Shown here: positions 1 to 64,000 of the stretch, piece after piece
Layout of the letters: every line of letters starts with the position of its first letter
How positions within the stretch are numbered: the stretch's first letter is position 1
DNA from: Verrucomicrobiia bacterium
GTDB taxonomy: Bacteria; Verrucomicrobiota; Verrucomicrobiia; Limisphaerales; Pedosphaeraceae
Assembly (NCBI GenBank): GCA_036268055.1
Contig: DATAUW010000036.1
Span: 1-64,000 of the forward strand
Direction of reading: 5' to 3'
DNA length: 64,000 nucleotides
Position numbers and translations under genes: made by a program
The notes under the pieces: generated by a model
Seen by the model: the letters and a program-made list of their open reading frames with translations, nothing else
Told to the model about the DNA's origin: nothing
Databases searched by the model: none

Positions 1-91
1 CACCTTCAGCTTGCCCGCATAAAATATGAAGATTATGACCACCCTTTCAATTATAGCTGGACACGAGTGCGCTGCCGCGCAGCCGTCCCAA

Positions 92-246
92 GTCCCGCAG
101 GGACGCCCGACCTTAGCCCAGCCATTTATGGCTGGGTTTTAGTTCGCTTCTAATTCGAGTCCCGCAGGGACGAAAGAATTTGACGAAAATGAACACGGCG
201 CAAGCCACGAATGATTTCAGAAATATTACTTTTGTCCCTGCGGGAC
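92..246. repeat. Dispersed GTCCC palindromic repeat, copy 1
   Basis: The gene-free first 346 bases hold this repeat. Three copies of a short palindrome (GTCCCGCAGGGAC type) lie at 92-105, 158-172 and, inverted, 234-246. A hairpin (CCCAGCC-ATTTAT-GGCTGGG type) lies between the first two at about 116-136. The same order of parts, reverse-complemented, recurs at 25184-25270, so this is a family and not chance. No coding potential is evident in bases 1-346. Confidence 0.75.
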
Positions 247-346
247 CGCGCTTGCCAGTTGGAGGCCGTGCGTGGAGGCGTCCCATATCCAACCCACCGG
301 CGAACTTTGGCTTTCCACTTTTCGCAACTGCGCCTAAGTTACCCGC

Positions 347-1033
347 ATGAAACATTCGGGTAGAGCGAGCAGTGCGGCCCTTAAATTGATACTCTGGACT
401 CTGGTTGCGCTCATCGCCATTTTTGTGATCGGCCTCATCGCCAAGTTTGTCAGTTCCATTATCGCCGCCCTGGCTGTGGCCTTGATCGTTTTATGGCTTC
501 TGTTCGTCCTTTTCACGCTCTACTTCTTTCGCGATCCCAACCCGCGCGTGCCCGAAGGCCCCGGCCTCATCGTCGCGCCCGCCCACGGCAAGATTGATAT
601 CATTGACCAAATCAACGAGCCTTTGTTCATCGGCGGACCGTGCCAGCGCATTTCCATTTTTCTTTCGGTCTTCGATGTTCATGTGCAAAACGCCCCCGTT
701 GCCGGGCGGCTCGGTTTCTATCGCTACACCACCGGCCAATTCCTCAACGCCCTCAAGGCCGAGTCGGCCACGCATAACGAAAATGCCCTGCTGGGTTTTC
801 ATTCCACCGAACGTCCCGGTGTAAAAATTGGCGTGCGCCTCCTCGCCGGCCTCATCGCGCGGCGCATCATTCCCTTCGCCGTCGAAGGCGATACCGTCGC
901 GCGCGGCGAACGCATCAGCCTGATTCAATTCGGCTCGCGCACCGACCTTTACCTGCCGCTCAACGCGAAGATCAAAGTCAAGCTGGGCGACCGCGCCGTC
1001 GGCGGCGAAACCATCCTGGCCACCTTCGAATAA
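347..1033 (+). CDS. psd: Phosphatidylserine decarboxylase proenzyme
   Basis: Converts phosphatidylserine to phosphatidylethanolamine at the inner membrane. The 228-residue protein has two N-terminal hydrophobic stretches (about residues 10-32 and 36-62), then the short-type (archaeal-like) decarboxylase domain with RDP, P-x-HGKI and SVFDVHVQ blocks. Near the C-terminus lies a QFGSRTD segment whose Gly-Ser is the expected autocleavage site generating the pyruvoyl group (family knowledge). Length fits the short subfamily. It is followed after 10 nt by the phosphatidylserine synthase gene, so substrate maker and user are co-transcribed. The start is the first ATG before the hydrophobic N-terminus. 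Confidence 0.93.
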   Translation: MKHSGRASSAALKLILWTLVALIAIFVIGLIAKFVSSIIAALAVALIVLWLLFVLFTLYFFRDPNPRVPEGPGLIVAPAHGKIDIIDQINEPLFIGGPCQRISIFLSVFDVHVQNAPVAGRLGFYRYTTGQFLNALKAESATHNENALLGFHSTERPGVKIGVRLLAGLIARRIIPFAVEGDTVARGERISLIQFGSRTDLYLPLNAKIKVKLGDRAVGGETILATFE

Positions 1034-1043
1034 CCCAATCTTT

Positions 1044-1901
1044 ATGGCGACCGCCCAACTCAACCCCGAGCCCCCGCCACCCAAGCTCAAGATTTATTTC
1101 CTGCCCAACCTGCTCACCGCCGCCAATCTTTTTTGCGGCTACCTCGCGCTCACGAAAATCGTGAACGTGGACCAAAACGACATCGCTCTCGGAAAATTTC
1201 AGCAAATCTACAACGCCCTCGGCCTCATCCTGCTCGCCTGCATCTTTGATTTGTTCGATGGCCGCGTCGCGCGCATGGGCGGGCGCGAAAGCCCCTTTGG
1301 CCGCGAGTTTGATTCCCTCGCCGACCTGATTTCCTTCGGCGCGGCCCCCGCGTTTCTCATCCATCGCATCGTATTGCGATATGTTTTTCGTGACCACGAG
1401 GAAATCGGCTGGTTCATCGCGTCCATTTATTTGATCTGTGGCGCGTTCCGGCTGGCTCGCTTTAATTGCCTCGCCGTGATGGCCGGCAATAGCGGCAGCA
1501 AAGACTTCCTCGGCTTCCCGATTCCCTCGGCGGCTGGCCTCGTGGCATCCCTGACCCTGCTCATGATGAAAATCTACGACAAGGATTTCGCCAATGGCCG
1601 CTGGCAATATTTTCTTCCCGTGCTGATGCTTTTTCTCTCGTGGATGATGGTGAGCGAGGTGAAATACCCGTCCTTCAAAGGCCTCGATTTCAAGGCCACC
1701 CGAACTTTTACCAAAACCCTCATCGGCATTCTCCTCATCGGCGCGATCGTGATTCTCCAGGACAAAATCCTCGTCATCGTCCTGCCCATCTTTTTCACGG
1801 CGTATTTGATCTATGGTTTTGTGCGCCCGCACATTTCCCAAAAGATCCGCGCCGAAATCGAGGAAGAGGAAGAATCTCCGGACGACTCGACAGCCGTATG
1901 A
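1044..1901 (+). CDS. pssA: CDP-diacylglycerol--serine O-phosphatidyltransferase
   Basis: Makes phosphatidylserine from CDP-diacylglycerol and serine, the substrate of the decarboxylase encoded just upstream. The 285-residue, multi-span protein carries the CDP-alcohol phosphotransferase signature (D-G-R-V-A-R, eight residues, G, three residues, D, three residues, D) at about residues 70-92, with the acidic residues intact. Further hydrophobic segments follow, then a glutamate-rich tail after about residue 265. The pair psd-pssA is a classic phosphatidylethanolamine operon. The substrate is inferred from the family signature and the neighbour; phosphatidylglycerophosphate synthase is less likely because of psd. 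Confidence 0.92.
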   Translation: MATAQLNPEPPPPKLKIYFLPNLLTAANLFCGYLALTKIVNVDQNDIALGKFQQIYNALGLILLACIFDLFDGRVARMGGRESPFGREFDSLADLISFGAAPAFLIHRIVLRYVFRDHEEIGWFIASIYLICGAFRLARFNCLAVMAGNSGSKDFLGFPIPSAAGLVASLTLLMMKIYDKDFANGRWQYFLPVLMLFLSWMMVSEVKYPSFKGLDFKATRTFTKTLIGILLIGAIVILQDKILVIVLPIFFTAYLIYGFVRPHISQKIRAEIEEEEESPDDSTAV

Positions 1902-1983
1902 ATCACCTGCGTTTTCCGTATGAGCAACCCAACTTCTATATTGGAGATCTGACACTCTGATAGTTTCGTTCGACGTTTAATCA

Positions 1984-2658
1984 ATGCAGGACTATCCCTC
2001 CATCGCCATCGCCTTCATCACCGGCTTTTTGAGCGGGCTGCTGCTTTCCATTCCCATCGGCCCTGTCAACCTGACCATCATCAACGAAGGCGCCCGCCGT
2101 GGATTCCGTTTTGGCGTGCTGGTCGGCCTGGGTGCTTCGACGATGGAGATCATCTACTGTTCGATCGCCTTCACCGGCTTCGCCAGTTTCTTCATGCACG
2201 GATTTGTGAAAGCCGTGATGGAAGTTTTCAGCTTCGCTTTCCTGATCGTCCTCGGCACCAAATTTCTCCTCGCTCAATCCGTCCCGCACGCCGGCGCGGT
2301 GGAGCAACGGCTGGAAAAAAGATTTCACCCTCACTCCGCCTACATGACCGGTTTCCTGCGCGTGCTGGGAAATCCCGGCGTGCTGATTTTCTGGATCATC
2401 CTCAGCGCGAATTTTGTCTCGCGAGATTGGGTTCCGCCCCAGTTGGACACCAAAACCGCCTGCATCGCCGGCGTGGCGCTCGGAACCAACCTCTGGTTCT
2501 GCTGCATCAGCCACGCGGTTTCGCGGGGCCACAAAAAATTCAGCGAACAAACCCTCCTGCGCATGGAACGCGGCTCCGGCCTCGGCCTGCTCATCCTCGG
2601 CCTCATCCACGGCTGCCAGCTCGTCTGGCAACTCACCCGCGCGCGCCATCAAATATAA
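1984..2658 (+). CDS. LysE/RhtB-type amino-acid exporter
   Basis: A 224-residue membrane protein with about six hydrophobic segments. Its N-terminal half contains the LysE-family signature region IPIGPVN and a following G-A-R-R-G. Members export amino acids or other small metabolites across the inner membrane; the substrate here cannot be read from sequence. It starts 82 nt after pssA on the same strand and ends just before the convergent gene at 2674, so it may be the last gene of the phospholipid operon or a separate unit. Confidence 0.85.
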   Translation: MQDYPSIAIAFITGFLSGLLLSIPIGPVNLTIINEGARRGFRFGVLVGLGASTMEIIYCSIAFTGFASFFMHGFVKAVMEVFSFAFLIVLGTKFLLAQSVPHAGAVEQRLEKRFHPHSAYMTGFLRVLGNPGVLIFWIILSANFVSRDWVPPQLDTKTACIAGVALGTNLWFCCISHAVSRGHKKFSEQTLLRMERGSGLGLLILGLIHGCQLVWQLTRARHQI

Positions 2659-2673
2659 AATCGGCGGAAAAAA

Positions 2674-4026
2674 TCATTCCGCCAGCATCTTCATCACTTT
2701 TTTCGCAAGCTGCGGATCGGACTGCATTTTTTCATGCGCCATCATTCGCGCGCGTTGATTTACGTCTTGATGCAGCTTGGCTGAGTCCGCCTCGTCATGC
2801 GGCACCGCGATCAACGTGATCGTTCCCATTTCATCCTTCGATTCTTCGCCCCACGTCACCCGCACCGGCGGGATGGACGGGTTGTGCGGATTTTCCGCCG
2901 AGTTATCCCAATGGATTTCCACGTCCAGCTTCGTCCCTTGCGGCAGCGCAACCAGGTCCTTGAAATAATAACGGTCCTGCCACGCGAAATCCCAGTCCGT
3001 GATATTCAACAGCGTCTTCACGTCGCCACCGGGCAGCGTCGCCGTCATTTTCATCACCGTGGCGAGATAATGCGCGTGCGCGCCGATGCCCACACCGTCA
3101 ATCGCCACCGGCAGCGTGTAAGTATCGCGAATCACAAAATCCTTTTCGCCCGGCGGAATATCGAGCCCGGAAAACAGCGAATAATGCGGCGGCATTTGGA
3201 TGGATGCGAGTGTCCGCGTCGGCGGCTGCTTCGCAAAATAAAAACCGACCTGCGATTTCTCCACCTCCGGTTTGCCGTCCGGATGAAAATGATATTGCAC
3301 CACGAGATCAGAACCTTTGGGCAAACGAAGCGCCAAGCCGTACGGCAACTGATGAGGTTGCGCCCCGACCGCCCAGCCGCCCAACGAAACGCTCGCGCCG
3401 CTGCGCATGCCGCTGAATCCCGGTTCGTCTCCTTGCTGCGGACGCTCATGCGCGTGCCCGTTGGGGTCGGCAAAATAAAGAACATGATGCACCACCGCGC
3501 GCGCCGAGGGCCGCATGGCAATCGCCGTAACCCACTTGTCTTCCGTCAAGCCCAGCGGCACGGGAATGTTACGATAAATATCCGGGCCGTCCGCGGGAAT
3601 GTGAAAACCTTTGGGCATCTCCACAATCAAATCCGGTTCGCCCAGTTGCCAGCCCGACGTGAATTTCGGCGGCTCGGGCGCCGTGCCGGAACCTTCCGGC
3701 GTGCCCGCGGCGACCCATTCCTGGATGAGCGCGATTTGCGCATCCGTCAATCGGCGATCATCACGATATTCGTAAGAAGCCGCCTGCGCCTTCCACGGCG
3801 GCATCGTGCGCGAACCGGTGAGCTTGGCAATCATGCGCGCCTTGCGCACCGCGTCATGGTAGGACAACAATGAAAATGGCGCGGCCTCGCCCGGGCGATG
3901 GCACGACGAACAATTTTGATAAATGATCGGCGCGATGTCCGCGTTGAAAGTCGGCGCGGAATAAGCCGCGAACGGTGTCATGGCCGCCGCCAGAAAAATC
4001 GTGGCAAACAATTTTGAACTTTTCAT
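2674..4026 (-). CDS. Exported cytochrome c / PHM-like copper protein
   Basis: A 450-residue protein with a signal peptide (about residues 1-23, cleavage near AYSA-P). A c-type heme site CSSCH follows near residues 39-43, with a downstream MPPW that could supply the distal Met ligand. The rest resembles the two-domain copper type II ascorbate-dependent monooxygenase (PHM) fold: VVHHVLYF, the H-x-H in QYHFHPDG, a HAH motif, and a late DEMGT methionine are candidate copper ligands. A good Shine-Dalgarno (GGAG and AAAGG) precedes the ATG. It probably works in the periplasm as an electron-linked oxidase or monooxygenase; the substrate is unknown. The gene stands alone on the minus strand. Confidence 0.8.
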   Translation of the reverse strand: MKSSKLFATIFLAAAMTPFAAYSAPTFNADIAPIIYQNCSSCHRPGEAAPFSLLSYHDAVRKARMIAKLTGSRTMPPWKAQAASYEYRDDRRLTDAQIALIQEWVAAGTPEGSGTAPEPPKFTSGWQLGEPDLIVEMPKGFHIPADGPDIYRNIPVPLGLTEDKWVTAIAMRPSARAVVHHVLYFADPNGHAHERPQQGDEPGFSGMRSGASVSLGGWAVGAQPHQLPYGLALRLPKGSDLVVQYHFHPDGKPEVEKSQVGFYFAKQPPTRTLASIQMPPHYSLFSGLDIPPGEKDFVIRDTYTLPVAIDGVGIGAHAHYLATVMKMTATLPGGDVKTLLNITDWDFAWQDRYYFKDLVALPQGTKLDVEIHWDNSAENPHNPSIPPVRVTWGEESKDEMGTITLIAVPHDEADSAKLHQDVNQRARMMAHEKMQSDPQLAKKVMKMLAE

Positions 4027-4088
4027 CCTTTATCTCCAGTTTCTCCGAATTGTCGGCATCATGCGCCTGCCCGGTGCGCGGGTAAATA

Positions 4089-5636
4089 TTAAAAATTCGC
4101 GTCCCGCTCCGAATGTTCCCGGGCGAATCGCTCCGCCTTCGCGCGTTCCTTCTCCATCTCCGTTTTGATCAACGCGATCTTCGCGCGGATCAACTCCCGG
4201 TTTTCCTCGCGCGCATTCGTCAATTCCTTCAACAGGTCGTCAATGCGCTCTTCATATTCCCGGTTGCGCTCCGCAATTTGACGTTCGATTTTCGCCAGCC
4301 GCTCGTCCACGGCCAGCACTTTCAACGCGGCGGCTTGCTGCGTCTCGAGCAACTGCGCGCGGTCCGACACCAACCGCTGCACGAACTTTTGCTTGAGCCA
4401 ATGCGCGAACTGCGCGGAGACTCCCGCGCGCACGTCTTCGGGCAGCGCCATGCCGCGCGAAGCGGGCGGTGAAATTTGCAGTTGTGTTTGCGTGCCGCCA
4501 TCAATGGCGATATGCACGAACGGCGGTTGCTGCGGCGCGGCCAGCAATCGGCGCGACCGGCGTCCACGCCAGCGCATCAGCAGGAAAAGCAAACCGCCGC
4601 CCGCAATAAACGCCACCGCCGGCCACAACCATTGTGGACGGTTCGCGGGAATAGTCGCCATCACCACTGGCGTTGATGCCGGTTTCACAATCGCGGAAGA
4701 ATTCGTGGTGAAGCTCGACGCGGTCGGAACCACTTTGGAAACCGGCGCAGCCACCGGTGCTTGTGTGACGATTGGAGCCGCCGGCGAACCAGAATCCAAA
4801 TCGCAAGTCACCGCCGCGTGTTCGGAAAGCGCAACTTGCGAAAACAGCGGCGCGCTTACCCTTCCCGCATTGCGCGTGAAAAGATAATCCACAGTGGCAT
4901 CCGCCCGCTCGCGCGTTCCCGGCAGCGTGACGCGTTGTTCGCGCGGCACAGCGGCCAGCGCGTTTTCAAAACCGAAACCGGCGAGCATCGGCAAAGTTTT
5001 TTCGCGCGACGAATCCGCATCGTCCATCGCTGTGTTGAAATCTCCCGCGACCACCAGCGCATCCAGGCGATTCGTCGTCCAGTTTTGCAGCGCGGCGATC
5101 TGCTTGATCAATTCACGCGCGGATTCCTCACGCGCCGATTTTTCTGCGCCGCCGCGCAGATCGGCGTCGTTGTCGCCACTCAGTTGAATCGAAAAAATTC
5201 CCGTGTTTTTTCCGCCAACACGTATTGCCGCGAAAGCGTAGCCGCCCGGCGCGCCGTTGGTTTGCCACGGTTCCGTCCACGAGATATACGCTTTCGCGTG
5301 CGACAAAATCGCCACCTGTTTTCGCGGAGCTTTCGTGCGCGGATCGCGAAACGCCGAGCAAATCACCACTTGATACTTCTCCGGCAGTAACGCTTGCGCC
5401 AATTCATCGCACGCCTTCCAATCGGCCATTTGTTGCAGGACGATGACGTCCGGTTTTAATTTCTTGAGCGCATCGGCGGCTTCGGCGATTTGACCCGCGC
5501 GGACTTTGGGCGACCATTCATTCGTGCCACCGGAAATATTGGGACGCAGGTTCCACGTAGTGACGCGCACGGGTTCGGCGAAGGCGCTGGCCATGCCCAG
5601 CAACGCAACCGTCAAAATGGAAAATGCTCGGCGCAT
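4089..5636 (-). CDS. Membrane-anchored endonuclease/exonuclease/phosphatase-fold protein
   Basis: I start this 515-residue protein at the ATG at 5636, which gives a signal peptide (cleavage near AFA-EP) and lies 1 nt after the stop of the upstream gene. Residues 22-290 have the EEP fold: TTWNLRP (Asn29), a GDFN block and a terminal SEH. The position normally held by the metal-binding Glu (LQE) reads LQQ (Gln69), and SDH reads SEH, so activity may be altered. A membrane segment near residue 350-372 follows a linker, then a basic stretch and a long charged coiled coil up to the C-terminus. The layout suggests an external EEP domain and an internal coiled coil. Substrate is unknown. Confidence 0.7.
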   Translation of the reverse strand: MRRAFSILTVALLGMASAFAEPVRVTTWNLRPNISGGTNEWSPKVRAGQIAEAADALKKLKPDVIVLQQMADWKACDELAQALLPEKYQVVICSAFRDPRTKAPRKQVAILSHAKAYISWTEPWQTNGAPGGYAFAAIRVGGKNTGIFSIQLSGDNDADLRGGAEKSAREESARELIKQIAALQNWTTNRLDALVVAGDFNTAMDDADSSREKTLPMLAGFGFENALAAVPREQRVTLPGTRERADATVDYLFTRNAGRVSAPLFSQVALSEHAAVTCDLDSGSPAAPIVTQAPVAAPVSKVVPTASSFTTNSSAIVKPASTPVVMATIPANRPQWLWPAVAFIAGGGLLFLLMRWRGRRSRRLLAAPQQPPFVHIAIDGGTQTQLQISPPASRGMALPEDVRAGVSAQFAHWLKQKFVQRLVSDRAQLLETQQAAALKVLAVDERLAKIERQIAERNREYEERIDDLLKELTNAREENRELIRAKIALIKTEMEKERAKAERFAREHSERDANF

Positions 5637-5637
5637 G

Positions 5638-6894
5638 CTATAATGGGTCCACCGTGATCGCCACGAGGAACGGCGCGGCCCCCGCCTGCGGCGAAACAAA
5701 ATCAATCGTTTTGATTTCCACATTCGGTGCGGCGTTGTCCCACGTCGTGCTGAACAACCGCAACGACCGATGCGCCAGGGCGCTGGCCTTGTTCATGCCC
5801 GTCCACACGACATTCAATTCCTTCGTGTCTTTTTCGTTCGGAAGCGTATGCCAGTCGCGCACGTCGCGGCCATAAACGATCGGTATCTCCAACTGCATAT
5901 CGTTCGACGCGAAATGCACCACGTAAGTGCCGATCTGCGTGCCGTCCGGCACTCCCGTTCCGAATGCCGTAGCTTGAAGAAAATGCAAACGCGCGCATTT
6001 TTGGTTCACGGCAATTCCCTTCACGGCGACTGGAAAATTCTTGGCGCTTTCGCCCTTGCCGGCGAGTTGAATAATCCCGCGCGCGTCGTAATCCACTCCG
6101 CCAAAAGTATGCACACCGATGGGCACTGTCGCCAAATCATTGTCCACGCGGCCAAGCCAGGCCTCGGTCAACATCGCATTATAATTAGTAGTAAGGTCAA
6201 CGAGGTTGGTCTTCGCATCCGCTTCGCGCGGCGGAATGACCAGCGGCGGACGCTTGACCAACCTTGCTTCGGTGGGAGGAGACGGTTTGCTCGACGGTGG
6301 TTTGACGGGTGACGGCGAGGTCGAAAAAATTTGCTTCGAAGCCAACTCCGAAGGATCCACCTGGTTCGTCACGAGTAATTCCCATGGCCCGTGGCTTTCG
6401 TAAACGCGCCCGTCGTAAGCAAGATTAAGAATCGTATCGTGATGGCGGCAGCGAACGAGCGGCACGATCGAGCCGACCAACCCCATTTGCTGCCGCTTCC
6501 AATCGCGCCACGTTTTGGTGGGATCGCTGGGCGCGTCCTTGCCCAGCGGAACCGGGCAAAATTCATACTCGTACGACGTGGAAATTTTTGGATCAGCCAG
6601 CACCGATGCCTCCGCTTGTCCCGTGCGTTTGCAAACCGGGCAGGTCAAAACTGTGACGTCATCCAAATATTGCGGCACGAGGTCGGACAACCAGTTTGGC
6701 AATTCCTTATGGTCGGCGCGATATTTCTGAATCGCCTCGTAAATGGTTTTCAAATTGTGGATGCAGGCGATTTTTTCTTCGGTGGCCTGCTGGAGATCCT
6801 CGATTTGCGCGGACGCGGCGATGGGCAAAAGCCAGGTGAAGCATAAAACAAATGTCCACAGCGCAAGCGGAAGTTTGAAAGTCGGGCGTGCCAT
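5638..6894 (-). CDS. Exported protein with pseudopilin-like N-terminal region
   Basis: The ATG at 6894 is chosen because it places a clear signal peptide (cleavage near ASA-Q, residue 29) at the start; a longer reading frame exists from TTG at 6939. After the signal the protein resembles the post-helix region of verrucomicrobial pseudopilin-like proteins (an I-x-K-Y-x-x-D-H pattern, then CPVC). The C-terminal half (about residues 240-418) is a beta-rich module with conserved TFGGVDYDARGI, of a kind found in secreted proteins of this phylum. The total length is 418 residues. It is co-transcribed with the EEP-fold protein (1-nt gap). Function unknown; likely envelope-located. Confidence 0.65.
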   Translation of the reverse strand: MARPTFKLPLALWTFVLCFTWLLPIAASAQIEDLQQATEEKIACIHNLKTIYEAIQKYRADHKELPNWLSDLVPQYLDDVTVLTCPVCKRTGQAEASVLADPKISTSYEYEFCPVPLGKDAPSDPTKTWRDWKRQQMGLVGSIVPLVRCRHHDTILNLAYDGRVYESHGPWELLVTNQVDPSELASKQIFSTSPSPVKPPSSKPSPPTEARLVKRPPLVIPPREADAKTNLVDLTTNYNAMLTEAWLGRVDNDLATVPIGVHTFGGVDYDARGIIQLAGKGESAKNFPVAVKGIAVNQKCARLHFLQATAFGTGVPDGTQIGTYVVHFASNDMQLEIPIVYGRDVRDWHTLPNEKDTKELNVVWTGMNKASALAHRSLRLFSTTWDNAAPNVEIKTIDFVSPQAGAAPFLVAITVDPL

Positions 6895-7032
6895 TTTGCA
6901 AATCAGGGTAACCAAACGAGCCCGCATTTCCAGCGTCAATTTATCCTACAGGATGGGTGCATATGTCTGAAGGCTGTTCTCGAACGGCGACTGATTGGAA
7001 ACCGACTGAGAGATAAGGAGGCTAATGCCGTT

Positions 7033-7180
7033 TTCCCGGGGAGCACACGCGCCCTCGCGTGTCCTGATGGGCGCCCCCGCCCTTCAGTCCGGTTTTGGTT
7101 TTATCGCGATGGGCAAACAAAGATGTGGCCGGCGAGGGCGCCAGCCACGGCACGCGGGGGCGCGTGCGCTCCCCGGGAAT
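7033..7180. repeat. 150-bp dispersed inverted-repeat element, copy 1
   Basis: Ends at 7033-7061 and 7152-7180 are imperfect inverted repeats of about 29 bases beginning TTCCCGGGGAGC. A second copy lies in the opposite orientation at about 27018-27165, with a stretch in the right half almost identical (a run starting AAAGATGTGGCCGGCGAGGG). The rest of 6940-7319 shows no gene; the nadE leader follows the element. Confidence 0.85.
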
Positions 7181-7319
7181 AAATAGTCCCCATTGGCGCG
7201 GGCAGGATTAGATGCGAACGGACGGGCCTGCGAGATTTCGGGTTGTCGGAATGGGCGGGCATGGCTTAGCTTGAGCGCGATACGGTGGCGCTTCTTTCCC
7301 GAAACCCCATCGGCAACTC

Positions 7320-8957
7320 ATGAAAGTAGCACTGGCACAAATCAACACGACGGTGGGCGACCTCGCGGGCAACGAAGCGAAAATCCTCGCCGCGTATCAG
7401 CGCGGCGTCGCGGCGGGCGTGGACCTGGTGATGTTTCCCGAATTGACGATCACTGGTTATCCGCCGCGCGACCTTTTGCTCAAGCGAAGTTTTATCGCCG
7501 GGAACCTCACCGTCCTCAATCGCCTCGCCGCCGCTTCCGGCAAGACCGCGATGCTCATCGGATTCGTCGGTGAAAATAAAAACCGTCCCGGTCGTGAAGT
7601 CGCGAACTGCACCGCGCTCTTGCAGGACGGAGGCATCGTCGCCACGCGCACAAAAATGTTGCTGCCGACATACGATGTCTTCGACGAAGATCGTTATTTT
7701 GAGCCTGCGACGGGTAATTTGCCGGTGACTTTCAACGGCCAAAAAATCGGGCTGACGATTTGCGAGGATATCTGGAACGACGAAGATTTCTGGCCGGACC
7801 GGCGTTATCAGCATAACCCTCCGGTCGAACTCGCGTCAGCGGGCTCGCGGGTGATTTTCAATATTTCGGCCTCGCCGTGGTGCGTGCACAAGGAACGCAC
7901 GCGGCGCGAAATGCTGCGGCGCATGGCGCTCAAGGCGAAGTGCCCGGTGATTTTTTGCAACCAGATCGGCGGAAATGACGAACTGATTTTCGATGGCGAC
8001 AGCCTGGCCTACAACGCGGCCGGAGAATTGATCGCACAGGCAAAAATGTTTACCGAAGATTTTGTCGTGGTGGACACGGACGCCACGGTTGCGGTGAAAC
8101 GCGCCGAAATCTCGGACGAGGAAAATATTTATCACGCGCTCGTGCTCGGCTTGCGCGATTACCTGCACAAGTGCGGTTTCAAATCGGCGGTGCTGGGTTT
8201 GAGCGGTGGAATTGATTCGGCGCTGGTGGCGTGCCTGGCGGTCGAAGCGCTGGGCAAAGAAAATGTGCGCGGCATTTCGCTGCCTTCGCAATTTTCTTCA
8301 CAGGGAAGCTTGGACGATGCGCGCATCCTCGCGGAAAAATTAGGCATTCCTTACGAAGTAATTTCGATCCAGCCTGCGTTTGAAGCCGCGAAACAGCAGT
8401 TGCAACCCGCCTTTGCCGGCTTGCGTGAAGATACGACCGAAGAAAATATCCAGGCGCGTTTGCGTGGCGTGATCCTGATGGCGCTCTCGAATAAATTCGG
8501 TTCGCTGCTGCTGACGACCGGCAACAAAAGCGAACTCGCAGTCGGTTATTGCACGCTTTACGGTGACATGTGCGGCGGGCTGGCGGTGATCAGCGACGTG
8601 CCGAAGACGATGGTCTATCGGCTGGCGCGCTGGATCAATCGCGAGCGCGAAATCATTCCTGAATCGTCCATCACCAAGGCGCCGTCGGCGGAGTTGCGCC
8701 CGAACCAGACCGACCAGGATTCATTGCCGCCTTACGAAGCGCTGGACGCGATTCTCGATGCCTATGTCGTGCAGGGAAAATCGCTTTCGGAAATCGTGAG
8801 CAGCGGCGCGGATGAAGCCACCGTCAAGCGCATCATCCGCCTGATAGATTTCAACGAATACAAACGCCGCCAGGCCGCGCCCGGTTTGAAGGTGACGAGC
8901 AAGGCGTTCGGCGTAGGCCGGCGCATCCCCATCGCGCAGAAATTTCAGATCGTGTGA
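7320..8957 (+). CDS. nadE: Glutamine-dependent NAD+ synthetase
   Basis: Catalyses the ATP-dependent amidation of nicotinate adenine dinucleotide to NAD+, taking ammonia from glutamine. At 545 residues it has the two-domain form: an N-terminal carbon-nitrogen hydrolase (about 1-260) with the Glu in FPELTITGYPP, a catalytic Lys in RTKMLLPTYDVFDE and Cys in TICEDIWND; and a C-terminal synthetase (about 270-545) with the P-loop LGLSGGIDSAL and TTGNKSELAVGY. Length and motif order are standard. Single gene, convergent with the next one. Confidence 0.97.
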   Translation: MKVALAQINTTVGDLAGNEAKILAAYQRGVAAGVDLVMFPELTITGYPPRDLLLKRSFIAGNLTVLNRLAAASGKTAMLIGFVGENKNRPGREVANCTALLQDGGIVATRTKMLLPTYDVFDEDRYFEPATGNLPVTFNGQKIGLTICEDIWNDEDFWPDRRYQHNPPVELASAGSRVIFNISASPWCVHKERTRREMLRRMALKAKCPVIFCNQIGGNDELIFDGDSLAYNAAGELIAQAKMFTEDFVVVDTDATVAVKRAEISDEENIYHALVLGLRDYLHKCGFKSAVLGLSGGIDSALVACLAVEALGKENVRGISLPSQFSSQGSLDDARILAEKLGIPYEVISIQPAFEAAKQQLQPAFAGLREDTTEENIQARLRGVILMALSNKFGSLLLTTGNKSELAVGYCTLYGDMCGGLAVISDVPKTMVYRLARWINREREIIPESSITKAPSAELRPNQTDQDSLPPYEALDAILDAYVVQGKSLSEIVSSGADEATVKRIIRLIDFNEYKRRQAAPGLKVTSKAFGVGRRIPIAQKFQIV

Positions 8958-8971
8958 CCGCCGCAAATTGA

Positions 8972-9667
8972 TTACTTCGCGGGCAAACCGTACACTTCCA
9001 GTTCCTGCCAGCAATTCATCGCGCCGTTGGTGCTGCCCTTGGTGTAACCGCGGACGTAGCGCCCCTTCGTGCCTTTGCCGTCAATGATCTTGCCCATGTG
9101 CGTCTCAAAATATTCGCGGTCAGTGCCGACGCCCTGCTGCGCGACGTTATCCTTGTCGTTGTTAAAAAGGGTGGTCACGCCGGTCTTGAATTCGGGATCA
9201 TCCGAAACCTGCACAATCACGTCGTGCATCACCTGGACATAACGATGATCGTGCCACAACGCGATGGCGTAGATATTATAGTCTGCGCCGAGATCCACCT
9301 GGATCCATTGCACACCCTTTTTCATTTCGACGGCGTCGGCATCAATCGCCTCTTTCTTGCCGTCGGTGATCTGGCTCAGGGATTCGCCGGGATACGGAGC
9401 GGTGCTGCTCGTCACCGTTTTGCCGAGGGCGACATTTTTCGCGCCTTTGGGGATCATGAACACTGGCGGCTTGTCGGGAATGGGTTCGATGGTCGAGTTT
9501 TTGGGAAGATCTTCCGGCGTGCCTTTGAGCGTCGGCGCGGGCAGTGTGAGCATCAGTTGTTCCTTGGCGTCGTCAGCGCGAGCAATGGCGGGCGCGGAAC
9601 AAATCACCGCGAGCAAAGCGATGCGTAAAGTGAAGGTTTTCACGCGGGTCGTAATAAAATAGTTCAT
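8972..9667 (-). CDS. Secreted discoidin (F5/8 type C)-like protein
   Basis: A 231-residue exported protein: a basic N-terminus and signal peptide (about 1-31, cleavage near ARA-D), a short linker, then a discoidin/F5-8C-like domain from about residue 75 (ALGKTVTSS, an I-T-D-G-K, WIQVDLG, a final YVRGYTKGS and W-x-E-L-E-V-Y-G). Such beta-sandwich domains bind carbohydrates or surfaces; no enzymatic domain is attached. It is probably periplasmic or surface-bound. The ATG at 9667 is the only start giving the full signal sequence. Confidence 0.82.
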   Translation of the reverse strand: MNYFITTRVKTFTLRIALLAVICSAPAIARADDAKEQLMLTLPAPTLKGTPEDLPKNSTIEPIPDKPPVFMIPKGAKNVALGKTVTSSTAPYPGESLSQITDGKKEAIDADAVEMKKGVQWIQVDLGADYNIYAIALWHDHRYVQVMHDVIVQVSDDPEFKTGVTTLFNNDKDNVAQQGVGTDREYFETHMGKIIDGKGTKGRYVRGYTKGSTNGAMNCWQELEVYGLPAK

Positions 9668-9876
9668 AATAAATTTAATGGCTGCCCGAGCTTAAGGCAT
9701 AATGCCCGGCGTTTCAAAAGCAAAATTACCGGGGGAAATTTTACTAACGGCAGCCTGTTTTCAATAGACGGACGGGAGGAAATGATTATTCAGCCACGGA
9801 TGAGGGAATAAGAACGAGAATGCGAATGAAAAAATAAGCGGATGCGAATGCTTGACGCGAGAAACTTCACATCCCT

Positions 9877-9987
9877 GCGGACCGCGGGTCTATGACCCGC
9901 AGCAATTCACGATTAGATTGCCGCTCAAGGCTGAGTCGAAAGCGGCTTGACCGGATGGACATTGCTGGGGTCGCAGACCCGCGATCC
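9877..9987. repeat. REPIN-like inverted-repeat element, copy A
   Basis: Both ends carry a palindromic sequence of the type GGACCGCGGGTC-TA-TGACCCGC followed by AGCAA, in opposite orientation (9879-9905 and 9961-9987). The core has the shared motifs GATTGCCG and AAGCGGCTTGACC. Same family as 38746-38857, 56029-56185 and 61296-61457. The surrounding 9668-10210 has no gene; I see nothing recognisable at 9668-9780. Confidence 0.9.
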
Positions 9988-10039
9988 ATTCGGAATAAAC
10001 ACCATGCGAAAAAAATTCCGGCCCAAAAAAAATTTCCCA

Positions 10040-10075
10040 GCCGTGTTTGGTCCGTGTTCCATCCGTGGCTAAAAA
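10040..10075. repeat. CCACGGAT-ACACGGA dispersed repeat, copy 1
   Basis: Reads CCGTGTTTGGTCCGTGTTCC then ATCCGTGGCT. The reverse complement of this phrase recurs at 38682-38716 and, as an inverted pair, at 34125-34193; a fragment (CAGCCACGGATGAGGG) is at 9791-9806. Short non-coding repeat sitting in the 9.8-10.2 kb repeat island. Confidence 0.7.
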
Positions 10076-10089
10076 ATTTTCTGAATTCA

Positions 10090-10184
10090 AGTGCCGCCTT
10101 CGGACTGCCTGACGCAAGCCGGATGGAAGGCGCGCAACCAACAACGCCCTTACTTGCCACGGCAGGCAGCCAGAAGGCGGCACT
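10090..10184. repeat. Inverted repeat with AGTGCCGCCTTC ends
   Basis: Arms of about 22 bases at 10090-10111 and 10163-10184 are inverted copies (AGTGCCGCCTTC, three variable bases, CTGCCTG). The unit is non-coding and could form a long hairpin downstream of the minus-strand gene at 10211. It adjoins two other repeat families. Confidence 0.75.
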
Positions 10185-10210
10185 GTAAATCTCTCAACGA
10201 GCTTGCGCGA

Positions 10211-12973
10211 TTACTGCGCGGGCACAGCCCGATAATATCCCGCCGAATTTGTCGCGTTCGAATCATTGAGCGAAAGAATTCCCGTCGTTGCCAGGTTCGT
10301 GCTCAGCGGAAACCAATGGATCAAATCCGGCGACGTTTGGAGCACGTAACTTTTATTTACGGTTCCGATGAGGCGGAGTTGCGCCGTCGCGTTCGTGGGA
10401 TTGAACACAAACGAATCCAATCGCATCGGCGTATTCAGGAAAATGGAGACCGGCGTGGTCACGGCCGCGCCGAGCGCATTGGTAGCGACCATTTGATACG
10501 TGCCGCATTTACCATACTGGAAATTGGTGATGGTGAGCATGACGTTGGTGGCGCCCGACAGCAGGCCGCCGTTGTGCCACCATTGGCAGCCGGGCGTCAA
10601 GTGACCCGCCGCCGCCGCCGCGAGGCTGAGCGTGGCGCCGGGCGAAACCGTCTGGCTGACGGGCTGCGCCGTGATCGTCGGCGGCACAGTCAGGTTCGCA
10701 TTCAACACCACCGTTCCCGCCGTGCCGTTCACACTGTCCACCGCCACGTAATAAACCGTGTTGCTCGTCGCGGCGAAACTCACGCGGCTGTTTGTGCCGC
10801 CCTGGCCGCTACCGATGTCGCAAGCCACCGGCATCAGGCTCGCGAAGTCGTCGCCATTGCCGGTATAGACCGCGAGAATCGTATTGAAACTGCTGCCGTC
10901 GGTATCAATGACCAGCACGCCGTTGTCGGCGGCCTGCACGGAAGCCCAGGACGAATTGCCGCCCGCGTTGCCGCAATGATTGGGTTCGCCGGTCTGGGTC
11001 GCGCCGCCGTAAGTGCTGAAGACCTGCGTGCTCGAATAACCGCGCGATGTGCCGCCGGCATCACTGACAGAACGCGCGCTCGCCGGGCCGAACGAGGAAA
11101 CACCGTAGGAAGCAATCGTGCCGTTTTTGCTGAAGGGCAAACCCTGCGCCTCGTTCTGCACCGCTGTATAAGCTGTCTGAAATTTATCCGCTGCGACCGC
11201 ATTTGTGTTCACCGCGCCATCCAAAACACTGATCTCAAGGCTCGCGGGTTTGGACGTGATGGACTGGTTGGACTTGGTGACTTTCACGGTGTAAATGCCG
11301 ACGCTCGCCACGGAAGCATTTTTCACCAGCAAGTTCGCCGAAGTCGCGCCGGAAATCGCCGCGCCATTTTGATACCACTGATAGGTTGAACCCGAGCCCG
11401 CCGTCACGGCGAACGTCGCGGTTCCGCCGGTGGTGACGATTTGATTCGCGGGCTGCGTGGAGATCTGCGGGATGGCCGCAGCGAGCGGATTGTAACTCGC
11501 CGAAATGACAATTTGTCCCGAAGCGCCATAAGCGCCGTCAATCGCAATGGCGTAAGACGTGCCGGGAGTTACATTGAAAGTCACCGAACTTGTGTAGTAA
11601 CCGCCCGCATCGTCATCACTCACCACCGGGGTAAGGTTACTGAGCGTCGTGCCGGTATAAACGGCGATGACCGTATCAAAGCTGCTGCCCGCCGTGGAAA
11701 TCGTGGCCGTGCCCTTGGTCAACAACAACGAAGGCGTCCACTTGAGCCAAACCGATTTGCCGCCCGGCACACCGGCATGAACCGGTTCGCCCGGCTCGCT
11801 CGTCGCGCTCACGTTGCTGCCCACGCCGCCCAGCAATCCGCCGACGATCGGCAACGCCACCAAACCCATGTCACCGCGCGAAGCAAAACTATCGCTCGCC
11901 GGAAGCGGCAACAACCCGCCGATATTGATGATAGCCCCGTCTGAAGTCAGAGCGCCGGTAAGATCGGACACCACGCAGGTGTAGAGACCGCCGTCGCCCA
12001 GATTCAAAGTCGCTTTGCTGTAGGTGGAATTCGTCGCGCCCGGAATATTTTCGCCGTTAAGCCGCCATTGATAATGCGCATTGGGCGAGCCGAGGATGCC
12101 CGTCACCAGATTCAGCAGGCCGCCGAGATTCAACAACTGCGTGATCGGTTGCAGATTGATCAGAATGGCCGAGGGAGCGGAGACGTTCAGGCTATATTGG
12201 TTAGTGGCCGCGCCGAAATTCAAATTATACTGGTCCTGGATGAAACTCGCCACGTTCGTCGCGCCGCCCACCGCATTTCCCGACGCAAAGACCGTCAACG
12301 TGGCAGATGCGCCCGCGCCCAGTGTGCCGACGTTCCAGGTGATGGTGTTGCCCGTGGGAGCGGGAGGAGTAAATTGCGTGGCCGTCGAGTAAGCATAAAT
12401 GAAGCTCGCCGGAAAAACATCCTTCACCACGATTCCCGTGGCGTCGTTCGCGGACGAGTTCACCAGTTTAACCGTGAAGGCGACTTGATCACCGACCCGC
12501 ACGGTGTTGGACGAAGCGCCCATCGTCAGCGCGAGACTCACGGAATTCGTGGGCGCGAATTGCAGGCTGTTCGAGAAATCGGAGACGTTGTTGCCGGAAT
12601 CGGTCGCGGTGGCGAGCACGTAATCATTCAGCGGAACCGTCGGCGGAAAAGAAACGAAGAAAGTGGCGTTGCCCGATCCATCGGTTTCAACGGAGGAAGA
12701 ACCAATATACGTTTTGTTGTCGGCAGGATTGCCGGTGGGGCTTTCGTAGAAATCCAACTGGAAGGCGGAATTCGCCGCCGCGTTCAAACTGCCGCGCGCC
12801 ACGATGGCATTGCCGTTGGCCGTTACCGAAGTCAGCACCGGGGCGGCGGAGGCTGCCACCGACACCAATATTAATATGGCCAGCGCCATCAGGCCGCGCA
12901 GGGCGCCGGTTACAAACCGCGTGCCGGCCAATCTTTGCGTATTCTGTTCCGTTGATTTCATCCGTAGGTACAT
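10211..12973 (-). CDS. Large secreted Ig-like / DUF11 / PPC-domain protein
   Basis: A 920-residue exported protein with a long N-region and a hydrophobic signal (cleavage near ASA-AP). I use the ATG at 12973, which follows an AAAGGGG 11 nt upstream; ATG 12961 is also possible. Domains in order: an Ig/cadherin-like beta domain, a DUF11-like domain (LTMGASSNTVRVGDQV), Ig-like domain (YQWRLNGENIPGATN), PPC-like domain (W-x-K-W-T-P, SSFDTVIAVYTG), Ig-like (YQWYQNGAAISGA), second PPC-like (SSFNTILAVYTG), Ig-like (CQWWHNG) and a short C-terminal module. It is typical of verrucomicrobial secreted adhesion or polymer-binding proteins. Divergent from the FecR-barrel gene. Confidence 0.8.
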   Translation of the reverse strand: MYLRMKSTEQNTQRLAGTRFVTGALRGLMALAILILVSVAASAAPVLTSVTANGNAIVARGSLNAAANSAFQLDFYESPTGNPADNKTYIGSSSVETDGSGNATFFVSFPPTVPLNDYVLATATDSGNNVSDFSNSLQFAPTNSVSLALTMGASSNTVRVGDQVAFTVKLVNSSANDATGIVVKDVFPASFIYAYSTATQFTPPAPTGNTITWNVGTLGAGASATLTVFASGNAVGGATNVASFIQDQYNLNFGAATNQYSLNVSAPSAILINLQPITQLLNLGGLLNLVTGILGSPNAHYQWRLNGENIPGATNSTYSKATLNLGDGGLYTCVVSDLTGALTSDGAIINIGGLLPLPASDSFASRGDMGLVALPIVGGLLGGVGSNVSATSEPGEPVHAGVPGGKSVWLKWTPSLLLTKGTATISTAGSSFDTVIAVYTGTTLSNLTPVVSDDDAGGYYTSSVTFNVTPGTSYAIAIDGAYGASGQIVISASYNPLAAAIPQISTQPANQIVTTGGTATFAVTAGSGSTYQWYQNGAAISGATSANLLVKNASVASVGIYTVKVTKSNQSITSKPASLEISVLDGAVNTNAVAADKFQTAYTAVQNEAQGLPFSKNGTIASYGVSSFGPASARSVSDAGGTSRGYSSTQVFSTYGGATQTGEPNHCGNAGGNSSWASVQAADNGVLVIDTDGSSFNTILAVYTGNGDDFASLMPVACDIGSGQGGTNSRVSFAATSNTVYYVAVDSVNGTAGTVVLNANLTVPPTITAQPVSQTVSPGATLSLAAAAAGHLTPGCQWWHNGGLLSGATNVMLTITNFQYGKCGTYQMVATNALGAAVTTPVSIFLNTPMRLDSFVFNPTNATAQLRLIGTVNKSYVLQTSPDLIHWFPLSTNLATTGILSLNDSNATNSAGYYRAVPAQ

Positions 12974-13297
12974 TTCTGACACGACCCCTTTCAGCAAAAA
13001 ACAGACCAGCCGCTGGTTTTATCATTTCTTTTAAAAAATACTACGGAACCAACACACGCCGACAGGACACATCCGTACTATTACGAGACAAAAACAAAAG
13101 CCACTGTCTTGAACCAAGACATTTGCAGAAGACACTTGTCACACTTCGGGACACTTCAGGTCAGTTGCTTTGCTGCCGATTGTCCTACAGAGCGCGTTCC
13201 GCGAATTTCCGCAAACCTTATGGCGTGCGGAATATCCGCAATTCACCGGGGCGGCTTTGCTTGGCAGATGTTTTGCTCACGCTTGCTTTGCTTGACT

Positions 13298-16200
13298 ATG
13301 ATACGTGTAACAATTCGCAGTATTGGGAATCGCGCGCGGGCAGCACAGATTTCGCAAGTTTGCGCCGGCGCATTGATCGCCGCCTTCGCCGCTTTTCACC
13401 TGACTGGCGCTTCCGCCGCTCCGAGCGAACCCGCTTTGGCCGGCACGGTTCTCACGGTCGAAGGCACGGTCGAGATCGCCCGCACGGGTGAAACCCAATG
13501 GACCGCAGTCAGCACGAATGTCACGCTCGGCTTCGGCGATAGTCTCCGCACCGCCTCTCAGAGCCGCGCCACCGTCCGCCTTTCCGACCTCAGCGTGATT
13601 CGCGTGAATGAAAAAACCGTGCTCGAAATTCGCCCGCAGGATACCGGCAATGGTTCGCGCCTCGATCTGCAAACCGGCTCCACTTACTTTTTCCATCGCT
13701 CAAAACCCGCGAGCGTGGAATTTCAAACGCCTTTGATCTCCGGCGCGATTCGCGGCACGGAATTCAATCTCTCCGCCGAAACCAATTCCGGCCCGACTAC
13801 CGTTACGCTCATCGAGGGCCAGGTCGCGCTGAACAATTCCCACGGCCAGCTTGTTTTGAATAGCGGCGAGCAGGGCACGGTGGATCCCGGCCAGGCGCCG
13901 CGCAAGACCGCCGTCATCAATGCCATCAATATTATCCAATGGTCGTTGTATTATCCCGCCGTGCTCGACCCGGATGAGATCGGTTTGTCTGATGCCGAAA
14001 AATCCGCGCAGAGTTATTCTCTCGCTGCTTATCGCTCCGGCGATCTGCTGGCCGCATTGAAAGAATATCCCAAGAGTGCGCCGACTTCCGATGCGTTGCG
14101 CGTGCAACACGCGGCGTTGTTATTGTCGGTCGGGCAAGTGGACGAGACGGAAGCGGCGTTGAAAGATGTGCCAGCCTCGGCCTCCAGCCTCGCGTTGCGT
14201 GAAGTCATCGCGGCAGTGAAGCATCAGGAATTTTCCCGCAGCAGCGCACCTCAAACGGCCAGCGAATGGCTCGCGGAATCGTATTATCAACAGTCGCGTT
14301 CGCAGTTGAAACCGGCGCTTGCCGCCGCGCGTTCCGCTGTCGCGAAATCGCCGAAGTTCGGTTTTGCGTGGGTGCGCGTCGCGGAATTGGAATTCAGCCT
14401 TGGCCACGCGGACGCCGCAAAAACCGCGCTTGATCGCGGCCTCGAACTTTCCCCGCGCAATGCCCAGGCGCTCACGCTCAAGGGTTTTATTCTCGCCTCG
14501 CAAAATCGCACGCGCGAAGCCGCCGCGAGTTTTGACGATGCCATTTCCACCGATGGCGCGCTCGCCAATGCGTGGCTCGGCCGCGGCTTGTGCCGGATTC
14601 ACGAAGGTCACGTCGAAGCCGGACGCAATGACATTCAGGTCGCCGCGACGCTTGAGCCAAACCGCGCGGAACTGCGCAATTATCTCGGCAAAGCGTGGAT
14701 TGAAACTCACGACCCCAAACACGCCGAAAAAGAATTGGCGCTCGCAAAACAATTTGATCCCGCCGACCCGACACCGTGGTTGTATTCAGCCTTGCTGAAT
14801 TTCGATTACAACCAGGACAATCAGGCGATTCACGATTTGGAAAAATCCAAGGAGTTGAACAATAACCGCAGCGTGTTCCGCTCGAAGCTGCTGCTCGACC
14901 AGGACCAGGCGGTGCGCGGCGCGAACCTTGCGAAGATTTATCAGGACGACGGCATGTTCGACGTGAGCGTGCGCGAATCCGCGCAGGCCGTGGACAACGA
15001 CTACGCGAATTATTCCGCGCATCTTTTTCTCGCGAACAGTTACGACGCCCTCCGCGATCCCAAGCGCATCAATCTCCGTTACGAAACGCCGTGGTTCAGC
15101 CAGTTACTCGTCGCGGATTTGCTCGCGCCGGTCGGCGGCGTGTCGCTCTCGCAAAATGTTTCGCAACAGGAATACTCACGCCTCTTTGATGGCGACCACG
15201 TCGGCGTCTATAACGACACGCAATACACCAGCCGCGGTGACTGGCTGGAGACAGCGTCGGTTTATGGCAACGTGGACAACACCGGTTTCTCGCTCGATGT
15301 TTTTCACCAAACCGAAAACGGTTTTCGCGCAAACAATGATCTTCAGGACAATGAATTCACCGCGAAATTCAAACAACAGATCACGCCGCAGGATTCAGTG
15401 TTCCTCGAAGTCTCCACACAGAACACGCACTCGGGTGATTTGAACCAGTATTATTCGCAATCCCAGGCGATCTCGAACTTGCGGGTGTCCGAGGAGCAGG
15501 AACCGAATTTGTTCATCGGTTATCATCGCGAGTGGGCGCCGGGCGTTCACACGCTGATACTCGCCGGACGTTTGCAGGATGATTTTTCGTTGAACAGCCC
15601 GACGAATAACACGCCTTTCATCAGCACCGGCGCGGTGCCGATCCCCGGTTTCTCGCTGCAACCTTTTCCGTTCACTTTCCAAAGCGAACTCGTCGCCTAC
15701 ACCGCGGAGCTTCAACAAATATTCCAGACCGATTCGCAAACGCTCGTGCTCGGCGCGCGCTATCAGACCGGTGATTTGCAAAACATGTCCGCGCTCACGA
15801 ACACGCTGCAAATTCCCGCAATGTCCATCAACCAATCGCTGGACGCGCAACTCAAACGTGTGACGGGTTACGGGTATTATTCGTATCGCGTTGTGGACCC
15901 GCTGCTGCTCACCGCCGCGTTGAATTATGATCATCTTGAGTATCCTGATAATGACGAACGTCCCCCCATCGCGGGCACGGAGACGAGCAAAGACCAAGTC
16001 TCGCCCAAGCTCGGATTCCGCTGGACGCCGCTCGAACACTCCACTTTCCGTGGCGCATGGACGCGTTCGCTCGGCGGCGTGTTTTACGATACCAGCGTGC
16101 GCCTGGAGCCGACGGAAATCGCCGGATTCAACGACGCCTTCCGCAGCATTCTCCCCGAATCCATCGCGGGGCTCGTGCCCGGTTCGCGCTTTGAAACTTA

Positions 16201-16789
16201 TGACTTGGCCTTCGACCAGGAATTACCGGCCACGCGCACTTACTTCAGCGTCGTCGCGGAGTTGCTGAAATCCACCGGTGAAACCGGCGACGGCGCCATT
16301 CGCCGCACCGGGCCGATCAATCCGATGCCATTTGAATTGAACGAGCGCCTTGATTATGCCGACCGTTCACTTTCAGTGATCGTGAATCAGTTGCTTGGCG
16401 ATGAATTTGCCGTGGGCGCGAGTTATCGCATTGATCTGGCGAAACTCGACAACCAATTCCTGGGAACCGCCATCGCGAATCCGCAAACCAAAGCGACTTT
16501 GCAGCAAGTCAATCTCTACGCGCTCTTCAATCATCGCTGTGGATTTTTCAGCAAGGTCGAAGCCGTCTGGTCCGCGCAATCGAACTCGGGATACACGCCG
16601 GACATTCCGGGCGACGACTTCGTGCAGGTCAATGCCTTCGCTGGATACCGCCTCCCGCGCCGCCTTGCCGAGATGCAAGTGGGCGTGCTGAATATCGGCA
16701 ATCGCGATTACAACCTCAACCCGCTCACCCTCTACACCGAACTGCCGCGGGAGCGCACGTTCGTGGCGGAATTCAAATTCAATTTCTAA
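13298..16789 (+). CDS. FecR-TPR-outer-membrane beta-barrel fusion protein
   Basis: A 1163-residue protein starting at the ATG at 13298, the start that puts the signal peptide (cleavage near ASA-AP) at the N-terminus; the frame is open upstream to 13109. Residues about 50-190 form a FecR domain (GTVEIARTGE, ATVRLSDLSVIRVNEKT, a GAIRGTEFNL block). Residues about 220-540 are TPR helices. From about 590 to the end is a beta-barrel with alternating aromatic strands, resembling TonB-dependent receptors, ending in Phe (KFNF). There is no visible TonB box or plug. It is followed by a CHASE2 kinase gene about 200 nt later, an association seen elsewhere for FecR proteins. Probable role: an outer-membrane port combined with a periplasmic sensor. 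Confidence 0.75.
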   Translation: MIRVTIRSIGNRARAAQISQVCAGALIAAFAAFHLTGASAAPSEPALAGTVLTVEGTVEIARTGETQWTAVSTNVTLGFGDSLRTASQSRATVRLSDLSVIRVNEKTVLEIRPQDTGNGSRLDLQTGSTYFFHRSKPASVEFQTPLISGAIRGTEFNLSAETNSGPTTVTLIEGQVALNNSHGQLVLNSGEQGTVDPGQAPRKTAVINAINIIQWSLYYPAVLDPDEIGLSDAEKSAQSYSLAAYRSGDLLAALKEYPKSAPTSDALRVQHAALLLSVGQVDETEAALKDVPASASSLALREVIAAVKHQEFSRSSAPQTASEWLAESYYQQSRSQLKPALAAARSAVAKSPKFGFAWVRVAELEFSLGHADAAKTALDRGLELSPRNAQALTLKGFILASQNRTREAAASFDDAISTDGALANAWLGRGLCRIHEGHVEAGRNDIQVAATLEPNRAELRNYLGKAWIETHDPKHAEKELALAKQFDPADPTPWLYSALLNFDYNQDNQAIHDLEKSKELNNNRSVFRSKLLLDQDQAVRGANLAKIYQDDGMFDVSVRESAQAVDNDYANYSAHLFLANSYDALRDPKRINLRYETPWFSQLLVADLLAPVGGVSLSQNVSQQEYSRLFDGDHVGVYNDTQYTSRGDWLETASVYGNVDNTGFSLDVFHQTENGFRANNDLQDNEFTAKFKQQITPQDSVFLEVSTQNTHSGDLNQYYSQSQAISNLRVSEEQEPNLFIGYHREWAPGVHTLILAGRLQDDFSLNSPTNNTPFISTGAVPIPGFSLQPFPFTFQSELVAYTAELQQIFQTDSQTLVLGARYQTGDLQNMSALTNTLQIPAMSINQSLDAQLKRVTGYGYYSYRVVDPLLLTAALNYDHLEYPDNDERPPIAGTETSKDQVSPKLGFRWTPLEHSTFRGAWTRSLGGVFYDTSVRLEPTEIAGFNDAFRSILPESIAGLVPGSRFETYDLAFDQELPATRTYFSVVAELLKSTGETGDGAIRRTGPINPMPFELNERLDYADRSLSVIVNQLLGDEFAVGASYRIDLAKLDNQFLGTAIANPQTKATLQQVNLYALFNHRCGFFSKVEAVWSAQSNSGYTPDIPGDDFVQVNAFAGYRLPRRLAEMQVGVLNIGNRDYNLNPLTLYTELPRERTFVAEFKFNF

Positions 16790-16995
16790 ACCCGAGCGGA
16801 TGAAGCGGGATTTTTCATGGTGGTTTAAATTTTGCGTGAACGCCGCGCCGAAAGAGGTTGGCCATTTCATGCACTCCGCCGCCGTCCCCGCGTCGCTGTT
16901 GCGCAGTTGGAGCCGCTCAGCGTTCAAATCCACTTTATTCAAGCCCCTTGCAAATCCCTTCGCGGAGAATATCCTTGCCGACGCGCGGCCGCTCG

Positions 16996-19830
16996 ATGCC
17001 ACCGCTCATCTGGATGAATCTGAAAAATAAATCCTGGGGCTATTGGCTCGGCGGCGGATTAAGCGCAATGCTGGTTTTTGCGCTCGGCCTGCATTTGCTC
17101 GTTTCGACAGGACCCTTCGCCCATTCCCTCGAATGGATGAGTTACAATTATTCCTTCGATCTCGGTTTGTTCGCGAGTCCTGACGTCAAATCTTCCGGCG
17201 TCGTCATTGTTTTTATTGACGAAAAATCGTTCAAGGATTTGGACCAGCCGCAGAATCAATCGCTGGACCGCAAGTTCCAGGCGGACCTGTTGAATCGCAT
17301 GAAACAGGACCAGGCTAAAGCCGTGGTCATGGACATCATTTTCAGCGATCCGGGCCCGCAGGATCGGCTGGCTTCCGACGCAAAATTTACCGAAGCACTT
17401 CGCGCCAACGGCCATGTGGTGCTCGGCGTGGACTACAATCGTTCGGACGAAGACAACGTGCGGCCTTTTATGAACACCGCGTCCACCCTGCTCACCACCC
17501 GCGCGATGGACAAGATTTTGACGTTCCCGTACGAGCCGTTCCGCAAGGCCGCCGCCGGATTGGGATTGGTGCAGTTGACGCCCGACCAGGATTTCGTCAT
17601 CCGCAAACATTTCAAAGAACTTTCATCGGACGATCTCGCCCGCATCGTCAAGGAAGAACGCGGCAATGTTCCCGAAAGCCTCAGCATGGTCACGGCACAA
17701 ATGCTCGGCCTGCCGGTCGCCAAGGCCGCGTCGCGTTATAGCGGCGACCGTTGGATTTATTATTATGGCCGCCCGGGCGAAGCCATTCCCGGAGTAAGTT
17801 TTTCCGAGGCGTTCACCATGCCGCCGGGCTTCTTCAAGGATAAGATCGTTTTCGTCGGCGCGCGGCCAAAGACGGGCGAATGGTCGGAAGTTCGCGATGA
17901 GATGCGCAGCCCGTTCTCAACCTTCGGCTGGCATTTCACCAAAATGCCGATGGTGGAAATCCATGCGACGGAATTTTTGAATCTTCTGCGGCGGGATTGG
18001 CTGACCCGGCCTTCGCTGACCGTAGAGGCGGGAATTTTATTGATCGTCGGAATCGTTTTTGGCTTTGGCTTGCTGAGCTTTCGCCCGGTCGTCGCCACCG
18101 GCGCGGCAGCCATCGGGACGCTGGTTGTCCTGCTGGCCGCACAAACATTATTTGCCGTCCAGCACATTTGGTTCGCGTGGATGATCATCGTTGGCGCGCA
18201 GATTCCGTGTGCATTGCTTTACGCGATCATTTTCCGTTCGCTCGAATGGTATGCCCAGCGCCGCAAGCTCGAAGAGGAACGTGCGAAGGCCGACGCGCGG
18301 ATTCGCGAACAGGCCGCGTTGCTGGATAAAGCCGGTGACGCGATCATCGTGCATGACCTCGACTGGCGCGCGCAATATTGGAACAAAAGCGCCGAGGCGC
18401 TCTACGGCTGGAATTTCGCGGAGGTGCAAGCGCTGAGTTTGAAGACGGATGTTTTCAAGACGGACGAGGCGAAGTTGCTCGAAGCCTTGCAAACCGCGCT
18501 GGCGAAGGGCGAGTGGTCGGGCGAATTAAAACAATCGTCGAAGACGGGCCGCGCGTTGCTGGTGCAAAGCCGCTGGACGCTCGTGCGCGACGACGCGGGC
18601 AAACCCAAGAGCGTGCTGGTCATCAATACAGATGTCACCGAGCAGAAGAAATTGGAACTGCAATTTTTGCGCACGCAGCGGATGGAAAGCATCGGCACGC
18701 TCGCCGGCGGCATTGCGCATGATCTCAACAACGTGCTCGCGCCAATCCTCATGGGCGTGGAGATGATGAAGATGAAAAGCACGGATGAATTCACGACCAA
18801 GATGCTCACCACCATGTCTTCCAGCGCGAAACGCGGTTCGGACATGGTGAAGCAAGTGCTGACATTCGCGCGCGGCCACGAGGGCGAGCGCAGCGTTTTG
18901 CAGATCAGCCATCTGGTGCGCGAGATGCAGAAAATCGTGAAAGAGACATTTCCCAAGTCCATTGATTTTTCGACCGAGTTGGGCGACAACCTCTGGCCCA
19001 TCATGGGCGACGCCACGCAGATTCATCAGATCATTTTGAACCTGTGCGTCAACGCGCGCGACGCCATGCCGGACGGCGGCAAACTTGCCCTCGGCGCGAA
19101 GAACGTGGCACTGACCGAAGAACAGGCGGCGAAATTCGCGGGCGCAAAAGCGATCCAATATGTATTGCTCTCGTCGTCCGACAGCGGCACGGGCATCCCG
19201 CCGGAAATCATCGAGAAAATTTTTGAGCCGTTTTTCACGACCAAGGAAATCGGCAAGGGCACGGGACTGGGTTTGTCCACCGTCATCAGCATCATCAAGA
19301 GCCACGGCGGATTTTTGGATTTGCAAACGCAGGTTGGCAAAGGCACTACGTTCAATGTTTATTTGCCCGCGGCGGAATCCGCTTTGCAGGCCGCGCCCGC
19401 GCCGATTTCGCCGGACGCTTTGCGCGGCAAGGGCGAGACGGTGATGCTCGTGGACGATGAGCCCGGCGTGCTGGAAGTCACCAAGCACATGCTCACGCAT
19501 TATGGTTACAACGTCATCACCGCGATCCACGGCGCGGACGCGCTCGCGCTCTATCCGCAGTGCAAGGCGCGCCTCGGCGTGGTCATCATGGACATGATGA
19601 TGCCCGTGATGGACGGCCCCAACGCGATCCGCGAATTGCGCAAGCAGGACCCTAAATTGAAATTCATCGCGATCAGCGGTTTGCTGGCGGGCGATAAAAT
19701 CCAGGAACGCATCGGCGGCGAGGAAGTCGCTTTTATTTCCAAGCCCTTTGCATCGGAAAAATTGCTGGTGTCGTTGCGCGAAGTCTTGAACGAAGCGCCC
19801 AAGCCGGAAGCCGTGGCTGCTGGTGTGTAA
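16996..19830 (+). CDS. CHASE2-PAS hybrid histidine kinase with C-terminal receiver
   Basis: The ATG at 16996 gives a 944-residue protein; ATG 17014 is an alternative and upstream codons are not gene-like. Order: N-terminal membrane segment (about 17-37), periplasmic CHASE2 domain (to about 335) with [10 protein letters not shown], three membrane segments (about 340-412), a PAS domain (about 430-545), HisKA with the phosphoacceptor His575 in GGIAHDLNN, HATPase with FEPFFTTK and GTGLGLST, and a receiver with [10 protein letters not shown] and a late KPF. All catalytic motifs are intact. It senses a periplasmic signal; the FecR-barrel protein just upstream is the obvious partner. Confidence 0.92.
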
Positions 19831-19841
19831 GCCGAGTTACT

Positions 19842-20204
19842 CTAACCGCAAAACTCGCGCGCCGTGGCGAGGAGCTTTTCCAGCGAGCCATCCTTGAGCA
19901 AGTATCGTTGCGCGCCGCGCGCGAGCATTTCAGTGACCAATTCATCGTCCGGCTGTCGCCCGGTGTAGAGAATGATCGGGGCCTTTGGATGGTTCTGTTT
20001 CAGATAATCCAACAGCACGCCGCTGCCTTTGCCGGGAAGATTCACGTCGAGGATGATGGCGCACAGGGAAACGCCGCTGGCCACGCGCATGGCCTCATCG
20101 GCATCGCCCGCCGCGAGGATATTCATGCCGAAACATTCAAAATAACTGGCGACCATGAAGCGCAAATCGGATTCGTCGTCCACGAATAAAATCGTGCCAG
20201 CCAT
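19842..20204 (-). CDS. Stand-alone response-regulator receiver protein
   Basis: A 120-residue single receiver domain: acidic pair in FVDDES, phosphoacceptor Asp in IILDVNLPGKG, Thr in LYTGR, and Lys in LLKDG. No output domain. It is convergent with the hybrid kinase (ends 11 nt apart), so it may act in the same phosphorelay as a CheY-like carrier, though the opposite strand leaves regulation separate. The ATG at 20204 is the natural start (MAGTILFVDDE). Confidence 0.9.
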   Translation of the reverse strand: MAGTILFVDDESDLRFMVASYFECFGMNILAAGDADEAMRVASGVSLCAIILDVNLPGKGSGVLLDYLKQNHPKAPIILYTGRQPDDELVTEMLARGAQRYLLKDGSLEKLLATAREFCG

Positions 20205-20284
20205 GAGTTATTAATAACTGCGCCAAGCGGCTGGTTCAAGTTTCTGTTTCAAAACTTACTTATATATTGGAACCGTCCGCAATT

Positions 20285-20330
20285 TTTCTCCCTCTCCGCC
20301 GCTGCGGGGGAGAGGGTCGGGGAGAGGTGG
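20285..20330. repeat. CTCCCTCTCC / GGGGAGAGGG hairpin repeat
   Basis: An imperfect inverted repeat (CTCCCTCTCCGCC then GCGGGGGAGAGGG), followed by TCGGGGAGAGG, between the divergent receiver gene and the CPBP protease. Sequences of this type are common intergenic repeats in planctomycete/verrucomicrobial genomes (recalled, not searched). No gene is visible in 20205-20383. Confidence 0.55.
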
Positions 20331-20383
20331 TTCGGTCAGTTTAAGGCTTGGCGGAAACTGTCCGTGGATGTTTAGCTTTGCAA

Positions 20384-21052
20384 ATGGATCCATTGCGCAA
20401 AAAGTTGCAGACCTCCCCGGCGCTCGCGCGCGTCGTGCCCTTTATCATTTTTTTATTAGTCACGGCATTCCAAGGTCAGCTCGGCGAAGCTTCGCGTTAC
20501 TGGCTTTATATGGCGAAGACCGTGGTGGGCATTTATCTCGTCTGGATGATGCGGCCGCTCGTGCCGGAGATGCGCTGGGCGTTCAGTTGGGAAGCGGTGG
20601 TGGTGGGGATCGCCGTGTGCGTGATGTGGGTGGGCATTGATCCGTTCTACGTCAAGATCGGCAAGGGCGCGGGCGATTGGAATCCGCACGCGCAATTCGG
20701 CCAGGGCTCGACGCTCGCCTGGGTCATGATCGTCGGACGCATTCTCGGTTCCTCGCTCATCGTGCCGCCGATGGAGGAAGTTTTTTATCGCTCGTTCCTC
20801 TATCGCTGCATCATCCGCCCGGATTTTGAGAAGGCGCCGCTCGGCCTTTTCAATGCCACCGCGTTTATCGCTACGGCGGTGATTTTTGGTTTCAGCCATT
20901 ACGAATGGCTGGCAGGAATTTTGTGCGGGATGGCGTATCAAGGCCTGGTGCTGCATAAAAAGCGCCTGGGCGACGCCATGACGGCGCACGCGATCACGAA
21001 TTTTTTGCTGGGCGTTTGGATTGTGTGGAAAGGCGCCTGGCATTTTTGGTGA
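20384..21052 (+). CDS. CPBP-family intramembrane metalloprotease (CAAX protease-related)
   Basis: A 222-residue integral membrane protein from the ATG at 20384. About six hydrophobic segments; the CPBP motifs are present: EE-x3-R (VPPMEEVFYRSFLYR), F-x-x-x-H (FGFSHYEW) and a late H-A-x-x-N (AHAITNF). These bind the metal in the family. The layout matches the CAAX-protease-related type often linked to exosortase systems, but no exosortase or PEP-CTERM protein is in this window, so the substrate is unknown. The next gene starts 7 nt downstream with its Shine-Dalgarno overlapping this stop. Confidence 0.85.
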   Translation: MDPLRKKLQTSPALARVVPFIIFLLVTAFQGQLGEASRYWLYMAKTVVGIYLVWMMRPLVPEMRWAFSWEAVVVGIAVCVMWVGIDPFYVKIGKGAGDWNPHAQFGQGSTLAWVMIVGRILGSSLIVPPMEEVFYRSFLYRCIIRPDFEKAPLGLFNATAFIATAVIFGFSHYEWLAGILCGMAYQGLVLHKKRLGDAMTAHAITNFLLGVWIVWKGAWHFW

Positions 21053-21059
21053 GGAACTC

Positions 21060-22664
21060 TTGCCGCCGCGCAGCCTGATTTTTGAGGATGAACATTTGCT
21101 GGTGGTGAACAAACCGGCGGGGATGAACACGCACGCGCCGAGCCCGTTCGCGGGCGAAGGCATCTACGAATGGCTCAAGCATCGCGAATCCCGCTGGGCC
21201 ACGCTGGCGATCATCCATCGGCTCGACAAGGAAACCTCTGGGGTCATGGTCTTCGGCAAAACGCCTGCGGCCAATCGTTCGCTCACGGAGCAATTCACGC
21301 AGCACACCATTCGTAAAAAATATATTTTGCTCACTGATCGCGCGGTGAATTTCGAGAAGCGCACGGTCGTTTCGTCACTCGTTCGCGCCGGTGAAAAATA
21401 TTTGAGCCGTCCCTTGCACGCGGGTGCTGACCGCGCTGAAACGCATTTTACCATCGTCAAAAAAGATGTGAATGGTCACGTCACGCTGCAAGCGGAACCC
21501 GTCACCGGGCGTACGCATCAAATTCGCGTGCACGCCGCTGCTGAAGGGTTTCCGATTTTGGGCGATACGCTTTATGACGGAACCGCCGCGGCGCGTGTGT
21601 ATTTGCATGCGGCGGAAATAATTTTCAAGCATCCGGTCACGGGCGCGGAATTGAGATTCACCGCGCCGGAAAATTTTGACGCGCCTTCGCGCTTAGGTTT
21701 GCGCGAAGCTTTCGTTGAAAATGGCGGCGAGTTCGAGACCAACGCCTATCGCCTTATTCACGGCGCGGCAGATGGCTGGCCTGATTGGTATGTCGAACGG
21801 CTGGGCGATTATTTGCTCTCGCAGTCGGAACGAACTTTGACCGCGGAGCAAATGAGCGAACTGGAAAAACTGCAAACAATTTACGGTTCGCGCGGTGGGT
21901 ATCATAAAATTCTGACGCGGCAGGTACGGCGCACGACCGTGCCGCAGGCATCGCCGCAGTTGGTTTTTGGCGAAGCCGCGCCCGCCACTTTTGTGGTCAC
22001 GGAAAACGGCATGCAATTCGAGATGAGTTTCAATGAGGGTTATTCCGTCGGCCTCTTTCTCGACCAGCGCGACAACCGGCGGCGCTGGCTTGTGAATTAT
22101 GTGACCGATGGTTTTGCGATTTTTCCAAAAGGCGCGGCGGGTGCGGAAGTATTGAACACGTTTGCTTACACTTGCGGCTTTTCCGTGGTGGCGGCGCGCG
22201 CGGGTGGGCGAACGACGAGCCTGGATCTCTCGAAAAAATATCTCGAGTGGGGCAAGCGCAATTTCGCGCTCAACGGCCTTGATGCCGCGGCGCACGATTT
22301 TATTTTTGGCGACGCTTTCGATTGGATGCGGCGGCTGGCAAAGAAGGGGCGCACTTATGACGCCGTGGTGCTCGATCCGCCGACGTTTTCGCAATCGAAG
22401 GAAGCGGGCGCGTTTCAGGCGGAAAAAGATTACGGGCGATTGGTGGATGCGGCGCTGCTGGTTTTGAAACCTGGCGGAGTATTATTTGCTTCAACGAATG
22501 CGGCGCGGCTGGAGCCGGAAAAATTCCTGGAAATGATCACCGCTAGTGTGCGGGCAAAGGGGAGAAAAATTTTGCGGCAACAATATTTTCCGCAGCCGCC
22601 GGATTTTCCCGTGCATCGAAATGAACCGGCGTATTTGAAGACGGTTTGGATGCAAGTGGCGTGA
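21060..22664 (+). CDS. Fusion of RluA-type pseudouridine synthase and RlmI-like rRNA methyltransferase
   Basis: I choose the TTG at 21060, preceded by GAGGAA, which starts the protein at MPPRSLIFEDEHLLVVNKPAG as in RluA proteins; the open frame extends to TTG 21021. The 534-residue product has an RluA synthase domain (about 1-205) with the catalytic Asp in HRLDKETSG and the closing GRTHQIRVH. A class I SAM-dependent methyltransferase of the RlmI/RlmK type follows (about 215-534): a DGWPDWYVERLGD lead-in, FLDQRDNR, NTFAYTCGFSV (SAM loop) and VVLDPPTF. Both halves look intact. It probably modifies rRNA at two sites; the targets are not predictable from this sequence alone. Confidence 0.88.
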   Translation: MPPRSLIFEDEHLLVVNKPAGMNTHAPSPFAGEGIYEWLKHRESRWATLAIIHRLDKETSGVMVFGKTPAANRSLTEQFTQHTIRKKYILLTDRAVNFEKRTVVSSLVRAGEKYLSRPLHAGADRAETHFTIVKKDVNGHVTLQAEPVTGRTHQIRVHAAAEGFPILGDTLYDGTAAARVYLHAAEIIFKHPVTGAELRFTAPENFDAPSRLGLREAFVENGGEFETNAYRLIHGAADGWPDWYVERLGDYLLSQSERTLTAEQMSELEKLQTIYGSRGGYHKILTRQVRRTTVPQASPQLVFGEAAPATFVVTENGMQFEMSFNEGYSVGLFLDQRDNRRRWLVNYVTDGFAIFPKGAAGAEVLNTFAYTCGFSVVAARAGGRTTSLDLSKKYLEWGKRNFALNGLDAAAHDFIFGDAFDWMRRLAKKGRTYDAVVLDPPTFSQSKEAGAFQAEKDYGRLVDAALLVLKPGGVLFASTNAARLEPEKFLEMITASVRAKGRKILRQQYFPQPPDFPVHRNEPAYLKTVWMQVA

Positions 22665-22694
22665 AGGAAAATTTGAGAGACGTCGAAACGCGGT

Positions 22695-24068
22695 TTACTT
22701 CTTCCGATTTCCCATTGAGCGCGTGATGAGACTTGGCCCGGTTTCGCGCGAACGCAGAATGATGATGACGATTAATGCAATTGCGATGGCCGCGAGAACC
22801 GCGCCAGCGATGAGTAGAATTTTTGGGCGGGCGGCGGTTTGCGGCGAGGCAATGGCTAATTGCGGTTCGAGAGCCGCACTGGCCGCGGCGGGCGGAATGG
22901 GTGCAGGAGAAATAGTAACGGGTTTGGGCGTTGGACGCTCGACTGGGCCCGGGCTCGTAACGGGCGGTGGGGTGGCGGCGACTGGCTTGGGCGTGAGTTC
23001 AGGTTTTTCGGTGTTTTCTGTTTGCGGCGGCGTGGGCATGGAAACTTCCGGCTTCTCTATGACGACGGGCGGAGGAGTTTCTTTGTGTGGTGGCGGGACT
23101 GGTTCGGCTTCCACTTTGGCAATCGTTTGTGGTGGCTGCTCGTGATGAACGGGCGCGGGAGGAGTCACGTTGGCAGGCTCGACTGCCGGGGAGTTTGTTT
23201 TAGGAACTTCTGGTGGTGGAGTAACGGCAGGAGGCGTTGGTTTTGGCGCAGCCGTGATTATTAGCGCAGGTGTGGGTGCGGGCGTTGGCTTCGCAACGAC
23301 TGGTGGCGCGGGGGTGGGAGTTTTTCTGGCAACTATGGGCGCGCTCAAGGCCAGCAGCGGTTGAGGCATGACGATGGGCCACGGCAATGCGTTCAGCGTG
23401 TAATGAAGAATTTTTCCGCCGCGCGCCTGAAGGATGGTCACGATGGGCATGCGATTTCCGCGCATGTCTTTTACGTCCTGCTGATATTGCGAATTGATTT
23501 CCGAATCAAAAGGCGTGCCGCGCATCTGGGCATCGCCGGTGGAGATGAGGAAGACGGTGATGGTATCGGATACCTGGATGAGATTGAAAAGGTCGGGCAG
23601 GACGAGGTCGAGCCGGCTGGGTTTCGCGGGGGGCGGCGCGGGCGCGAAGACGGGCTTGCCTCGGCTTGGGGGAGCGGCTGGGCGCGGCGTTTTGTCGGCC
23701 AGTTGCAGCTTGAGAAAATCGGTGGTGCGTTGTGCGATGCCGGCTTGTCCGGTCACGGGCCAAACCTGGAGCGGCAAATCGGAATGCACGTCCTGGTCGA
23801 ACGTCCAGAGGCCGATGGAATCGCCAGCGTGAATCTGGCCGTTGGCGGCGGAGACGAGGAGATCGTTGATGACTTTGAGAATGTCCGCCGCGTGCGCTTG
23901 CAGCGGCGCGCTGGTGTCCACGATGAATAGAAAACGGCTGGTGGGCGCGGGTGGGTTGGTTTGTGGCGTTGCGATGAACGGGGTGAGCAAAAACAAAAAG
24001 AGAAAGGCAGCGCGAAGGATTTTTTGCAAGAGACGAAATTTTGTTTGGCTTGAATGTTTGAGGTTCAC
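22695..24068 (-). CDS. Exported von Willebrand-like protein with proline-rich linker and C-terminal membrane anchor
   Basis: A 457-residue protein from GTG at 24068. After a signal peptide (cleavage near residue 33) comes a VWA-like domain (about 45-235) with FIVDTSAP, where the MIDAS pattern D-x-S-x-S is incomplete, LWTFDQDV and TVFLISTGD. A long Pro/Thr/Val linker (about 245-395) follows, then a membrane segment (about 415-437) and a short basic tail. Probably anchored in the inner membrane with the VWA domain outside. No partner is obvious. Base composition of the linker is uneven because of proline codons. Confidence 0.7.
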   Translation of the reverse strand: MNLKHSSQTKFRLLQKILRAAFLFLFLLTPFIATPQTNPPAPTSRFLFIVDTSAPLQAHAADILKVINDLLVSAANGQIHAGDSIGLWTFDQDVHSDLPLQVWPVTGQAGIAQRTTDFLKLQLADKTPRPAAPPSRGKPVFAPAPPPAKPSRLDLVLPDLFNLIQVSDTITVFLISTGDAQMRGTPFDSEINSQYQQDVKDMRGNRMPIVTILQARGGKILHYTLNALPWPIVMPQPLLALSAPIVARKTPTPAPPVVAKPTPAPTPALIITAAPKPTPPAVTPPPEVPKTNSPAVEPANVTPPAPVHHEQPPQTIAKVEAEPVPPPHKETPPPVVIEKPEVSMPTPPQTENTEKPELTPKPVAATPPPVTSPGPVERPTPKPVTISPAPIPPAAASAALEPQLAIASPQTAARPKILLIAGAVLAAIAIALIVIIILRSRETGPSLITRSMGNRKK

Positions 24069-24154
24069 GTGCGCGTTTGGTCGTGTGCCTTTTCATCATG
24101 CAGCAACCGGAAGGGAATCGCAATTCGGGATTTTGCGAGATGCTGCCGGCAAAA

Positions 24155-24625
24155 TTATTTTGGGCGTTTGAAGCGCTGGCGTTCGGTGCGGTTATAGACT
24201 TTTAAATTGTCCTGTTGCTCGGCGAGGGCGGCGTTGATGCTTTGGATGAAGCTCAGGCAACTCGAAGCGAGGCCGCCCATGGCGATGACGGTGTCGCGCT
24301 CGGCGTAATCATCGGTGACGGCCAGGACTTCGCCGTAGGAACTCATGCGGTGGACGACGCGTTCGATGATTTGATCGGCGGTTTGGCCGGCGCGTGAATA
24401 AAGAATTTCCACTTCGGGCGTGGACTCAACGGTGGAGAGGCGGATGTCGTTATTCGCGCCGTCGAAGACGACGGTGATGGGGGTGCGGATGGCGTCGCGG
24501 TAAAGTGTGAGGTGATGAATAAGTTCGTCGCGCGCGGCGGCGGAATGGCGGGGCTTGCCGGGCGCGAGTTCGGGCCAGCCGTGCAGGAGGCTGTAGCCGT
24601 CAACGAGGATGCGAACGAGCGCCAT
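24155..24625 (-). CDS. NYN-domain (YacP-like) ribonuclease-family protein
   Basis: A 156-residue protein starting at the ATG at 24625. It matches the NYN/PIN-like fold of the YacP (DUF901) family: RILVDGYSLLHGW at the N-terminus, TVVFDGANND, and AVTDDYAERDT, which together provide the acidic metal-binding pocket. A basic tail follows. YacP-family proteins are ribonucleases of RNA processing and decay; that role is family knowledge. It lies on the minus strand near the VWA-like gene (86-nt gap) but no link is apparent. Confidence 0.82.
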   Translation of the reverse strand: MALVRILVDGYSLLHGWPELAPGKPRHSAAARDELIHHLTLYRDAIRTPITVVFDGANNDIRLSTVESTPEVEILYSRAGQTADQIIERVVHRMSSYGEVLAVTDDYAERDTVIAMGGLASSCLSFIQSINAALAEQQDNLKVYNRTERQRFKRPK

Positions 24626-24716
24626 GACGAAAGCATACATCCACAAATGGAACGTCAGAAGGCCAATTTTGTGTTTCAGTTGACAGTCGAAGCTTGGTGC
24701 GGTGAGGATTTCCGTT

Positions 24717-25109
24717 ATGTCAGCCTCTCCTGAATGGTATGAATTGCTGAACCATGTGGCGCAAAGGCAATTTAACGAAGCCGCTGACCTATTGGCGGCA
24801 AACCCTTCCCTTCGCTCAGCGGTAAACGGAATTGGAGAAACGGTTCTCCATTATCAGGCGGTGGAGAATGATGAGCGGGGAGTGGCATGGCTAAAATCGA
24901 AAGGTTTTGACATCAACACCCGAAACGAGTTTGGCATACCAGTCGTGTTTGAAGTGGCGCAGCTTAATTATAAAGATTTGCTGAGCTGGTTTATTTCAAA
25001 CGGTGCGGACATGACATGCCGGGATGGAGAGGGCCAGAACATCAAAGAATATCTTTTGGACTATGAAAATGATGATATGATGAAGCACTTGGAGTCTTTG
25101 GGAATCTAA
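24717..25109 (+). CDS. Small ankyrin-repeat protein
   Basis: A 130-residue protein. The ATG at 24717 is preceded by GTGAGGA at 8 nt spacing, a good ribosome-binding site. It holds about three ankyrin-like units: a short AADLLAANPSL helix pair, ETVLHYQAVENDERGVAWLKSKGFDINTRNEFG, and VFEVAQLNYKDLLSWFISNGADMTCRDGEG is split into shorter motifs G-x-x-V and NGAD-M. No signal peptide. A cytoplasmic protein-binding role is likely; partner unknown. Its base composition is lower in GC than the neighbours, which hints at recent acquisition. Confidence 0.78.
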   Translation: MSASPEWYELLNHVAQRQFNEAADLLAANPSLRSAVNGIGETVLHYQAVENDERGVAWLKSKGFDINTRNEFGIPVVFEVAQLNYKDLLSWFISNGADMTCRDGEGQNIKEYLLDYENDDMMKHLESLGI

Positions 25110-25183
25110 GCGGAAACGAAAAGCCGGGGTTTATAAGAAGTGTTGGGCGAGCGTGTATGATTTGGTTTTAGGAAGGGGAGTTC

Positions 25184-25270
25184 TTTTGTCCCTGACGGGA
25201 CTTGGTTTTGAGAGGTTCGCAACCCAGCAATAAAATGCTGGGCTAAGATCTGCCGTCCCTTGCGGGGCTT
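25184..25270. repeat. Dispersed GTCCC palindromic repeat, copy 2 (inverted)
   Basis: Reverse complement of the arrangement at 92-176: a GTCCC palindrome at 25189-25201, a hairpin (CCCAGCA-ATAAAA-TGCTGGG) at about 25222-25242 followed by CTAAG, and a second GTCCC palindrome near 25255-25268. Non-coding, between the ankyrin gene and the CobW gene. Confidence 0.75.
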
Positions 25271-25334
25271 AGGATGTTGAGATCGTCGTAAAAAAGTTCT
25301 GCAAATTTTTTTGGTTCTGGCAGATTGAGCGGGC

Positions 25335-26402
25335 ATGAAAACGAAAGAACCGATTCCGGTCACGGTGTTGACGGGTTATTTGGGCGCGGGCAAGACGACG
25401 CTTTTGAACCATTTGCTCACGCAAAATCACGGCTACAAATGCGCGATCATCATCAATGAATTTGGCGCGGTGAGTATTGATAATCAGTTGGTAGTGGGCG
25501 CGGATGAGGAGATTTTGGAGTTGAACAACGGCTGCCTGTGCTGCCGCGTGCGCGGGGATTTGATTCGTTGTCTCAATGATTTGATCAATCGCAAGAAGCG
25601 GTTCGATTATGTGATCATCGAGACGACGGGGCTGGCGGACCCAAGTCCGGTGGCGCATACGTTCATGGCGTCGGAGTTGAAGGACAAGTTGCGGCTCGAT
25701 GGCATCGTGACGGTGGTGGATGCGCGGCATTTGGAAAAGGAACTGGACGACGGGCCGGAACCGCGCGCGCAAATCGCGTTTGCGGACGTGATTTTATTGA
25801 ACAAGATGGATTTGGTATCGCCGGAGGAATTGGCGCGGGTGGAGCAGCGGATTCGCGGCATGAATGCGCTGGCACAGATTTATCGGACGAAAAATTCGCA
25901 GATTGATCCGGGCAAGATTCTGAATTTGAAAGCGCGCGAGTTGACGGCGCCGCTGAATTTTCCGGCGAAGGAGGAGAAACATGAACACACGCACGAGCAT
26001 GACCACGATCATGTTTGCGGCGAGCATTGTGATCATGACCATAAGCATGGGCATTCGCATGAGGACGAACAGGCCCACGGTCACGAGCATCATCATCACG
26101 ACGAGAGCGTGAAATCGTTTTTCATCGAGGAAGAGCGCGCGCTGGATTTGAAGAAGCTGGAAGCGTGGCTGGGCGATTTGTTAAAAAATCTCGGCGCGGA
26201 TATTTATCGGAGCAAAGGCGTGTTGAATATCAAGGGGCAGCCGAAGCGGGTCGTTTTTCAGGGCGTGCAGATGATGTTCGACGCGCAGCCGGATCGTTTT
26301 TGGAATGTGAACGAGGCGCGGAAGAGCCAGTTGGTTTTTATCGGGCGCGAGCTGGATGAGGCGAAGATTCGCGGAGGGTTTGAGGGGTGTGTGGCGAATT
26401 AA
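25335..26402 (+). CDS. CobW/COG0523-family GTP-dependent metallochaperone
   Basis: A 355-residue G3E-family GTPase: P-loop [11 protein letters not shown], the CobW metal site GCLCC (C-x-C-C), switch ETTGLADP, and LNKMDLV for guanine recognition. After the GTPase domain, residues about 215-258 form a very His/Asp/Glu-rich stretch (many H-x-H units plus CGEHC). A CobW C-terminal domain (about 262-355, with KGVLNIKG and VFQGVQMMF) closes the protein. The family loads Zn or Co into client proteins; this His-rich loop suggests zinc or nickel. It stands alone, with the stop overlapping the stop of the convergent RRM gene by the shared TTAA. Confidence 0.93.
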
Positions 26403-26782
26403 CGACGGCGGCGGCGTTGCTGCTGGTTGCGATTGTTTTTGCTTTTGCCGTTGTGGTTGCCGTTGGAGCGCGGCGGGGGATTCTGGCTGATGCCGGTATC
26501 GAAGCCGTGGCCGATGAGGCCGACGGGGTTTTCGGCGGGCGGGCGGGCTTCGGTGACGGCGATGTTGCGTCCGCCCAGGCTGTGGCTGTGGAGGGAGCGC
26601 ATGGCGCTTGCGGCGATGTCCGGCGTGGCCATGGTCACGAAGGCGCGCCCGCGCGAAATGCCGGTGCTGGGATCAACCATCATTTTGACTTCGAGGACGG
26701 AACCGGAGGCGGAAAATAATTCGCGCAGGCTTGTTTCAGTGGCGCTGGGCGGCAAATTCTCTACGTATAATCTGTTTGTCAT
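26399..26782 (-). CDS. RRM-domain RNA-binding protein
   Basis: A 127-residue protein from ATG 26782. A single RNA recognition motif covers about residues 1-82: RNP2 LYVENLP and RNP1 RGRAFVTM, with the expected beta-alpha-beta spacing. The tail is Asn/Gln-rich and ends in five arginines, comparable with the tails of cyanobacterial Rbp proteins. Likely a post-transcriptional regulator or RNA chaperone. It lies convergent to the CobW gene. The gene-free stretch 26783-27350 beyond it contains the inverted-repeat element at 27018 and otherwise nothing I recognise. Confidence 0.92.
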
Positions 26783-27017
26783 TGCTGTTCTATTCAATGT
26801 GACGGCTTTATTCCCGGAATGTTCCCGACTCGACGGGTTATAAATCGTCGAAATCTTTTAACTGAGGATCCACCAAGCCTTGAGATGGACGGGATGTCTG
26901 CTGCGCCCAAGATGGCTCAAACTCGTGAAAATGCAATGCAATTTTTTGCGGGAAAGGCAAATTCACTCGTTTTGAATTGCGGCCAACCCATCCAATCGCG
27001 GACGGCTGTCAGTCTTG

Positions 27018-27165
27018 TCCGGGGGTGCACGCGCCCGCGCGTGCAGTGGCTGGCGCCCTCGCCGGCCACATCTTTATTTTTTCTCCTATCTCAAGCAGGA
27101 CTGACGGGCGAGGGCGCCCGTCAGCACACGCGAGGGCGCGTATGCTCCCCGGGGAAAACAGCAAT
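27018..27165. repeat. 150-bp dispersed inverted-repeat element, copy 2 (inverted)
   Basis: Reverse-complement copy of the element at 7033-7180. Its right end reads GTATGCTCCCCGGGGAAAA. The part complementary to AAAGATGTGGCCGGCGAGGG lies at 27056-27075. An extra internal palindrome (GACGGGCGAGGGCGCCCGTC) is at 27103-27122. Confidence 0.85.
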
Positions 27166-27350
27166 AGGCGTGTAATCAGGTAGATTTGCTTCATAGCTTT
27201 AAATTTGTAGTTATTTCTATTACTCGGAATCACTTTGGGCGAGTAACTCGACAGAGGGGTTAGCACGAGCAATTACATGAACATGTAATAGCAAAGCGAA
27301 GCGGAGTTATGCTTATGTAATTACTCGAAAGCCTGCCGGATTGTTACGAC

Positions 27351-27833
27351 ATGAAAAGCGGGTGCGATAACAAAGAAGTTGGCGGGCCTGGCGGAGGTAA
27401 CACGAAGCGCGAAATGGAAGTCGCGGCGGGTAATCCCGGGCAGGCCGCAAATGAAACTATAAATCTTATGATCATGCAATCACTGGCAGAATTACCGATT
27501 CAAAAGCTCAAACGGGCGGTTGGCATCCGCGAACAAATCGAGGCGTTGACGCTTGAACTCAATGAATTGCTCGGCACGCAGGCCTTTGTCTCGCTTGACG
27601 GCGGGATGAGCGATAAACGCCGCAGCCTGACTCCGGCGGGACGCGCACGCATCGCGGCGGCCCAGCGCCTGCGCTGGTCGAAATACAATGCCGGACGCAC
27701 CCAGCGGACGGATCTCGTGGCCAAGAAACATCGTCTGAGCCCCGAAGGCCGCGCCAAAGTGGCGGCAGCCGTTCGGGCGCGTTGGGACAAGTTCCGCGCG
27801 GCGAAGGCGAAAGCTTTGCGCGCAGCCAAGTAA
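27351..27833 (+). CDS. Small basic protein with two GRAR/RW repeats
   Basis: A 160-residue protein of unknown function. The ATG at 27351 is the first; ATG 27414 is possible. A helical region (about 40-78) is followed by two related units: LTPAGRARIAAAQRLRW (about 91-107) and LSPEGRAKVAAAVRARW (about 125-141), and a Lys/Arg/Ala-rich tail. Proteins with A-x-x-A-x-R-A-R-W motifs are frequent in Verrucomicrobia and Acidobacteria and are suspected nucleic-acid binders; this is inference from composition. A strong terminator follows directly. Confidence 0.75.
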   Translation: MKSGCDNKEVGGPGGGNTKREMEVAAGNPGQAANETINLMIMQSLAELPIQKLKRAVGIREQIEALTLELNELLGTQAFVSLDGGMSDKRRSLTPAGRARIAAAQRLRWSKYNAGRTQRTDLVAKKHRLSPEGRAKVAAAVRARWDKFRAAKAKALRAAK

Positions 27834-27852
27834 GAGCTTTGGTTATTTCAAA

Positions 27853-27894
27853 CGCCATTGCATCGCGAACGCGTGATGCAATGGCGATTTTTTT
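27853..27894 (+). terminator. Rho-independent terminator
   Basis: A perfect 12-bp stem (27853-27864 with 27875-27886) around a 10-base loop is followed by eight thymines. It ends 61 nt after the stop of the GRAR-repeat protein and is oriented to stop that transcript. Confidence 0.9.
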
Positions 27895-27950
27895 ATGGCG
27901 AAGCCATGTGAATTAGACGGGGAGTTAGGGAGTAAGTCGGGGGAAATTTT

Positions 27951-28087
27951 CAGTTTCAAGTTTTTAGTTTGGAATCGTGAAAGCAGCACGATTGATAAGT
28001 CGAGCGCATCTTGCTCCTCGCAAATCACCGAAATTGACCTGTGCGATCCGACAAACTTATTTACTGAAAACTTGAAACTTGAAACTG
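27951..28087. repeat. CAGTTTCAAGTTTT inverted repeat
   Basis: CAGTTTCAAGTTTTTAGTTT at 27951-27970 is inverted against a sequence at 28063-28087 of the form ACTGAAAACTTGAAACTTG. The two arms flank about 90 non-coding bases upstream of obgE. It is probably the short 'cagtttcaagttt' type of intergenic repeat rather than a regulatory site. Confidence 0.5.
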
Positions 28088-28147
28088 CAAACTTCCCAAA
28101 TCCAGATTGACTATTTGGGGGGAGACGTTGAAGGTTCAGTAAGCAGC

Positions 28148-29323
28148 ATGTTCATAGATCAAATCAAAGTTTACGCGCGGGCGGGGCACGGCGGCAAAGG
28201 CGCGGTTGCCTTTCATCGCGAGGCCTACATCACCAAGGGCGGTCCCAGCGGCGGCAACGGCGGGCGCGGCGGCAACGTCATTTTGCAGGCCGACCACGAC
28301 TTGAATAACCTCATCGCGCAATATTACGTGCCGCGGCTGATCGCGCAGGTGGGCGAGGCGGGCATGGGCAAAGGCATGGACGGCCACGCGGGCAAGGATT
28401 TGCTCATCAAAGTTCCTTGTGGAACGCTCGTGTGGAAATTACCGGCGGTGGTGACGCTCGAAGAAGTGGAGCCGGCTGAGGAAGAAGAAGAAGCCGAGGA
28501 AAAGCCGACCATCGGCGTGCGGAAACGGCCGGTCATCCGCCATTCCGGCACGGAACGCGCGCTCGAAATCAATCTTGAGGAAGAACCTGACGAAACCAAG
28601 GGCACCGCGCCCACGCATGAAGGCGAGGAATTGGTGGCGGATTTGACCGAGGACGGGCAACAATTTGTTTTGTGCAAAGGCGGACGCGGTGGATTGGGCA
28701 ATCGCAATTTCGCGACGGCGCGGCATCAGACTCCGCGTTTCGCGCAGCCGGGCGAGCCGGGTGACGAGGGCGAATTTCGGCTGGAGTTGCGGTTGATCGC
28801 GGAAGTGGGTTTGGTGGGTTATCCGAACGCGGGCAAGTCCACTTTGCTCACGGCGATTTCGCATGCGCGGCCCAAGATCGCGCCGTATCCGTTCACGACG
28901 CTGCATCCGCAAATCGGCATCGTGGAGTATAAGGATTTTCATCGGCTGACGGTTTGCGACGTGCCGGGATTGATCGAGGGGGCGAGCAATAACGTCGGGC
29001 TCGGCCACGCGTTTTTGCGGCACATCCAGCGCTGCAAAGTTTTGGTGATTCTGCTTGATATGGCGGGCACGGATGCGCGCGAGCCGTGGGATGATTATAA
29101 AAAATTGCTGAAGGAACTGGAGCTTTACGATCCGGCGCTGCTCGACAAGCCGCGATTGGTGGTGGGCAATAAAATTGACGAGCCGGTGGCGGAGGAGAAC
29201 CTGAAAGTGTTCAAGCGCAAGATCCGGAAGACGCCGGTGCTGCCGATCGCGGCGGCGTTTGATGAGGGCATCGAAAAATTCAAGGACACGATTCGCGAGG
29301 CGGTCGCGGCGGCGGAGAAGTAG
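28148..29323 (+). CDS. obgE: Obg-family ribosome-associated GTPase with an acidic insert
   Basis: Essential GTPase in 50S subunit assembly. From the ATG at 28148 it is 391 residues: the glycine-rich Obg domain (about 1-185, with GGPSGGNGG and CKGGRGGLGN) and the G domain (about 190-391) with GYPNAGKST, PFTTLHP, DVPGLIEGA and VGNKID. The Obg domain carries an unusual insert of about 50 residues (about 103-155), between GTLVWK and ELVADL, that is strongly Glu-rich. There is no OCT C-terminal domain. rplU/rpmA, often upstream of obg, are not present. Confidence 0.96.
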   Translation: MFIDQIKVYARAGHGGKGAVAFHREAYITKGGPSGGNGGRGGNVILQADHDLNNLIAQYYVPRLIAQVGEAGMGKGMDGHAGKDLLIKVPCGTLVWKLPAVVTLEEVEPAEEEEEAEEKPTIGVRKRPVIRHSGTERALEINLEEEPDETKGTAPTHEGEELVADLTEDGQQFVLCKGGRGGLGNRNFATARHQTPRFAQPGEPGDEGEFRLELRLIAEVGLVGYPNAGKSTLLTAISHARPKIAPYPFTTLHPQIGIVEYKDFHRLTVCDVPGLIEGASNNVGLGHAFLRHIQRCKVLVILLDMAGTDAREPWDDYKKLLKELELYDPALLDKPRLVVGNKIDEPVAEENLKVFKRKIRKTPVLPIAAAFDEGIEKFKDTIREAVAAAEK

Positions 29324-29383
29324 AAAACTGGCGCGCGCAACCCTCGCTTGCGAATTGTTTGCCGCCGTTCTACCTTCGCAGGC

Positions 29384-29614
29384 ATGAGTTTTTACAATCG
29401 CATCGCCATCACCATCGTCCGGCTCGTCGCGGCTGGATTTCTGGTGGTGGGTGTTCTTGACCTGGCGCTTTACTGGTTCAAGTCGCACCATGACCAGACG
29501 CCGATGAGCGTGGGCCGTTGCGTTTATTTGTCCATTCCGCTTGTGATTGGCGTGGCAATACTGGTAAAAAGTTCAGCACTGGCCCGCATGGTAGATCAAT
29601 ATCTGGATGAATAA
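29384..29614 (+). CDS. Small two-span membrane protein, unknown
   Basis: A 76-residue protein from ATG 29384 with two hydrophobic segments (about 9-30 and 46-62) separated by a short polar loop containing FKSHHDQTP. It follows obgE by 60 nt and precedes the GH57 gene by 64 nt on the same strand. No family recognised. Coding is supported by sensible membrane topology and the codon pattern matching its neighbours. Confidence 0.6.
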   Translation: MSFYNRIAITIVRLVAAGFLVVGVLDLALYWFKSHHDQTPMSVGRCVYLSIPLVIGVAILVKSSALARMVDQYLDE

Positions 29615-29678
29615 TGCCAGCGGCACGCCGGATGGACCGCGGGATTCAATGGCTTAGAAACATTTTCGACAACCTTCC

Positions 29679-31253
29679 ATGCAAGGCTACCTTTCCCTTA
29701 TCCTTCACGCGCATCTGCCTTTCGTGCGCCATCCCGAGCACGATAAATTCCTGGAGGAAAACTGGCTCTTCGAGGCCATCACCGAGACTTACATCCCGCT
29801 CATCCAAACCATGGACGGCTGGTTGCGCGATGGCATGGACAGCCGGCTCACGCTCACGCTTTCGCCCACGCTTTGCTCGATGCTACTGGACCCGCTTTTG
29901 CAGGAGCGTTACCTCCGCCACATCAGCGGCCTGATTGACCTTGCGGAAAAGGAGATTCACCGCACGCATTGGGACAACGCCTACCGCCCGCTCGCGTGGA
30001 TGTATCACCATCGTTTCACCAACACGCGCAACACTTACCAGGCCTACGGGCGCAACCTCGTCGGCGCGTTCCGCAAATTTCAGGAGCAGGGCAAACTCGA
30101 GATCATCACGTCCGCCGCGACGCATGCGTTGTTGCCGTTGCTCGCGGGGCATCCGCCGAGCATTCGCGCGCAAATCCTCGTTGCGCGTGATCATTATCGC
30201 TCGTGTTTCGGCTGCGATCCGCGCGGCATCTGGCTCCCCGAATGCGCCTACGTGGATGGCGTGGAAAATTATTTGCAGGAAGCGAACCTGCGCTGGTTCA
30301 TCATGGACACGCACGGTTTGTTGCACGCGAAACCGCGCCCGCGCTACGGCGTTTTCGCGCCGGTGTTCACGCCGAATTGCATCGCCGCCTTCGCGCGCGA
30401 CCTGGATTCGGCGCGGCAAGTTTGGAGCACGCAGGAAGGTTATCCCGGCGATGTGAATTACCGCGACTTCTACCGCGACGTCGGCTTCGATCTCGATTTT
30501 GATTACGTCAAACCGTATCTGCCTGACCTTGCGCAACGCGGTTTCACGGGCATCAAGTATCATCGCATCACGGGCACGAACGTGGAGAAAAAAGTTTATG
30601 ATCGCGATGCCGCCTTGCGCATGGCGGCGGAGCATGCGGGACATTTTCTGAGCGCACGCATGGGGCAGATTCAGCATCTCTCCAGCATCATGGACCGCCC
30701 GCCGATGCTGGTCTCGCCATACGACGCCGAGTTGTTCGGCCATTGGTGGTACGAAGGGCCGGAGTTTCTCGATTACTTCGTGCGCAAGGCAGTTTACGAC
30801 CAAAAAGTTTTCAAGCTGGTCACGCCGCACGAATATCTTGGCCGCCAGCCGACGCAACAAATCGCGCAGCCAAGCGCGTCGAGTTGGGGATCGGAAGGTT
30901 ATTGGGGTGTGTGGCTCAACGAGACGAATGAATGGATCTACCCGCATCTGCACATCGCGCAGGAACGCATGACACAGATGGCGCGGCAATTTCCCAATGC
31001 CACGGGCGTCAAACTTCGCGCGCTCAAGCAGGCGGGCCGCGAACTTTTGCTTGCGCAATCCAGTGATTGGCCATTCATCCTGCGCACCGGCACGAGTCCC
31101 GACTACGCCCGGAAACGCGTCAAGGACCACATCCTCCGGTTCATTTCTTTGCACGAACAAATCACCACGACGCGGATTGACGAAGCGTGGCTCGCGCGCA
31201 TTGAGTCTTTGGATAATTTATTCCCCGATATCAATTATCATTATTGGGCTTGA
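29679..31253 (+). CDS. GH57 alpha-glucan branching enzyme-like protein (DUF1957)
   Basis: A 524-residue cytoplasmic enzyme of glycoside hydrolase family 57. The N-terminal LHAHLPFVRHPE motif, the nucleophile Glu188 in GIWLPECAY and the acid/base Asp349 in SPYDAELFGHWW are in place, and a C-terminal DUF1957-like helical region (about 410-524) is present. GH57 members of this length are 1,4-alpha-glucan branching enzymes that introduce alpha-1,6 branches in glycogen (family knowledge). No other glycogen gene is near. The stop is immediately followed by four GAGCGG repeats. Confidence 0.92.
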   Translation: MQGYLSLILHAHLPFVRHPEHDKFLEENWLFEAITETYIPLIQTMDGWLRDGMDSRLTLTLSPTLCSMLLDPLLQERYLRHISGLIDLAEKEIHRTHWDNAYRPLAWMYHHRFTNTRNTYQAYGRNLVGAFRKFQEQGKLEIITSAATHALLPLLAGHPPSIRAQILVARDHYRSCFGCDPRGIWLPECAYVDGVENYLQEANLRWFIMDTHGLLHAKPRPRYGVFAPVFTPNCIAAFARDLDSARQVWSTQEGYPGDVNYRDFYRDVGFDLDFDYVKPYLPDLAQRGFTGIKYHRITGTNVEKKVYDRDAALRMAAEHAGHFLSARMGQIQHLSSIMDRPPMLVSPYDAELFGHWWYEGPEFLDYFVRKAVYDQKVFKLVTPHEYLGRQPTQQIAQPSASSWGSEGYWGVWLNETNEWIYPHLHIAQERMTQMARQFPNATGVKLRALKQAGRELLLAQSSDWPFILRTGTSPDYARKRVKDHILRFISLHEQITTTRIDEAWLARIESLDNLFPDINYHYWA

Positions 31254-31275
31254 GCGGGAGCGGGAGCGGGAGCGG
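31252..31275 (+). repeat. Four tandem GAGCGG units
   Basis: Four perfect GAGCGG hexamers begin inside the stop codon of the GH57 gene and run into the 111-bp gap before the toxin-antitoxin pair. A short, slippage-prone microsatellite with no obvious role. Confidence 0.8.
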
Positions 31276-31319
31276 AGAGTTGGAAATATCTTGCAAAAAC
31301 AGCCGACCCTCATTAGACT

Positions 31320-31356
31320 GGTCAATGACCGGTCAATTTAAAATTATTATTGGGAG
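31320..31356 (+). promoter_or_regulatory. GGTCA operator-like palindrome and RBS of the toxin-antitoxin operon
   Basis: GGTCA-A-TGACC (31320-31330) is a near-perfect palindrome, followed at once by another GGTCA (31331-31335). The next 15 bases are AT-rich, and TGGGAG at 31351-31356 lies 8 nt before the antitoxin ATG. The site fits an autoregulated operator, as is usual for such operons. This is inference. Confidence 0.45.
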
Positions 31357-31364
31357 AAAATTAA

Positions 31365-31622
31365 ATGAGCGAAACCACTATTATTGCGGCGTCAGAGGCA
31401 AAAGCCAAGTTTTCCGAACTGCTTGAGCGCACGCGAAAAGGCGAGGGGTTTGTTATTACATTGCATGGGGAGGAGGTCGCAAAGCTTTCTCCCGCAAAGG
31501 GCCAAAGTCTTATAGAAGTACGGGCTGCGATAACCGAAATGAAGTCGCGGCGTTCCATATTGAATCCTCCCGGCAAACCCAGGCTTAGCATTAGAGATTT
31601 AGTTAATGAAGGGCGGCGATGA
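31365..31622 (+). CDS. Phd/YefM-type antitoxin
   Basis: An 85-residue protein with the Phd/YefM pattern: TIIAASEAKAKFSELLERTRKGEGFVITLHGEEVA has been reduced here to its key parts A-S-E-A-K, FSELLERTRKG and FVITLHGEEVAKLSP. The C-terminal part would bind the toxin. Its last codons overlap the toxin start by 4 nt (ATGA), the classic antitoxin-first arrangement. Its function would be to neutralise the PIN-domain toxin and repress the operon. Confidence 0.93.
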   Translation: MSETTIIAASEAKAKFSELLERTRKGEGFVITLHGEEVAKLSPAKGQSLIEVRAAITEMKSRRSILNPPGKPRLSIRDLVNEGRR

Positions 31623-32038
31623 ATTTCATTTTGGATTCTTCGTGCGCCCTTTCATGGGTGTTTGAAGATGAAACATCACCTGAATCGGAAAAGCCTCTGG
31701 AGTGGCTGAATAAAGGCGCAAAGGCATTTGTGCCGCCACTTTGGCGTTGGGAGATGGCAAATGTTCTTATCATTGCCGAGCGTAGAAAACGGATCACCTC
31801 AGTTGAAGTTAATAGCCATCTTTCTTTTTTCCAGACTCTGCCTATTGAAATTGATGAGGCCACCGTCAATCAGGCATGGAATGGAACCCGCATTCTCGCG
31901 CAAGCGCATCAACTGACTATTTATGACGCGGCCTATTTGGAACTGGCCATTCGCCGCGGATTGCCTCTCGCAACTTTGGACACTGCGCTTCAATCCGCTT
32001 GCAAATTAGAAAAGGTTAGGTTGGCGACATTAATTTGA
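31619..32038 (+). CDS. VapC-type PIN-domain ribonuclease toxin
   Basis: A 139-residue PIN domain: first acidic site in FILDSSCALSW, the Glu of RWEMANVL, the Asp in IYDAAYLELA and the late Asp in LATLDTAL. All four acidic residues expected for metal-dependent RNase activity are visible. Length is normal for VapC. The partner antitoxin is of Phd type rather than AbrB type; mixed pairs are known. Lower GC than most neighbours. Confidence 0.93.
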   Translation: MNFILDSSCALSWVFEDETSPESEKPLEWLNKGAKAFVPPLWRWEMANVLIIAERRKRITSVEVNSHLSFFQTLPIEIDEATVNQAWNGTRILAQAHQLTIYDAAYLELAIRRGLPLATLDTALQSACKLEKVRLATLI

Positions 32039-32049
32039 TCCAGACGCGC

Positions 32050-33198
32050 TCAATACCTTGGCACGCTGTGATCAATTTCATCTGCCCAGGCATTGATGCC
32101 GCCCTTCACGCTCTTTACATATTTGAATCCCTGCTGGCGCAGGAAATTCAAAGCGCGCAGTGAGCGCACGCCGCTTTTGCAGTGGATGTAAATCTGTTGG
32201 TTCGGGTCCAGTTCCGTGAAGCGCTGCGGCAATTCTCCCAGCGGAATCTGTGGCACACCTTTGATGTGCGAAATCTCGTATTCATCCGGGTCGCGCACGT
32301 CGAGGATTTTGATGCCGGATTTGGGATCGTCCATCGCGCGCTTCATTTCCTGCACGGTCACTTCATCGGGATTGCCCACGGGAACTTCCGGCTCGGCGGG
32401 GATGCCGCAAAATTGTTCGTAATCAATCAACTCTTTGATCGTCGGCTGGTCGCCGCAAATCGGGCACTTGGGATCGCGGCGCAATTTCAACTCGCGGAAC
32501 TTCATGTCCAGCGCATTGAACAATAGCAAGCGACCGATCAACGGCGTGCCTTTGCCGATGGCCAGTTTCAAAATTTCCGTTGCCTGAATGCAGCCGACGA
32601 TTCCCGGCAGCACGCCCAGCACACCGCCCTCGGCGCAACTCGGCACCATGCCCGGCGGCGGCGGCTCGGGATAAAGACAGCGATAACACGGCCCGCCCAG
32701 GTGCGGCGCGAAGACGCTCGCCTGTCCTTCAAAGCGGAAGATCGAGCCATAGACGTTCGGCTTCTTCAGAAGAACGCAGGCGTCGTTGGTGAGATAACGC
32801 GTTGGAAAATTATCCGTGCCGTCCACCACCACGTCGTATTGCGCGATGATCTCGAGCGCGTTCTCGCTGCTCAAACGCGTGTTGTGGATGACGACTTCGC
32901 AGGTTGGATTGATGTTCTTGATGGTGTCGCGCGCGGACTCGGCCTTCGGACGGCCGACGTCCTTGGTTCCGTGCATGATCTGGCGCTGGAGATTGGAAAA
33001 ATCCACCGTGTCAAAATCCACGATGCCGATTTTGCCCACGCCGGCCGCGGCGAGATACATGCCGATGGGGGAGCCGAGGCCGCCAGCGCCGATGCAGAGC
33101 ACGCTGGTCGAGCAAATTTTCTTTTGGCCGGCGAGTCCGACTTCCGGCAATATGAGGTGGCGCGAGTACCGCCGGATTTGGTCATTATCCAGTTCCAT
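32050..33198 (-). CDS. MoeB/ThiF-type adenylyltransferase with C-terminal rhodanese domain
   Basis: A 382-residue E1-like enzyme that adenylates the C-terminus of a ubiquitin-like sulfur carrier (MoaD or ThiS), with a rhodanese that may supply sulfur. The E1 domain (about 1-260) has the nucleotide loop GAGGLGSP, the SNLQRQ block, DGTDNFPTRYL, zinc ligands CYRC and CPIC, and the PSCAEGGVLG block. The rhodanese domain (about 275-382) has Cys340 in HCKSGVRS. MoeB-R proteins can serve both molybdopterin and thiamine or thiouridine pathways; no such gene is next to it to decide. Confidence 0.93.
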   Translation of the reverse strand: MELDNDQIRRYSRHLILPEVGLAGQKKICSTSVLCIGAGGLGSPIGMYLAAAGVGKIGIVDFDTVDFSNLQRQIMHGTKDVGRPKAESARDTIKNINPTCEVVIHNTRLSSENALEIIAQYDVVVDGTDNFPTRYLTNDACVLLKKPNVYGSIFRFEGQASVFAPHLGGPCYRCLYPEPPPPGMVPSCAEGGVLGVLPGIVGCIQATEILKLAIGKGTPLIGRLLLFNALDMKFRELKLRRDPKCPICGDQPTIKELIDYEQFCGIPAEPEVPVGNPDEVTVQEMKRAMDDPKSGIKILDVRDPDEYEISHIKGVPQIPLGELPQRFTELDPNQQIYIHCKSGVRSLRALNFLRQQGFKYVKSVKGGINAWADEIDHSVPRY

Positions 33199-33322
33199 AA
33201 TTCAGTCGAGCGAGGATAATGCAGGATGGAAATATTGCAAGCTGTCGAAGTAAAGACTGTCGAGCTACTTTCCTTTTGGCCATCAAAGATAAATTTTAAA
33301 ACTGCCTGCGTCCTTTCAAAAA

Positions 33323-34114
33323 ATGAGTAAAACAAATGACAAAGGAGCGGGCACGAAAATCAAGCGGGTTTTTCTTCAAGCGGTTCGCCTTGAACGTGAA
33401 CGCGTGGACAATTTTGACAAATATCCGTTTTGCGTCCCTGCGATTCGGCATCTTCAGCGATTGGAATTCCATCCGGCCGTGACCTTTTTTATCGGCGAAA
33501 ATGGTTCCGGCAAATCCACGTTGCTGGAAGCGATTGCGGTGAAGCTTGGGTTTAATGCTGAGGGTGGCAGCAAAAATTTCAACTTTACCACACGAGAAAC
33601 GCATTCGAAATTGCACGAATTTATCACGGTCGAGCGTGGCGTCGGACGTCCAACAGATAATTATTTTTTACGGGCCGAATCTTTTTACAACCTGGCGACG
33701 CAAATTGAAGATCTGGGCGTTGTATCTGGCTACGGTCAAAAATCATTGCACCACCAATCGCACGGCGAAGCTTTTCTTGCGCTTTTACTGAACCGGCTTC
33801 AGGGCGATGGAATCTATTTGTTTGATGAACCGGAAGCGGCGCTATCTCCCCAGCGGCAATTAAGCGTTTTGACGTTATTGCACAGGTTGATTTATCACAA
33901 GGCGCAGTTGGTTATTGCAACCCATTCGCCGATATTGCTCTCTTATCCCAATGCGCGCATTTACCAATTTTCGCAAGCGGGTATTGCTGAGGTAAAATAC
34001 ACGGAAACAGAACATTATCTGGTAACGAAAGATTTTCTCAACCGGCATGAGCGAATGTTGGAAATCCTTCTGACCGCCGAAGACGAAGATTTAAAATCAA
34101 AGGAAAGGAAATAA
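33323..34114 (+). CDS. AAA-family ATPase of the OLD/SMC-like ABC type
   Basis: A 263-residue protein with a Walker A FIGENGSGKSTLLEA, Walker B IYLFDEPEAALSP, and a following ATHSPILL switch. A short region between A and B replaces the coiled coil of SMC-like proteins; SHGEAF is the signature-like piece. The family is predicted ATPase, sometimes tied to DNA repair or defence; here it is a lone gene without a nuclease partner, so no role is assigned. Lower GC than neighbours. Confidence 0.85.
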   Translation: MSKTNDKGAGTKIKRVFLQAVRLERERVDNFDKYPFCVPAIRHLQRLEFHPAVTFFIGENGSGKSTLLEAIAVKLGFNAEGGSKNFNFTTRETHSKLHEFITVERGVGRPTDNYFLRAESFYNLATQIEDLGVVSGYGQKSLHHQSHGEAFLALLLNRLQGDGIYLFDEPEAALSPQRQLSVLTLLHRLIYHKAQLVIATHSPILLSYPNARIYQFSQAGIAEVKYTETEHYLVTKDFLNRHERMLEILLTAEDEDLKSKERK

Positions 34115-34124
34115 AGAATTCTGC

Positions 34125-34193
34125 CGTGTTCAATCCGTGGCTGGAAATAGATTGGTTAGCCACTGATGAAACACGGAATGAACACAGATTATA
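34125..34193. repeat. CCACGGAT-ACACGGA dispersed repeat, inverted pair
   Basis: A GCCGTGTTCAATCCGTGGCT unit (34125-34144) is followed by the inverse unit AGCCACTGATGAAACACGGA (34159-34178) and GAACACAGAT. The two units can pair into a hairpin. Same family as 10040-10075 and 38682-38716. Confidence 0.7.
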
Positions 34194-34293
34194 ACGGAAA
34201 ACACATGCCACGTACACGTATTAGATATTTTGAGGTGGCCTCAAATTGCCTTTAACCGCAGGCTTATTTCTGCTTTGCTTTGCCGATACGATT

Positions 34294-35121
34294 ATGAATT
34301 CCAAATTCAATCCCGAGTTGACCGCCCGCCAAATCAGCAAGCTCACGAAACTCAAACCCTCGCTTGCCATCGTCCTTGGCAGCGGTTTTCAACAGGCGAT
34401 TTCCAAACTCACGGTGGATCGCGAAATCGGTTATGAAAAATTATCGGGTTTTCCGCCGGTGGGCGTCAGCGGGCATGCAGGCAAGCTGGTGCTGGGGCAG
34501 CTCGGCGGCACGCCGGTCGCTGTGCTCAGCGGGCGCGCTCATTATTACGAGGGGCATCCGATGGAGCAGGTCACGTTTGCGATGCGGGTGCTGGCTGAAT
34601 TTGGCATCAAGGACGTATTGCTCACGAATGCTGCGGGCGGTGTGAATCGCAATTTTCGTCCGGGCGATTTCATGGTGCTGACGGATCATATCAATTTTAT
34701 GGGCATGAGTCCGTTGCGCGGGCCGGCGCTGCCTAAAGGTCCGCGGTTTGTGGATCTCACCCGCGCTTATGATGATCAACTTAGCCGGGTTCTGCACGCG
34801 GCGGGAAAAGCGTGTAAGTTAAAATTGCGCAAGGGCGTTTACCTGGCGGTGTCCGGGCCGAGTTACGAAACGCCCGCTGAGATTCGTGCATTCGCGCGGC
34901 TGGGCGCCGATGCCGTGGGCATGAGCACAGTGCCGGAGACCATCGTCGCACGGCAATGCGGCTTGAACGTGGCCGGGATGTCTTGTATCACCAATCTGGC
35001 CGCGGGCCGGGGTGGGGAAACATTGTCTCATGCGGAAGTCCTCGAAACGGCGGAGCGCGTCAAGCATTCCGCGGCGCAACTTTTAGAAAGTTTTGCTGAA
35101 ATATATGGTGAAAGAGCGTAA
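34294..35121 (+). CDS. punA: Purine nucleoside phosphorylase (trimeric type)
   Basis: Cleaves inosine and guanosine with phosphate to the free base and ribose-1-phosphate in purine salvage. From ATG 34294 it is 275 residues: VLGSGF, HAGKLVLG, SGRAHYYEGHP (phosphate site), LTNAAGGVNRNFRPGD, GPSYETPAEIRAF and MSTVPE, all typical of the high-molecular-weight-independent, trimeric class. It overlaps the next gene, a cytidine deaminase, by 17 nt, giving a salvage operon. Upstream sequence is not gene-like. Confidence 0.95.
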   Translation: MNSKFNPELTARQISKLTKLKPSLAIVLGSGFQQAISKLTVDREIGYEKLSGFPPVGVSGHAGKLVLGQLGGTPVAVLSGRAHYYEGHPMEQVTFAMRVLAEFGIKDVLLTNAAGGVNRNFRPGDFMVLTDHINFMGMSPLRGPALPKGPRFVDLTRAYDDQLSRVLHAAGKACKLKLRKGVYLAVSGPSYETPAEIRAFARLGADAVGMSTVPETIVARQCGLNVAGMSCITNLAAGRGGETLSHAEVLETAERVKHSAAQLLESFAEIYGERA

Positions 35122-35506
35122 ATTAGAATTGGTGATGGAAGCCGTGAAGGCGCGCGAACGAGCGGTTGCGCCTTATTCAAAATTCAAGGTCGGCGCGGCG
35201 TTGCTAACGGCCGATGGCGAAATCATCACCGGCGCTAACGTGGAGAGCGCGAGTTACGGGCTCACTTGCTGCGCTGAACGCATCGCGCTTTTCAAGGCGT
35301 TGACTGAGGGGCGCAAAAATTTCGTGGCCATTGCGGTCGTGGCGCGCATGAAGGGGCCGATGCCTTGTGGCGCGTGCCGGCAGTTGCTGGCGGAATACGC
35401 TTCCAAAGCGGTGGTTTGGACGGCGGATAGCGCCGCGCCGCGCAAAATAAAGGAATTTACCGTCGCCGAATTGCTTCCCGCCGCATTTCTTGATGTTCCG
35501 GGTTGA
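35105..35506 (+). CDS. cdd: Cytidine deaminase
   Basis: Deaminates cytidine and deoxycytidine to uridine forms. The ATG at 35105 starts inside the end of punA and gives 133 residues. Substrate motif: VGAALLTADG, then NVESASYGLTCCAERIA with the zinc ligand Cys and catalytic Glu, and the PCGACRQ pair of Cys. Length is normal for the homotetrameric form. Translationally coupled to punA. Confidence 0.95.
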   Translation: MVKERKLELVMEAVKARERAVAPYSKFKVGAALLTADGEIITGANVESASYGLTCCAERIALFKALTEGRKNFVAIAVVARMKGPMPCGACRQLLAEYASKAVVWTADSAAPRKIKEFTVAELLPAAFLDVPG

Positions 35507-35553
35507 GAAAATGCTCTGATTGGTTAGTTTGTGCCTTTGCGAAACAATTTGTA

Positions 35554-37071
35554 ATGAAGTCAGACGTAGTACTCGGACTGCAAAACGCGAGCTGGCCTGT
35601 GCTGCTGGTGGACGGCGCTCGCACGATTCATAGCGCTAATGCCATGGCGGCGGAGGTGTTTGGTTCCAATATCACGGGCACGGCGAATTCGCTCGCGGCC
35701 ATCTGGGCCGAGGATAATGCGAACACGCCCGCCCATTTTTTGAGTTTCTGGCAGGCTGCTCCCAGTCCCACTGCGAGGATGAAATTGCGCGGTGTTGCCG
35801 GAGTGAGTGTGGCATATCTCGCGTGCATCGCCACGCTGGCGGAGGGCGAACAAAACTTTTTTCTCATCCAGTTGCTTCCCGACAAGGCCGCCGCAGAAAA
35901 CAAAACTGCCGCGATGGATGCCGGGCAGGCGCACAAACAAAAACTCGATTGCGCGCTGCAACTGGCGCGGACCGTTTCGCTGGATTTTAACAATGCGCTC
36001 ACGAGCATCCTCGGCCACACGTCGCTGGTGTTGAGCAAAATGGAGCCGAACAATCCGTGGCGGCAATCGCTCATGGAAGTCGAGAAGTCCGCTGCGAAGG
36101 CTGCCGAAATTGCCAATGACCTTGGCGCATTCAGTCGCAACGAAAAAGAAACGCGCGTCCAGCAATCGGGAAATCTCAACCAGCTTTTGCAGCGGAATGT
36201 GGAAATGTTCCAAAGCGCGAAACAGGAAAAGGAAGTTTCGTGGGCGCTGCAACTTGAGCGGAAATTGCACACGGCGAAATTTGACGAGGCCAAGATGCAG
36301 CAGGCGCTCGTGAAGATTATGGAGAATGCGATCGAATCGCTCGGGCCCGGTGGCCGCATCATCATCCAGACAAAAAATCTCGAACTCACCCAGCCCACGC
36401 AGGACCGCAACGCGCAACTCGCCGCCGGCACGTACATCTGCGCCGAGATCACGGACAACGGCGCGGGCATCGAGGCCGAGATTTTGCCGCGCATCTTCGA
36501 GCCGTTTTTCACGACCAAGCGCGGCACGAAGCATCGCGGGCTCGGGCTGGCGTGGGTGTACGGGATCGTGACGAACCACGGCGGCGGGGTGGCGGTTTCC
36601 AGCCAGCCGGGCGTGGGCACATCGGTGCGCGTGTATTTGCCTTCCGATAAAAAATTTGTCGCCGACAGTTCCGCCGGCACGGGCGATCTCAATGGCACCG
36701 AAACTATTTTGATCGTGGATGATGAGGATCTCGTGCTCACGATGGGACAGGCAATCCTTTCGCATTACGGTTACCGCGTGCTGGCGGCGAACAGCGGATT
36801 GAAGGCGCTCGAAATTTTTTCGCAGAACCAGCAGATTGATTTGCTCATCACGGATTTGGTCATGCCGAACATGAGCGGGCGCGAATTGGTGGAGCAAGTG
36901 CGACGCGTGGCTCCGTTCACGCGGATTATTTGTTCGAGTGGTTACGTTCGTCCCGTGAATGAGCAACCCGATTCCATCTCGTATCTTCAAAAACCATTTA
37001 CGAGCCGCGAGTTACTCGTTAAGGTCAAGCAAGCGTTGACCTCCGGCGAGCCTGCGCCGGTTGACGGATGA
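35554..37071 (+). CDS. PAS-like hybrid histidine-kinase protein lacking the phosphoacceptor His
   Basis: A 505-residue soluble protein from ATG 35554. A PAS-like region (about 10-105) precedes a HisKA-like region in which the H-box, normally A-H-D-F-N-N, reads ARTVSLDFNN, so the histidine position is Leu143 (codon CTG at 35980-35982). The HATPase part looks active: [24 protein letters not shown], and RGLGLAWVYG. A receiver (about 385-500) has ITDLVMPNMSG and KPF. No membrane segment. It may bind ATP without autophosphorylating on the usual His; compare the intact His575 in the CHASE2 kinase at 16996. Confidence 0.85.
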   Translation: MKSDVVLGLQNASWPVLLVDGARTIHSANAMAAEVFGSNITGTANSLAAIWAEDNANTPAHFLSFWQAAPSPTARMKLRGVAGVSVAYLACIATLAEGEQNFFLIQLLPDKAAAENKTAAMDAGQAHKQKLDCALQLARTVSLDFNNALTSILGHTSLVLSKMEPNNPWRQSLMEVEKSAAKAAEIANDLGAFSRNEKETRVQQSGNLNQLLQRNVEMFQSAKQEKEVSWALQLERKLHTAKFDEAKMQQALVKIMENAIESLGPGGRIIIQTKNLELTQPTQDRNAQLAAGTYICAEITDNGAGIEAEILPRIFEPFFTTKRGTKHRGLGLAWVYGIVTNHGGGVAVSSQPGVGTSVRVYLPSDKKFVADSSAGTGDLNGTETILIVDDEDLVLTMGQAILSHYGYRVLAANSGLKALEIFSQNQQIDLLITDLVMPNMSGRELVEQVRRVAPFTRIICSSGYVRPVNEQPDSISYLQKPFTSRELLVKVKQALTSGEPAPVDG

Positions 37072-37097
37072 TGTATCCTCATGAATGATGTGTCCTC
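37068..37097 (+). promoter_or_regulatory. Direct repeat upstream of the LysR gene
   Basis: Two 13-mers differing by one base, ATGATGTATCCTC (37068-37080) and ATGATGTGTCCTC (37085-37097), lie 17 bp apart just before the LysR gene. The first overlaps the stop of the upstream gene. LysR regulators often bind two sites at their own promoter, so these are candidate sites; binding is inference. Confidence 0.35.
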
Positions 37098-37118
37098 GTT
37101 TTAATTACAGTAACTAAT

Positions 37119-37997
37119 ATGCAAATAGAGAGTCTCAAAGTGTTCTGCGACCTTGCGGAAACCGAAAGTTTTACCAAAGCCGCCCAAATCAATAATGTAA
37201 CTCAGTCCGCCGTCAGCCAGCAGATCAGTTCGTTGGAACGCCAGTTCAAATCCCTGCTTATCGAACGCAGCAAAAAGAAATTCCGCCTCACGCGCGAAGG
37301 CCAGGTGCTTTACGATTTCAGCAAGCAGATCATCCAGACGCATGATTCCCTGCACAGCAAATTGCAGGAGATAAAAGACATCATCTCCGGCACGATCCGC
37401 GTGGCGACGATTTACAGCATCGGCCTGCACGATCTTCCGCCGTATATCAAAAAATTTCTCAAGAGCTATCCCACCGTGAATGTCCACGTGGAATATCGCC
37501 GCGCCAACCAGGTGTATGATGATGTGCTCAGCAACGTCGTGGACCTCGGCCTCGTGGCGTATCCCACGCGCGAGAGCAAGCTTGAAACTGTTTCGCTGCG
37601 CAAAGATCCGCTCGTCCTGATCTGCCATCCGCAGCATCCGTTCGCGAAGATGAAGAGTGTGAAACTGAAAGCGCTCGCCGGGCAAAAATTTATCGGCTTC
37701 GAGCCGGACATCCCCACGCGCAAGGCGCTCGACCGCATCCTCAAGGAGAGCAACGTCGAAGTGATGCACGTGATGGAATTCGATAATATCGAAACCGTGA
37801 AGCGCGCGGTGGAAATTGACGCCGGTGTTTCCGTGGTTCCGCAAGGCACGATTCTCCAGGAAGTCGCCAAGCAGACGTTGGTGCAAGTGCAACTCGAAGA
37901 TGGCGAATTTTATCGTCCGCTCGCGGCGATTTATAAAAAGAACAAAGTGCTTTCGCCGGCGGTGAAACAATTCCTGGCGATTTTGAAGGAAGGCTAA
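37119..37997 (+). CDS. LysR-family transcriptional regulator
   Basis: A 292-residue regulator: N-terminal winged helix-turn-helix (about 1-60, FTKAAQINNVTQSAVSQQISSLE split as SFTKAAQINN and TQSAVSQQISSLE), then the LysR effector domain (about 90-290) with GTIRVATIYSIG and DLGLVAYPTR. It resembles the CysL/CbbR-like branch, but the target is not readable from sequence. It faces trpF on the opposite strand, with stop codons 4 nt apart, so it does not control trpF by a shared promoter. Confidence 0.93.
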   Translation: MQIESLKVFCDLAETESFTKAAQINNVTQSAVSQQISSLERQFKSLLIERSKKKFRLTREGQVLYDFSKQIIQTHDSLHSKLQEIKDIISGTIRVATIYSIGLHDLPPYIKKFLKSYPTVNVHVEYRRANQVYDDVLSNVVDLGLVAYPTRESKLETVSLRKDPLVLICHPQHPFAKMKSVKLKALAGQKFIGFEPDIPTRKALDRILKESNVEVMHVMEFDNIETVKRAVEIDAGVSVVPQGTILQEVAKQTLVQVQLEDGEFYRPLAAIYKKNKVLSPAVKQFLAILKEG

Positions 37998-38001
37998 AGC
38001 G

Positions 38002-38619
38002 TTAGACGCTTTTGGCGGCCTGCACGAAAGCGCGCATCTTCGCGGGGTCTTTTTTGCCGGGCGCGGATTCGACGCCGCTGGAGACATCCACAGCGTAGGG
38101 CCGCACTTTGCGGACGGCTTCAGCCACGTTTTCCGACGTCAACCCGCCGGCGAGAAAAATTGGGCGTCCCATCTTTTGCGCTTCAACGGCAAGATCCCAA
38201 TCGAAGCGAGCGCCGGTGCCGCCGAGTTTGTCGTTGGTGAAGGCATCGAGCAGCCAGGCGTCGGTGGGGTAACTGCGCAACGCGAGGAGAGAATCGGCGT
38301 CCTGGATGCGAAACGCCTTGATCGTCATGACGGGAAACTGGCGGCAGAATTCAGGCGATTCGTCACCGTGAAATTGAACCATGTGGAGGTTGCATTCCTT
38401 GATCGCGCGGTGAACGTGGTCTTCGGAGGCGTTGACGAAGACGCCGACGCGAAAAATACTCGGCGGCAATTCGCGGACGATTTTTGTGGCGGCAGCGAGG
38501 GTGATGTGGCGCGGGCTGGCCTCGTAAAACATCAGGCCAATGGCATCGGCCCCCGCGGCGACGGCTTCGAGGCCATCGGCAGGATTGGTGATGCCGCAGA
38601 TTTTGACGAGTGTGCTCAT
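38002..38619 (-). CDS. trpF: Phosphoribosylanthranilate isomerase
   Basis: Third step of tryptophan synthesis, rearranging phosphoribosylanthranilate to the carboxyphenylamino-deoxyribulose phosphate. From ATG 38619 (preceded by GGGGG at 7 nt) it is 205 residues. Key parts: VKICGITNP with the catalytic Cys, GLMFYEASPRHI, VQFHGDE, LLDAF near the catalytic Asp, FLAGGLTSENV and DVSSGVE at the phosphate site. The TIM-barrel is of normal length. No other trp gene is in the window. Confidence 0.96.
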   Translation of the reverse strand: MSTLVKICGITNPADGLEAVAAGADAIGLMFYEASPRHITLAAATKIVRELPPSIFRVGVFVNASEDHVHRAIKECNLHMVQFHGDESPEFCRQFPVMTIKAFRIQDADSLLALRSYPTDAWLLDAFTNDKLGGTGARFDWDLAVEAQKMGRPIFLAGGLTSENVAEAVRKVRPYAVDVSSGVESAPGKKDPAKMRAFVQAAKSV

Positions 38620-38681
38620 GCGCGAACCCCCTATCATCTAGCCGCAGAATGGGTTTGATGCAAGTCGAGGGGAAAAATTTT

Positions 38682-38716
38682 TCAGCCACGGATGGAACAC
38701 GGACTAAACACGGAGG
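38682..38716. repeat. CCACGGAT-ACACGGA dispersed repeat, copy 3
   Basis: Contains CAGCCACGGATGGAACACGG then ACTAAACACGGA, the reverse complement of the unit at 10040-10075. It directly precedes a REPIN-like element, as at 9877-10075 where the two families also sit together. Confidence 0.7.
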
Positions 38717-38745
38717 GTCCGGGGCATGTAAAAATCTTTCTGAAT

Positions 38746-38857
38746 GGATCGCGGATCTGTGATCCGCAGCAATGCGCAAAGAAGATTGCCGCATTAGGCT
38801 GAGCCGAAAGCGGCTTGACCGTATGGACCTTGCTGCGGGACATAGTTCCGCGGTCCG
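38746..38857. repeat. REPIN-like inverted-repeat element, copy B
   Basis: Ends at 38746-38773 and 38830-38857 are the same palindrome-containing inverted repeat as copy A, with more mismatches (GGATCGCGGATCTGTGATCC and GGGACATAGTTCCGCGGTCC). The core has AGATTGCCG, GGCTGAGCCGAAAGCGG and CTTGACC. A further palindrome (CGACGGTCATAGACCGCCG) at 38870-38888 may be a related fragment. Confidence 0.85.
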
Positions 38858-38903
38858 TTAGGAAAAGATTCGACGGTCATAGACCGCCGCTACAGCAGAG
38901 GCT

Positions 38904-39785
38904 TCAGGGGAAATTTTGTTTTAGAAAATTTTTTACGATTCCCATGCGTTCGGAATCGTAAAATGCGCCGCCGCCGTGGCCGGCGCCGTGGACGATGACG
39001 AGTTGCACCGGGGCGTGCGCCTTTTCATAAAAGCCTTCAAATTCGAGCGCCTGGTTGACGGGCATTTGCGGGTCTTGATCGCCGTGCAGCAAGAGTAGGG
39101 GCGGCGAATGGGCGTTGACGTAAAAAACCGGGCTCGCTTGGCGCGCGATTTCGGGGACGTTTTTGGGCTGACCACCGAGGAGCAGATCGAGGGCGGGAAC
39201 GCGGGTTTCGAGGCCGTGCGGCGTGGATTGATCGAGAATCGTCGTGAGGTCGGAGCCGCCGTAAAAGCTCATGATGCCTTGGGCGGCCGAGCTTTGGTCG
39301 AGATGCGTTCCCACGGTGCCTTCGAGATTGGTATCGCCACTGGAGACGCCCATCAGCGCGGCAAGATGGCCGCCGGCGGAATCTCCGGCGACGACGATTT
39401 TATCGGCGGAAAGTTTCCATTGCGCGGCTTCGGCGCGAAGAAAGCGAAGGGCGGCTTTGAGGTCGTGGATTTGCGCGGGAAACCGGGCTTCGGTGGACAA
39501 GCGGTAATCCACACTGGCAATCGCGTAGCCTTCATTCACGAGTTTGCCGATGGGAACGCCATTGCGATCTCCGCCACGCCACGCGCCGCCGTGAATCCAC
39601 ACGATGAGCGGCGCGCGCGGCGTGCCGGCGGGCAGGTGAAGGTCGAGTTTCAGCGACCGGTCGGCGACGCGGGCAAATTCGATGCCGCGAAGGGTGTGGG
39701 CGGAATCATCGGCAGTGAAGGCAACGATTGGGAATAATAATATGGCAAGGGCAACGGCTTGTTGCAGCAATAGACTCTGGCGCAT
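38904..39785 (-). CDS. Exported alpha/beta-hydrolase (esterase/lipase-like)
   Basis: A 293-residue hydrolase with a signal peptide (about 1-24, ending AFTADD). The oxyanion site IHGGAWRGGD, nucleophile Ser in VAGDSAGGHLAAL, acid Asp in LHGDQDPQMPV and catalytic His in HGAGHGG form a complete triad. The closest family by pattern is the BD-FAE/carboxylesterase group of plant-polymer-associated esterases. Substrate is not resolved; the periplasm or cell surface is the likely site. Single gene. Confidence 0.88.
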   Translation of the reverse strand: MRQSLLLQQAVALAILLFPIVAFTADDSAHTLRGIEFARVADRSLKLDLHLPAGTPRAPLIVWIHGGAWRGGDRNGVPIGKLVNEGYAIASVDYRLSTEARFPAQIHDLKAALRFLRAEAAQWKLSADKIVVAGDSAGGHLAALMGVSSGDTNLEGTVGTHLDQSSAAQGIMSFYGGSDLTTILDQSTPHGLETRVPALDLLLGGQPKNVPEIARQASPVFYVNAHSPPLLLLHGDQDPQMPVNQALEFEGFYEKAHAPVQLVIVHGAGHGGGAFYDSERMGIVKNFLKQNFP

Positions 39786-39867
39786 GCGCGAATCTTGGGG
39801 TTTGCGGAGGCGGTTTCAAGCACATTGAACCACCGAAATCGGGGATGCGGATGTTGAAAACCGAAAC

Positions 39868-40464
39868 TTACTCGTGTGCGTGCGCGGTGGCCATTTGGCC
39901 GAGGCGGACGACGGATTCGTTCAAGCGGCAGGCGCTGGCGAAGACGTATTCGGTTTGAAGCGAGGGTGCTTCACGGCGCAGGGTCGAGACAGCGCCGAGG
40001 ATACCGTTGATGGGAGCGGTCAGTTCTTCGGAAATTTGCAGAACGGCTTCATCGCGCAGGCGTTCAGCGCGTTTTTGGGCGAGCGCCTGGAGTTCGGCGT
40101 TGCGCACGAGGCGTGACACGACGGCTTCGATCAAATCGTCGGGCTGAAAAGGTTTTTGGAGAAAATCATCGGCGCCCAGATTCATCCCACGGCGAAAACC
40201 TTCATGGCCGACCGAGCCGGTCATTAATATGATGGGCGTAGCGGCAAAGAGCGACAATTCGCGGATGGCCTCGATGGTGCGGAAGCCGTCCATGCCATTC
40301 ATGTTGACGTCGCAAAGGATCAGGTCGGGCAAGTGCATGAGAGCCTTTTGGATGCCTTCGCGCCCGTCGCTCGCTTCGTGCGTGGCGAACCCGAACTGCG
40401 TCAAGGTCGCCTTAACCACGGACCGGACTTCTTCTTTGTCGTCAATAATCAATACGCTCTTCAT
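39868..40464 (-). CDS. Receiver domain fused to a HisKA-like helix pair without histidine
   Basis: The ATG at 40464 gives 198 residues; a longer open frame (to 40986) has no support. Residues 1-120 are a receiver: acidic pair IDDKEE, phosphoacceptor Asp52 in LCDVNMNGMDG, and KPF with Lys104. From about 125 a coiled linker leads to a HisKA-like segment ISEELTAPINGILG in which the canonical S-H-E-L-x-T-P histidine is Glu146. There is no ATPase domain. It looks like a receiver with a dimerisation helix pair, perhaps a partner of another histidine kinase. Confidence 0.8.
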   Translation of the reverse strand: MKSVLIIDDKEEVRSVVKATLTQFGFATHEASDGREGIQKALMHLPDLILCDVNMNGMDGFRTIEAIRELSLFAATPIILMTGSVGHEGFRRGMNLGADDFLQKPFQPDDLIEAVVSRLVRNAELQALAQKRAERLRDEAVLQISEELTAPINGILGAVSTLRREAPSLQTEYVFASACRLNESVVRLGQMATAHAHE

Positions 40465-40496
40465 AAGTAACTCACAAACTAACTGAAGCTTGCTTA

Positions 40497-40511
40497 CCAG
40501 AAACCGTGCCA
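40497..40511 (-). promoter_or_regulatory. Sigma-54-like promoter candidate
   Basis: On the minus strand TGGCACG-GTTT-CTGG (40511 to 40497) fits the -24/-12 pattern TGGCACG-N4-TTGC except that the last base of the -12 element is G rather than C. It lies 33 nt upstream of the receiver gene start at 40464 and points toward it. No sigma-54 activator is encoded nearby. Nothing else recognisable is seen in 40512-40903. Confidence 0.35.
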
Positions 40512-40903
40512 ATCTCGTAAATCGCGAAAAAGGCCGATTTAATTGGGTAATTGGAAGCCGCGAGCCTACGCACTCCGGCGACTTGCGAAATAGGGAGGCA
40601 ATGATTTGCCGGGTAGGTGGGAAAACCCTGCCTAGCTTCAAGAAAGACTTACGAACGACTTCAAAGCATCCGACAGACGGCCTTCTTCGTATTGTAACCT
40701 GAGCGTTATTAAGGTTTTTCAGTGATGTGCCGTTAGTAGGGACGTGGCGGCCAAAAGCCACTGGTCTGGCAGTGAAATTATTTTGGCTGAAGGCGATTTT
40801 TTTCTCGCTTTCATCGGATGCTTTGGCACCTTGCTTCATTAGTTGAGGGAGGGCTGGTCGCATCCATACGTTTAACCAATCAACCGATGGATTTATTTTG
40901 TCT

Positions 40904-41494
40904 ATGAAACAATTTGCGACGATGGGACGGGGTTTTAGTTTGGTGCTGGGCTTGGCCGCAACCGCTTTTTTGACTGGCTGCGCCACGGCTCCGAAGACTT
41001 ACGAACAGGCGGTTTTTAAATTCTCCGTGTTGCGCTACGACCACCCGGTCGAAGTGGCACATTGGACGGTGGACCCTTCGCAATCCGGCAATCCTGAAGG
41101 CGAAGCGTTGAACATCGCAACCGCCATGCAGCATGGTAATTTCAATCAATGGCTCGCCTGCTGGGACGATGCCGAACGCCCGAAATTGACCGGCACCGAC
41201 CGCGACAAGCTCATGGCAAGCTGGCAATCGCTCAAGGATGGTTATTTCAAAATGCTCGGGCGTGTGGTCGCCGGCTCGGACCTGATAGTCGAGATTTCCG
41301 TCGAGAACCCGGGACAAAAAGCCTCGGTGCTCAAGTTGCCGCTCAAACACGAGAACGACCAATGGTGGCTTACCGCCATGGACGCGAACAGCGAATTTCT
41401 GAATTGGGAATTCTCCCCCAACCGCACCGTCGAGAAGATTGATACGCGTGGTATCCGGATGTACCTCAGCCAGTTCAAAGAAGCCATGCGCTGA
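40904..41494 (+). CDS. Putative lipoprotein, unknown
   Basis: A 196-residue protein from ATG 40904. A lipoprotein signal ends in LTGC at about residue 25, so Cys25 would be lipidated. The mature part is a soluble alpha/beta domain with no recognised family (late QWWLTAMDANSEFL). No similar gene in the window. The region downstream contains a hairpin pointing to the other strand. Confidence 0.7.
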   Translation: MKQFATMGRGFSLVLGLAATAFLTGCATAPKTYEQAVFKFSVLRYDHPVEVAHWTVDPSQSGNPEGEALNIATAMQHGNFNQWLACWDDAERPKLTGTDRDKLMASWQSLKDGYFKMLGRVVAGSDLIVEISVENPGQKASVLKLPLKHENDQWWLTAMDANSEFLNWEFSPNRTVEKIDTRGIRMYLSQFKEAMR

Positions 41495-41811
41495 ACGCGG
41501 GGAGTTACTCCCGGTCCATAAAAAAGGCCAGTCCCACCCATGAGAGACTGGCCTTCACCTATGATTAACTAGCCTACGGAAGATTCGACTGTTCCCGCCG
41601 GGAAAATATTTAAAAATATTTTCACTTTTTTGGGCGGCGTTTTCCTCCATTCCTGGTTTTCCAGCCAAAATTCCCCGAGGTGTGCTCTCAGACGCACACT
41701 TCGCAGCGGAATTTTTTGCGTTAGCTTCGTCCTTTAACAATCAAAAGGTCTGGAATAAGCCTTTGCAATCAGGAGTCTGATTGATAAGCTGTCCGACCTT
41801 TGGACTAGTCA
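41495..41811. other. Gene-free region with hairpins before the large operon
   Basis: A 317-base stretch with no convincing gene. It holds a G/C hairpin (41524-41555) and an AT-rich perfect inverted repeat, GAAAATATTT (41602-41611) and AAATATTTTC (41614-41623), followed by seven bases rich in T. Near the operon start CAATCA-GGAGTC-TGATTG (41766-41783) is a dyad that might be an operator or promoter-associated site. Confidence 0.6.
41524..41555 (-). terminator. Leftward terminator-like hairpin
   Basis: AAGGCCAGTC (41524-41533) pairs with GACTGGCCTT (41546-41555). On the plus strand there is no thymine tract, but read leftward the stem is followed by six uracils (rc of 41518-41524). It would stop a minus-strand transcript, yet no minus-strand gene lies to its right, so an unannotated leftward RNA is possible. 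Confidence 0.55.
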
Positions 41812-42774
41812 ATGCGACAATTTATTACCATCGCGAATAACGCGTTCATGGAACTGGTGCGGCAACCAGTATTCCTGTTGCTGATGACCTGTTCGGCGGT
41901 GTTCGAGATTTTCCTGGCCACGCCTTTCTACTTCGCCTTCGGTGATGAACCCAAGCTCGTGAAAAACAGCGTGCTCGCCGTCATGCTGCTGGCGGGATTG
42001 TTCAGCGCGGTTTTGAGCGCATCGTCCTCGCTGGCGCGGGAAATCCGCTCGGGCACGGCTTTGGCGGTTTTGTCCAAGCCGGTTGGCCGCACTCAATTCT
42101 TGCTGGCGAAATATGTCGGCCTGATGATGGCCCTGACGCTGATCACTTACGTCAATCTCATCGTCGCGCTACTCGCCAGCCGCATGGCGTTCGATGCCTA
42201 TGGCTCGACGGATACGCTGGCTCTGGGAATTTTCGCGGTGGCGCTGGTGGTGGCTTATTTGATGGGCGGTTTCAGCAATTTCTTTCTGCGCCGGACCTTC
42301 ATGTCGGATGCGACGTTCTGCGTGGTGTTCATGGTCACGGTGGCGTTCGTGGTCATCAGCTTTTTCAATAATAAAGGCGAAGTGCAGGAATTTGCCAAAG
42401 GCGTGGACTGGCGGCTGGTACCGGCGGCGATTTTGATTCTGTTCGCGCTTTGGATTCTCGCTGGGCTCGCATTGGCCTGTTCCACGCGGCTGGACACGAT
42501 TCCGACGCTGGCGGTCTGTTCCGCGCTGTTTTTGCTGGGATTGATGTCGCAATACCTCTTCAGCGAAAAGGCGCTGGCTGGGTCGTGGTGGGCTTCTCTG
42601 CTTTACACCATCACGCCGAATTGGCAACTTTTCTGGCTGGCCGACGCTTTGGAAACGGGCAAGCACCTGTATTATTGGGGTTATGTGGGCAAGGCGTTTG
42701 GCTATGTCGTCTGTTACGTCGGCGCGCTGCTGGCGGTGGCGGTGATGTTATTTGAAGATCGCGAATTGAGCTAA
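41812..42774 (+). CDS. ABC-2-type transporter permease
   Basis: A 320-residue permease with six or more hydrophobic segments and an ABC-2-type start (FITIANNAFMELVRQPVFLLL broken here to its core pattern F-M-E-L-V-R-Q-P). First gene of a tight operon; next gene starts 3 nt later. The cognate ATPase (49413) and second permease (50676) lie in the same transcription unit. Substrate unknown; the SPFH genes beside it suggest a membrane-organisation role. Confidence 0.85.
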   Translation: MRQFITIANNAFMELVRQPVFLLLMTCSAVFEIFLATPFYFAFGDEPKLVKNSVLAVMLLAGLFSAVLSASSSLAREIRSGTALAVLSKPVGRTQFLLAKYVGLMMALTLITYVNLIVALLASRMAFDAYGSTDTLALGIFAVALVVAYLMGGFSNFFLRRTFMSDATFCVVFMVTVAFVVISFFNNKGEVQEFAKGVDWRLVPAAILILFALWILAGLALACSTRLDTIPTLAVCSALFLLGLMSQYLFSEKALAGSWWASLLYTITPNWQLFWLADALETGKHLYYWGYVGKAFGYVVCYVGALLAVAVMLFEDRELS

Positions 42775-42777
42775 GTC

Positions 42778-44658
42778 ATGGAACAAAAGACACAAAAGAA
42801 TGGCCTGATCAATCTGCTGGCACTTGTGCTGGTGGGTGCGGCCGGTTTCGCCATCGCCAAGTTTGGCAACACTTACGCCGGGCTGGTGGGCTCCGTTTTC
42901 CTCGGCCTCGGCGCGCTGGTCGCCGCGGTGAGCTGGTTCCAGATGCGTTTGGAACAGCGCGAATATTTGGAGAAGCTCGAGTTTGAAGAACTGACCAAGT
43001 CCGCTTCCAGCTCTGCCTTGTTCAATGCGTCTGAAACCGAAGTCTTTCCCGCGCAACGCTCTCGCGAGCAGTTTGACCGCTTTATCGTCCCGGTCATCAC
43101 GGTCATTTTGTGCGCCCTCCAAGGCGTCGGCGGCATTCTGCTTTGGCGCTGGTTGAGCAAGGCTTTTCCGCGAGGCATCAATGAACCGACGGTTCCAATG
43201 GCGTTGTTCGCGGTGTTCGCTTTGATCCTGTTCATGCTGGGCAAATACTCCACGAGCGTCGCGCGATTGGAGAAGGTTCGCCTGTTGCGTCCGGCGGCGA
43301 GTTACCTGTTGCTGTGCGCCTATATCTGTTTCGTCGTGGCGGCGGCCGTTGCCTTTGTGCTGCTGGATTTTCCGGCGGCGGATTTATACGTGGCGCGAGC
43401 GCTGGCGGTGTTGCTGTTGCTCACCGGCTTTGAAACGCTCATCAATCTCGTCCTCGAGCTTTACCGTCCGCGCGTCAAGGGCAAGGTCGCGCAGCCGATG
43501 TATGAGAGCCGCCTCGTCAGTCTGCTCGGCCAGCCGGAAGGCTTGATCATCACGGCCAAGCAAACGCTCAATTACCAATTCGGCTTCGATGTCTCGGAGA
43601 CGTGGGGTTTCCGCCTTGTCGAGCAATGGCTGTGGAAACTGATTCTGGCGCAGGTGATCATTTTGCTGCTCTCGACTTGCGTGGTGTTCATTGATACCGG
43701 CACACAAGGCGTCCTCGAACGCAATGGCAAAGCGGTGCGCATCCTCACTCCGGGTGCTTCGCTCAAACTGCCGTGGCCGGTTGACCGCGTTTATCGTTTT
43801 GCCACCGAGCAGATCCAGACCATCAACATTGGTTTCACGCCGGATGAATCGCCCGTTGCTGGCAACACCGTTCTTTGGACCGTTCCGCATTCCAAAGAAG
43901 AAAATTTCCTCGTGGCCAATCGCGAAATTTCCCACGTGACCGAAACCAATAATTCTCCGTCTGATAATCGCCCGCCGCCAGTGAGCCTTTTGACGGTCAG
44001 CATTCCGGTGCAATTCCAGATCACGAATCTGACGGCGTGGGTGTATAACAACGAAGACCCCATCAGCCTGCTCTCCGATGTCGCCACGCGCGAAGTGGTG
44101 CGTTATTTCGTGAGCGTTGACCTCGAGGAAGTCATGTCCCGCGGACGCTGGAATGCCGCGCAAATACTTCGCGACCGCATTCAGGCCGCGGTGGATCAGC
44201 ATCAGATGGGCGCGAGCATCGTGTTCGTCGGCGTGCAGGACATTCATCCGCCGCAAAAAGTGGCGGCGGATTATGAAAAAGTCGTCGCCGCGATTCACAC
44301 CAAGGAAGCTGACATTTTGACCGCTCGCGCCTACGCCATTGCGGCCACCAACATGGCGGACGCTCGGGCATTTCAAATTGTTTCGGAAGCCAATTCCGAA
44401 TCGCAACGTCTCAAAGTTGAAACGCTCGCCAACGCCGCGTTGTTCACCAATCAGATTCCCGCGTATTTTGCCTCGCCGTCGGTTTATGTCGAGCGCGCTT
44501 ATCTCGAAGCGTTCAGCCGTTCCATCACGAACGCGCGCTCTTACGTTTTGCTCGCCACCAATACCCAGGACGTGATCATCCTCAATCTCGAGGACAAAAT
44601 CCGTGCGGACCTCGTGGACAAAGCCACCGTGCCGCCGCCTAAAGCGCCGCCCAAATAA
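42778..44658 (+). CDS. SPFH/prohibitin-domain protein with multispan membrane N-terminal half
   Basis: A 626-residue protein. Residues 1-305 hold about seven hydrophobic segments in a membrane domain; residues about 310-560 are an SPFH/Band-7 domain (GTQGVLERNGK, LPWPVDRVYRF, ATREVVRYF and the AREAILQDR-like segment ILRDRIQAAV). The C-terminal part has the helical stretch with ANAAL-type pattern and ends PPPKAPPK. Such large SPFH proteins with an extra membrane module are uncommon. The two following genes are HflC/HflK-like, so it is a third SPFH subunit. Confidence 0.85.
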   Translation: MEQKTQKNGLINLLALVLVGAAGFAIAKFGNTYAGLVGSVFLGLGALVAAVSWFQMRLEQREYLEKLEFEELTKSASSSALFNASETEVFPAQRSREQFDRFIVPVITVILCALQGVGGILLWRWLSKAFPRGINEPTVPMALFAVFALILFMLGKYSTSVARLEKVRLLRPAASYLLLCAYICFVVAAAVAFVLLDFPAADLYVARALAVLLLLTGFETLINLVLELYRPRVKGKVAQPMYESRLVSLLGQPEGLIITAKQTLNYQFGFDVSETWGFRLVEQWLWKLILAQVIILLLSTCVVFIDTGTQGVLERNGKAVRILTPGASLKLPWPVDRVYRFATEQIQTINIGFTPDESPVAGNTVLWTVPHSKEENFLVANREISHVTETNNSPSDNRPPPVSLLTVSIPVQFQITNLTAWVYNNEDPISLLSDVATREVVRYFVSVDLEEVMSRGRWNAAQILRDRIQAAVDQHQMGASIVFVGVQDIHPPQKVAADYEKVVAAIHTKEADILTARAYAIAATNMADARAFQIVSEANSESQRLKVETLANAALFTNQIPAYFASPSVYVERAYLEAFSRSITNARSYVLLATNTQDVIILNLEDKIRADLVDKATVPPPKAPPK

Positions 44659-44671
44659 TTTAACGCCAGAT

Positions 44672-45589
44672 ATGAAACGAAATCCCCTTACCCTAGTCAT
44701 CGCCGGCTTTTTGCTGATCGTATTTATCGCGCTCCTGTTTTTCGGCCAGGTGCGCCAATCCACCGTGGTCGTGGTCACCACGTTCGGCAAGGCCACGCGC
44801 ACGATTGACCAGCCCGGCTGGTACGCCAAATTGCCGTGGCCCATCCAGCAATCGTATGTGTTCGACCAGCGCGTGCAGAATTTCGAGGACGACAAATTCG
44901 ACCAATCCCTCACGGCGGATAATTACAACCTGCTCTCGATGGTGTACGTCGGCTGGAAGATCAACAATGCCACCAACTTTTTCCCCAAGTTCGCCAACGG
45001 TTCCATCGCCGAGGCGGAGAAGCAGTTGAAGCCGCTGTTGCGCAGCGCGAAGAATTCGGTCGTTGGCGGGCATCCGCTCGCGGATTTCGTCTCGACGGAT
45101 GAGAAGCAACTCAAGTTCGGCACTATCGAACAGGAAATCCTCAAGCGTGTGCAGGACCAGGTGAACCAGAAAAACTGGGGCATCGAGATTGAATTCCTCG
45201 GCATCAAGAAACTCGGTTTCCCGGATTCGGTCACGCAGGCAGTTTTCAAGCGCATGACTTCCGAGCGCGCGGTGCTGAGCAGCGCGACCCAGGCTGAAGG
45301 CGAATCCGAGGCCTCGAAGATCCGGACCGCCGCCGACAGTAAGAGCACGGAAATCGTGAACAGCGCCAGCGCGGCCGCGACACATATCAAAGCCGAAGGT
45401 CAGGCCGAAGCTGCAAAATCCTTTGCCGTCTTCGAGGAAAATCCCCAACTCGCGAATTTTCTGTTGAGCCTCGACGCCATGGAACTCGCGTTGAAAGACC
45501 GCACGACGCTGATCTTCGACCAGCACAGCGAGCCCTTCAATTTGTTCCAGGGCTATTCCACAAATCTGCTTAACCCGGTGAAAAAATAG
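44672..45589 (+). CDS. hflC: HflC-like SPFH protein
   Basis: From ATG 44672 the protein is 305 residues: an N-terminal membrane anchor (about 6-26), then an SPFH domain (about 30-230) with TTFGKATR, GWYAKLPWP and YNLLSMVYVGW, then a helical oligomerisation region with GESEASKIRTAADSKSTE split as EGESEA and a late LLSLDAMEL. It matches HflC in length and order. HflC with HflK forms a ring that holds and regulates FtsH protease in E. coli (family knowledge). No ftsH in the window. Confidence 0.9.
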   Translation: MKRNPLTLVIAGFLLIVFIALLFFGQVRQSTVVVVTTFGKATRTIDQPGWYAKLPWPIQQSYVFDQRVQNFEDDKFDQSLTADNYNLLSMVYVGWKINNATNFFPKFANGSIAEAEKQLKPLLRSAKNSVVGGHPLADFVSTDEKQLKFGTIEQEILKRVQDQVNQKNWGIEIEFLGIKKLGFPDSVTQAVFKRMTSERAVLSSATQAEGESEASKIRTAADSKSTEIVNSASAAATHIKAEGQAEAAKSFAVFEENPQLANFLLSLDAMELALKDRTTLIFDQHSEPFNLFQGYSTNLLNPVKK

Positions 45590-45593
45590 TGGC

Positions 45594-46751
45594 ATGAGCG
45601 ACCAACACGACCATCCACACGATCACGATCACGAGCATGATCATGACCACGGTCACGATCACGGCCATGAACATCATCATGAGCATGCGCATCCCGCGCC
45701 CGCCGCGCCCGAAATGGCGCCGCAGGAGGACAGCAGTTCACGCGCGTTGGCGGAGGCTTTGGGCAGCAGTTTCGGCATAGTCAAATGGGTGATGGGCATC
45801 CTGTTCCTTTTGTTTCTCGGCTCCGGCGTTTTCCGTGTGCAGCAAGGCCAGCGCGCCGTGTTGCTGCGTTTCGGCAAGCCAGTCGGCTTGGGTAACCAGG
45901 CCTTGATCGGCCCCGGAATACATTGGGGCTGGCCGTATCCGATTGATGAAGTCGTAAAGATTCATTACGCGCAGTTGCAGACGGTGAAATCCGATGTCGG
46001 CTGGTATAACACCACGCCCGAAAAGGAAGCGCTCGACCAGGAAGACTATGCCGGTCCTTCGCTCAACCCCGCCGTGGATGGTTACGCCATCACCGGCGAT
46101 GGCAATATCATCCACACCCGCGCCGTGCTGACTTACCAGATCGAAGACCCGGTCCGTTACGAATTTGAATTTACGAGCGCCTCGAACGCCGTCCGGGATG
46201 CCCTTGATAATGCCCTTCTCTTCGCCGCCGCGCGTTTTCGCGTGGATGATGTCCTTACGCGCGACATCACCCGCTTCCAGGATGTCGTGACCGCGCGCGT
46301 GACCGACCTGGTGCAACGCGAAAATCTGGGCGTGGTCATCCAGAGTTGCCAGGTAGAGAGCCGTCCGCCGCGTTATCTCAAACCCGCCTTCGACAGTGTG
46401 CTCACCGCGCTGGCTGAGCGCGACAAAGCAATCCACGAAGCCGAGAGTTATCAGAACCAGACTTTGTATCGCGCCGCCGCGACCGCCGCCGGCGTGACCA
46501 ACACCGCCGAAGCCGACCGCGTGCAACTCGTCGAATCTGTGAAGGCCGAAGCCCAACGCTTCACCGATTTGCTCCCGCGTTACAACGCCAATCCCGCCGT
46601 GTTCGCGAACATCCTTTTGCTCGATAAAATCGGCCGCGTGCTGACGAACGTCGAGGACAAGATCTATCTGCCGGAGCGGGCCGATGGCAAAACCCGCGAA
46701 CTTCGGTTACAGTTGAGCCGTGAACCGTTAAAACCCGTGGGCACGCCATAA
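45594..46751 (+). CDS. hflK: HflK-like SPFH protein with His/Asp-rich N-terminal tail
   Basis: A 385-residue HflK homolog starting 4 nt after hflC. Residues 5-33 are almost wholly His, Asp and Glu in H-D and H-E pairs, an evident metal-binding tail that E. coli HflK does not have. A membrane segment (about 62-80), an SPFH domain (about 83-290, GQRAVLLRFGKP, GPGIHWGWPYP) and a helical C-terminus with AEAQRFTDLLPRY follow. The tail would face the cytoplasm. The next gene encodes a metal ATPase with the same type of tail. Confidence 0.9.
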   Translation: MSDQHDHPHDHDHEHDHDHGHDHGHEHHHEHAHPAPAAPEMAPQEDSSSRALAEALGSSFGIVKWVMGILFLLFLGSGVFRVQQGQRAVLLRFGKPVGLGNQALIGPGIHWGWPYPIDEVVKIHYAQLQTVKSDVGWYNTTPEKEALDQEDYAGPSLNPAVDGYAITGDGNIIHTRAVLTYQIEDPVRYEFEFTSASNAVRDALDNALLFAAARFRVDDVLTRDITRFQDVVTARVTDLVQRENLGVVIQSCQVESRPPRYLKPAFDSVLTALAERDKAIHEAESYQNQTLYRAAATAAGVTNTAEADRVQLVESVKAEAQRFTDLLPRYNANPAVFANILLLDKIGRVLTNVEDKIYLPERADGKTRELRLQLSREPLKPVGTP

Positions 46752-46766
46752 AAAATAAATTGTCGT

Positions 46767-48800
46767 ATGCAAGTCACTTCACTTTTAGAGCCCGAACACA
46801 AGCACGACCATAATCATGAGCATGAAGACCCGCTGAATTGCGCGTCCTGCGGCCATGACCATGAGCACACTCCGATTCGCCTGGTGCAAACGATCATCGG
46901 CGTGGTGTTCGTCCTGAACGCATTCGTCGTGGACTGGGCGTTTGAAGGCGCGCATACCGCCGCCAGCGCGAGCGCGATGATTGGCGCTATTATTCTCGGC
47001 TATCCCATCGTCTGGACTTCGGTCAAGGACTTGATGCGCGGCGCGCTGACCATCAATGAACTCGTGGGAATCGCCGTTCTCGCGGCGTTTGCTTCCGGCG
47101 ATTACAAGACTGCTGGTGTCGTCGCGTTCTTCATGTTGACCGGCGAAATCATCGAAACCCGCACCGCCGAAGGCGCGCGCCAATCCATTGAATCGCTCAT
47201 CAAACTCACGCCAACCAAGGCTCGCCGCATCACTGCCAACGGCGAAGAGGAAGTCGCCGCGAAAGACCTCGCGATCGGCGACGTCATCCGCGTTCGTCCT
47301 GGCGACAATGTTGCTGCCGACGGCGTCATCCTCAGCGGCCAGGGTTCGTTCAACCAGGCGAACATCACCGGTGAATCGTTGCCTGTGGACAAAAAGCCCG
47401 GCGACGAAGCGTATGCCGGCACGCAGAATCTGACCGGCGTTTTGGAAATCCGCGTGAGCCGCGCCGGCCAGGACACCACGCTCGGCAAAGTGCGCGAACT
47501 GATTTTGGCCGCGGAAAAAACCAAGCTGCCCATCATGCGCATCATTGATCAATACATGGGCTTTTACACGCCACTCGTGTTGGTCATCGGCGCTTTGGTG
47601 TGGGCGTTCACGCATGACTTGAACCGCGTCATCGCCGTACTCGTCGTTTCGTGCCCGTGCGCGTTCATTCTTGCGACGCCGACTGCGATGGTCGCCGCGC
47701 TTTCCGCCGCCGCGCGTCTCGGCATCCTGATCAAGAACGTCAGCGACATCGAACTCGCCGCGAAGATCAATGCGTTCGTGTTCGATAAAACCGGCACGCT
47801 CACCACCGGCAAGCTGGCCGTCAGCCGCCTCGCTCCGATTGGCGATACCGCGCCCGCTGAACTCCTGCGCGTCGCCGCGTCCGCCGAAAAATATAGTAAC
47901 CATCCGACCGCCCGTGCACTCGCGACGTTGTCCGAGGAAGCCGGCGTTCCGCTTTCCGAGCCGAAAAACTTTTCTGAAACCGCTGGTCGTGGCATCAAGG
48001 CCGATGTGGATGGCAAAGTGGTTCTCGTTGGCCGCGCGCAATGGCTCAAGGACAATGGCGTCACCGAAAATTTTCTCAAGGCCGTTGACCTCAATGAAAC
48101 CGAGGGCTTCAGTCTTCTGTTTATCGCCCGCGATGGCAAGTGCATCGGCTGGGTGGGCTTGCAGGACCAGACTCGCGAGGAAGCGCAAGCCTCGCTCGCC
48201 GAGCTTAAGCAAAACGGCGTGCGCCGCATCGCCATGATTTCCGGCGACCGCCAGCCGGTGGCCGCGCGCGTGGCCCGGGAAATCGGCTGCGAAGAAGTCG
48301 TGGGCGATTGCCTGCCGCAAAACAAAGTTGAATTCGTCCGCGCGATGAAGCTCAAGGGTTATCGCGTCGCGGTCATTGGCGACGGCGTGAACGACGCCCC
48401 GGCACTCGCGGCGGGCGACATCGGCATCGCGATGGGCGCCGCCGGCAGCGAAGTGGCGATCCACAGCGCGACGATTGCGCTGATGAATAACGATCTGCGC
48501 CGTCTGCCGTTTCTCGTGAAGCTCTCGCGCAGCACGCGCAGCGTCATCAACCAGAATTTTCTGTTCGGCGTCGTCTTCATCATCTGCGGTTTGTCGCTTG
48601 CGGCGTTTGGCATCGTCGGCCCAATCGTGGCGGCGATCATGCACAACGTCGGTTCGTTGATGGTCGTCTTCAACAGCGCACGGCTCGTCCGTAAGGGTGA
48701 AGAACTCGAGCATTATCAACCCGCGGCGATTGAACCGCCCTCGCGTCCCGCAGGAAAACCCTCCGCGCCCACACCGCAGTTGGCGGCGAAGCCGGCCTAA
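46767..48800 (+). CDS. Heavy-metal P1B-type ATPase
   Basis: A 677-residue transporter. N-terminus: a short His-rich stretch and a CASC pair in place of a full HMA domain. Then eight predicted membrane segments, the actuator TGESLPVDK, the metal-binding CPC in SCPCAFILATPTA, the phosphorylation site DKTGTLT, the HP-like SNHPTA motif, and GDGVNDAPAL. Near the C-terminus the last spans read MHNVGSLMVVFNSARL, lacking the Asp of zinc/cadmium types and the copper-type serines, so substrate class is unclear. Follows hflK with a 15-nt gap. Confidence 0.93.
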   Translation: MQVTSLLEPEHKHDHNHEHEDPLNCASCGHDHEHTPIRLVQTIIGVVFVLNAFVVDWAFEGAHTAASASAMIGAIILGYPIVWTSVKDLMRGALTINELVGIAVLAAFASGDYKTAGVVAFFMLTGEIIETRTAEGARQSIESLIKLTPTKARRITANGEEEVAAKDLAIGDVIRVRPGDNVAADGVILSGQGSFNQANITGESLPVDKKPGDEAYAGTQNLTGVLEIRVSRAGQDTTLGKVRELILAAEKTKLPIMRIIDQYMGFYTPLVLVIGALVWAFTHDLNRVIAVLVVSCPCAFILATPTAMVAALSAAARLGILIKNVSDIELAAKINAFVFDKTGTLTTGKLAVSRLAPIGDTAPAELLRVAASAEKYSNHPTARALATLSEEAGVPLSEPKNFSETAGRGIKADVDGKVVLVGRAQWLKDNGVTENFLKAVDLNETEGFSLLFIARDGKCIGWVGLQDQTREEAQASLAELKQNGVRRIAMISGDRQPVAARVAREIGCEEVVGDCLPQNKVEFVRAMKLKGYRVAVIGDGVNDAPALAAGDIGIAMGAAGSEVAIHSATIALMNNDLRRLPFLVKLSRSTRSVINQNFLFGVVFIICGLSLAAFGIVGPIVAAIMHNVGSLMVVFNSARLVRKGEELEHYQPAAIEPPSRPAGKPSAPTPQLAAKPA

Positions 48801-48813
48801 CAGAATCAGATAA

Positions 48814-49008
48814 ATGAGTGGGACCGAAATCATTGAAGAAATCAGGAAGCTTAGCTCCGAGGAGCGAAAGCAGGTCGTTGCATATGTGAATGAAATTCAA
48901 AAATCAGATGCGCTCGATTCGGACGAAGACATCACGCCAGAATTTAAGCGCGTCGTGGATGAAGTGTTTACAACTAATGCCGAGCTGTTTCGAAAATTGG
49001 CACAATGA
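48814..49008 (+). CDS. Small antitoxin-like protein
   Basis: A 64-residue, acidic protein (IIEEIRKLSSEERKQV) that starts 13 nt after the P-ATPase stop and overlaps the toxin start by 4 nt. The antitoxin-then-toxin order, small size and acidic tail support an antitoxin role; no DNA-binding motif is apparent. Confidence 0.75.
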   Translation: MSGTEIIEEIRKLSSEERKQVVAYVNEIQKSDALDSDEDITPEFKRVVDEVFTTNAELFRKLAQ

Positions 49009-49400
49009 CTCAAGGTGATCCGAGCTTTTTAACTCTGAGACGTGTTTTGTATGTGCATGATCAATCGCTTGCCAGAGAGGGTGGTATTGCGGGTATTGGG
49101 AATCCGGATGGGATTGAGTCCGCATTGGGCGCCGTTAAGAATATGTATCTATACGAGAAAGCCGACGTTTTTGCAATAGCCGCGGCGTATGCGTTTCATA
49201 TCGCAGAAGCACAAGCATTTCTTGATGGCAATAAACGGACAGGTGCTGCTTCTGCCATCGTCTTTTTGAGATTAAATGGCATTAAAATTCCGGAAGATGA
49301 CGGCTCAATTTTTAAAGCGATGATAGGCTTGGCAAACAAACAATTGGATAAGGCGGGATTAGCCGTAATCTTGAGAAAACTGGCCGGGAAAACCGATTAA
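49005..49400 (+). CDS. Doc/Fic-type toxin, catalytic His replaced
   Basis: A 131-residue death-on-curing family protein. The Fic core is AQAFLDGNKRTG: D74, G75, N76, K77 and R78 are as in active proteins, but the place of the catalytic His (H-x-F-x-D-G-N-K-R) is Gln70. Homologs with Gln at that site exist in my recollection of the family, so it could still act or be a relic. In Doc the active site modifies EF-Tu by phosphorylation (family knowledge). It sits within an otherwise unrelated transport operon. Confidence 0.87.
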   Translation: MTQGDPSFLTLRRVLYVHDQSLAREGGIAGIGNPDGIESALGAVKNMYLYEKADVFAIAAAYAFHIAEAQAFLDGNKRTGAASAIVFLRLNGIKIPEDDGSIFKAMIGLANKQLDKAGLAVILRKLAGKTD

Positions 49401-49412
49401 ACTTTGTTACCA

Positions 49413-50642
49413 ATGAGCACCACTGACGTTCTTTCCGCCACCAGCGCCACCCGCCCCGCGCCTTCTTCCGAAGTGGTCATCGCCGTGCGCGGGCTCACCA
49501 AGGTCTTCAAGGATTTCTGGGGCCGGCCCAAGGCGCGCGCGGTGGACAATGTGAATTTTGAAGTGCGCCGTGGTGAGGTGTTCGGTTTGCTCGGGCCGAA
49601 CGGTTCCGGCAAATCCACCACCGTCAAGATGCTCCTCGGCCTGCTCTATCCGACCAAGGGCCATATCGAAGTCTTCGGCCATTCGCCGCGCCACGTCGCG
49701 ACAAAATCGCGCATCGGTTATCTGCCCGAGGAATCGTATCTCTATCGCTATCTCAATTCGCATGAGACGCTGGATTTTTTCGGCAATCTCTTTCGCCTGC
49801 CCGGCGGCGAGCGCGACAAGCGGGCCGAGCAATTACTTGAAATGGTCGGCTTGAGCCAGACTCGCACGCGCGCGGTCGGTGAATTTTCCAAGGGCATGCA
49901 GCGCCGCATCGGTTTGGCGCAAGCGCTCATCAACGACCCCGACCTTGTCATTCTCGACGAACCCACCGCCGGTCTCGACCCTATCGGCTGCCGCGAAGTG
50001 AAGGACTTGATCCTCGCCCTCGCGCGCCGCGGCAAGACGGTGATTCTCAGCAGCCATTTGCTTTCCGACGTCGAGGATGTTTGCGATCGCGTGGTGATTT
50101 ATTACGGCGGAAAGATCCAGGCGATGGGCACGCTCAAGGAACTTCTCGCCACGCCTGACGTCGTGCGCATCACCACGCCGGTGCTCGCCCGCGAAACAAT
50201 GGAACGCGCGCTGGAAATCATCCGCCGCGATATTGACGGTGATAAAATCCGCATAGACAACCCCACGCAGAACCTCGAAAGCTATTTTCTGGATGTCGTG
50301 CAAAAAGCGCGCGCCGCCGCGGAACAGACCTCAGGCGCGACCTCTGGACATCGCGTCGCTGAATATCTCCGCGGCGAAGGCGAAGCCAAGCCCGGCACCG
50401 ACCGTGTCCTCGAACGTCTCACCGCACCACAGGCCAAGCCCGTGGTCGTGGAAACTTCCGCGACTCAACCCGCCGAGACGGTGGACAGCAAAAAACTTGC
50501 GGCCCTTACGCGCCACGAACCGGAAATACCCGCGCCAAATCCAACTGCAACTCCGGCCGCCCCTGCGGCAGCCGAACCGAAGGCCGACCTCAGCAAGGCC
50601 AACGAAAAACTTTCATCGCTGCTCGGCAAACCGAAGCAATAG
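49413..50642 (+). CDS. ABC transporter ATP-binding protein
   Basis: From ATG 49413, 409 residues. N-terminal ABC domain (about 20-245) is intact: Walker A GLLGPNGSGKSTT, signature EFSKGMQRR, Walker B VILDEPTAGLD and H-loop LSSHLLSDVE. A C-terminal extension (about 250-409) is a long charged then Ala/Pro-rich low-complexity tail, ending SSLLGKPKQ. It most likely drives the permeases at 41812 and 50676. Starts 12 nt after the toxin gene. Confidence 0.92.
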   Translation: MSTTDVLSATSATRPAPSSEVVIAVRGLTKVFKDFWGRPKARAVDNVNFEVRRGEVFGLLGPNGSGKSTTVKMLLGLLYPTKGHIEVFGHSPRHVATKSRIGYLPEESYLYRYLNSHETLDFFGNLFRLPGGERDKRAEQLLEMVGLSQTRTRAVGEFSKGMQRRIGLAQALINDPDLVILDEPTAGLDPIGCREVKDLILALARRGKTVILSSHLLSDVEDVCDRVVIYYGGKIQAMGTLKELLATPDVVRITTPVLARETMERALEIIRRDIDGDKIRIDNPTQNLESYFLDVVQKARAAAEQTSGATSGHRVAEYLRGEGEAKPGTDRVLERLTAPQAKPVVVETSATQPAETVDSKKLAALTRHEPEIPAPNPTATPAAPAAAEPKADLSKANEKLSSLLGKPKQ

Positions 50643-50675
50643 CTTCGCCCCCGAACCCAGCGCGCGGATTTCATC

Positions 50676-52061
50676 ATGCAACAAATTTCAGCCATTGTCG
50701 GATTGACCTGGAAAGCGGCGTTTCGCTATCGCCTCTTTTGGGTCATCGCGGCCTTGCTGCTCGCGGCGGTCATTGGCCTGCCGATCCTGATCAAAGACGA
50801 CGGCACCGCCGAAGGTTTTGCGCAAATTCTGATTACCTACACGCTCGGCGCAGTTACGGGCCTGCTTGGCTTGTGCACACTTTGGCTCGCCTGCGGCACG
50901 CTCGCGCGCGATGTCGAGGAATGCCAGATCCAGATGATCGCGGTGAAGCCCATCGCACGCTGGCAAATCTGGCTGGGCAAATGGCTCGGGTTGGTTTCGC
51001 TGAATGCGTTGTTGCTCGGCATCGCCGGCTTGAGCATTTATGGTTTGCTCGAATACCGCGCCCAACGCCTGCCGGCGGTTGAACGTGACAAATTACAAAA
51101 CGAAGTGCTCGTCGCCCGCGCGTCGGTGAAGGAAGAAAATCTTGATGCTTATATCGAACAAGCGACCGATCGTGAATTCAAGGCGCGCCAGGAAAAAGGC
51201 AAACTCGCGGACGTGGACCCGACGGAGATGCGCAAGCAAATCGAACAGCAAGTGCGCGCGGGCATCCAAATTGTTCCGCCCGATGGCATCCGCCCCTGGG
51301 TCATCAAGCTCGGCAGCGCCAAGGACCGCTTAAAAGATCAGCCGCTTTTTCTGCGGGTGAAATTCAACACGTCACAGAACACCACGATACCGACGACCCT
51401 TGATACCGCCTGGCAAGTTGGCACGCCCAAGAAAACCGCCATCTGGCAGGACATGTTGAGCCTTTCGCCCGACTCGTTTCACGAATTCCGCATTGATCCC
51501 AATTTGTTCGATGACCAGGGCAACCTCGTCATCCTCTTTCGCAATCCCAACAACATGGCGATCTTGTTCCCGCTCGCGGACGGCATGGAAGTTTTGTATC
51601 GCGAAGGCAGCTTCGGAATGAATTTCATTCGTGGGCTGGCGATCATTCTTTGCTGGATGGCGTTGCTCGCGGCGCTGGGGCTTTCGGCGGCGAGTTTTCT
51701 TTCGTTTCCAGTTGCGGCATTTCTTTCGCTTGCGTTGCTGGGCATCACGCTTTCGAGCGGGACATTATCCAACGTAGTCTCGGATGGCACGATCATGGGT
51801 TACAACGAGGAGAAAGGCACCAAGGGTCATTCGGCCCTCGACAACGTGGCGATTCCCGCCTTTCGCGGCATGCTCGATGTCATCAATCTGGTGCAGGGAT
51901 TTTCGCCGATAGATTCGCTCACCGCCGGGCGGCTGATCACGTGGCAGGAAATGGGGTTGGCACTCGCGCAAATCGTTTTGCTCCTGGGCGGATTGCTTGC
52001 GGTCATTGGCATCTTCATCTTCAACCGCCGCGAGTTGGCCACGGCGCAAGGGACGCAATAG
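50676..52061 (+). CDS. ABC-2-type permease with large extracytoplasmic loop
   Basis: A 461-residue permease. N-terminal part has several membrane segments (about 20-40, 52-80, 95-130), then a hydrophilic region of about 190 residues (about 140-330) between spans, and a C-terminal group of spans (about 335-450). It follows the ABC ATPase by 33 nt and is the ABC partner of that protein. Substrate unknown. Confidence 0.85.
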   Translation: MQQISAIVGLTWKAAFRYRLFWVIAALLLAAVIGLPILIKDDGTAEGFAQILITYTLGAVTGLLGLCTLWLACGTLARDVEECQIQMIAVKPIARWQIWLGKWLGLVSLNALLLGIAGLSIYGLLEYRAQRLPAVERDKLQNEVLVARASVKEENLDAYIEQATDREFKARQEKGKLADVDPTEMRKQIEQQVRAGIQIVPPDGIRPWVIKLGSAKDRLKDQPLFLRVKFNTSQNTTIPTTLDTAWQVGTPKKTAIWQDMLSLSPDSFHEFRIDPNLFDDQGNLVILFRNPNNMAILFPLADGMEVLYREGSFGMNFIRGLAIILCWMALLAALGLSAASFLSFPVAAFLSLALLGITLSSGTLSNVVSDGTIMGYNEEKGTKGHSALDNVAIPAFRGMLDVINLVQGFSPIDSLTAGRLITWQEMGLALAQIVLLLGGLLAVIGIFIFNRRELATAQGTQ

Positions 52062-52062
52062 C

Positions 52063-53598
52063 ATGCCGCCCAAACTTCTCAAAACGGTATTGACCATCGT
52101 GGTCGTCGTATTGATGGTGGGCGTGTCCTTCGTCCAGCGCGAACTTGTGCGCGAGCGCGATGAACTCGGCATTTCGCGTTACACCGAATTGAAAGGCGCG
52201 CCGCCGGTGTTGCAATTAACCACCGTGGCGCTGGGCGGTTTTCGCGGATTGATTTCCAATATCCTGTGGATGCGCGCGAGCGACTTGCAGGAGAACGATA
52301 AATTTTTCGAGATGGTGCAGTTGGCCGATTGGATCACGAAACTTGAGCCGCATTTCACACAGGTCTGGCTCGTGCAATCGTGGAACATGGCCTACAACAT
52401 TTCCGTCAAGTTCAAGGACCCCGAGGACCGCTGGCGCTGGGTGCAACGCGGCATCGAACTGCTGCGCGACCAGGGTTTGGTCTATAACCCCGATGACGTC
52501 CTCATGTATCGCGAACTCGCCTGGTTTTTCCAGCATAAGATGGGACAAAATCTGGACGACGCGAACATGTATTACAAGCAGATGTGGCTGAAGGAAATGT
52601 CCACCGTCCTCGGCATGGACAAGCCGGATTGGGACGCGCTTATTCATCCTAAAACCGAGGACGAAAAAAAGCGCGCCACCTTACTGCGTGAAAAATACAA
52701 GATGGACCCCGTCTTCATGAAGGAAGTGGATGATCGTTACGGTCCGCTGGAATGGCGACTGCCCGAGACGAGCGCGATTTATTGGGCCGCGCTTGGCTTG
52801 CGCGCCGCGAAAAATGACCAGCAGCGCATTGATCCCAACGACCTCATCACCTTGCGCCGCGTCATTTATCAATCCATGCAACTCGCTTTCCAGCGCGGCC
52901 GGCTCATCGTGGACAATGCCGACCGGCAGTTTGACTTCGGCCCCAATCTCTCGAACATTCCCAACGCCAATAATGTTTATCTCGAGGCGATGACTGACGA
53001 TGAAAAAAATCGCGACCACATCGCGACGGCGCATCGCAATTTTTTGCGCGACGCCGTGTTTCTGCTCTATACCTACAACCGCCAGGCCGATGCCCAGACG
53101 TGGTTCAATTACATGGCCACCAATTATCCCGACAAGCCGCTGCTCGACGGCAAACCGAACACGCTGCCCAAGAACATGGACCTGGATAGCTACGCGATGG
53201 GCCGCATCCAGGAGGAATTGAATGACCCGGGCCGTGACAAGGCGGAGGGGCTTATTGAAGGGTTCGAGCGTCAGGCGTACGAGAGCCTTGCCGTTGGTGA
53301 TGACGACCGTTATATCGGCATGGATAGCCTGGCCAAAAAACTTTGGAATTTCTACGAAAGCAAAGTCGGCGTGAACGAAGCGAGCAGGGAGCGAGTCGGC
53401 TTGAAATCTGTCGCGGAAATCAAACAACGCGTTTTGGACCGGTTGCTCGACGGCGAAATGTCTCCGCAACTGACCGCACAACTCCGCACCCGCCTCGGCC
53501 TGCCCGCCGCGACCGCGCCTGGGAGTTCGACAAACTCAATTCCCTCATTGCCCGTTTCAACGAACACGCCGCCCGCCACAAACGCAGTCGCGCAGTAA
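52063..53598 (+). CDS. Anchored protein with TPR-like helices, last operon gene
   Basis: From ATG 52063, one base after the upstream stop, 511 residues: an N-terminal membrane anchor (about 8-25) and a long soluble part with paired helices reminiscent of TPR (LADWITKLEPHFTQVWLVQSWNMAYN reduced to W-I-T-K-L-E-P-H and YRELAWFFQHK), ending in a Pro/Thr-rich tail. I do not recognise a family. Position suggests it is a partner of the ABC/SPFH system. Confidence 0.75.
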   Translation: MPPKLLKTVLTIVVVVLMVGVSFVQRELVRERDELGISRYTELKGAPPVLQLTTVALGGFRGLISNILWMRASDLQENDKFFEMVQLADWITKLEPHFTQVWLVQSWNMAYNISVKFKDPEDRWRWVQRGIELLRDQGLVYNPDDVLMYRELAWFFQHKMGQNLDDANMYYKQMWLKEMSTVLGMDKPDWDALIHPKTEDEKKRATLLREKYKMDPVFMKEVDDRYGPLEWRLPETSAIYWAALGLRAAKNDQQRIDPNDLITLRRVIYQSMQLAFQRGRLIVDNADRQFDFGPNLSNIPNANNVYLEAMTDDEKNRDHIATAHRNFLRDAVFLLYTYNRQADAQTWFNYMATNYPDKPLLDGKPNTLPKNMDLDSYAMGRIQEELNDPGRDKAEGLIEGFERQAYESLAVGDDDRYIGMDSLAKKLWNFYESKVGVNEASRERVGLKSVAEIKQRVLDRLLDGEMSPQLTAQLRTRLGLPAATAPGSSTNSIPSLPVSTNTPPATNAVAQ

Positions 53599-53693
53599 TC
53601 CGGATATTGATATTCGGGATGTTAATGTGCTTGAACGTCTCTCTGGATCAAAAAACGCATTGGAATCCAGCGCCTTAACAACATAAAATTATT

Positions 53694-53933
53694 ATGCAAA
53701 ATGCAGAGGATGTTAGGTGGATGTGGGGTGGTATAGTTTTTACCATAATGGGCCTCATCGTCTTCCTGTTCTTGGACCGATATCTCAAGAAAGACGGACG
53801 AAGGGCAAGAATGAAAGCGTGGGTTAGATCTGATGCTCGCTATGCTAAAATCATACGTGGCGCCATGCGAATATTGGTTTTTTTAACCATGGCTGGGATA
53901 TTGATTGATATTCTGCACCTCTTTGGAAAATAG
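53694..53933 (+). CDS. Small two-span membrane protein, unknown
   Basis: A 79-residue protein with two hydrophobic segments (about 11-28 and 55-77) around a basic loop (RYLKKDGRRARMK). It follows the operon by 95 nt, but the gap and lower GC make co-transcription doubtful. No family recognised. Confidence 0.6.
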   Translation: MQNAEDVRWMWGGIVFTIMGLIVFLFLDRYLKKDGRRARMKAWVRSDARYAKIIRGAMRILVFLTMAGILIDILHLFGK

Positions 53934-53942
53934 GACGTAATC

Positions 53943-53970
53943 ACAAAAAGGGGTCAGGGATGAATATTGG
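53943..53970. repeat. AAAAGGGGTCAGGGATGAATATT remnant
   Basis: A sequence of the type AAAAGGGGTCAGGGATGAAT, which I recall flanking IS200/REP-associated (Y1) transposase genes in many genomes. No transposase is here, so this may be a remnant end. It sits in the 105-base gap between 53933 and 54039 with no other feature. Confidence 0.35.
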
Positions 53971-54038
53971 TGCGTTAGGTTTGACCTTGTGAGCTTGCCT
54001 AACTACAGCGTGAACTGTCCACGATACCGGCGCTAAGC

Positions 54039-54731
54039 TCAATCCACGCACATCTCGCGCAATTTTTTTTCTGCCTGCACGCGTAATTGTTCCCGACCGG
54101 TTTCGGACGTTTCCCGCGGCACGGGAATGGGTTCTCCGTAAATCATTTCGCACTTGGAAAATGGCAGCGGAATTTGAAAACGGTCCCAGCTTTTCACGCT
54201 GATTTTCCAATTCACGTTAATGGCCACCGGCACAATCGCCCTGCCGGTCAGTTGCGCCAGCGCCACGATGCCTTCCTGCATGACATACTTCGGCCCGCGC
54301 GGTCCGTCGGGCGTGATGGCGATGTCGTAATCGCGTTTCGCCCACGTGGTCAGTTCGCGCAACGCTTGTGGCCCGCGGCGGCTCGTCGAACCGCGCACCG
54401 GACGCACGCCGAATTTTTCAATCACTGCCATCAGCATTCCGCCATCGCGGCTCGCGCTCATGATCGCCACCAGCCCCGCGCCCGCGGAATATTTTTTGAT
54501 GAACCACACATACGCGGGCATGCAGAGCGCGAGCCGGTTGTGCCAGATGCAATAAATCGCCGGGCCGCGAAAGGTTCCGTCCCTCAATCCGGTGCGATCC
54601 ACGAAACGCACCCGCATCGTCGCGGCGATCACGCGAATAAAAATATAGATGAGCCACGCGGCCAGGCGTTGATGCCACTTGGGCATTTCCGGCACGACGA
54701 TTTGCGATGATCTTTTGGCCCGCGCCGGCAT
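54039..54731 (-). CDS. Lysophospholipid acyltransferase-family protein (DUF374)
   Basis: From the ATG at 54731, which overlaps the ruvA stop by one base (TGATG), 230 residues. A membrane segment (about 15-30) precedes the acyltransferase-type motif IWHNRLAL, where the family has H-x4-D in related enzymes and HNRL in DUF374 members. GPRGPKYVMQEG is the second conserved block. It likely transfers an acyl chain in lipid A or phospholipid synthesis; direct substrate unknown. The longer open frame upstream overlaps ruvA and is not used. Confidence 0.85.
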   Translation of the reverse strand: MPARAKRSSQIVVPEMPKWHQRLAAWLIYIFIRVIAATMRVRFVDRTGLRDGTFRGPAIYCIWHNRLALCMPAYVWFIKKYSAGAGLVAIMSASRDGGMLMAVIEKFGVRPVRGSTSRRGPQALRELTTWAKRDYDIAITPDGPRGPKYVMQEGIVALAQLTGRAIVPVAINVNWKISVKSWDRFQIPLPFSKCEMIYGEPIPVPRETSETGREQLRVQAEKKLREMCVD

Positions 54732-55336
54732 CACGCGCCTTTCTTCAAACTCGCGCGCACCAGCGCTTCCACTGCCGCCTGCGGCCCGAGCACGGCCAGC
54801 GCGGCGCGGACAGAATCGTGCGCCTCGACCTGCTTGAAACCCAAGGCCATCAAGGCCAGCACGGCATCGTTCACTTTCTGGTCTTCGGCGGACAAGGCGC
54901 GTTGCGCGCTCATGGCTTCCCACGCACCCACCGCGCCGATTTTGTCTTTCAATTCCACCACGATGCGTTCCGCAGTTTTTTTGCCGACGCCAGAAATTTG
55001 TGAGAGCGATTTTACGTCGCCGTTCGCCACCGCGCCGCGCAACGCCGTCACATTCATCCCGCTCAAGACATTCAACGCGATCTTCGGCCCGATGCCGCTC
55101 ACGGTATGAATCAGCAAGCGAAACATCTCGCGTTCGGCGGCCGTCACGAAACCGTAGAGCACATGCGCATCATCGCGAATCGCGAGGTGCGTCAGCAATT
55201 TCACGTCGGCGCCCGGCAGCGGCAGCCGGTCGAATGACGACAGCGGAATCAATACTTCGTAACCCACGCCGTTCACGTCCACCGTCACTTGGGTGGGGAC
55301 TGCTTCGACCAATTTTCCGTGCAAAAAATTTATCAT
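54731..55336 (-). CDS. ruvA: Holliday junction ATP-dependent DNA helicase subunit RuvA
   Basis: A 201-residue RuvA. Domain I (1-65, the OB-like MINFLHGKLVEA start), domain II with helix-hairpin-helix units (about 70-140, VSGIGPKIALNVL and ISGVGKKTAERIVVELKDK), and domain III (about 155-201) for RuvB contact. RuvA targets RuvB to junctions. AGGAG directly abuts the ATG, an atypical spacing. The ruvC gene lies upstream on the same strand; ruvB is not seen in the window. Confidence 0.97.
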   Translation of the reverse strand: MINFLHGKLVEAVPTQVTVDVNGVGYEVLIPLSSFDRLPLPGADVKLLTHLAIRDDAHVLYGFVTAAEREMFRLLIHTVSGIGPKIALNVLSGMNVTALRGAVANGDVKSLSQISGVGKKTAERIVVELKDKIGAVGAWEAMSAQRALSAEDQKVNDAVLALMALGFKQVEAHDSVRAALAVLGPQAAVEALVRASLKKGA

Positions 55337-55348
55337 CTCCTGCTAAAG

Positions 55349-55927
55349 TTATATTCGTTTCGGCGGATTGATCGCGTAGCGGCCCGTTTCCTGACTGTGG
55401 GCCAAGGCCAAGGCCAGCGCGTCCGCGGCGTCCGGGGCGGGCAACTCCGGCAGGCGCAACATTCGCTGCACCATTTTCGCCACTGCTAATTTTTGCGCCG
55501 CGCCGTAACCCACGATGGCTTGTTTCACTTTGCGCGGCGCGAGTTCATAAATTTCCAGCCCGCCTTCCGCGAGCGTCGTCAACGCCGCTCCGCGCGCTTC
55601 GCCCATGATCAGCGCGGTCTGCAAATTCTGCGCGAAGAAAAGGCCTTCCACCACGCACACCGTTGGCTGATGTTTGCGAATCACGTCCCGCAAAATTTGC
55701 GCGATCTTTACAAGGCAACGCGAATGTTCCCACGCGGACGGACAGGTGATGGTTCCTTGCGCGAGTGCGTGCGGATAGGGTGTGCCCAATCGAATCACGC
55801 CGTAGCCGGTTCCCCGCAAGGACGGATCCACGCCCATGATAATCTGGTGTGGGCTTCCGGTTCGCCGCAATTCCGGGTCAGGCTCCGCGGCAGAAGATTT
55901 CGCGCGTCCGCTCACGCGATCTTTCAT
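55349..55927 (-). CDS. ruvC: Crossover junction endodeoxyribonuclease RuvC
   Basis: Resolves Holliday junctions. The catalytic core shows MGVDPSLRGTGYG (first Asp), CVVEGLFFAQN (Glu), and PDAADALALALAH (late Asp pair). The ATG at 55927 gives 192 residues, longer by 30 than a start at the internal ATG 55837, which would omit the residue before GVDP; I prefer 55927 because upstream codons keep the expected pattern but this is uncertain. The gene directly precedes ruvA by 12 nt. Confidence 0.93.
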   Translation of the reverse strand: MKDRVSGRAKSSAAEPDPELRRTGSPHQIIMGVDPSLRGTGYGVIRLGTPYPHALAQGTITCPSAWEHSRCLVKIAQILRDVIRKHQPTVCVVEGLFFAQNLQTALIMGEARGAALTTLAEGGLEIYELAPRKVKQAIVGYGAAQKLAVAKMVQRMLRLPELPAPDAADALALALAHSQETGRYAINPPKRI

Positions 55928-56028
55928 TTGCTTGAATTGCTGGAGGCTGATACCCACCGCGTCATCATGGCAAAGGAAGCGTTCCGGCAAAAGAGAAATG
56001 AATATTAGCGCAAAAGATGCCTCCTTGC

Positions 56029-56185
56029 GGACCGCGGGTCTATGACCCGCAGCAATAGCCATAAGGTCAAGCCGCTCCCGGCTCAACCTGTCGTCTATAA
56101 CCAAGACCTCGTATTCTCAAACCGTCGCAAAATCTCCAGCGGCAATCTTCATTGTGAATTGCTGCGGGTCATAGACCCGCGGTCC
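56029..56185. repeat. REPIN-like inverted-repeat element, copy C (perfect 28-bp ends)
   Basis: Bases 56029-56056 and 56158-56185 are perfect inverted repeats of 28 bases; each arm itself contains the palindrome GCGGGTC-TA-TGACCCGC. The interior has GGTCAAGCCGCTCC near the left and GCGGCAATCTTC near the right, both shared with copy D and inverted in A and B. Flanks on both sides are unique. It fills the gap between ruvC and the DUF6600 gene. Confidence 0.95.
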
Positions 56186-56216
56186 GGACGGAAAGTGTAT
56201 CCGCCAATTTTCAGGC

Positions 56217-58310
56217 TTATCTTTTTCCCGAGCCTGAGGAACTTGAGGAACTCGAACTTGCTGAGTGCGATGACGCAGCCGGCGCGGGTGCCGCTTGCGA
56301 TATATGTTCCACCGCGGCGGCTTGCATCGAGTGAGCCATTTCCGCGCGGGCATCAACGACTGGACGCGCTTCGCTGCGGGACTCCACTCGCGCCGGTTCG
56401 CTACCGCCGCGCGCTTCATGCTGGTATCCGCCATACGCTGGTTGAGCGGCTTGGGCAGTTGGCGCAACTGATGGCGTTGTTTGCGCGGCTTGCCCGTTCC
56501 CATAGCGCGCGCCCGCTTCATTCAAATTATGCTGCACGTTCGCATTCAACTGTTGTCCCACGGTGTAATGCCCCGGCATCACATAGACCGAAGAATTCTG
56601 CGAGGGGTTCGGCGCGGCTGAAGTTTCACCACGCGGGCGCTCATAATTATTGTTGCGGCCAAAATTAAATCCCGCTGGCGAGCGGACGGGTTCGGCGGCG
56701 GCAGTGCCCGCGTAATAATTTCCCGGAGCTGTGGGCGTGACGGCAACCTGCGGCGGTTCCGGCGCGGCGGGAGCGTCCACATGCGTTAATCTCATGTTCG
56801 GCAACGGCGCGGAATTGCGCTGCCCGATCACCACGAGCGAACCCGCCGGATAATTTTCCCGCGCCGGGTGCTGGCCCATGATCACTCCCGGCGAGGCGGC
56901 GGTTTTCGCATTCAAAATCATATTCGGCACCGGCGCTTCCGAATGCGGCTGAACCGCCGAACTTCTCGTGGCTGCGCCATTTCCATTCACGCGATGCGCC
57001 GACGGCGCGGGCAACTGCGAGCGGTAAATCACGAACGACTCGCCGTGTTTTGCGATGCGGTCCGGCTGCGGCGCGTGTCCGTCCTGGCGCGGCACTTCGT
57101 GGATTTGCGCCTGGCGAATTTCCGTGCCGGACGCCGCTGAAACTTCGCGCGGGTCAATGGTTTGATTCACCACATGATGATTTTCCACGGTGAAATGGTT
57201 CACAACCGTCGAATGGCTGTGGATCTCCTGCGCCTCCTGGCCCGACAGTGCGTAACGCGCCGGCGTGTAATCGCTCATGCGCGCGGTGGGGATGAAGGTG
57301 TATTGCCGGCCGCGCAAACCGAAATCGAAATTCGCCGCCACCGCGTGTCCGCCAAAGGAGAAGCCCACTCCCGGCTTGAACTTCGCCGTGGGAGGCAGGG
57401 GCGCCCAACCGCAATAATTCAACTCATGACGCCAGCTCACCCACGCCGGACTCCAAACGCGGTTCGGTTCCCACACCCAGCCGCGATGCGCGTCCTGGAA
57501 CCAGCGGCCATAATGAAACGCCGCCCAGCCCCACGAATAATCCGACTGCCAATACCAGCCGCAATCGCTGTAAACCCACCGGCCACGATCGCAATACGGA
57601 CGCCAATCGGGATTCGACAAGCAAACCGTGGGCTGCCAGCAAAGGCCCACGCCACTCACAAAAGCCCAGCCGCCGTACGGCGCGAGTGAATTGTAAAAAT
57701 AATCGGAATCGTCCGTGACGGTGTCGCTGGTATCCACGTCCGGAGGATTGGTGGCAATCACCGTGTCCACTTCAGGGGGGAGTGTGTTCGCGAGGTCGGT
57801 CGGCGCGGGGGACGGATATGTGGGAACGGGTTGTTGCGGTTGGGGCGCGAGCAGGCTCGCCGTCGCGGCGGCGGAGGTGGCGTCAATCGCGGAGTCGCGC
57901 TGGATCATCGCCTTCACCACCGCGCCCGACACACCGAGGTCGTTGAGATAAATGATTTGATCGGAGCCAAGATTGAACTTGCTCGCGACGGTGGCCACGT
58001 AGGCGAGCATGACGTCTTCGGCCACTCCCGATTGCGCGAGATGCACGATTTCCGCCGCGGCTTTGGAGAGTTTCACTTCGGGCGGTGCGGGTTGTTGTTC
58101 GTTGAGCGAAAGACTTGGCGGCGTCAGATCGGCGGTTGGTGAATTGACCTCGGTGCTTGCGCTGGGCGCCGGTGTTGCGGAAATGTCCGGCACTGCGTTC
58201 GTCGCCGCTGGAATCGCGGCGGTATCTGCGTTGGTTATCCGCCCCGCCGCCAGCGTCAATCCGATCAGGATTGCCGCCAGCGCCCCACCCCTTAGCATGC
58301 TCATACGCAT
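56217..58310 (-). CDS. Exported DUF6600-type Trp-rich protein
   Basis: A 697-residue protein with a signal peptide (about 1-29). An N-terminal region (about 80-140) with LAQSGVAEDVMLAYV and FNLGSDQIIYLNDLGVSG is typical of verrucomicrobial proteins. The central part (about 205-330) is the DUF6600 block with W-G-x-x-x-Y and repeated GRWV, GWYW and GWAA patterns and a C-terminal low-complexity Ala/Gln/Ser-rich tail ending in SSSSSSGSGKR. Likely periplasmic or outer-envelope. No clear enzymatic function. The ATG at 58310 is preceded by AGGCGAG. Confidence 0.8.
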   Translation of the reverse strand: MRMSMLRGGALAAILIGLTLAAGRITNADTAAIPAATNAVPDISATPAPSASTEVNSPTADLTPPSLSLNEQQPAPPEVKLSKAAAEIVHLAQSGVAEDVMLAYVATVASKFNLGSDQIIYLNDLGVSGAVVKAMIQRDSAIDATSAAATASLLAPQPQQPVPTYPSPAPTDLANTLPPEVDTVIATNPPDVDTSDTVTDDSDYFYNSLAPYGGWAFVSGVGLCWQPTVCLSNPDWRPYCDRGRWVYSDCGWYWQSDYSWGWAAFHYGRWFQDAHRGWVWEPNRVWSPAWVSWRHELNYCGWAPLPPTAKFKPGVGFSFGGHAVAANFDFGLRGRQYTFIPTARMSDYTPARYALSGQEAQEIHSHSTVVNHFTVENHHVVNQTIDPREVSAASGTEIRQAQIHEVPRQDGHAPQPDRIAKHGESFVIYRSQLPAPSAHRVNGNGAATRSSAVQPHSEAPVPNMILNAKTAASPGVIMGQHPARENYPAGSLVVIGQRNSAPLPNMRLTHVDAPAAPEPPQVAVTPTAPGNYYAGTAAAEPVRSPAGFNFGRNNNYERPRGETSAAPNPSQNSSVYVMPGHYTVGQQLNANVQHNLNEAGARYGNGQAAQTTPSVAPTAQAAQPAYGGYQHEARGGSEPARVESRSEARPVVDARAEMAHSMQAAAVEHISQAAPAPAASSHSASSSSSSSSGSGKR

Positions 58311-58622
58311 AAACTCGCCTTTCGCGTTCCGTCACTTGCCATCATTATTAATGATACCACAACCGCCAAATCAGTTACCTCCAAAATCACCAGGCAGGTG
58401 CGTGTGACTTATAATACTCAGACTCACGCGCTGGGGCCGCTATTCATCATCCAGCCATCCCGCCATAACCCTTCGCAACTAGCAACTTACACACTTCAAC
58501 CTCGCAACTAACCGGCGCGAAGGCAGAACGGCGCGGCGGCGGCGAAAGAAATATTTTACGAGACGGTGGCTCGCAGCCAAAGAGGACTGATGGGAATAGA
58601 GACGCTCGGCTCGCGAAAAAAA
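58311..58622. other. Gene-free stretch
   Basis: About 310 bases between the DUF6600 gene and the small zinc-ribbon gene. I see no gene, repeat or hairpin that I can name; possibly the DUF6600 promoter is at the left end. Confidence 0.5.
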
Positions 58623-58853
58623 TCAGTTCTTCGTGGCGTGCGCTGCGGCGGGTTGTACTTCCTTCGATGATTTACCGGGTGAGATGATCATTTTGGCGGG
58701 CGCAGTTCCGGGAAGCGGTTGCAATTCTGCGACGGGGTCCGAATCGCCCATTCCGTCCATCATACTCGAGCACGAGGCGCAAACATTCGGATTCCGCGAA
58801 AGGGCGTTTCCCCCGCGCGGCATGGGCTCGGAACAACAGATGCAGATTGCCAT
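58623..58853 (-). CDS. Small zinc-ribbon-like protein
   Basis: A 76-residue protein from ATG 58853. The start MAICICCSEPMPRGG and NVCASCSSM give a C-x-C-C ... C-x-x-C set that could bind zinc. The rest is a Pro/Ala-rich tail ending in HATKN. No membrane segment. A reading from further upstream has no support. Confidence 0.6.
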   Translation of the reverse strand: MAICICCSEPMPRGGNALSRNPNVCASCSSMMDGMGDSDPVAELQPLPGTAPAKMIISPGKSSKEVQPAAAHATKN

Positions 58854-59019
58854 GTTCAAGCGTGATGAGAATCTCTCAACGAAGTTTTTAATCAAGTAAA
58901 ACTTATTAACACGAAATTCGCATGATTGTAAATTCGTTGTAACACTGGGACTTTGTTCCTTATGTCTTCTAATTATCACGTGTCATCATGATATTCGTAT
59001 CAGAAAAACTGTTGACCTC

Positions 59020-60174
59020 CTATATGACTTTCCGCACGCATTCGGGCCATTCGTAGCTGCCGGGCTTGAGGGTGAAACGCACATTTCGCGGGCCGTCAAC
59101 CAAGGTGCTCACAACGCCGAGGGCCAGTTCCCGTTCAATCGCAAGCCGCCCCCATCCCAGGCGGCGCGCCAGGGCAGCGGCGGTTTCGCCGCCTTCGGCA
59201 TACACGTTATCCACGGATGAAGCGGCAAGCACGCGTTCCGCGAGCCGCACTAAATTCTCCGCGAGCGAACGGGCGATGGCGATGTCCCGCACGAGCGGCA
59301 AACCGATTTTTAAAATGACGCGCCGTTCGTTTTTCAACGCGTGAATCGCGCCCGCAGCAATGGGTTCCATATCCGCCAAATCGAATGGTGCGCCGGCAAT
59401 GAGTTTTTTGGGCAACGAAAATATCGTTGCGCCGGATTGCGCCGCCGCTTCGCAAAATAATCGTGATGATTCGCTGGTGCTGCCGCACACGAATAATTCC
59501 GCGCCTCGTTTTTCTTCGCGCGAACTTTCACAAGGTTCGACAGCTTTGCGCAATCCTTTCATCGCGAGCAATGCGCCGAAAAATTCCGCCGCGCCCGCCG
59601 GTAGAATGTTCTCGTTTACCTGCGATGCCCAGGCGCGCAGATCTTCCGCAGTTTCGGCTTCGCCGACGAGGATGCCGTTTTCTGTTAGTGGCTCACCGAG
59701 TTTGCGCATCTGTGCCGCGTCCAGGCTTAGGAGTTTATTTACGACGGACGAAGTTCGTGGATGGTGTGGGTCATGCGCAAATTCGGTTTCGTGCAATAAT
59801 TTTCCGCGCACAAAATAATTTCCGCCGCGAATGATGCGGCCGAGCGAAGGATTCACGGGCACGAGTAGCGCGTGCGGCAAATTGAGTTCCGACATGATCG
59901 CCTGCACTTCGGCAGTCACCTGGCCGCGCAGCACGGAGTCCACTTTTTTATAAATCGACGCTGCGCCCGCATCGCGCAAAGTCCGCGCTGCGTTGCGCGC
60001 GCGGGCGGCGGATTCCGTGGGATCACATCCGCGCGAATGGGTATCCACGCAAACCAAATCGGCCGTGGCATCGCAACGTCCATTCAAGAGGATTTCCGCG
60101 CGCAGGCCGTGGCGCCAGCCGACGGCGGCCAGTTCCGCCGCGCCTGATAAATCGTCTGCGATCACGCCAATCAT
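59020..60174 (-). CDS. Four-carbon acid sugar kinase family protein (DUF1537)
   Basis: From ATG 60174, 384 residues. The N-terminal IADDLSGAAELA block and the KKVDSVLRGQV are of the DUF1537/OtnK type; the C-terminal ATP-binding half has AEGGETAAALARRLG and a final KPGSY. The family phosphorylates erythronate or threonate-like acids for entry into central metabolism (family knowledge). Its usual partner PdxA2-like dehydrogenase is absent here, so the substrate is unresolved. Confidence 0.87.
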   Translation of the reverse strand: MIGVIADDLSGAAELAAVGWRHGLRAEILLNGRCDATADLVCVDTHSRGCDPTESAARARNAARTLRDAGAASIYKKVDSVLRGQVTAEVQAIMSELNLPHALLVPVNPSLGRIIRGGNYFVRGKLLHETEFAHDPHHPRTSSVVNKLLSLDAAQMRKLGEPLTENGILVGEAETAEDLRAWASQVNENILPAGAAEFFGALLAMKGLRKAVEPCESSREEKRGAELFVCGSTSESSRLFCEAAAQSGATIFSLPKKLIAGAPFDLADMEPIAAGAIHALKNERRVILKIGLPLVRDIAIARSLAENLVRLAERVLAASSVDNVYAEGGETAAALARRLGWGRLAIERELALGVVSTLVDGPRNVRFTLKPGSYEWPECVRKVI

Positions 60175-60288
60175 AGTCAAAGGAAGTTCAAATGATGGGA
60201 AGGCCGTGGATCGTCACGGCTACTTTTGTTCCCCGAGAAATAAAAAGCTCACACTTGCCGTTCACATCCTACCTGATAAAATACCTGT

Positions 60289-60540
60289 ATGAGCTATAAA
60301 ACGGTTGAAGTCGAACTTGAAAACGGCACCGTGCGGCCTTCTGGCGCGGAGATACTGCCATCCAAAGCTCATGCCTTATTGACTTTACTTGACGAAACGA
60401 CGCCGGGTCCGGCGGCAACCTGCAGTCAGTTGGCTGATCGCTGGAATGCATTGGCAAAGCTTCCTTCAGACGAAGCCAAAGCGTTCGCGAATGATATTGA
60501 AAAGTGTCGGTTGGTATTTGGTGACCCCATCAGGAATTGA
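60289..60540 (+). CDS. Small antitoxin-like protein, overlapping tRNA-Arg antisense
   Basis: An 83-residue protein: YKTVEVELENGTVRPSGAE then a helical region and a final IEKCRLVFGDPIRN. It resembles orphan antitoxin-type proteins seen in verrucomicrobial and cyanobacterial genomes (pattern V-E-L-E-N-G-x-V-R-P). The last 22 bases of the gene lie over the 3' end of the tRNA-Arg gene on the other strand, so its C-terminus is encoded by the complement of tRNA sequence. No toxin is adjacent. Confidence 0.6.
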   Translation: MSYKTVEVELENGTVRPSGAEILPSKAHALLTLLDETTPGPAATCSQLADRWNALAKLPSDEAKAFANDIEKCRLVFGDPIRN

Positions 60541-60594
60541 ACCTGAATCTCAAGTTTAGGAAACTCGAGCTCTATCCATTTGAGCTATGGGGCC
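60519..60594 (-). tRNA. tRNA-Arg (anticodon CCT)
   Basis: Folded by eye on the minus strand: acceptor GGCCCCA pairs with TGGGGTC, D-stem GCTC/GAGC, anticodon stem CGAGT/ACTTG with loop TTCCTAA (anticodon CCT, reading AGG), short variable loop, T-stem TCAGG/CCTGA with loop TTCAATT. The discriminator is A and CCA is encoded (60519-60521 on the plus strand). Length 76 nt. Two acceptor/stem pairs are G-T, which is acceptable. Confidence 0.95.
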
Positions 60595-60666
60595 AGCCGA
60601 ACGGCAGCATCTTAGCGGTTTTTCTAAAAATGACAAGCGCATGCCGCAAAACGCCAACTGCGCGCG

Positions 60667-61200
60667 TTACCACGCCACGGGGACGGTCAGTTTTTTTCCG
60701 AAGCGGTTGTGGTAATGCAGTTGCTTGTGGTTCGCGCCGTGTTCGTGGACAAGCTTGGTGAGCTTTACGTCGTAGCAGCAGTATTCGGCGATTTCCAATA
60801 GCTTGCCTTGCTTGAACCATTGGATGGCTTGCAGGCCCTCGGCGGTTTTTTCGACGCCGAAGGTGGCGGTTGCGATGGAGTCGAGGGAGAGGCGGTGTTG
60901 CAGGGTGTTTTGCAGTTCGACAAGCATGTCGAGCGTGGGAAGCTGGCGCAAATCCATCGAGGTATAGGCGTGCAGCACTTCGTAGTCAAAGCGGAGATGA
61001 TTGAAACCCACGACGAGGTCGGCGCGCTGCAACTCGACGAGCAGATCGTCCACGTGTTGCTCGCCGTAAATTTTGTAATCACCGCGCGTGGTGCTGTAGG
61101 TCACGCCGATGCTCATTTTCATCAGGCCGATTTTGTCCCAGCCGCCCACTTCATCGGCGGATTTTTGCGTTTCGAGATCAAAATAAACAATGTTCTTCAT
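60667..61200 (-). CDS. DEDD-type 3'-5' exonuclease-like protein
   Basis: From ATG 61200, 177 residues. It has the RNase H-like exonuclease motifs: YFDLETQ (motif I Asp and Glu), VGFNHLRFDYEVL (motif II Asp), and YCCYDVKLT (motif III Tyr and Asp). Length is shorter than polymerase proofreading domains and close to the RNase_H_2/YprB type. Probably acts on RNA or DNA ends; no helicase partner is encoded here. Confidence 0.85.
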   Translation of the reverse strand: MKNIVYFDLETQKSADEVGGWDKIGLMKMSIGVTYSTTRGDYKIYGEQHVDDLLVELQRADLVVGFNHLRFDYEVLHAYTSMDLRQLPTLDMLVELQNTLQHRLSLDSIATATFGVEKTAEGLQAIQWFKQGKLLEIAEYCCYDVKLTKLVHEHGANHKQLHYHNRFGKKLTVPVAW

Positions 61201-61295
61201 GCGGCATGGATGACCACTTGTTATATAACTCCACAAGCTGCGCGTAAGTCAATTCGCGCTTTTGCGGAGGTCGAATCGAGGCGCATCATCCGGGC

Positions 61296-61457
61296 GGATC
61301 GCGGGTCTGCGACCTGCAGCAAGGTACATGAGGTCAAACCGCTTGCGGCTCAGCTTTTCGTTCCACATTCAAAATACAAAAGCATTATCGAAAACGATCG
61401 GCAAATCTCGATCGGCAATCTTTTCTAAAATTGCTGCGGGTCGCAGACCCGCGGTCC
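61296..61457. repeat. REPIN-like inverted-repeat element, copy D
   Basis: Ends at 61296-61322 and 61431-61457 are the same inverted repeat (GGATCGCGGGTCTGCGACCTGCAGCAA type) with three mismatches. Interior GAGGTCAAACCGCTTGCGGC and CGATCGGCAATCTTTTC match copy C. It lies between the DEDD exonuclease and the Mla operon. Confidence 0.9.
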
Positions 61458-61528
61458 GGGGGAGGGAAAATTTTCAAATTTTGTTGGCTAAATTTGCTTT
61501 GTAAAAACCCCTTTGACCGCATGGCGCA

Positions 61529-62407
61529 ATGAATTTAGGCTGCCTCGTGGACAAAGGGTCATTCAGCGCGATCAGCGCAGCGCGAGCCCGCGCCTTCATG
61601 GAGGCGCCGCTGCCTCGCTCGTACACGGATTATCTCGGGCATCGCCTCTTCCGGTTGTTGCTCACGGTCCAGGGGTTGCTGGCGTTTGCGCTCATCACGC
61701 TCGGGGTGATTTTGACGAAAATGAATGTCGCGCAAAGCGTGACGTTCCCGCTGATCTTTCGCGAGATGAAACGGTCGGGCATGGACTTGATTCCGTTGTT
61801 TTTGTTCATGTCGGCGGCGCTGGGTTTCGCGACGATTGGCCAGGCGGTCACGCTGCTTTCGCAATACGGCGCGACGTCTTATCTCGGCACGATCATGGTG
61901 GCGGTGGTGGTGCGCGAACTGGGCCCGCTTTTCACGGCGATGCTGGTGCTCTCGCGGTCGGGCACGGCCAATGTCATCGAACTCGGCACGGCACGTTCGC
62001 AAGGCGAAGTCGAGGCGCTCGAAGCGCTGGGCGTTGATCCGATTCATTATCTGGTGATGCCGCGCGTGATCGGCATGGCGCTCGGGGTTTTTGCGCTCTC
62101 GATTTATTTCATCATGGGCGCGTTGCTAACCGGTTATCTGTGGGCGTTTTTACAAAACGTCCCGCTGCAACCGGGAGAATATTTCCGCCAGCTTAGCGCG
62201 GCGCTGACGAGCCTGGATTTTGCGATTCTCGCGGTGAAGTCCTCGGCGTTTGGCGTGAGCATTGCCGTCATCACGTGTTATCACGGGCTGTCGCGGCCGC
62301 TGCAACTGGAGGAAGTTTCCCGCGCGACCATCGGCGCGGTGGCGCAGTGCATCATCGCCTGCGTGGTCATTGACGTGATTTTCATTTTCGTTTACCGCAC
62401 GCTCTAA
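61529..62407 (+). CDS. MlaE-type permease of a lipid ABC transporter
   Basis: A 292-residue permease (ATG 61598 gives 269 and is possible). About five hydrophobic segments and the MlaE pattern: FRLLLTVQGLLAF, FATIGQAVTLLSQYGA, VVVRELGPLFTAML and RSGTANVIELGTA, the last being the well-conserved E-L-G-T region. The Mla system moves phospholipid between outer and inner membrane (family knowledge). The stop overlaps the next start by one base. Confidence 0.92.
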   Translation: MNLGCLVDKGSFSAISAARARAFMEAPLPRSYTDYLGHRLFRLLLTVQGLLAFALITLGVILTKMNVAQSVTFPLIFREMKRSGMDLIPLFLFMSAALGFATIGQAVTLLSQYGATSYLGTIMVAVVVRELGPLFTAMLVLSRSGTANVIELGTARSQGEVEALEALGVDPIHYLVMPRVIGMALGVFALSIYFIMGALLTGYLWAFLQNVPLQPGEYFRQLSAALTSLDFAILAVKSSAFGVSIAVITCYHGLSRPLQLEEVSRATIGAVAQCIIACVVIDVIFIFVYRTL

Positions 62408-63195
62408 TGGAAAACCCACCCGCCAATTCCAGTTCGCCGGTCATCGAAATGAACGAGGTCGCGTTCGGCACGTTGCAGGACGTGGAACGCGTGGTGATGG
62501 AGAATGTGAATTGGAAAGTCGCGCCGGGCGAATATTGGGTGGTCGGAGGCATGCATGGCTCGGGCAAGCGCGATTTGATTTCATTGACCGCGGGACTGAT
62601 GCCGCCTTTGCGCGGGACGTATCGTTTGTTTGGTTCTGAGATGCCGCTTTACGGCGACGAACAACTTGCCCAGCGTCTGCGCCTTGGGATGGTTTTTGAT
62701 AACGGCAATCTGTTGCATCAACTCAACGTGCACGAAAATCTGGCGCTGCCGTTGCGGTATCATCGCGACCTGGGCTGGCAGGAAATCGAGGAACGCGTGA
62801 AGACGATGCTGGAGCTGGCGGAGTTGACGCCGTTTGAAAAAACGATGCCCGGCGCGCTGGATCATCATTGGCAGAAACGCGCCGGGCTGGCGCGAGCGCT
62901 GATGCTTGAGCCGGAGGTGCTGCTCGTGGACCATGCGTTGAGCGGCTTGGATTTTCGCCAGTCGAATTGGTTCCTGAAATTTTTCGACCAGCTTTCCGCC
63001 GGGCATGAGTTTTGCCAGAAACGCCCGATGACATTGATTGCGACCGCGGAGGATTTGCGGCCGTGGCGCAACCCGCATTGTCATTTCGCGTTTGTAAAAG
63101 AGAAACAGTTATTCACCGTGGGCCATCGCCCGCAGTTGACCTGTCATCCCGAACCGCTCGTGAAGGAACTGCTCGCGGAACCTTTCACTACTTGA
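62407..63195 (+). CDS. MlaF-like ABC subunit with degenerate ATPase motifs
   Basis: A 262-residue ABC-fold protein placed between MlaE-like and MCE genes. Its motifs are abnormal: Walker A reads GMHGSGKR (the Ser/Thr is Arg55, although Lys54 stays), the Q-loop Gln is Asp98 (VFDNG), the signature is LDHHW at 151-155 in place of LSGGQ, Walker B reads VDHA (Glu is His176) and the H-loop His is Ala214 (ATAED). Overall fold (LARALMLEP, SGLDF) is recognisable. It may bind nucleotide poorly and not hydrolyse it. Confidence 0.88.
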   Translation: MENPPANSSSPVIEMNEVAFGTLQDVERVVMENVNWKVAPGEYWVVGGMHGSGKRDLISLTAGLMPPLRGTYRLFGSEMPLYGDEQLAQRLRLGMVFDNGNLLHQLNVHENLALPLRYHRDLGWQEIEERVKTMLELAELTPFEKTMPGALDHHWQKRAGLARALMLEPEVLLVDHALSGLDFRQSNWFLKFFDQLSAGHEFCQKRPMTLIATAEDLRPWRNPHCHFAFVKEKQLFTVGHRPQLTCHPEPLVKELLAEPFTT

Positions 63196-63199
63196 ATTT

Positions 63200-64000
63200 A
63201 TGCCACTGCAAGACCTCACACCCCAACTTCGCACCCGCTTGAACCGCATGGAACGCGGTGTCGGCTGGTTCATTCTGATCGCGACGGTGCTGTTGATTTT
63301 TGGTTTCGGCTATTACATCTACAATGCCGCCAAGCAGCGCGGCTGGTTCAAGGCGAAGGCGCCGTTTTATACTTATGTGCAAAGTGGCGCGGGCATTGCC
63401 ATCGGTGATCCGGTGTGGCTGATGGGATTTGACGCAGGGCGGATCACGAAGATCATTCCTGAAAGTCCGAAATGGGGCGAAGTGACTTCCAACAATGTGT
63501 ATATCGAATTTGAAGTGGTCGAGCCAAACTTTGGTTATATCTGGACTGAAGGTTCGCACGTGGAATTCAATAGTTCGGGCTTCCTCGGCAAACGCGAATT
63601 GGACATCACCAAAGGTTCCAAGGGTCATGCCACTTATATTCGCCAGGCGTTGCGCGATGACTTGACCGCGACCGAGGCACAGGCGCTGCCGGATTTGAAA
63701 AATTGGAAGCTAGGTGAAGAAATCCTGGACGGGACGAATTTGGTCAGCTCGCCGTGGCAGACGCTGACGCCGGAATTGCTCACCAAGGCGGAGGCGGTGC
63801 TGGGAACCAAACATATTCATATCATTGATACGAATAGCATTTCCCGGCATATCACGGCGGTTTGGAATCCCAGCAAGCATTACTACGAACATTTTCATCA
63901 TACGAATATCTATGGCCTGGAACGCAACGAACAGATTGCGTTGAACGATCGTTTGCAGACCATGGTTGCCCAAATCCAGGCGGCGATGCCAAGCTTTTTG
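63200..64000 (+). CDS. MCE/MlaD-domain protein, truncated by window end
   Basis: The open frame starts at ATG 63200, 4 nt after the mlaF stop, and runs 267 codons to the window edge with no stop. An N-terminal anchor (about 23-44) is followed by the MCE domain (about 55-145; AGIAIGDPVWLMGFDAGRIT core shortened to GDPVWLMGFDAG, and a later SSGFLGKRELDITKG reduced to GFLGKRELDI). MlaD-like proteins form rings that shuttle lipids with the permease. The remaining part beyond 64000 is not visible. Confidence 0.92.
   Translation, partial: MPLQDLTPQLRTRLNRMERGVGWFILIATVLLIFGFGYYIYNAAKQRGWFKAKAPFYTYVQSGAGIAIGDPVWLMGFDAGRITKIIPESPKWGEVTSNNVYIEFEVVEPNFGYIWTEGSHVEFNSSGFLGKRELDITKGSKGHATYIRQALRDDLTATEAQALPDLKNWKLGEEILDGTNLVSSPWQTLTPELLTKAEAVLGTKHIHIIDTNSISRHITAVWNPSKHYYEHFHHTNIYGLERNEQIALNDRLQTMVAQIQAAMPSFL

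Follow-up and report, generated by a model that had tools for sequence, protein, structure and literature searches.

The locus at 13298-19830 raises the question of why a single polypeptide with FecR, TPR and outer-membrane barrel parts is encoded just before a CHASE2 hybrid histidine kinase, and whether a signal passes from the one protein to the other. The locus lies in a window of 64,000 nucleotides (C36:1-64000), which is the whole stretch of DNA that was analysed, from a Verrucomicrobiia genome of 5.1 Mb in 41 contigs. The first gene of the pair, encoding an NsrA-like outer-membrane receptor on the plus strand, is a single open frame from the ATG at 13298 to the stop at 16789, and its product of 1163 amino acids begins with a signal helix. 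The FecR domain (PF04773, residues 81-176, 13538-13825) was matched with an E-value of 1.8e-13, several TPR families of Pfam were matched at about residues 300-530, and the TonB_dep_Rec barrel family PF00593 was matched at residues 714-928 with an E-value of 3e-10; LysM gave no Pfam match. An AlphaFold2 model built from 70 sequences (mean pLDDT 88.5, pTM 0.83) has placed a FecR beta domain at residues 47-205, a TPR superhelix at 232-609 (13991-15124) and a TonB-receptor-type barrel at 634-1162 (15197-16783), the number of barrel strands being about 22 by our own count from the strands listed for the model. On structure comparison by Foldseek and VIA-align 2, the barrel was found to match FhuA, FecA and Cir with Z of about 17-19 (FecA, 1kmp: Z 17.5, rmsd 3.8, 482 residues) and the helices matched TPR proteins, while the sequence search against solved structures returned TPR-type proteins only, among the matches listed. 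TPR helices, and not a plug, precede the barrel in the model, and the plug domain PF07715 was not found among the Pfam matches up to an E-value of 1. Frame, Pfam and model thus agree with the sequence-only reading, which had assigned all three parts to one polypeptide.

That reading had carried the doubt that a frameshift or an assembly joint might lie between the FecR-TPR part and the barrel. This is excluded by the relatives of the protein. A search of 58 genomes from the same taxonomic order has given 61 fusion matches, mostly full length and 38-67% identical, in which the domain order is collinear. In a further search of genome contigs, at least one relative was encoded on each of 421 contig stretches, and the fusion was in one frame at all of the best 80 loci from these stretches (79 of them inside the length band used); the fusion is not an assembly joint, because the domain order is kept in all 80 of these best relatives. 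The relatives bear Verrucomicrobiota names such as Pedosphaera and Limisphaerales. An even survey of the phylum has detected the family in at least 9 of 387 genomes at an E-value of 1e-30, which is a lower bound as few candidates were scored per genome.

The second gene (16996-19830, plus strand, starting at the ATG at 16996 or 17014) encodes the kinase. Its periplasmic CHASE2 sensor domain (PF05226, E-value 3.6e-36) is at 17092-18060 and is followed at 18316-19773 by PAS, HisKA, HATPase_c and receiver domains; the translation contains both the AHDLNN H-box and the IMDMMMP motif with the receiver aspartate. The domain order and the distance of about 200 nt given earlier from sequence were confirmed, the gap from stop to start at 16790-16995 being 206 nt, or up to 224 nt if the second ATG is used. 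Scanning of this gap for sigma-70-type promoters and terminator-like sites has given none, with counts equal to those of shuffled sequences, and folding at the start of the gap was no better than in shuffles. The kinase stop is 12 bp away from the end of a gene on the minus strand (19842-20204) for a single-domain receiver of 120 amino acids, which could be a phosphorelay partner of the kinase; in the closest relative (L049), no obvious receiver was seen 3' of the kinase.

The adjacency of the two genes is well above chance. CHASE2 was found in 26 of 41 stretches around a fusion, whereas 40 control stretches of 20 kb had none. Among the 61 fusions of this taxonomic order, 24 are followed on the same strand by a CHASE2 match within 600 bp, and 37 have such a match within 10 kb. 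In a named set, 65 fusions were followed by 1.5 kb or more of sequence, and for 40 of these a same-strand CHASE2 gene lay within 1 kb, in many cases within 50 bp; most relatives have the two genes nearly contiguous, in comparison to about 206 nt here. Where 5 kb or more of sequence flanked the fusion on each side, CHASE2 was missing within 5 kb at 11 of 26 loci in the relatives set and at 6 of 25 in the named set. Viewed from the other gene, of 126 CHASE2 matches 35 have a fusion nearby, 37 have a separate FecR gene and no match has both; for the remaining 54, neither partner lies within the limits, in some cases owing to contig ends or an incomplete record of FecR genes. Since CHASE2 pairs with the fusion or with a separate FecR gene and never with both, FecR is the shared partner and the element common to CHASE2 neighbours. 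The fusion and CHASE2 pair is therefore a real, conserved system.

Unpaired genes are also present in the source genome, where CHASE2 genes at C13:288751-289653 and C17:410738-411628 have no FecR gene nearby and a fusion at C11:216654 has no CHASE2 gene nearby; these solitary members may pair in trans. The same genome encodes a FecR protein of 1048 amino acids (L048:6415-9561) that gave neither a TPR nor a barrel match; a histidine kinase and an NtrC-type regulator are encoded close to it, and CHASE2 is absent there.

The output end of the CHASE2 partner was found to vary. The 59 classified linked loci end in a cyclase in 32 cases, a Ser/Thr kinase in 17 and a hybrid histidine kinase in 10, Pfam-based output counts having been made on 25 CHASE2 partners. 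At least six output changes are needed on the receptor tree, and by single-domain trees the number of changes is 4 for FecR, 4 for TPR and 9 for the barrel. The histidine-kinase loci occupy two places on the receptor tree and one supported clade on the CHASE2 tree; in the second clade, several of these loci also have an NtrC-type response regulator, and none was seen in the clade of the present pair. This distribution suggests one receptor design wired to different internal responses. At three fusion loci without CHASE2 (L072:5570-8179, L076:3800-6772 and L078:5535-8039), a related upstream gene overlaps the fusion start; the one scanned, at L076, encodes a Ser/Thr kinase with a WD40 propeller, and is possibly another type of output.

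A precedent for such an arrangement is available in rhizobia. NsrA is a rhizobial outer-membrane receptor for host plant signals which acts upstream of CHASE2 adenylate cyclases (PMC7529298, PMC13001267), and these cyclases respond through NsrA (PMC13001267). Its barrel occupies amino acids 600-1200, it is needed together with CyaK for the response to ribosomal protein uL2, and this stimulus is thought to bind its charged outer loops (PMC7529298). CyaK is SMb20776, the CHASE2 cyclase of pSymB (PMC5498481). In our tblastn searches, matches to the FecR region were found on Sinorhizobium plasmids; the full-length relative in S. fredii has 1211 amino acids, and 84 plasmid records carry a relative that covers 80% or more of that protein. 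In the S. meliloti 1021 protein of pSymB, FecR (69-163) and TPR repeats are accompanied by a long C-terminal region. The stop codon of its gene, presumably SMb20775, overlaps the ATG of the next gene, which encodes a CHASE2 cyclase and is the only CHASE2 match on pSymB. From the published barrel position, the adjacency to cyaK and the locus tag, we infer that this gene is nsrA. Pairwise BLASTP alone recovered mainly FecR and TPR between the fusion and the S. meliloti protein, and hhalign of the fusion family with the alphaproteobacterial FecR-TPR-barrel proteins has given a probability of 100 and an E-value of 6.5e-46 over 1013 aligned columns (49-1181 against 31-1212), i.e., homology from end to end. 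The same pair of a FecR-TPR-barrel gene and an overlapping CHASE2 cyclase gene is present in Methylocystis and Rhizobium. Hence, the first supposition that the barrel fusion is unusual does not hold, as the same architecture stands beside a CHASE2 cyclase in S. meliloti, Methylocystis and Rhizobium.

The closest known kind is accordingly NsrA with CyaK (and also CyaD1/CyaD2), and judged by sequence the present pair is best described as a representative of the NsrA/CHASE2 kind from Verrucomicrobiota that has another output. The two share the order FecR-TPR-barrel, a length of about 1200 amino acids and the placement of the receptor gene directly upstream of the CHASE2 enzyme gene on the same strand. 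They differ in phylum, in the spacing of the genes (overlapping in S. meliloti, about 206 nt apart here), in the divergent Ig-like secreted protein upstream of the Verrucomicrobiota pair, and in the output, which is a cyclase in NsrA/CyaK and a CHASE2-PAS hybrid histidine kinase (HisKA-HATPase-REC) here. As the enzyme output is not an adenylate cyclase, the pair is filed as a variant of this kind.

Two side observations were made in the rhizobial loci. A Pycsar-effector gene (PycTM, DUF5706) lies divergently upstream of the fusion in S. meliloti ml45 (L224:4256-4801) and in Rhizobium BG4 (L225:4253-4792), where a CHASE2-type cyclase gene then follows the fusion; a link to cyclic-nucleotide signalling or defence is possible. 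In S. meliloti B399 (L218:7899-10184) the fusion frame ends at 761 amino acids, before the barrel, in comparison to about 1200 in other strains, which is due to a sequencing error or else to a true difference between strains.

Comparison of protein distances has pointed to the part of the receptor that may face the enzyme. Over 65 pairs, the correlation with CHASE2 distance was 0.78 for FecR, 0.60 for the barrel and 0.48 for TPR, and the partial correlations were 0.62, 0.29 and about 0, respectively. None of 2000 permutations in a Mantel test came near the FecR value, and FecR was the strongest in every subset tried, with a small lead in the largest CHASE2 cluster (0.68 versus 0.64-0.66). At most loci the barrel end of the fusion gene is the one nearest to the CHASE2 gene, so proximity on the DNA alone would favour the barrel and not FecR. 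The co-variation supports, rather than proves, signalling or contact from FecR to CHASE2, with the barrel probably being the more freely exchanged sensor part, and it can also stem from co-inheritance of the cassette. These data bear on the view that the two genes are neighbours by history only and signal independently, the kinase sensing through CHASE2 alone. The gap of about 206 nt at 16790-16995 and the fusion and CHASE2 genes that stand alone in some places would be expected under this view. However, it is made very improbable by the pairing, which is kept over the 59 classified loci with three output types, is absent from the 40 control stretches and recurs in Alphaproteobacteria with overlapping genes, and by the domain-specific nature of the co-variation.

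The association of FecR with CHASE2 is not confined to these systems. As had been stated in the sequence-only reading, FecR genes beside CHASE2 genes are known from other phyla (PMC5192318, PMC9239204). In the BiofilmReg operon of Burkholderia, a FecR protein gene adjoins a CHASE2-PAS histidine kinase gene as it does here, whereas its FecR protein has LysM, no TPR or barrel is described for it, and the operon includes a CreB-type response regulator (PMC5192318). In the CHASE2 adenylate cyclase cluster of Campylobacterota, which also includes a phosphodiesterase, TPR is encoded by a separate gene, unlike in the fusion, and the output is an adenylate cyclase (PMC9239204). Ferric citrate signalling by FecA-FecR-FecI also couples a 22-stranded outer-membrane barrel to FecR. 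However, in that system FecR is a protein of its own, a sigma regulator in the inner membrane, whereas here it forms the N-terminus of the barrel protein; no sigma factor gene was present among the scanned neighbours of the fusion, and the fusion has no plug by Pfam. TonB-dependent transporters likewise share the 22-stranded barrel and differ by their N-terminal plug PF07715.

The earlier proposal held that occupancy of a pore is the signal, i.e., a solute in the barrel lumen would be sensed and relayed by FecR to the kinase. The TonB-dependent transporter fold of the barrel is in its favour, and in FecA-FecR signalling transport is coupled to FecR. On the other hand, Pfam matched no plug domain, so transporter-style gating is not indicated, and genes for transport partners do not recur at the fusion loci. 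The published stimulus of NsrA is a protein (PMC7529298). A path from barrel through FecR to the kinase is thus supported by the conserved pairing, the precedent in S. meliloti and the co-variation of FecR with CHASE2; pore occupancy is not supported as the signal, and it is the least probable of the explanations considered.

The neighbourhood of the fusion was considered with respect to export. A secreted protein with Ig, DUF11 and PPC domains is encoded divergently upstream of the receptor (10211-12997, minus strand), and Ig-like secreted proteins were found in 21 of 41 fusion stretches versus 4 of 40 controls, mostly just upstream of the fusion and often divergent. Such proteins may serve as ligands or substrates, or may be surface proteins under shared regulation, and the one at 10211-12997 is a possible partner or substrate of the fusion. 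This recurrence would fit a barrel protein whose main work is to transport or export a surface protein or a polymer, with the CHASE2 enzyme monitoring assembly or load, and a TPR-plus-barrel layout is known from the exporters BcsC, PgaA, PelB and Slam. But exporter barrels have 14 or 16 strands whereas this one is 22-stranded and TonB-receptor-like, about half of the loci have no Ig-like neighbour, and the best studied relative works in signal perception, which make a mainly exporting role unlikely. An exopolysaccharide exporter in particular is improbable on the strand count, and no polysaccharide synthase cluster was seen to recur among the selected neighbours that were scanned against Pfam at 39 fusion loci.

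The pair is therefore most probably an NsrA-type sensor acting across the envelope from barrel to FecR to CHASE2 enzyme, to which we give a probability of about three in four. The outer-membrane barrel would meet an external ligand, probably a protein or a cell-surface molecule, and the TPR arm would span the periplasm and present the N-terminal FecR domain to CHASE2. CHASE2 would be the periplasmic domain of the neighbouring inner-membrane enzyme, whose activity would be altered by contact with FecR. The hybrid histidine kinase would then start a phosphorelay, in place of the adenylate cyclase or Ser/Thr kinase that most relatives have. Of this scheme, we infer the direct contact between FecR and CHASE2, the ligand class, the direction of signalling and the phosphorelay target.

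The kinase outputs, the multi-copy Verrucomicrobiota family, the FecR-specific co-variation and the Ig-like neighbours are new in this study. More speculatively, FecR-TPR-barrel with CHASE2 might be a general plug-in module in which fast-changing barrels for protein or surface ligands are joined to cyclic-nucleotide, Ser/Thr-kinase or two-component outputs, and which in Verrucomicrobiota keeps watch over the linked giant Ig-like surface proteins, either over their display or over contact made through them; this is a tentative and rather doubtful extension. The stimulus of CHASE2 has been described as unknown (PMC5192318), and the present family of loci yields the testable proposal that CHASE2 reads a FecR domain, which may ride on an outer-membrane barrel. 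Our study ties a little-known rhizobial receptor of plant signals to a large multi-copy Verrucomicrobiota family with three kinds of output, and it offers a route by which a signal may pass the outer and the inner membrane with neither a TonB plug nor a sigma factor.

Follow-up and report, generated by a model that had tools for sequence, protein, structure and literature searches.

How does an Mla-type lipid transporter operate when the ATPase subunit encoded in its operon has lost the motifs for hydrolysis? This question is raised by a locus at the right edge of the window analysed here, a stretch of 64,000 nucleotides of contig DATAUW010000036.1 from a Verrucomicrobiia bacterium of the order Limisphaerales. 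Hydrolysis of ATP by MlaF is considered indispensable for Mla transport, and opinions differ as to whether MCE systems act as lipid pumps or as mere conduits, and as to the direction of transport. The original prediction, made from the letters alone, described the ABC ATPase of an Mce/Mla operon as apparently dead and offered three options: transport runs without hydrolysis by this subunit, another ATPase substitutes for it, or the subunit is regulatory.

The E*-F*-D* operon

Three genes, encoding a permease (E*), an ATPase subunit (F*) and an MCE protein (D*), form an operon on the forward strand:

61529..62407, + strand: E*, MlaE-family permease of 292 aa (PF02405, 172 bits; cut-off 22.5)
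61994..62059, + strand: residues 156-177 of E*, the coupling-helix region between TM2 and TM3 as aligned to solved MlaE, predicted site of ATPase docking
62407..63195, + strand: F*, degenerate MlaF-type ATPase subunit of 262 aa (PF00005, 60.6 bits)
63200..64000, + strand: D*, MlaD-like MCE protein of 435 aa, of which the first 267 lie in the window, continuing to contig position 64507

The F* reading frame is full-length and overlaps the stop of the E* gene, and the operon is intact. E* was matched to solved MlaE structures and keeps R129, E130, K237 and D282, the counterparts of Arg97, Glu98, Lys205 and Asp250 in E. coli MlaE. D* scored 26.3 bits against PF02470, barely above the cut-off of 25.1. 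Its AF2 model comprises a membrane helix (residues 8-47), the MCE domain with an extra beta domain, and two long helices at 248-309 and 323-393 (about 62 and 71 residues) that are predicted with low confidence. Foldseek matched D* to MlaD and Mce1 proteins, the top match being Mce1 at a low TM score. The predicted shape is compatible with a transenvelope MCE bridge, as proposed for the long MlaD of Veillonella, and MlaD proteins of the PVC group lack the outer-membrane barrel of the Veillonella protein (PMC10665443). No fourth conserved operon gene was found in the compared loci, where the other recurrent reading frames were antisense to E-F-D, and the operon encodes no second ATPase. Upstream in the window, a reading frame on the reverse strand (59020-60180) resembles by eye a four-carbon acid sugar kinase.

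Catalytic motifs and predicted fold of F*

The positions of the ATPase motifs in F* were assigned by alignment, and their states in the window protein are listed together with those in the 152 distinct sequences of the F* family described below:

62548..62574, + strand: Walker A region GMHGSGKRD, with Lys54 retained and Arg in place of Ser/Thr55
62698..62700, + strand: Q-loop position, Asp98 (acidic in 107/152 family members)
62857..62871, + strand: signature position, LDHHW (canonical LSGG[QM]); SGG in 0/152, first G replaced by Arg in 107/152
62917..62937, + strand: end of Walker B, VLLVDHA, with Asp175 retained and His176 in place of the catalytic Glu
63046..63054, + strand: H-loop position, A-E-D (canonical T-H-D); Asp/Glu in 109/152, His in 5

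Arg55, Asp98, LDHHW and His176 are all as the original prediction had read them. Loss of the H-loop His was borne out as well, although alignment to intact MlaF, which pairs THD with AED, places this position at Glu215 and not at the neighbouring Ala214. An ABC ATPase elsewhere in the window (at 49404), previously credited with every motif, does have an intact Walker A, signature, Walker B and H-loop, but its Q-loop position is Glu (LPEE).

AF2 modelled F* with a pLDDT of 94.8, and the rank-1 PDB match of the model in Foldseek was MlaF of the MlaFEDB complex (6xbd_I, TM 0.85). Against the NCBIfam equivalog for MlaF (NF008809), F* scored 80.9 bits, below the curated cut-off of 441. As judged from sequence and model, F* is a protein that keeps the MlaF-type ABC fold but lacks the catalytic motifs of an ATPase.

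Distribution and conservation of the F* family

Orthologs of F* were found in 138 of 167 Limisphaerales genomes, counting genomes at least 90% complete and matches of at least 200 bits; one further carrier (G035) scored 176 bits, below this threshold. Among the 97 genomes searched first, 74 carried F*, the window genome included. The profile was calibrated on the window genome itself, in which paralogous ABC ATPases reached at most 158 bits, compared with at least 257 bits for these first 74 members. A scan from an 11-sequence alignment returned, as named carriers, Pedosphaera and other genomes of Verrucomicrobia subdivision 3 / Limisphaerales. The gene order E-F-D is kept in nearly all loci, and the E*-F*-D* operon also occurs in two families of the same class beyond Limisphaerales (f145 and f146). 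In one genome (G588, locus L285, about 1789-2714) E* and F* lie some 930 bases apart, compared with tight spacing elsewhere. The Limisphaerales-type operon also occurs in public MAG records (L133, L145, L146 and L155) that bear the names Klebsiella pneumoniae or Akkermansia muciniphila and are probably misnamed.

The 152 sequences largely retain the P-loop and the Walker B Asp (Lys54 in 144, Ser/Thr55 in 149, Asp in 151), whereas the residues for hydrolysis are lost: the catalytic Glu position is Glu in 7 and Asn in 107, and the Q-loop position is Gln in only 5. With the Q-loop Gln, SGG, the catalytic Glu and the H-loop His taken as four canonical features, one is kept in 17 sequences and two or more in none. 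The recurrence of the same losses across all 152 members argues for more than chance. Values of dN/dS between 0.05 and 0.20 in 12 species pairs reveal purifying selection, which indicates that the F* genes are not pseudogenes. The term "dead" used in the original prediction is therefore better replaced by loss of the hydrolysis motifs, since most relatives keep the P-loop. Sister species, in which intact motifs would have spoken against that prediction, turned out to share the losses; what it had missed is that F* is an order-wide family under selection and not a peculiarity of the window genome.

Local decay, a pseudogene or a sequencing error in the window genome could in principle account for some of the substitutions. 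Arg55 (CGC), His176 (CAT) and Ala177 (GCG) are unusual in the family, Arg55 being unique to the window protein, and a change of one base in each of these codons would give the family-consensus residue. However, the reading frame is full-length, the operon is intact, the same losses occur in 151 other sequences, and relatives yield the dN/dS values given above. We regard such an artefact as scarcely credible for the window genome; for the family as a whole, sequencing error and pseudogene formation were rejected on account of the shared losses and the dN/dS values.

The consistency of the substitutions also suggests another possibility, namely that a rewired active site of F* hydrolyses ATP, with the signature Arg153 acting in trans like an arginine finger together with acidic residues at the Q-loop and H-loop positions. 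An acidic residue 98 (107/152), Arg153 (107), Asn176 (107) and an acidic residue 215 (109) recur alongside the retained P-loop. Covariation among these positions was nevertheless unconvincing (p 0.015, uncorrected, for the acidic residue 98 with Arg153; the other pairs not significant), and Arg153, Asn176 and Ser/Thr55 are all missing from the window protein. Since, in addition, the homologous F2 and F3 subunits lack the P-loop entirely and F* can be deleted, as it has been in the genus g307 (both described below), catalysis by a rewired site appears quite improbable.

Other MlaE-MCE operons in the genome and the phylum

The original prediction had called for a search for a second MlaF-like ATPase in the genome. 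Two were found, both intact (LSGGM, DEP and SH/TH), in two further MlaEFD operons that are themselves intact, on contigs C2 (L061) and C25 (L360). Across the order, 162 of 167 genomes contain an MlaF-like match to the canonical protein at E<=1e-45, a threshold that by itself does not prove each match to be intact.

A second operon type of Limisphaerales, E2-D2, lacks the ATPase gene at eight loci (L345-L349, L352, L353 and L356) and a P-loop-less remnant, F2, in two others (L350 and L351). The E2 permeases without an adjacent ATPase retain much of the coupling helix, and members of this type may use an ATPase in trans. In other classes of Verrucomicrobiota, E*-like permeases adjoin conserved F3 subunits (L361-L370), which lack the P-loop but are still recognised by the F* profile and in most cases by PF00005. 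A partly degenerate ATPase in a further genome (G589, contig C25, L282:2375-3124, + strand) keeps the Q-loop Gln and the Walker B Glu and has lost the signature and the H-loop; it is possibly an intermediate.

A tree was built from 79 permease rows. A single branch with 100/100 support divides it, with every sampled permease that has an intact ATPase on one side and the E*, E2, E3 and G589 permeases, whose ATPases are degenerate or missing, on the other. The intact or lost state thus changes once on this tree, which, being unrooted, is compatible with a single origin of the loss rather than proof of it. The position of the G589 permease, on a long branch, is uncertain, and the permeases without F* were placed inside the F* family in a quick tree and as sister to it in a careful tree. 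Among the ATPases that were read in the genomes searched, no intact one was part of an E*-type operon.

Deletion of F* in the genus g307

Two genomes of the genus g307 (G607, 99% complete, and G599, 95% complete) encode D* directly after E* and lack F*. The locus is orthologous to the E*-F*-D* locus of sister genera in this family, both being preceded by the same Ppx/GppA gene, and the argument for a deletion rests on this gene synteny and not on the tree. As two genomes of a single genus, they represent one event of F* loss. Neither genome yielded an MlaE-family permease other than E* or any MlaF-type ATPase, the best MlaF-like matches being LSGGQ ATPases with generic scores.

In MlaE, the coupling helix mediates contact with MlaF (PMC7790496). 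Scored against the E* consensus, the core of this helix in the g307 permeases gave 8 matches out of 38, compared with 159 out of 200 in the rest (Fisher p 7.5e-12), and in G599 it contains a ten-residue gap. Sister genera with F* gave 89 out of 95. Both g307 permeases nevertheless retain the equivalents of E. coli MlaE Arg97, Glu98, Lys205 and Asp250. The core is conserved where F* is present and collapsed where it is absent, which suggests that the predicted docking site is constrained in the presence of F* and has decayed in its absence, while other parts of the permease have not.

These genomes bear directly on the option that another ATPase substitutes, in the form that E*D* is driven in trans by an intact MlaF encoded in either of the two other MlaEFD operons, with F* as a regulatory competitor or an assembly factor. 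Such an arrangement could occur in the window genome, given its intact MlaF proteins on C2 and C25; the MlaF-like matches in 162 of the 167 genomes of the order are in line with it, the mycobacterial Mce1 and Mce4 systems share the unlinked ATPase MceG (PMC9947336), and the E2-D2 operons preserve a large part of the coupling helix although they lack an ATPase. It is unlikely to be general, however, since g307 has E*D* with a ruined coupling helix and no detectable MlaF-type ATPase and would need an unrelated one. F* is moreover conserved beside E* under purifying selection, and the coupling-helix sequence of E* is unlike that of canonical permeases. Overall we consider powering in trans unlikely. 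Of the three original options, transport without hydrolysis by F* is the best supported, and this support comes from the genus that deleted F*.

Discussion

E*F*D* shares with the MlaFEDB and MlaEFD systems of E. coli, Acinetobacter and Veillonella a PF02405 permease, the MlaF fold, an MCE protein and a compact operon, and the Veillonella system, too, is a minimal EFD set, whose MlaD is elongated (PMC10665443). Unlike MlaF, F* lacks the catalytic Glu, the signature, the Q-loop Gln and the H-loop His. MlaF of E. coli needs Lys47 and Glu170 to function, the K47A and E170Q variants failing to complement (PMC7367683), so that a change of the catalytic Glu would disable an ordinary Mla system. In mycobacteria, Mce1 and Mce4 lose stability when MceG carries Walker B mutations (PMC9947336). 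Given that a dead MlaF is non-functional in E. coli and that MceG mutants are destabilising, the way in which ATPase and permease are coupled would have had to change in the E*F*D* lineage. E170Q of E. coli MlaF retains about 20% of the ATPase activity (PMC7784689), and some activity of F* is accordingly compatible with its sequence.

Mce1 and Mce4 resemble E*F*D* in combining long MCE proteins with YrbE (MlaE-type) permeases, which come without their own ATPase. They differ in that their ATPase, MceG, is active and needed for both transport and stability (PMC9947336), whereas E*F*D* has its own degenerate subunit and g307 has no detected MlaF-type ATPase. PqiABC and LetAB are MCE conduits with no known ATPase as well, and for PqiA passive, PMF-driven and unidentified-ATPase modes have been considered; PqiA, however, has a fold of its own that is shared only with LetA (PMC10897342), whereas E* is a genuine ABC-type MlaE.

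Heterodimeric ABC exporters such as TM287/288, TAP and CFTR have likewise lost the Walker B Glu at one site, often with changes in the H-loop, and ATP binding may persist there (PMC7756269). Degenerate sites being common among such proteins (PMC7756269) and intact MlaF being available in the genome, F* might pair with MlaF in a heterodimer that has one degenerate and one working site. In the exporters one of the two sites is active, whereas the sole ATPase gene of the E*F*D* operon is degenerate in all catalytic motifs and no partner ATPase is encoded beside it. With the signature lost besides the Walker B Glu, the H-loop and the Q-loop, each composite site would be short of a required element, and g307 has neither F* nor any MlaF that we could find. 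We consider a heterodimer very improbable. Related to Mla by its permease, fold and gene set but missing the defining ATPase motifs, E*F*D* is, on present sequence evidence, to be called not a standard Mla system but an Mla-like MCE transporter that has a putative pseudo-ATPase.

The explanation we favour, and hold to be probable, is that the E*F*D* operon encodes a lipid transporter of the Mla/MCE type that works without ATP hydrolysis, in which F* would be a pseudo-ATPase scaffold and lipid would move down its gradient. E* and the long D* would be retained as the lipid conduit, and F* would still dock on the coupling helix of E*. In most species F* probably still binds nucleotide, as the kept P-loop suggests, and it would serve as a structural or ATP-sensing scaffold and not as a motor, holding or gating the permease while lipid, the presumed substrate, flows passively along its own gradient. 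In the window species, where the Mg-coordinating Ser/Thr is gone as well, F* is likely purely structural. Several points count against ATP-independent transport. Most F* proteins strongly conserve the P-loop, which suggests that nucleotide still matters there; the coupling helix kept in large part by the E2 permeases suggests that certain members may depend on an ATPase in trans; and the case without F* is one lineage known from two genomes that are 95-99% complete.

A broader and more tentative reading is that a single ancient MlaE-MCE lineage of Verrucomicrobiota may have turned an ABC pump into an ATP-independent lipid conduit, which would survive in graded states: F*, with the P-loop kept and hydrolysis lost; F2 and F3, with the P-loop lost; and g307, with the gene deleted and the docking helix lost. 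In the open-access literature searched, we found no description of a degenerate MlaF family in Verrucomicrobiota. If ATP-independent transport by this conserved MlaE-MCE lineage, with its non-catalytic or missing ATPase, is true, a permease and an MCE tunnel would be useful without a motor. The natural variants (F*, F2/F3 and no F) could then separate the roles of scaffold, gating and power stroke, and together they would represent a natural series of an ABC transporter shedding its motor.
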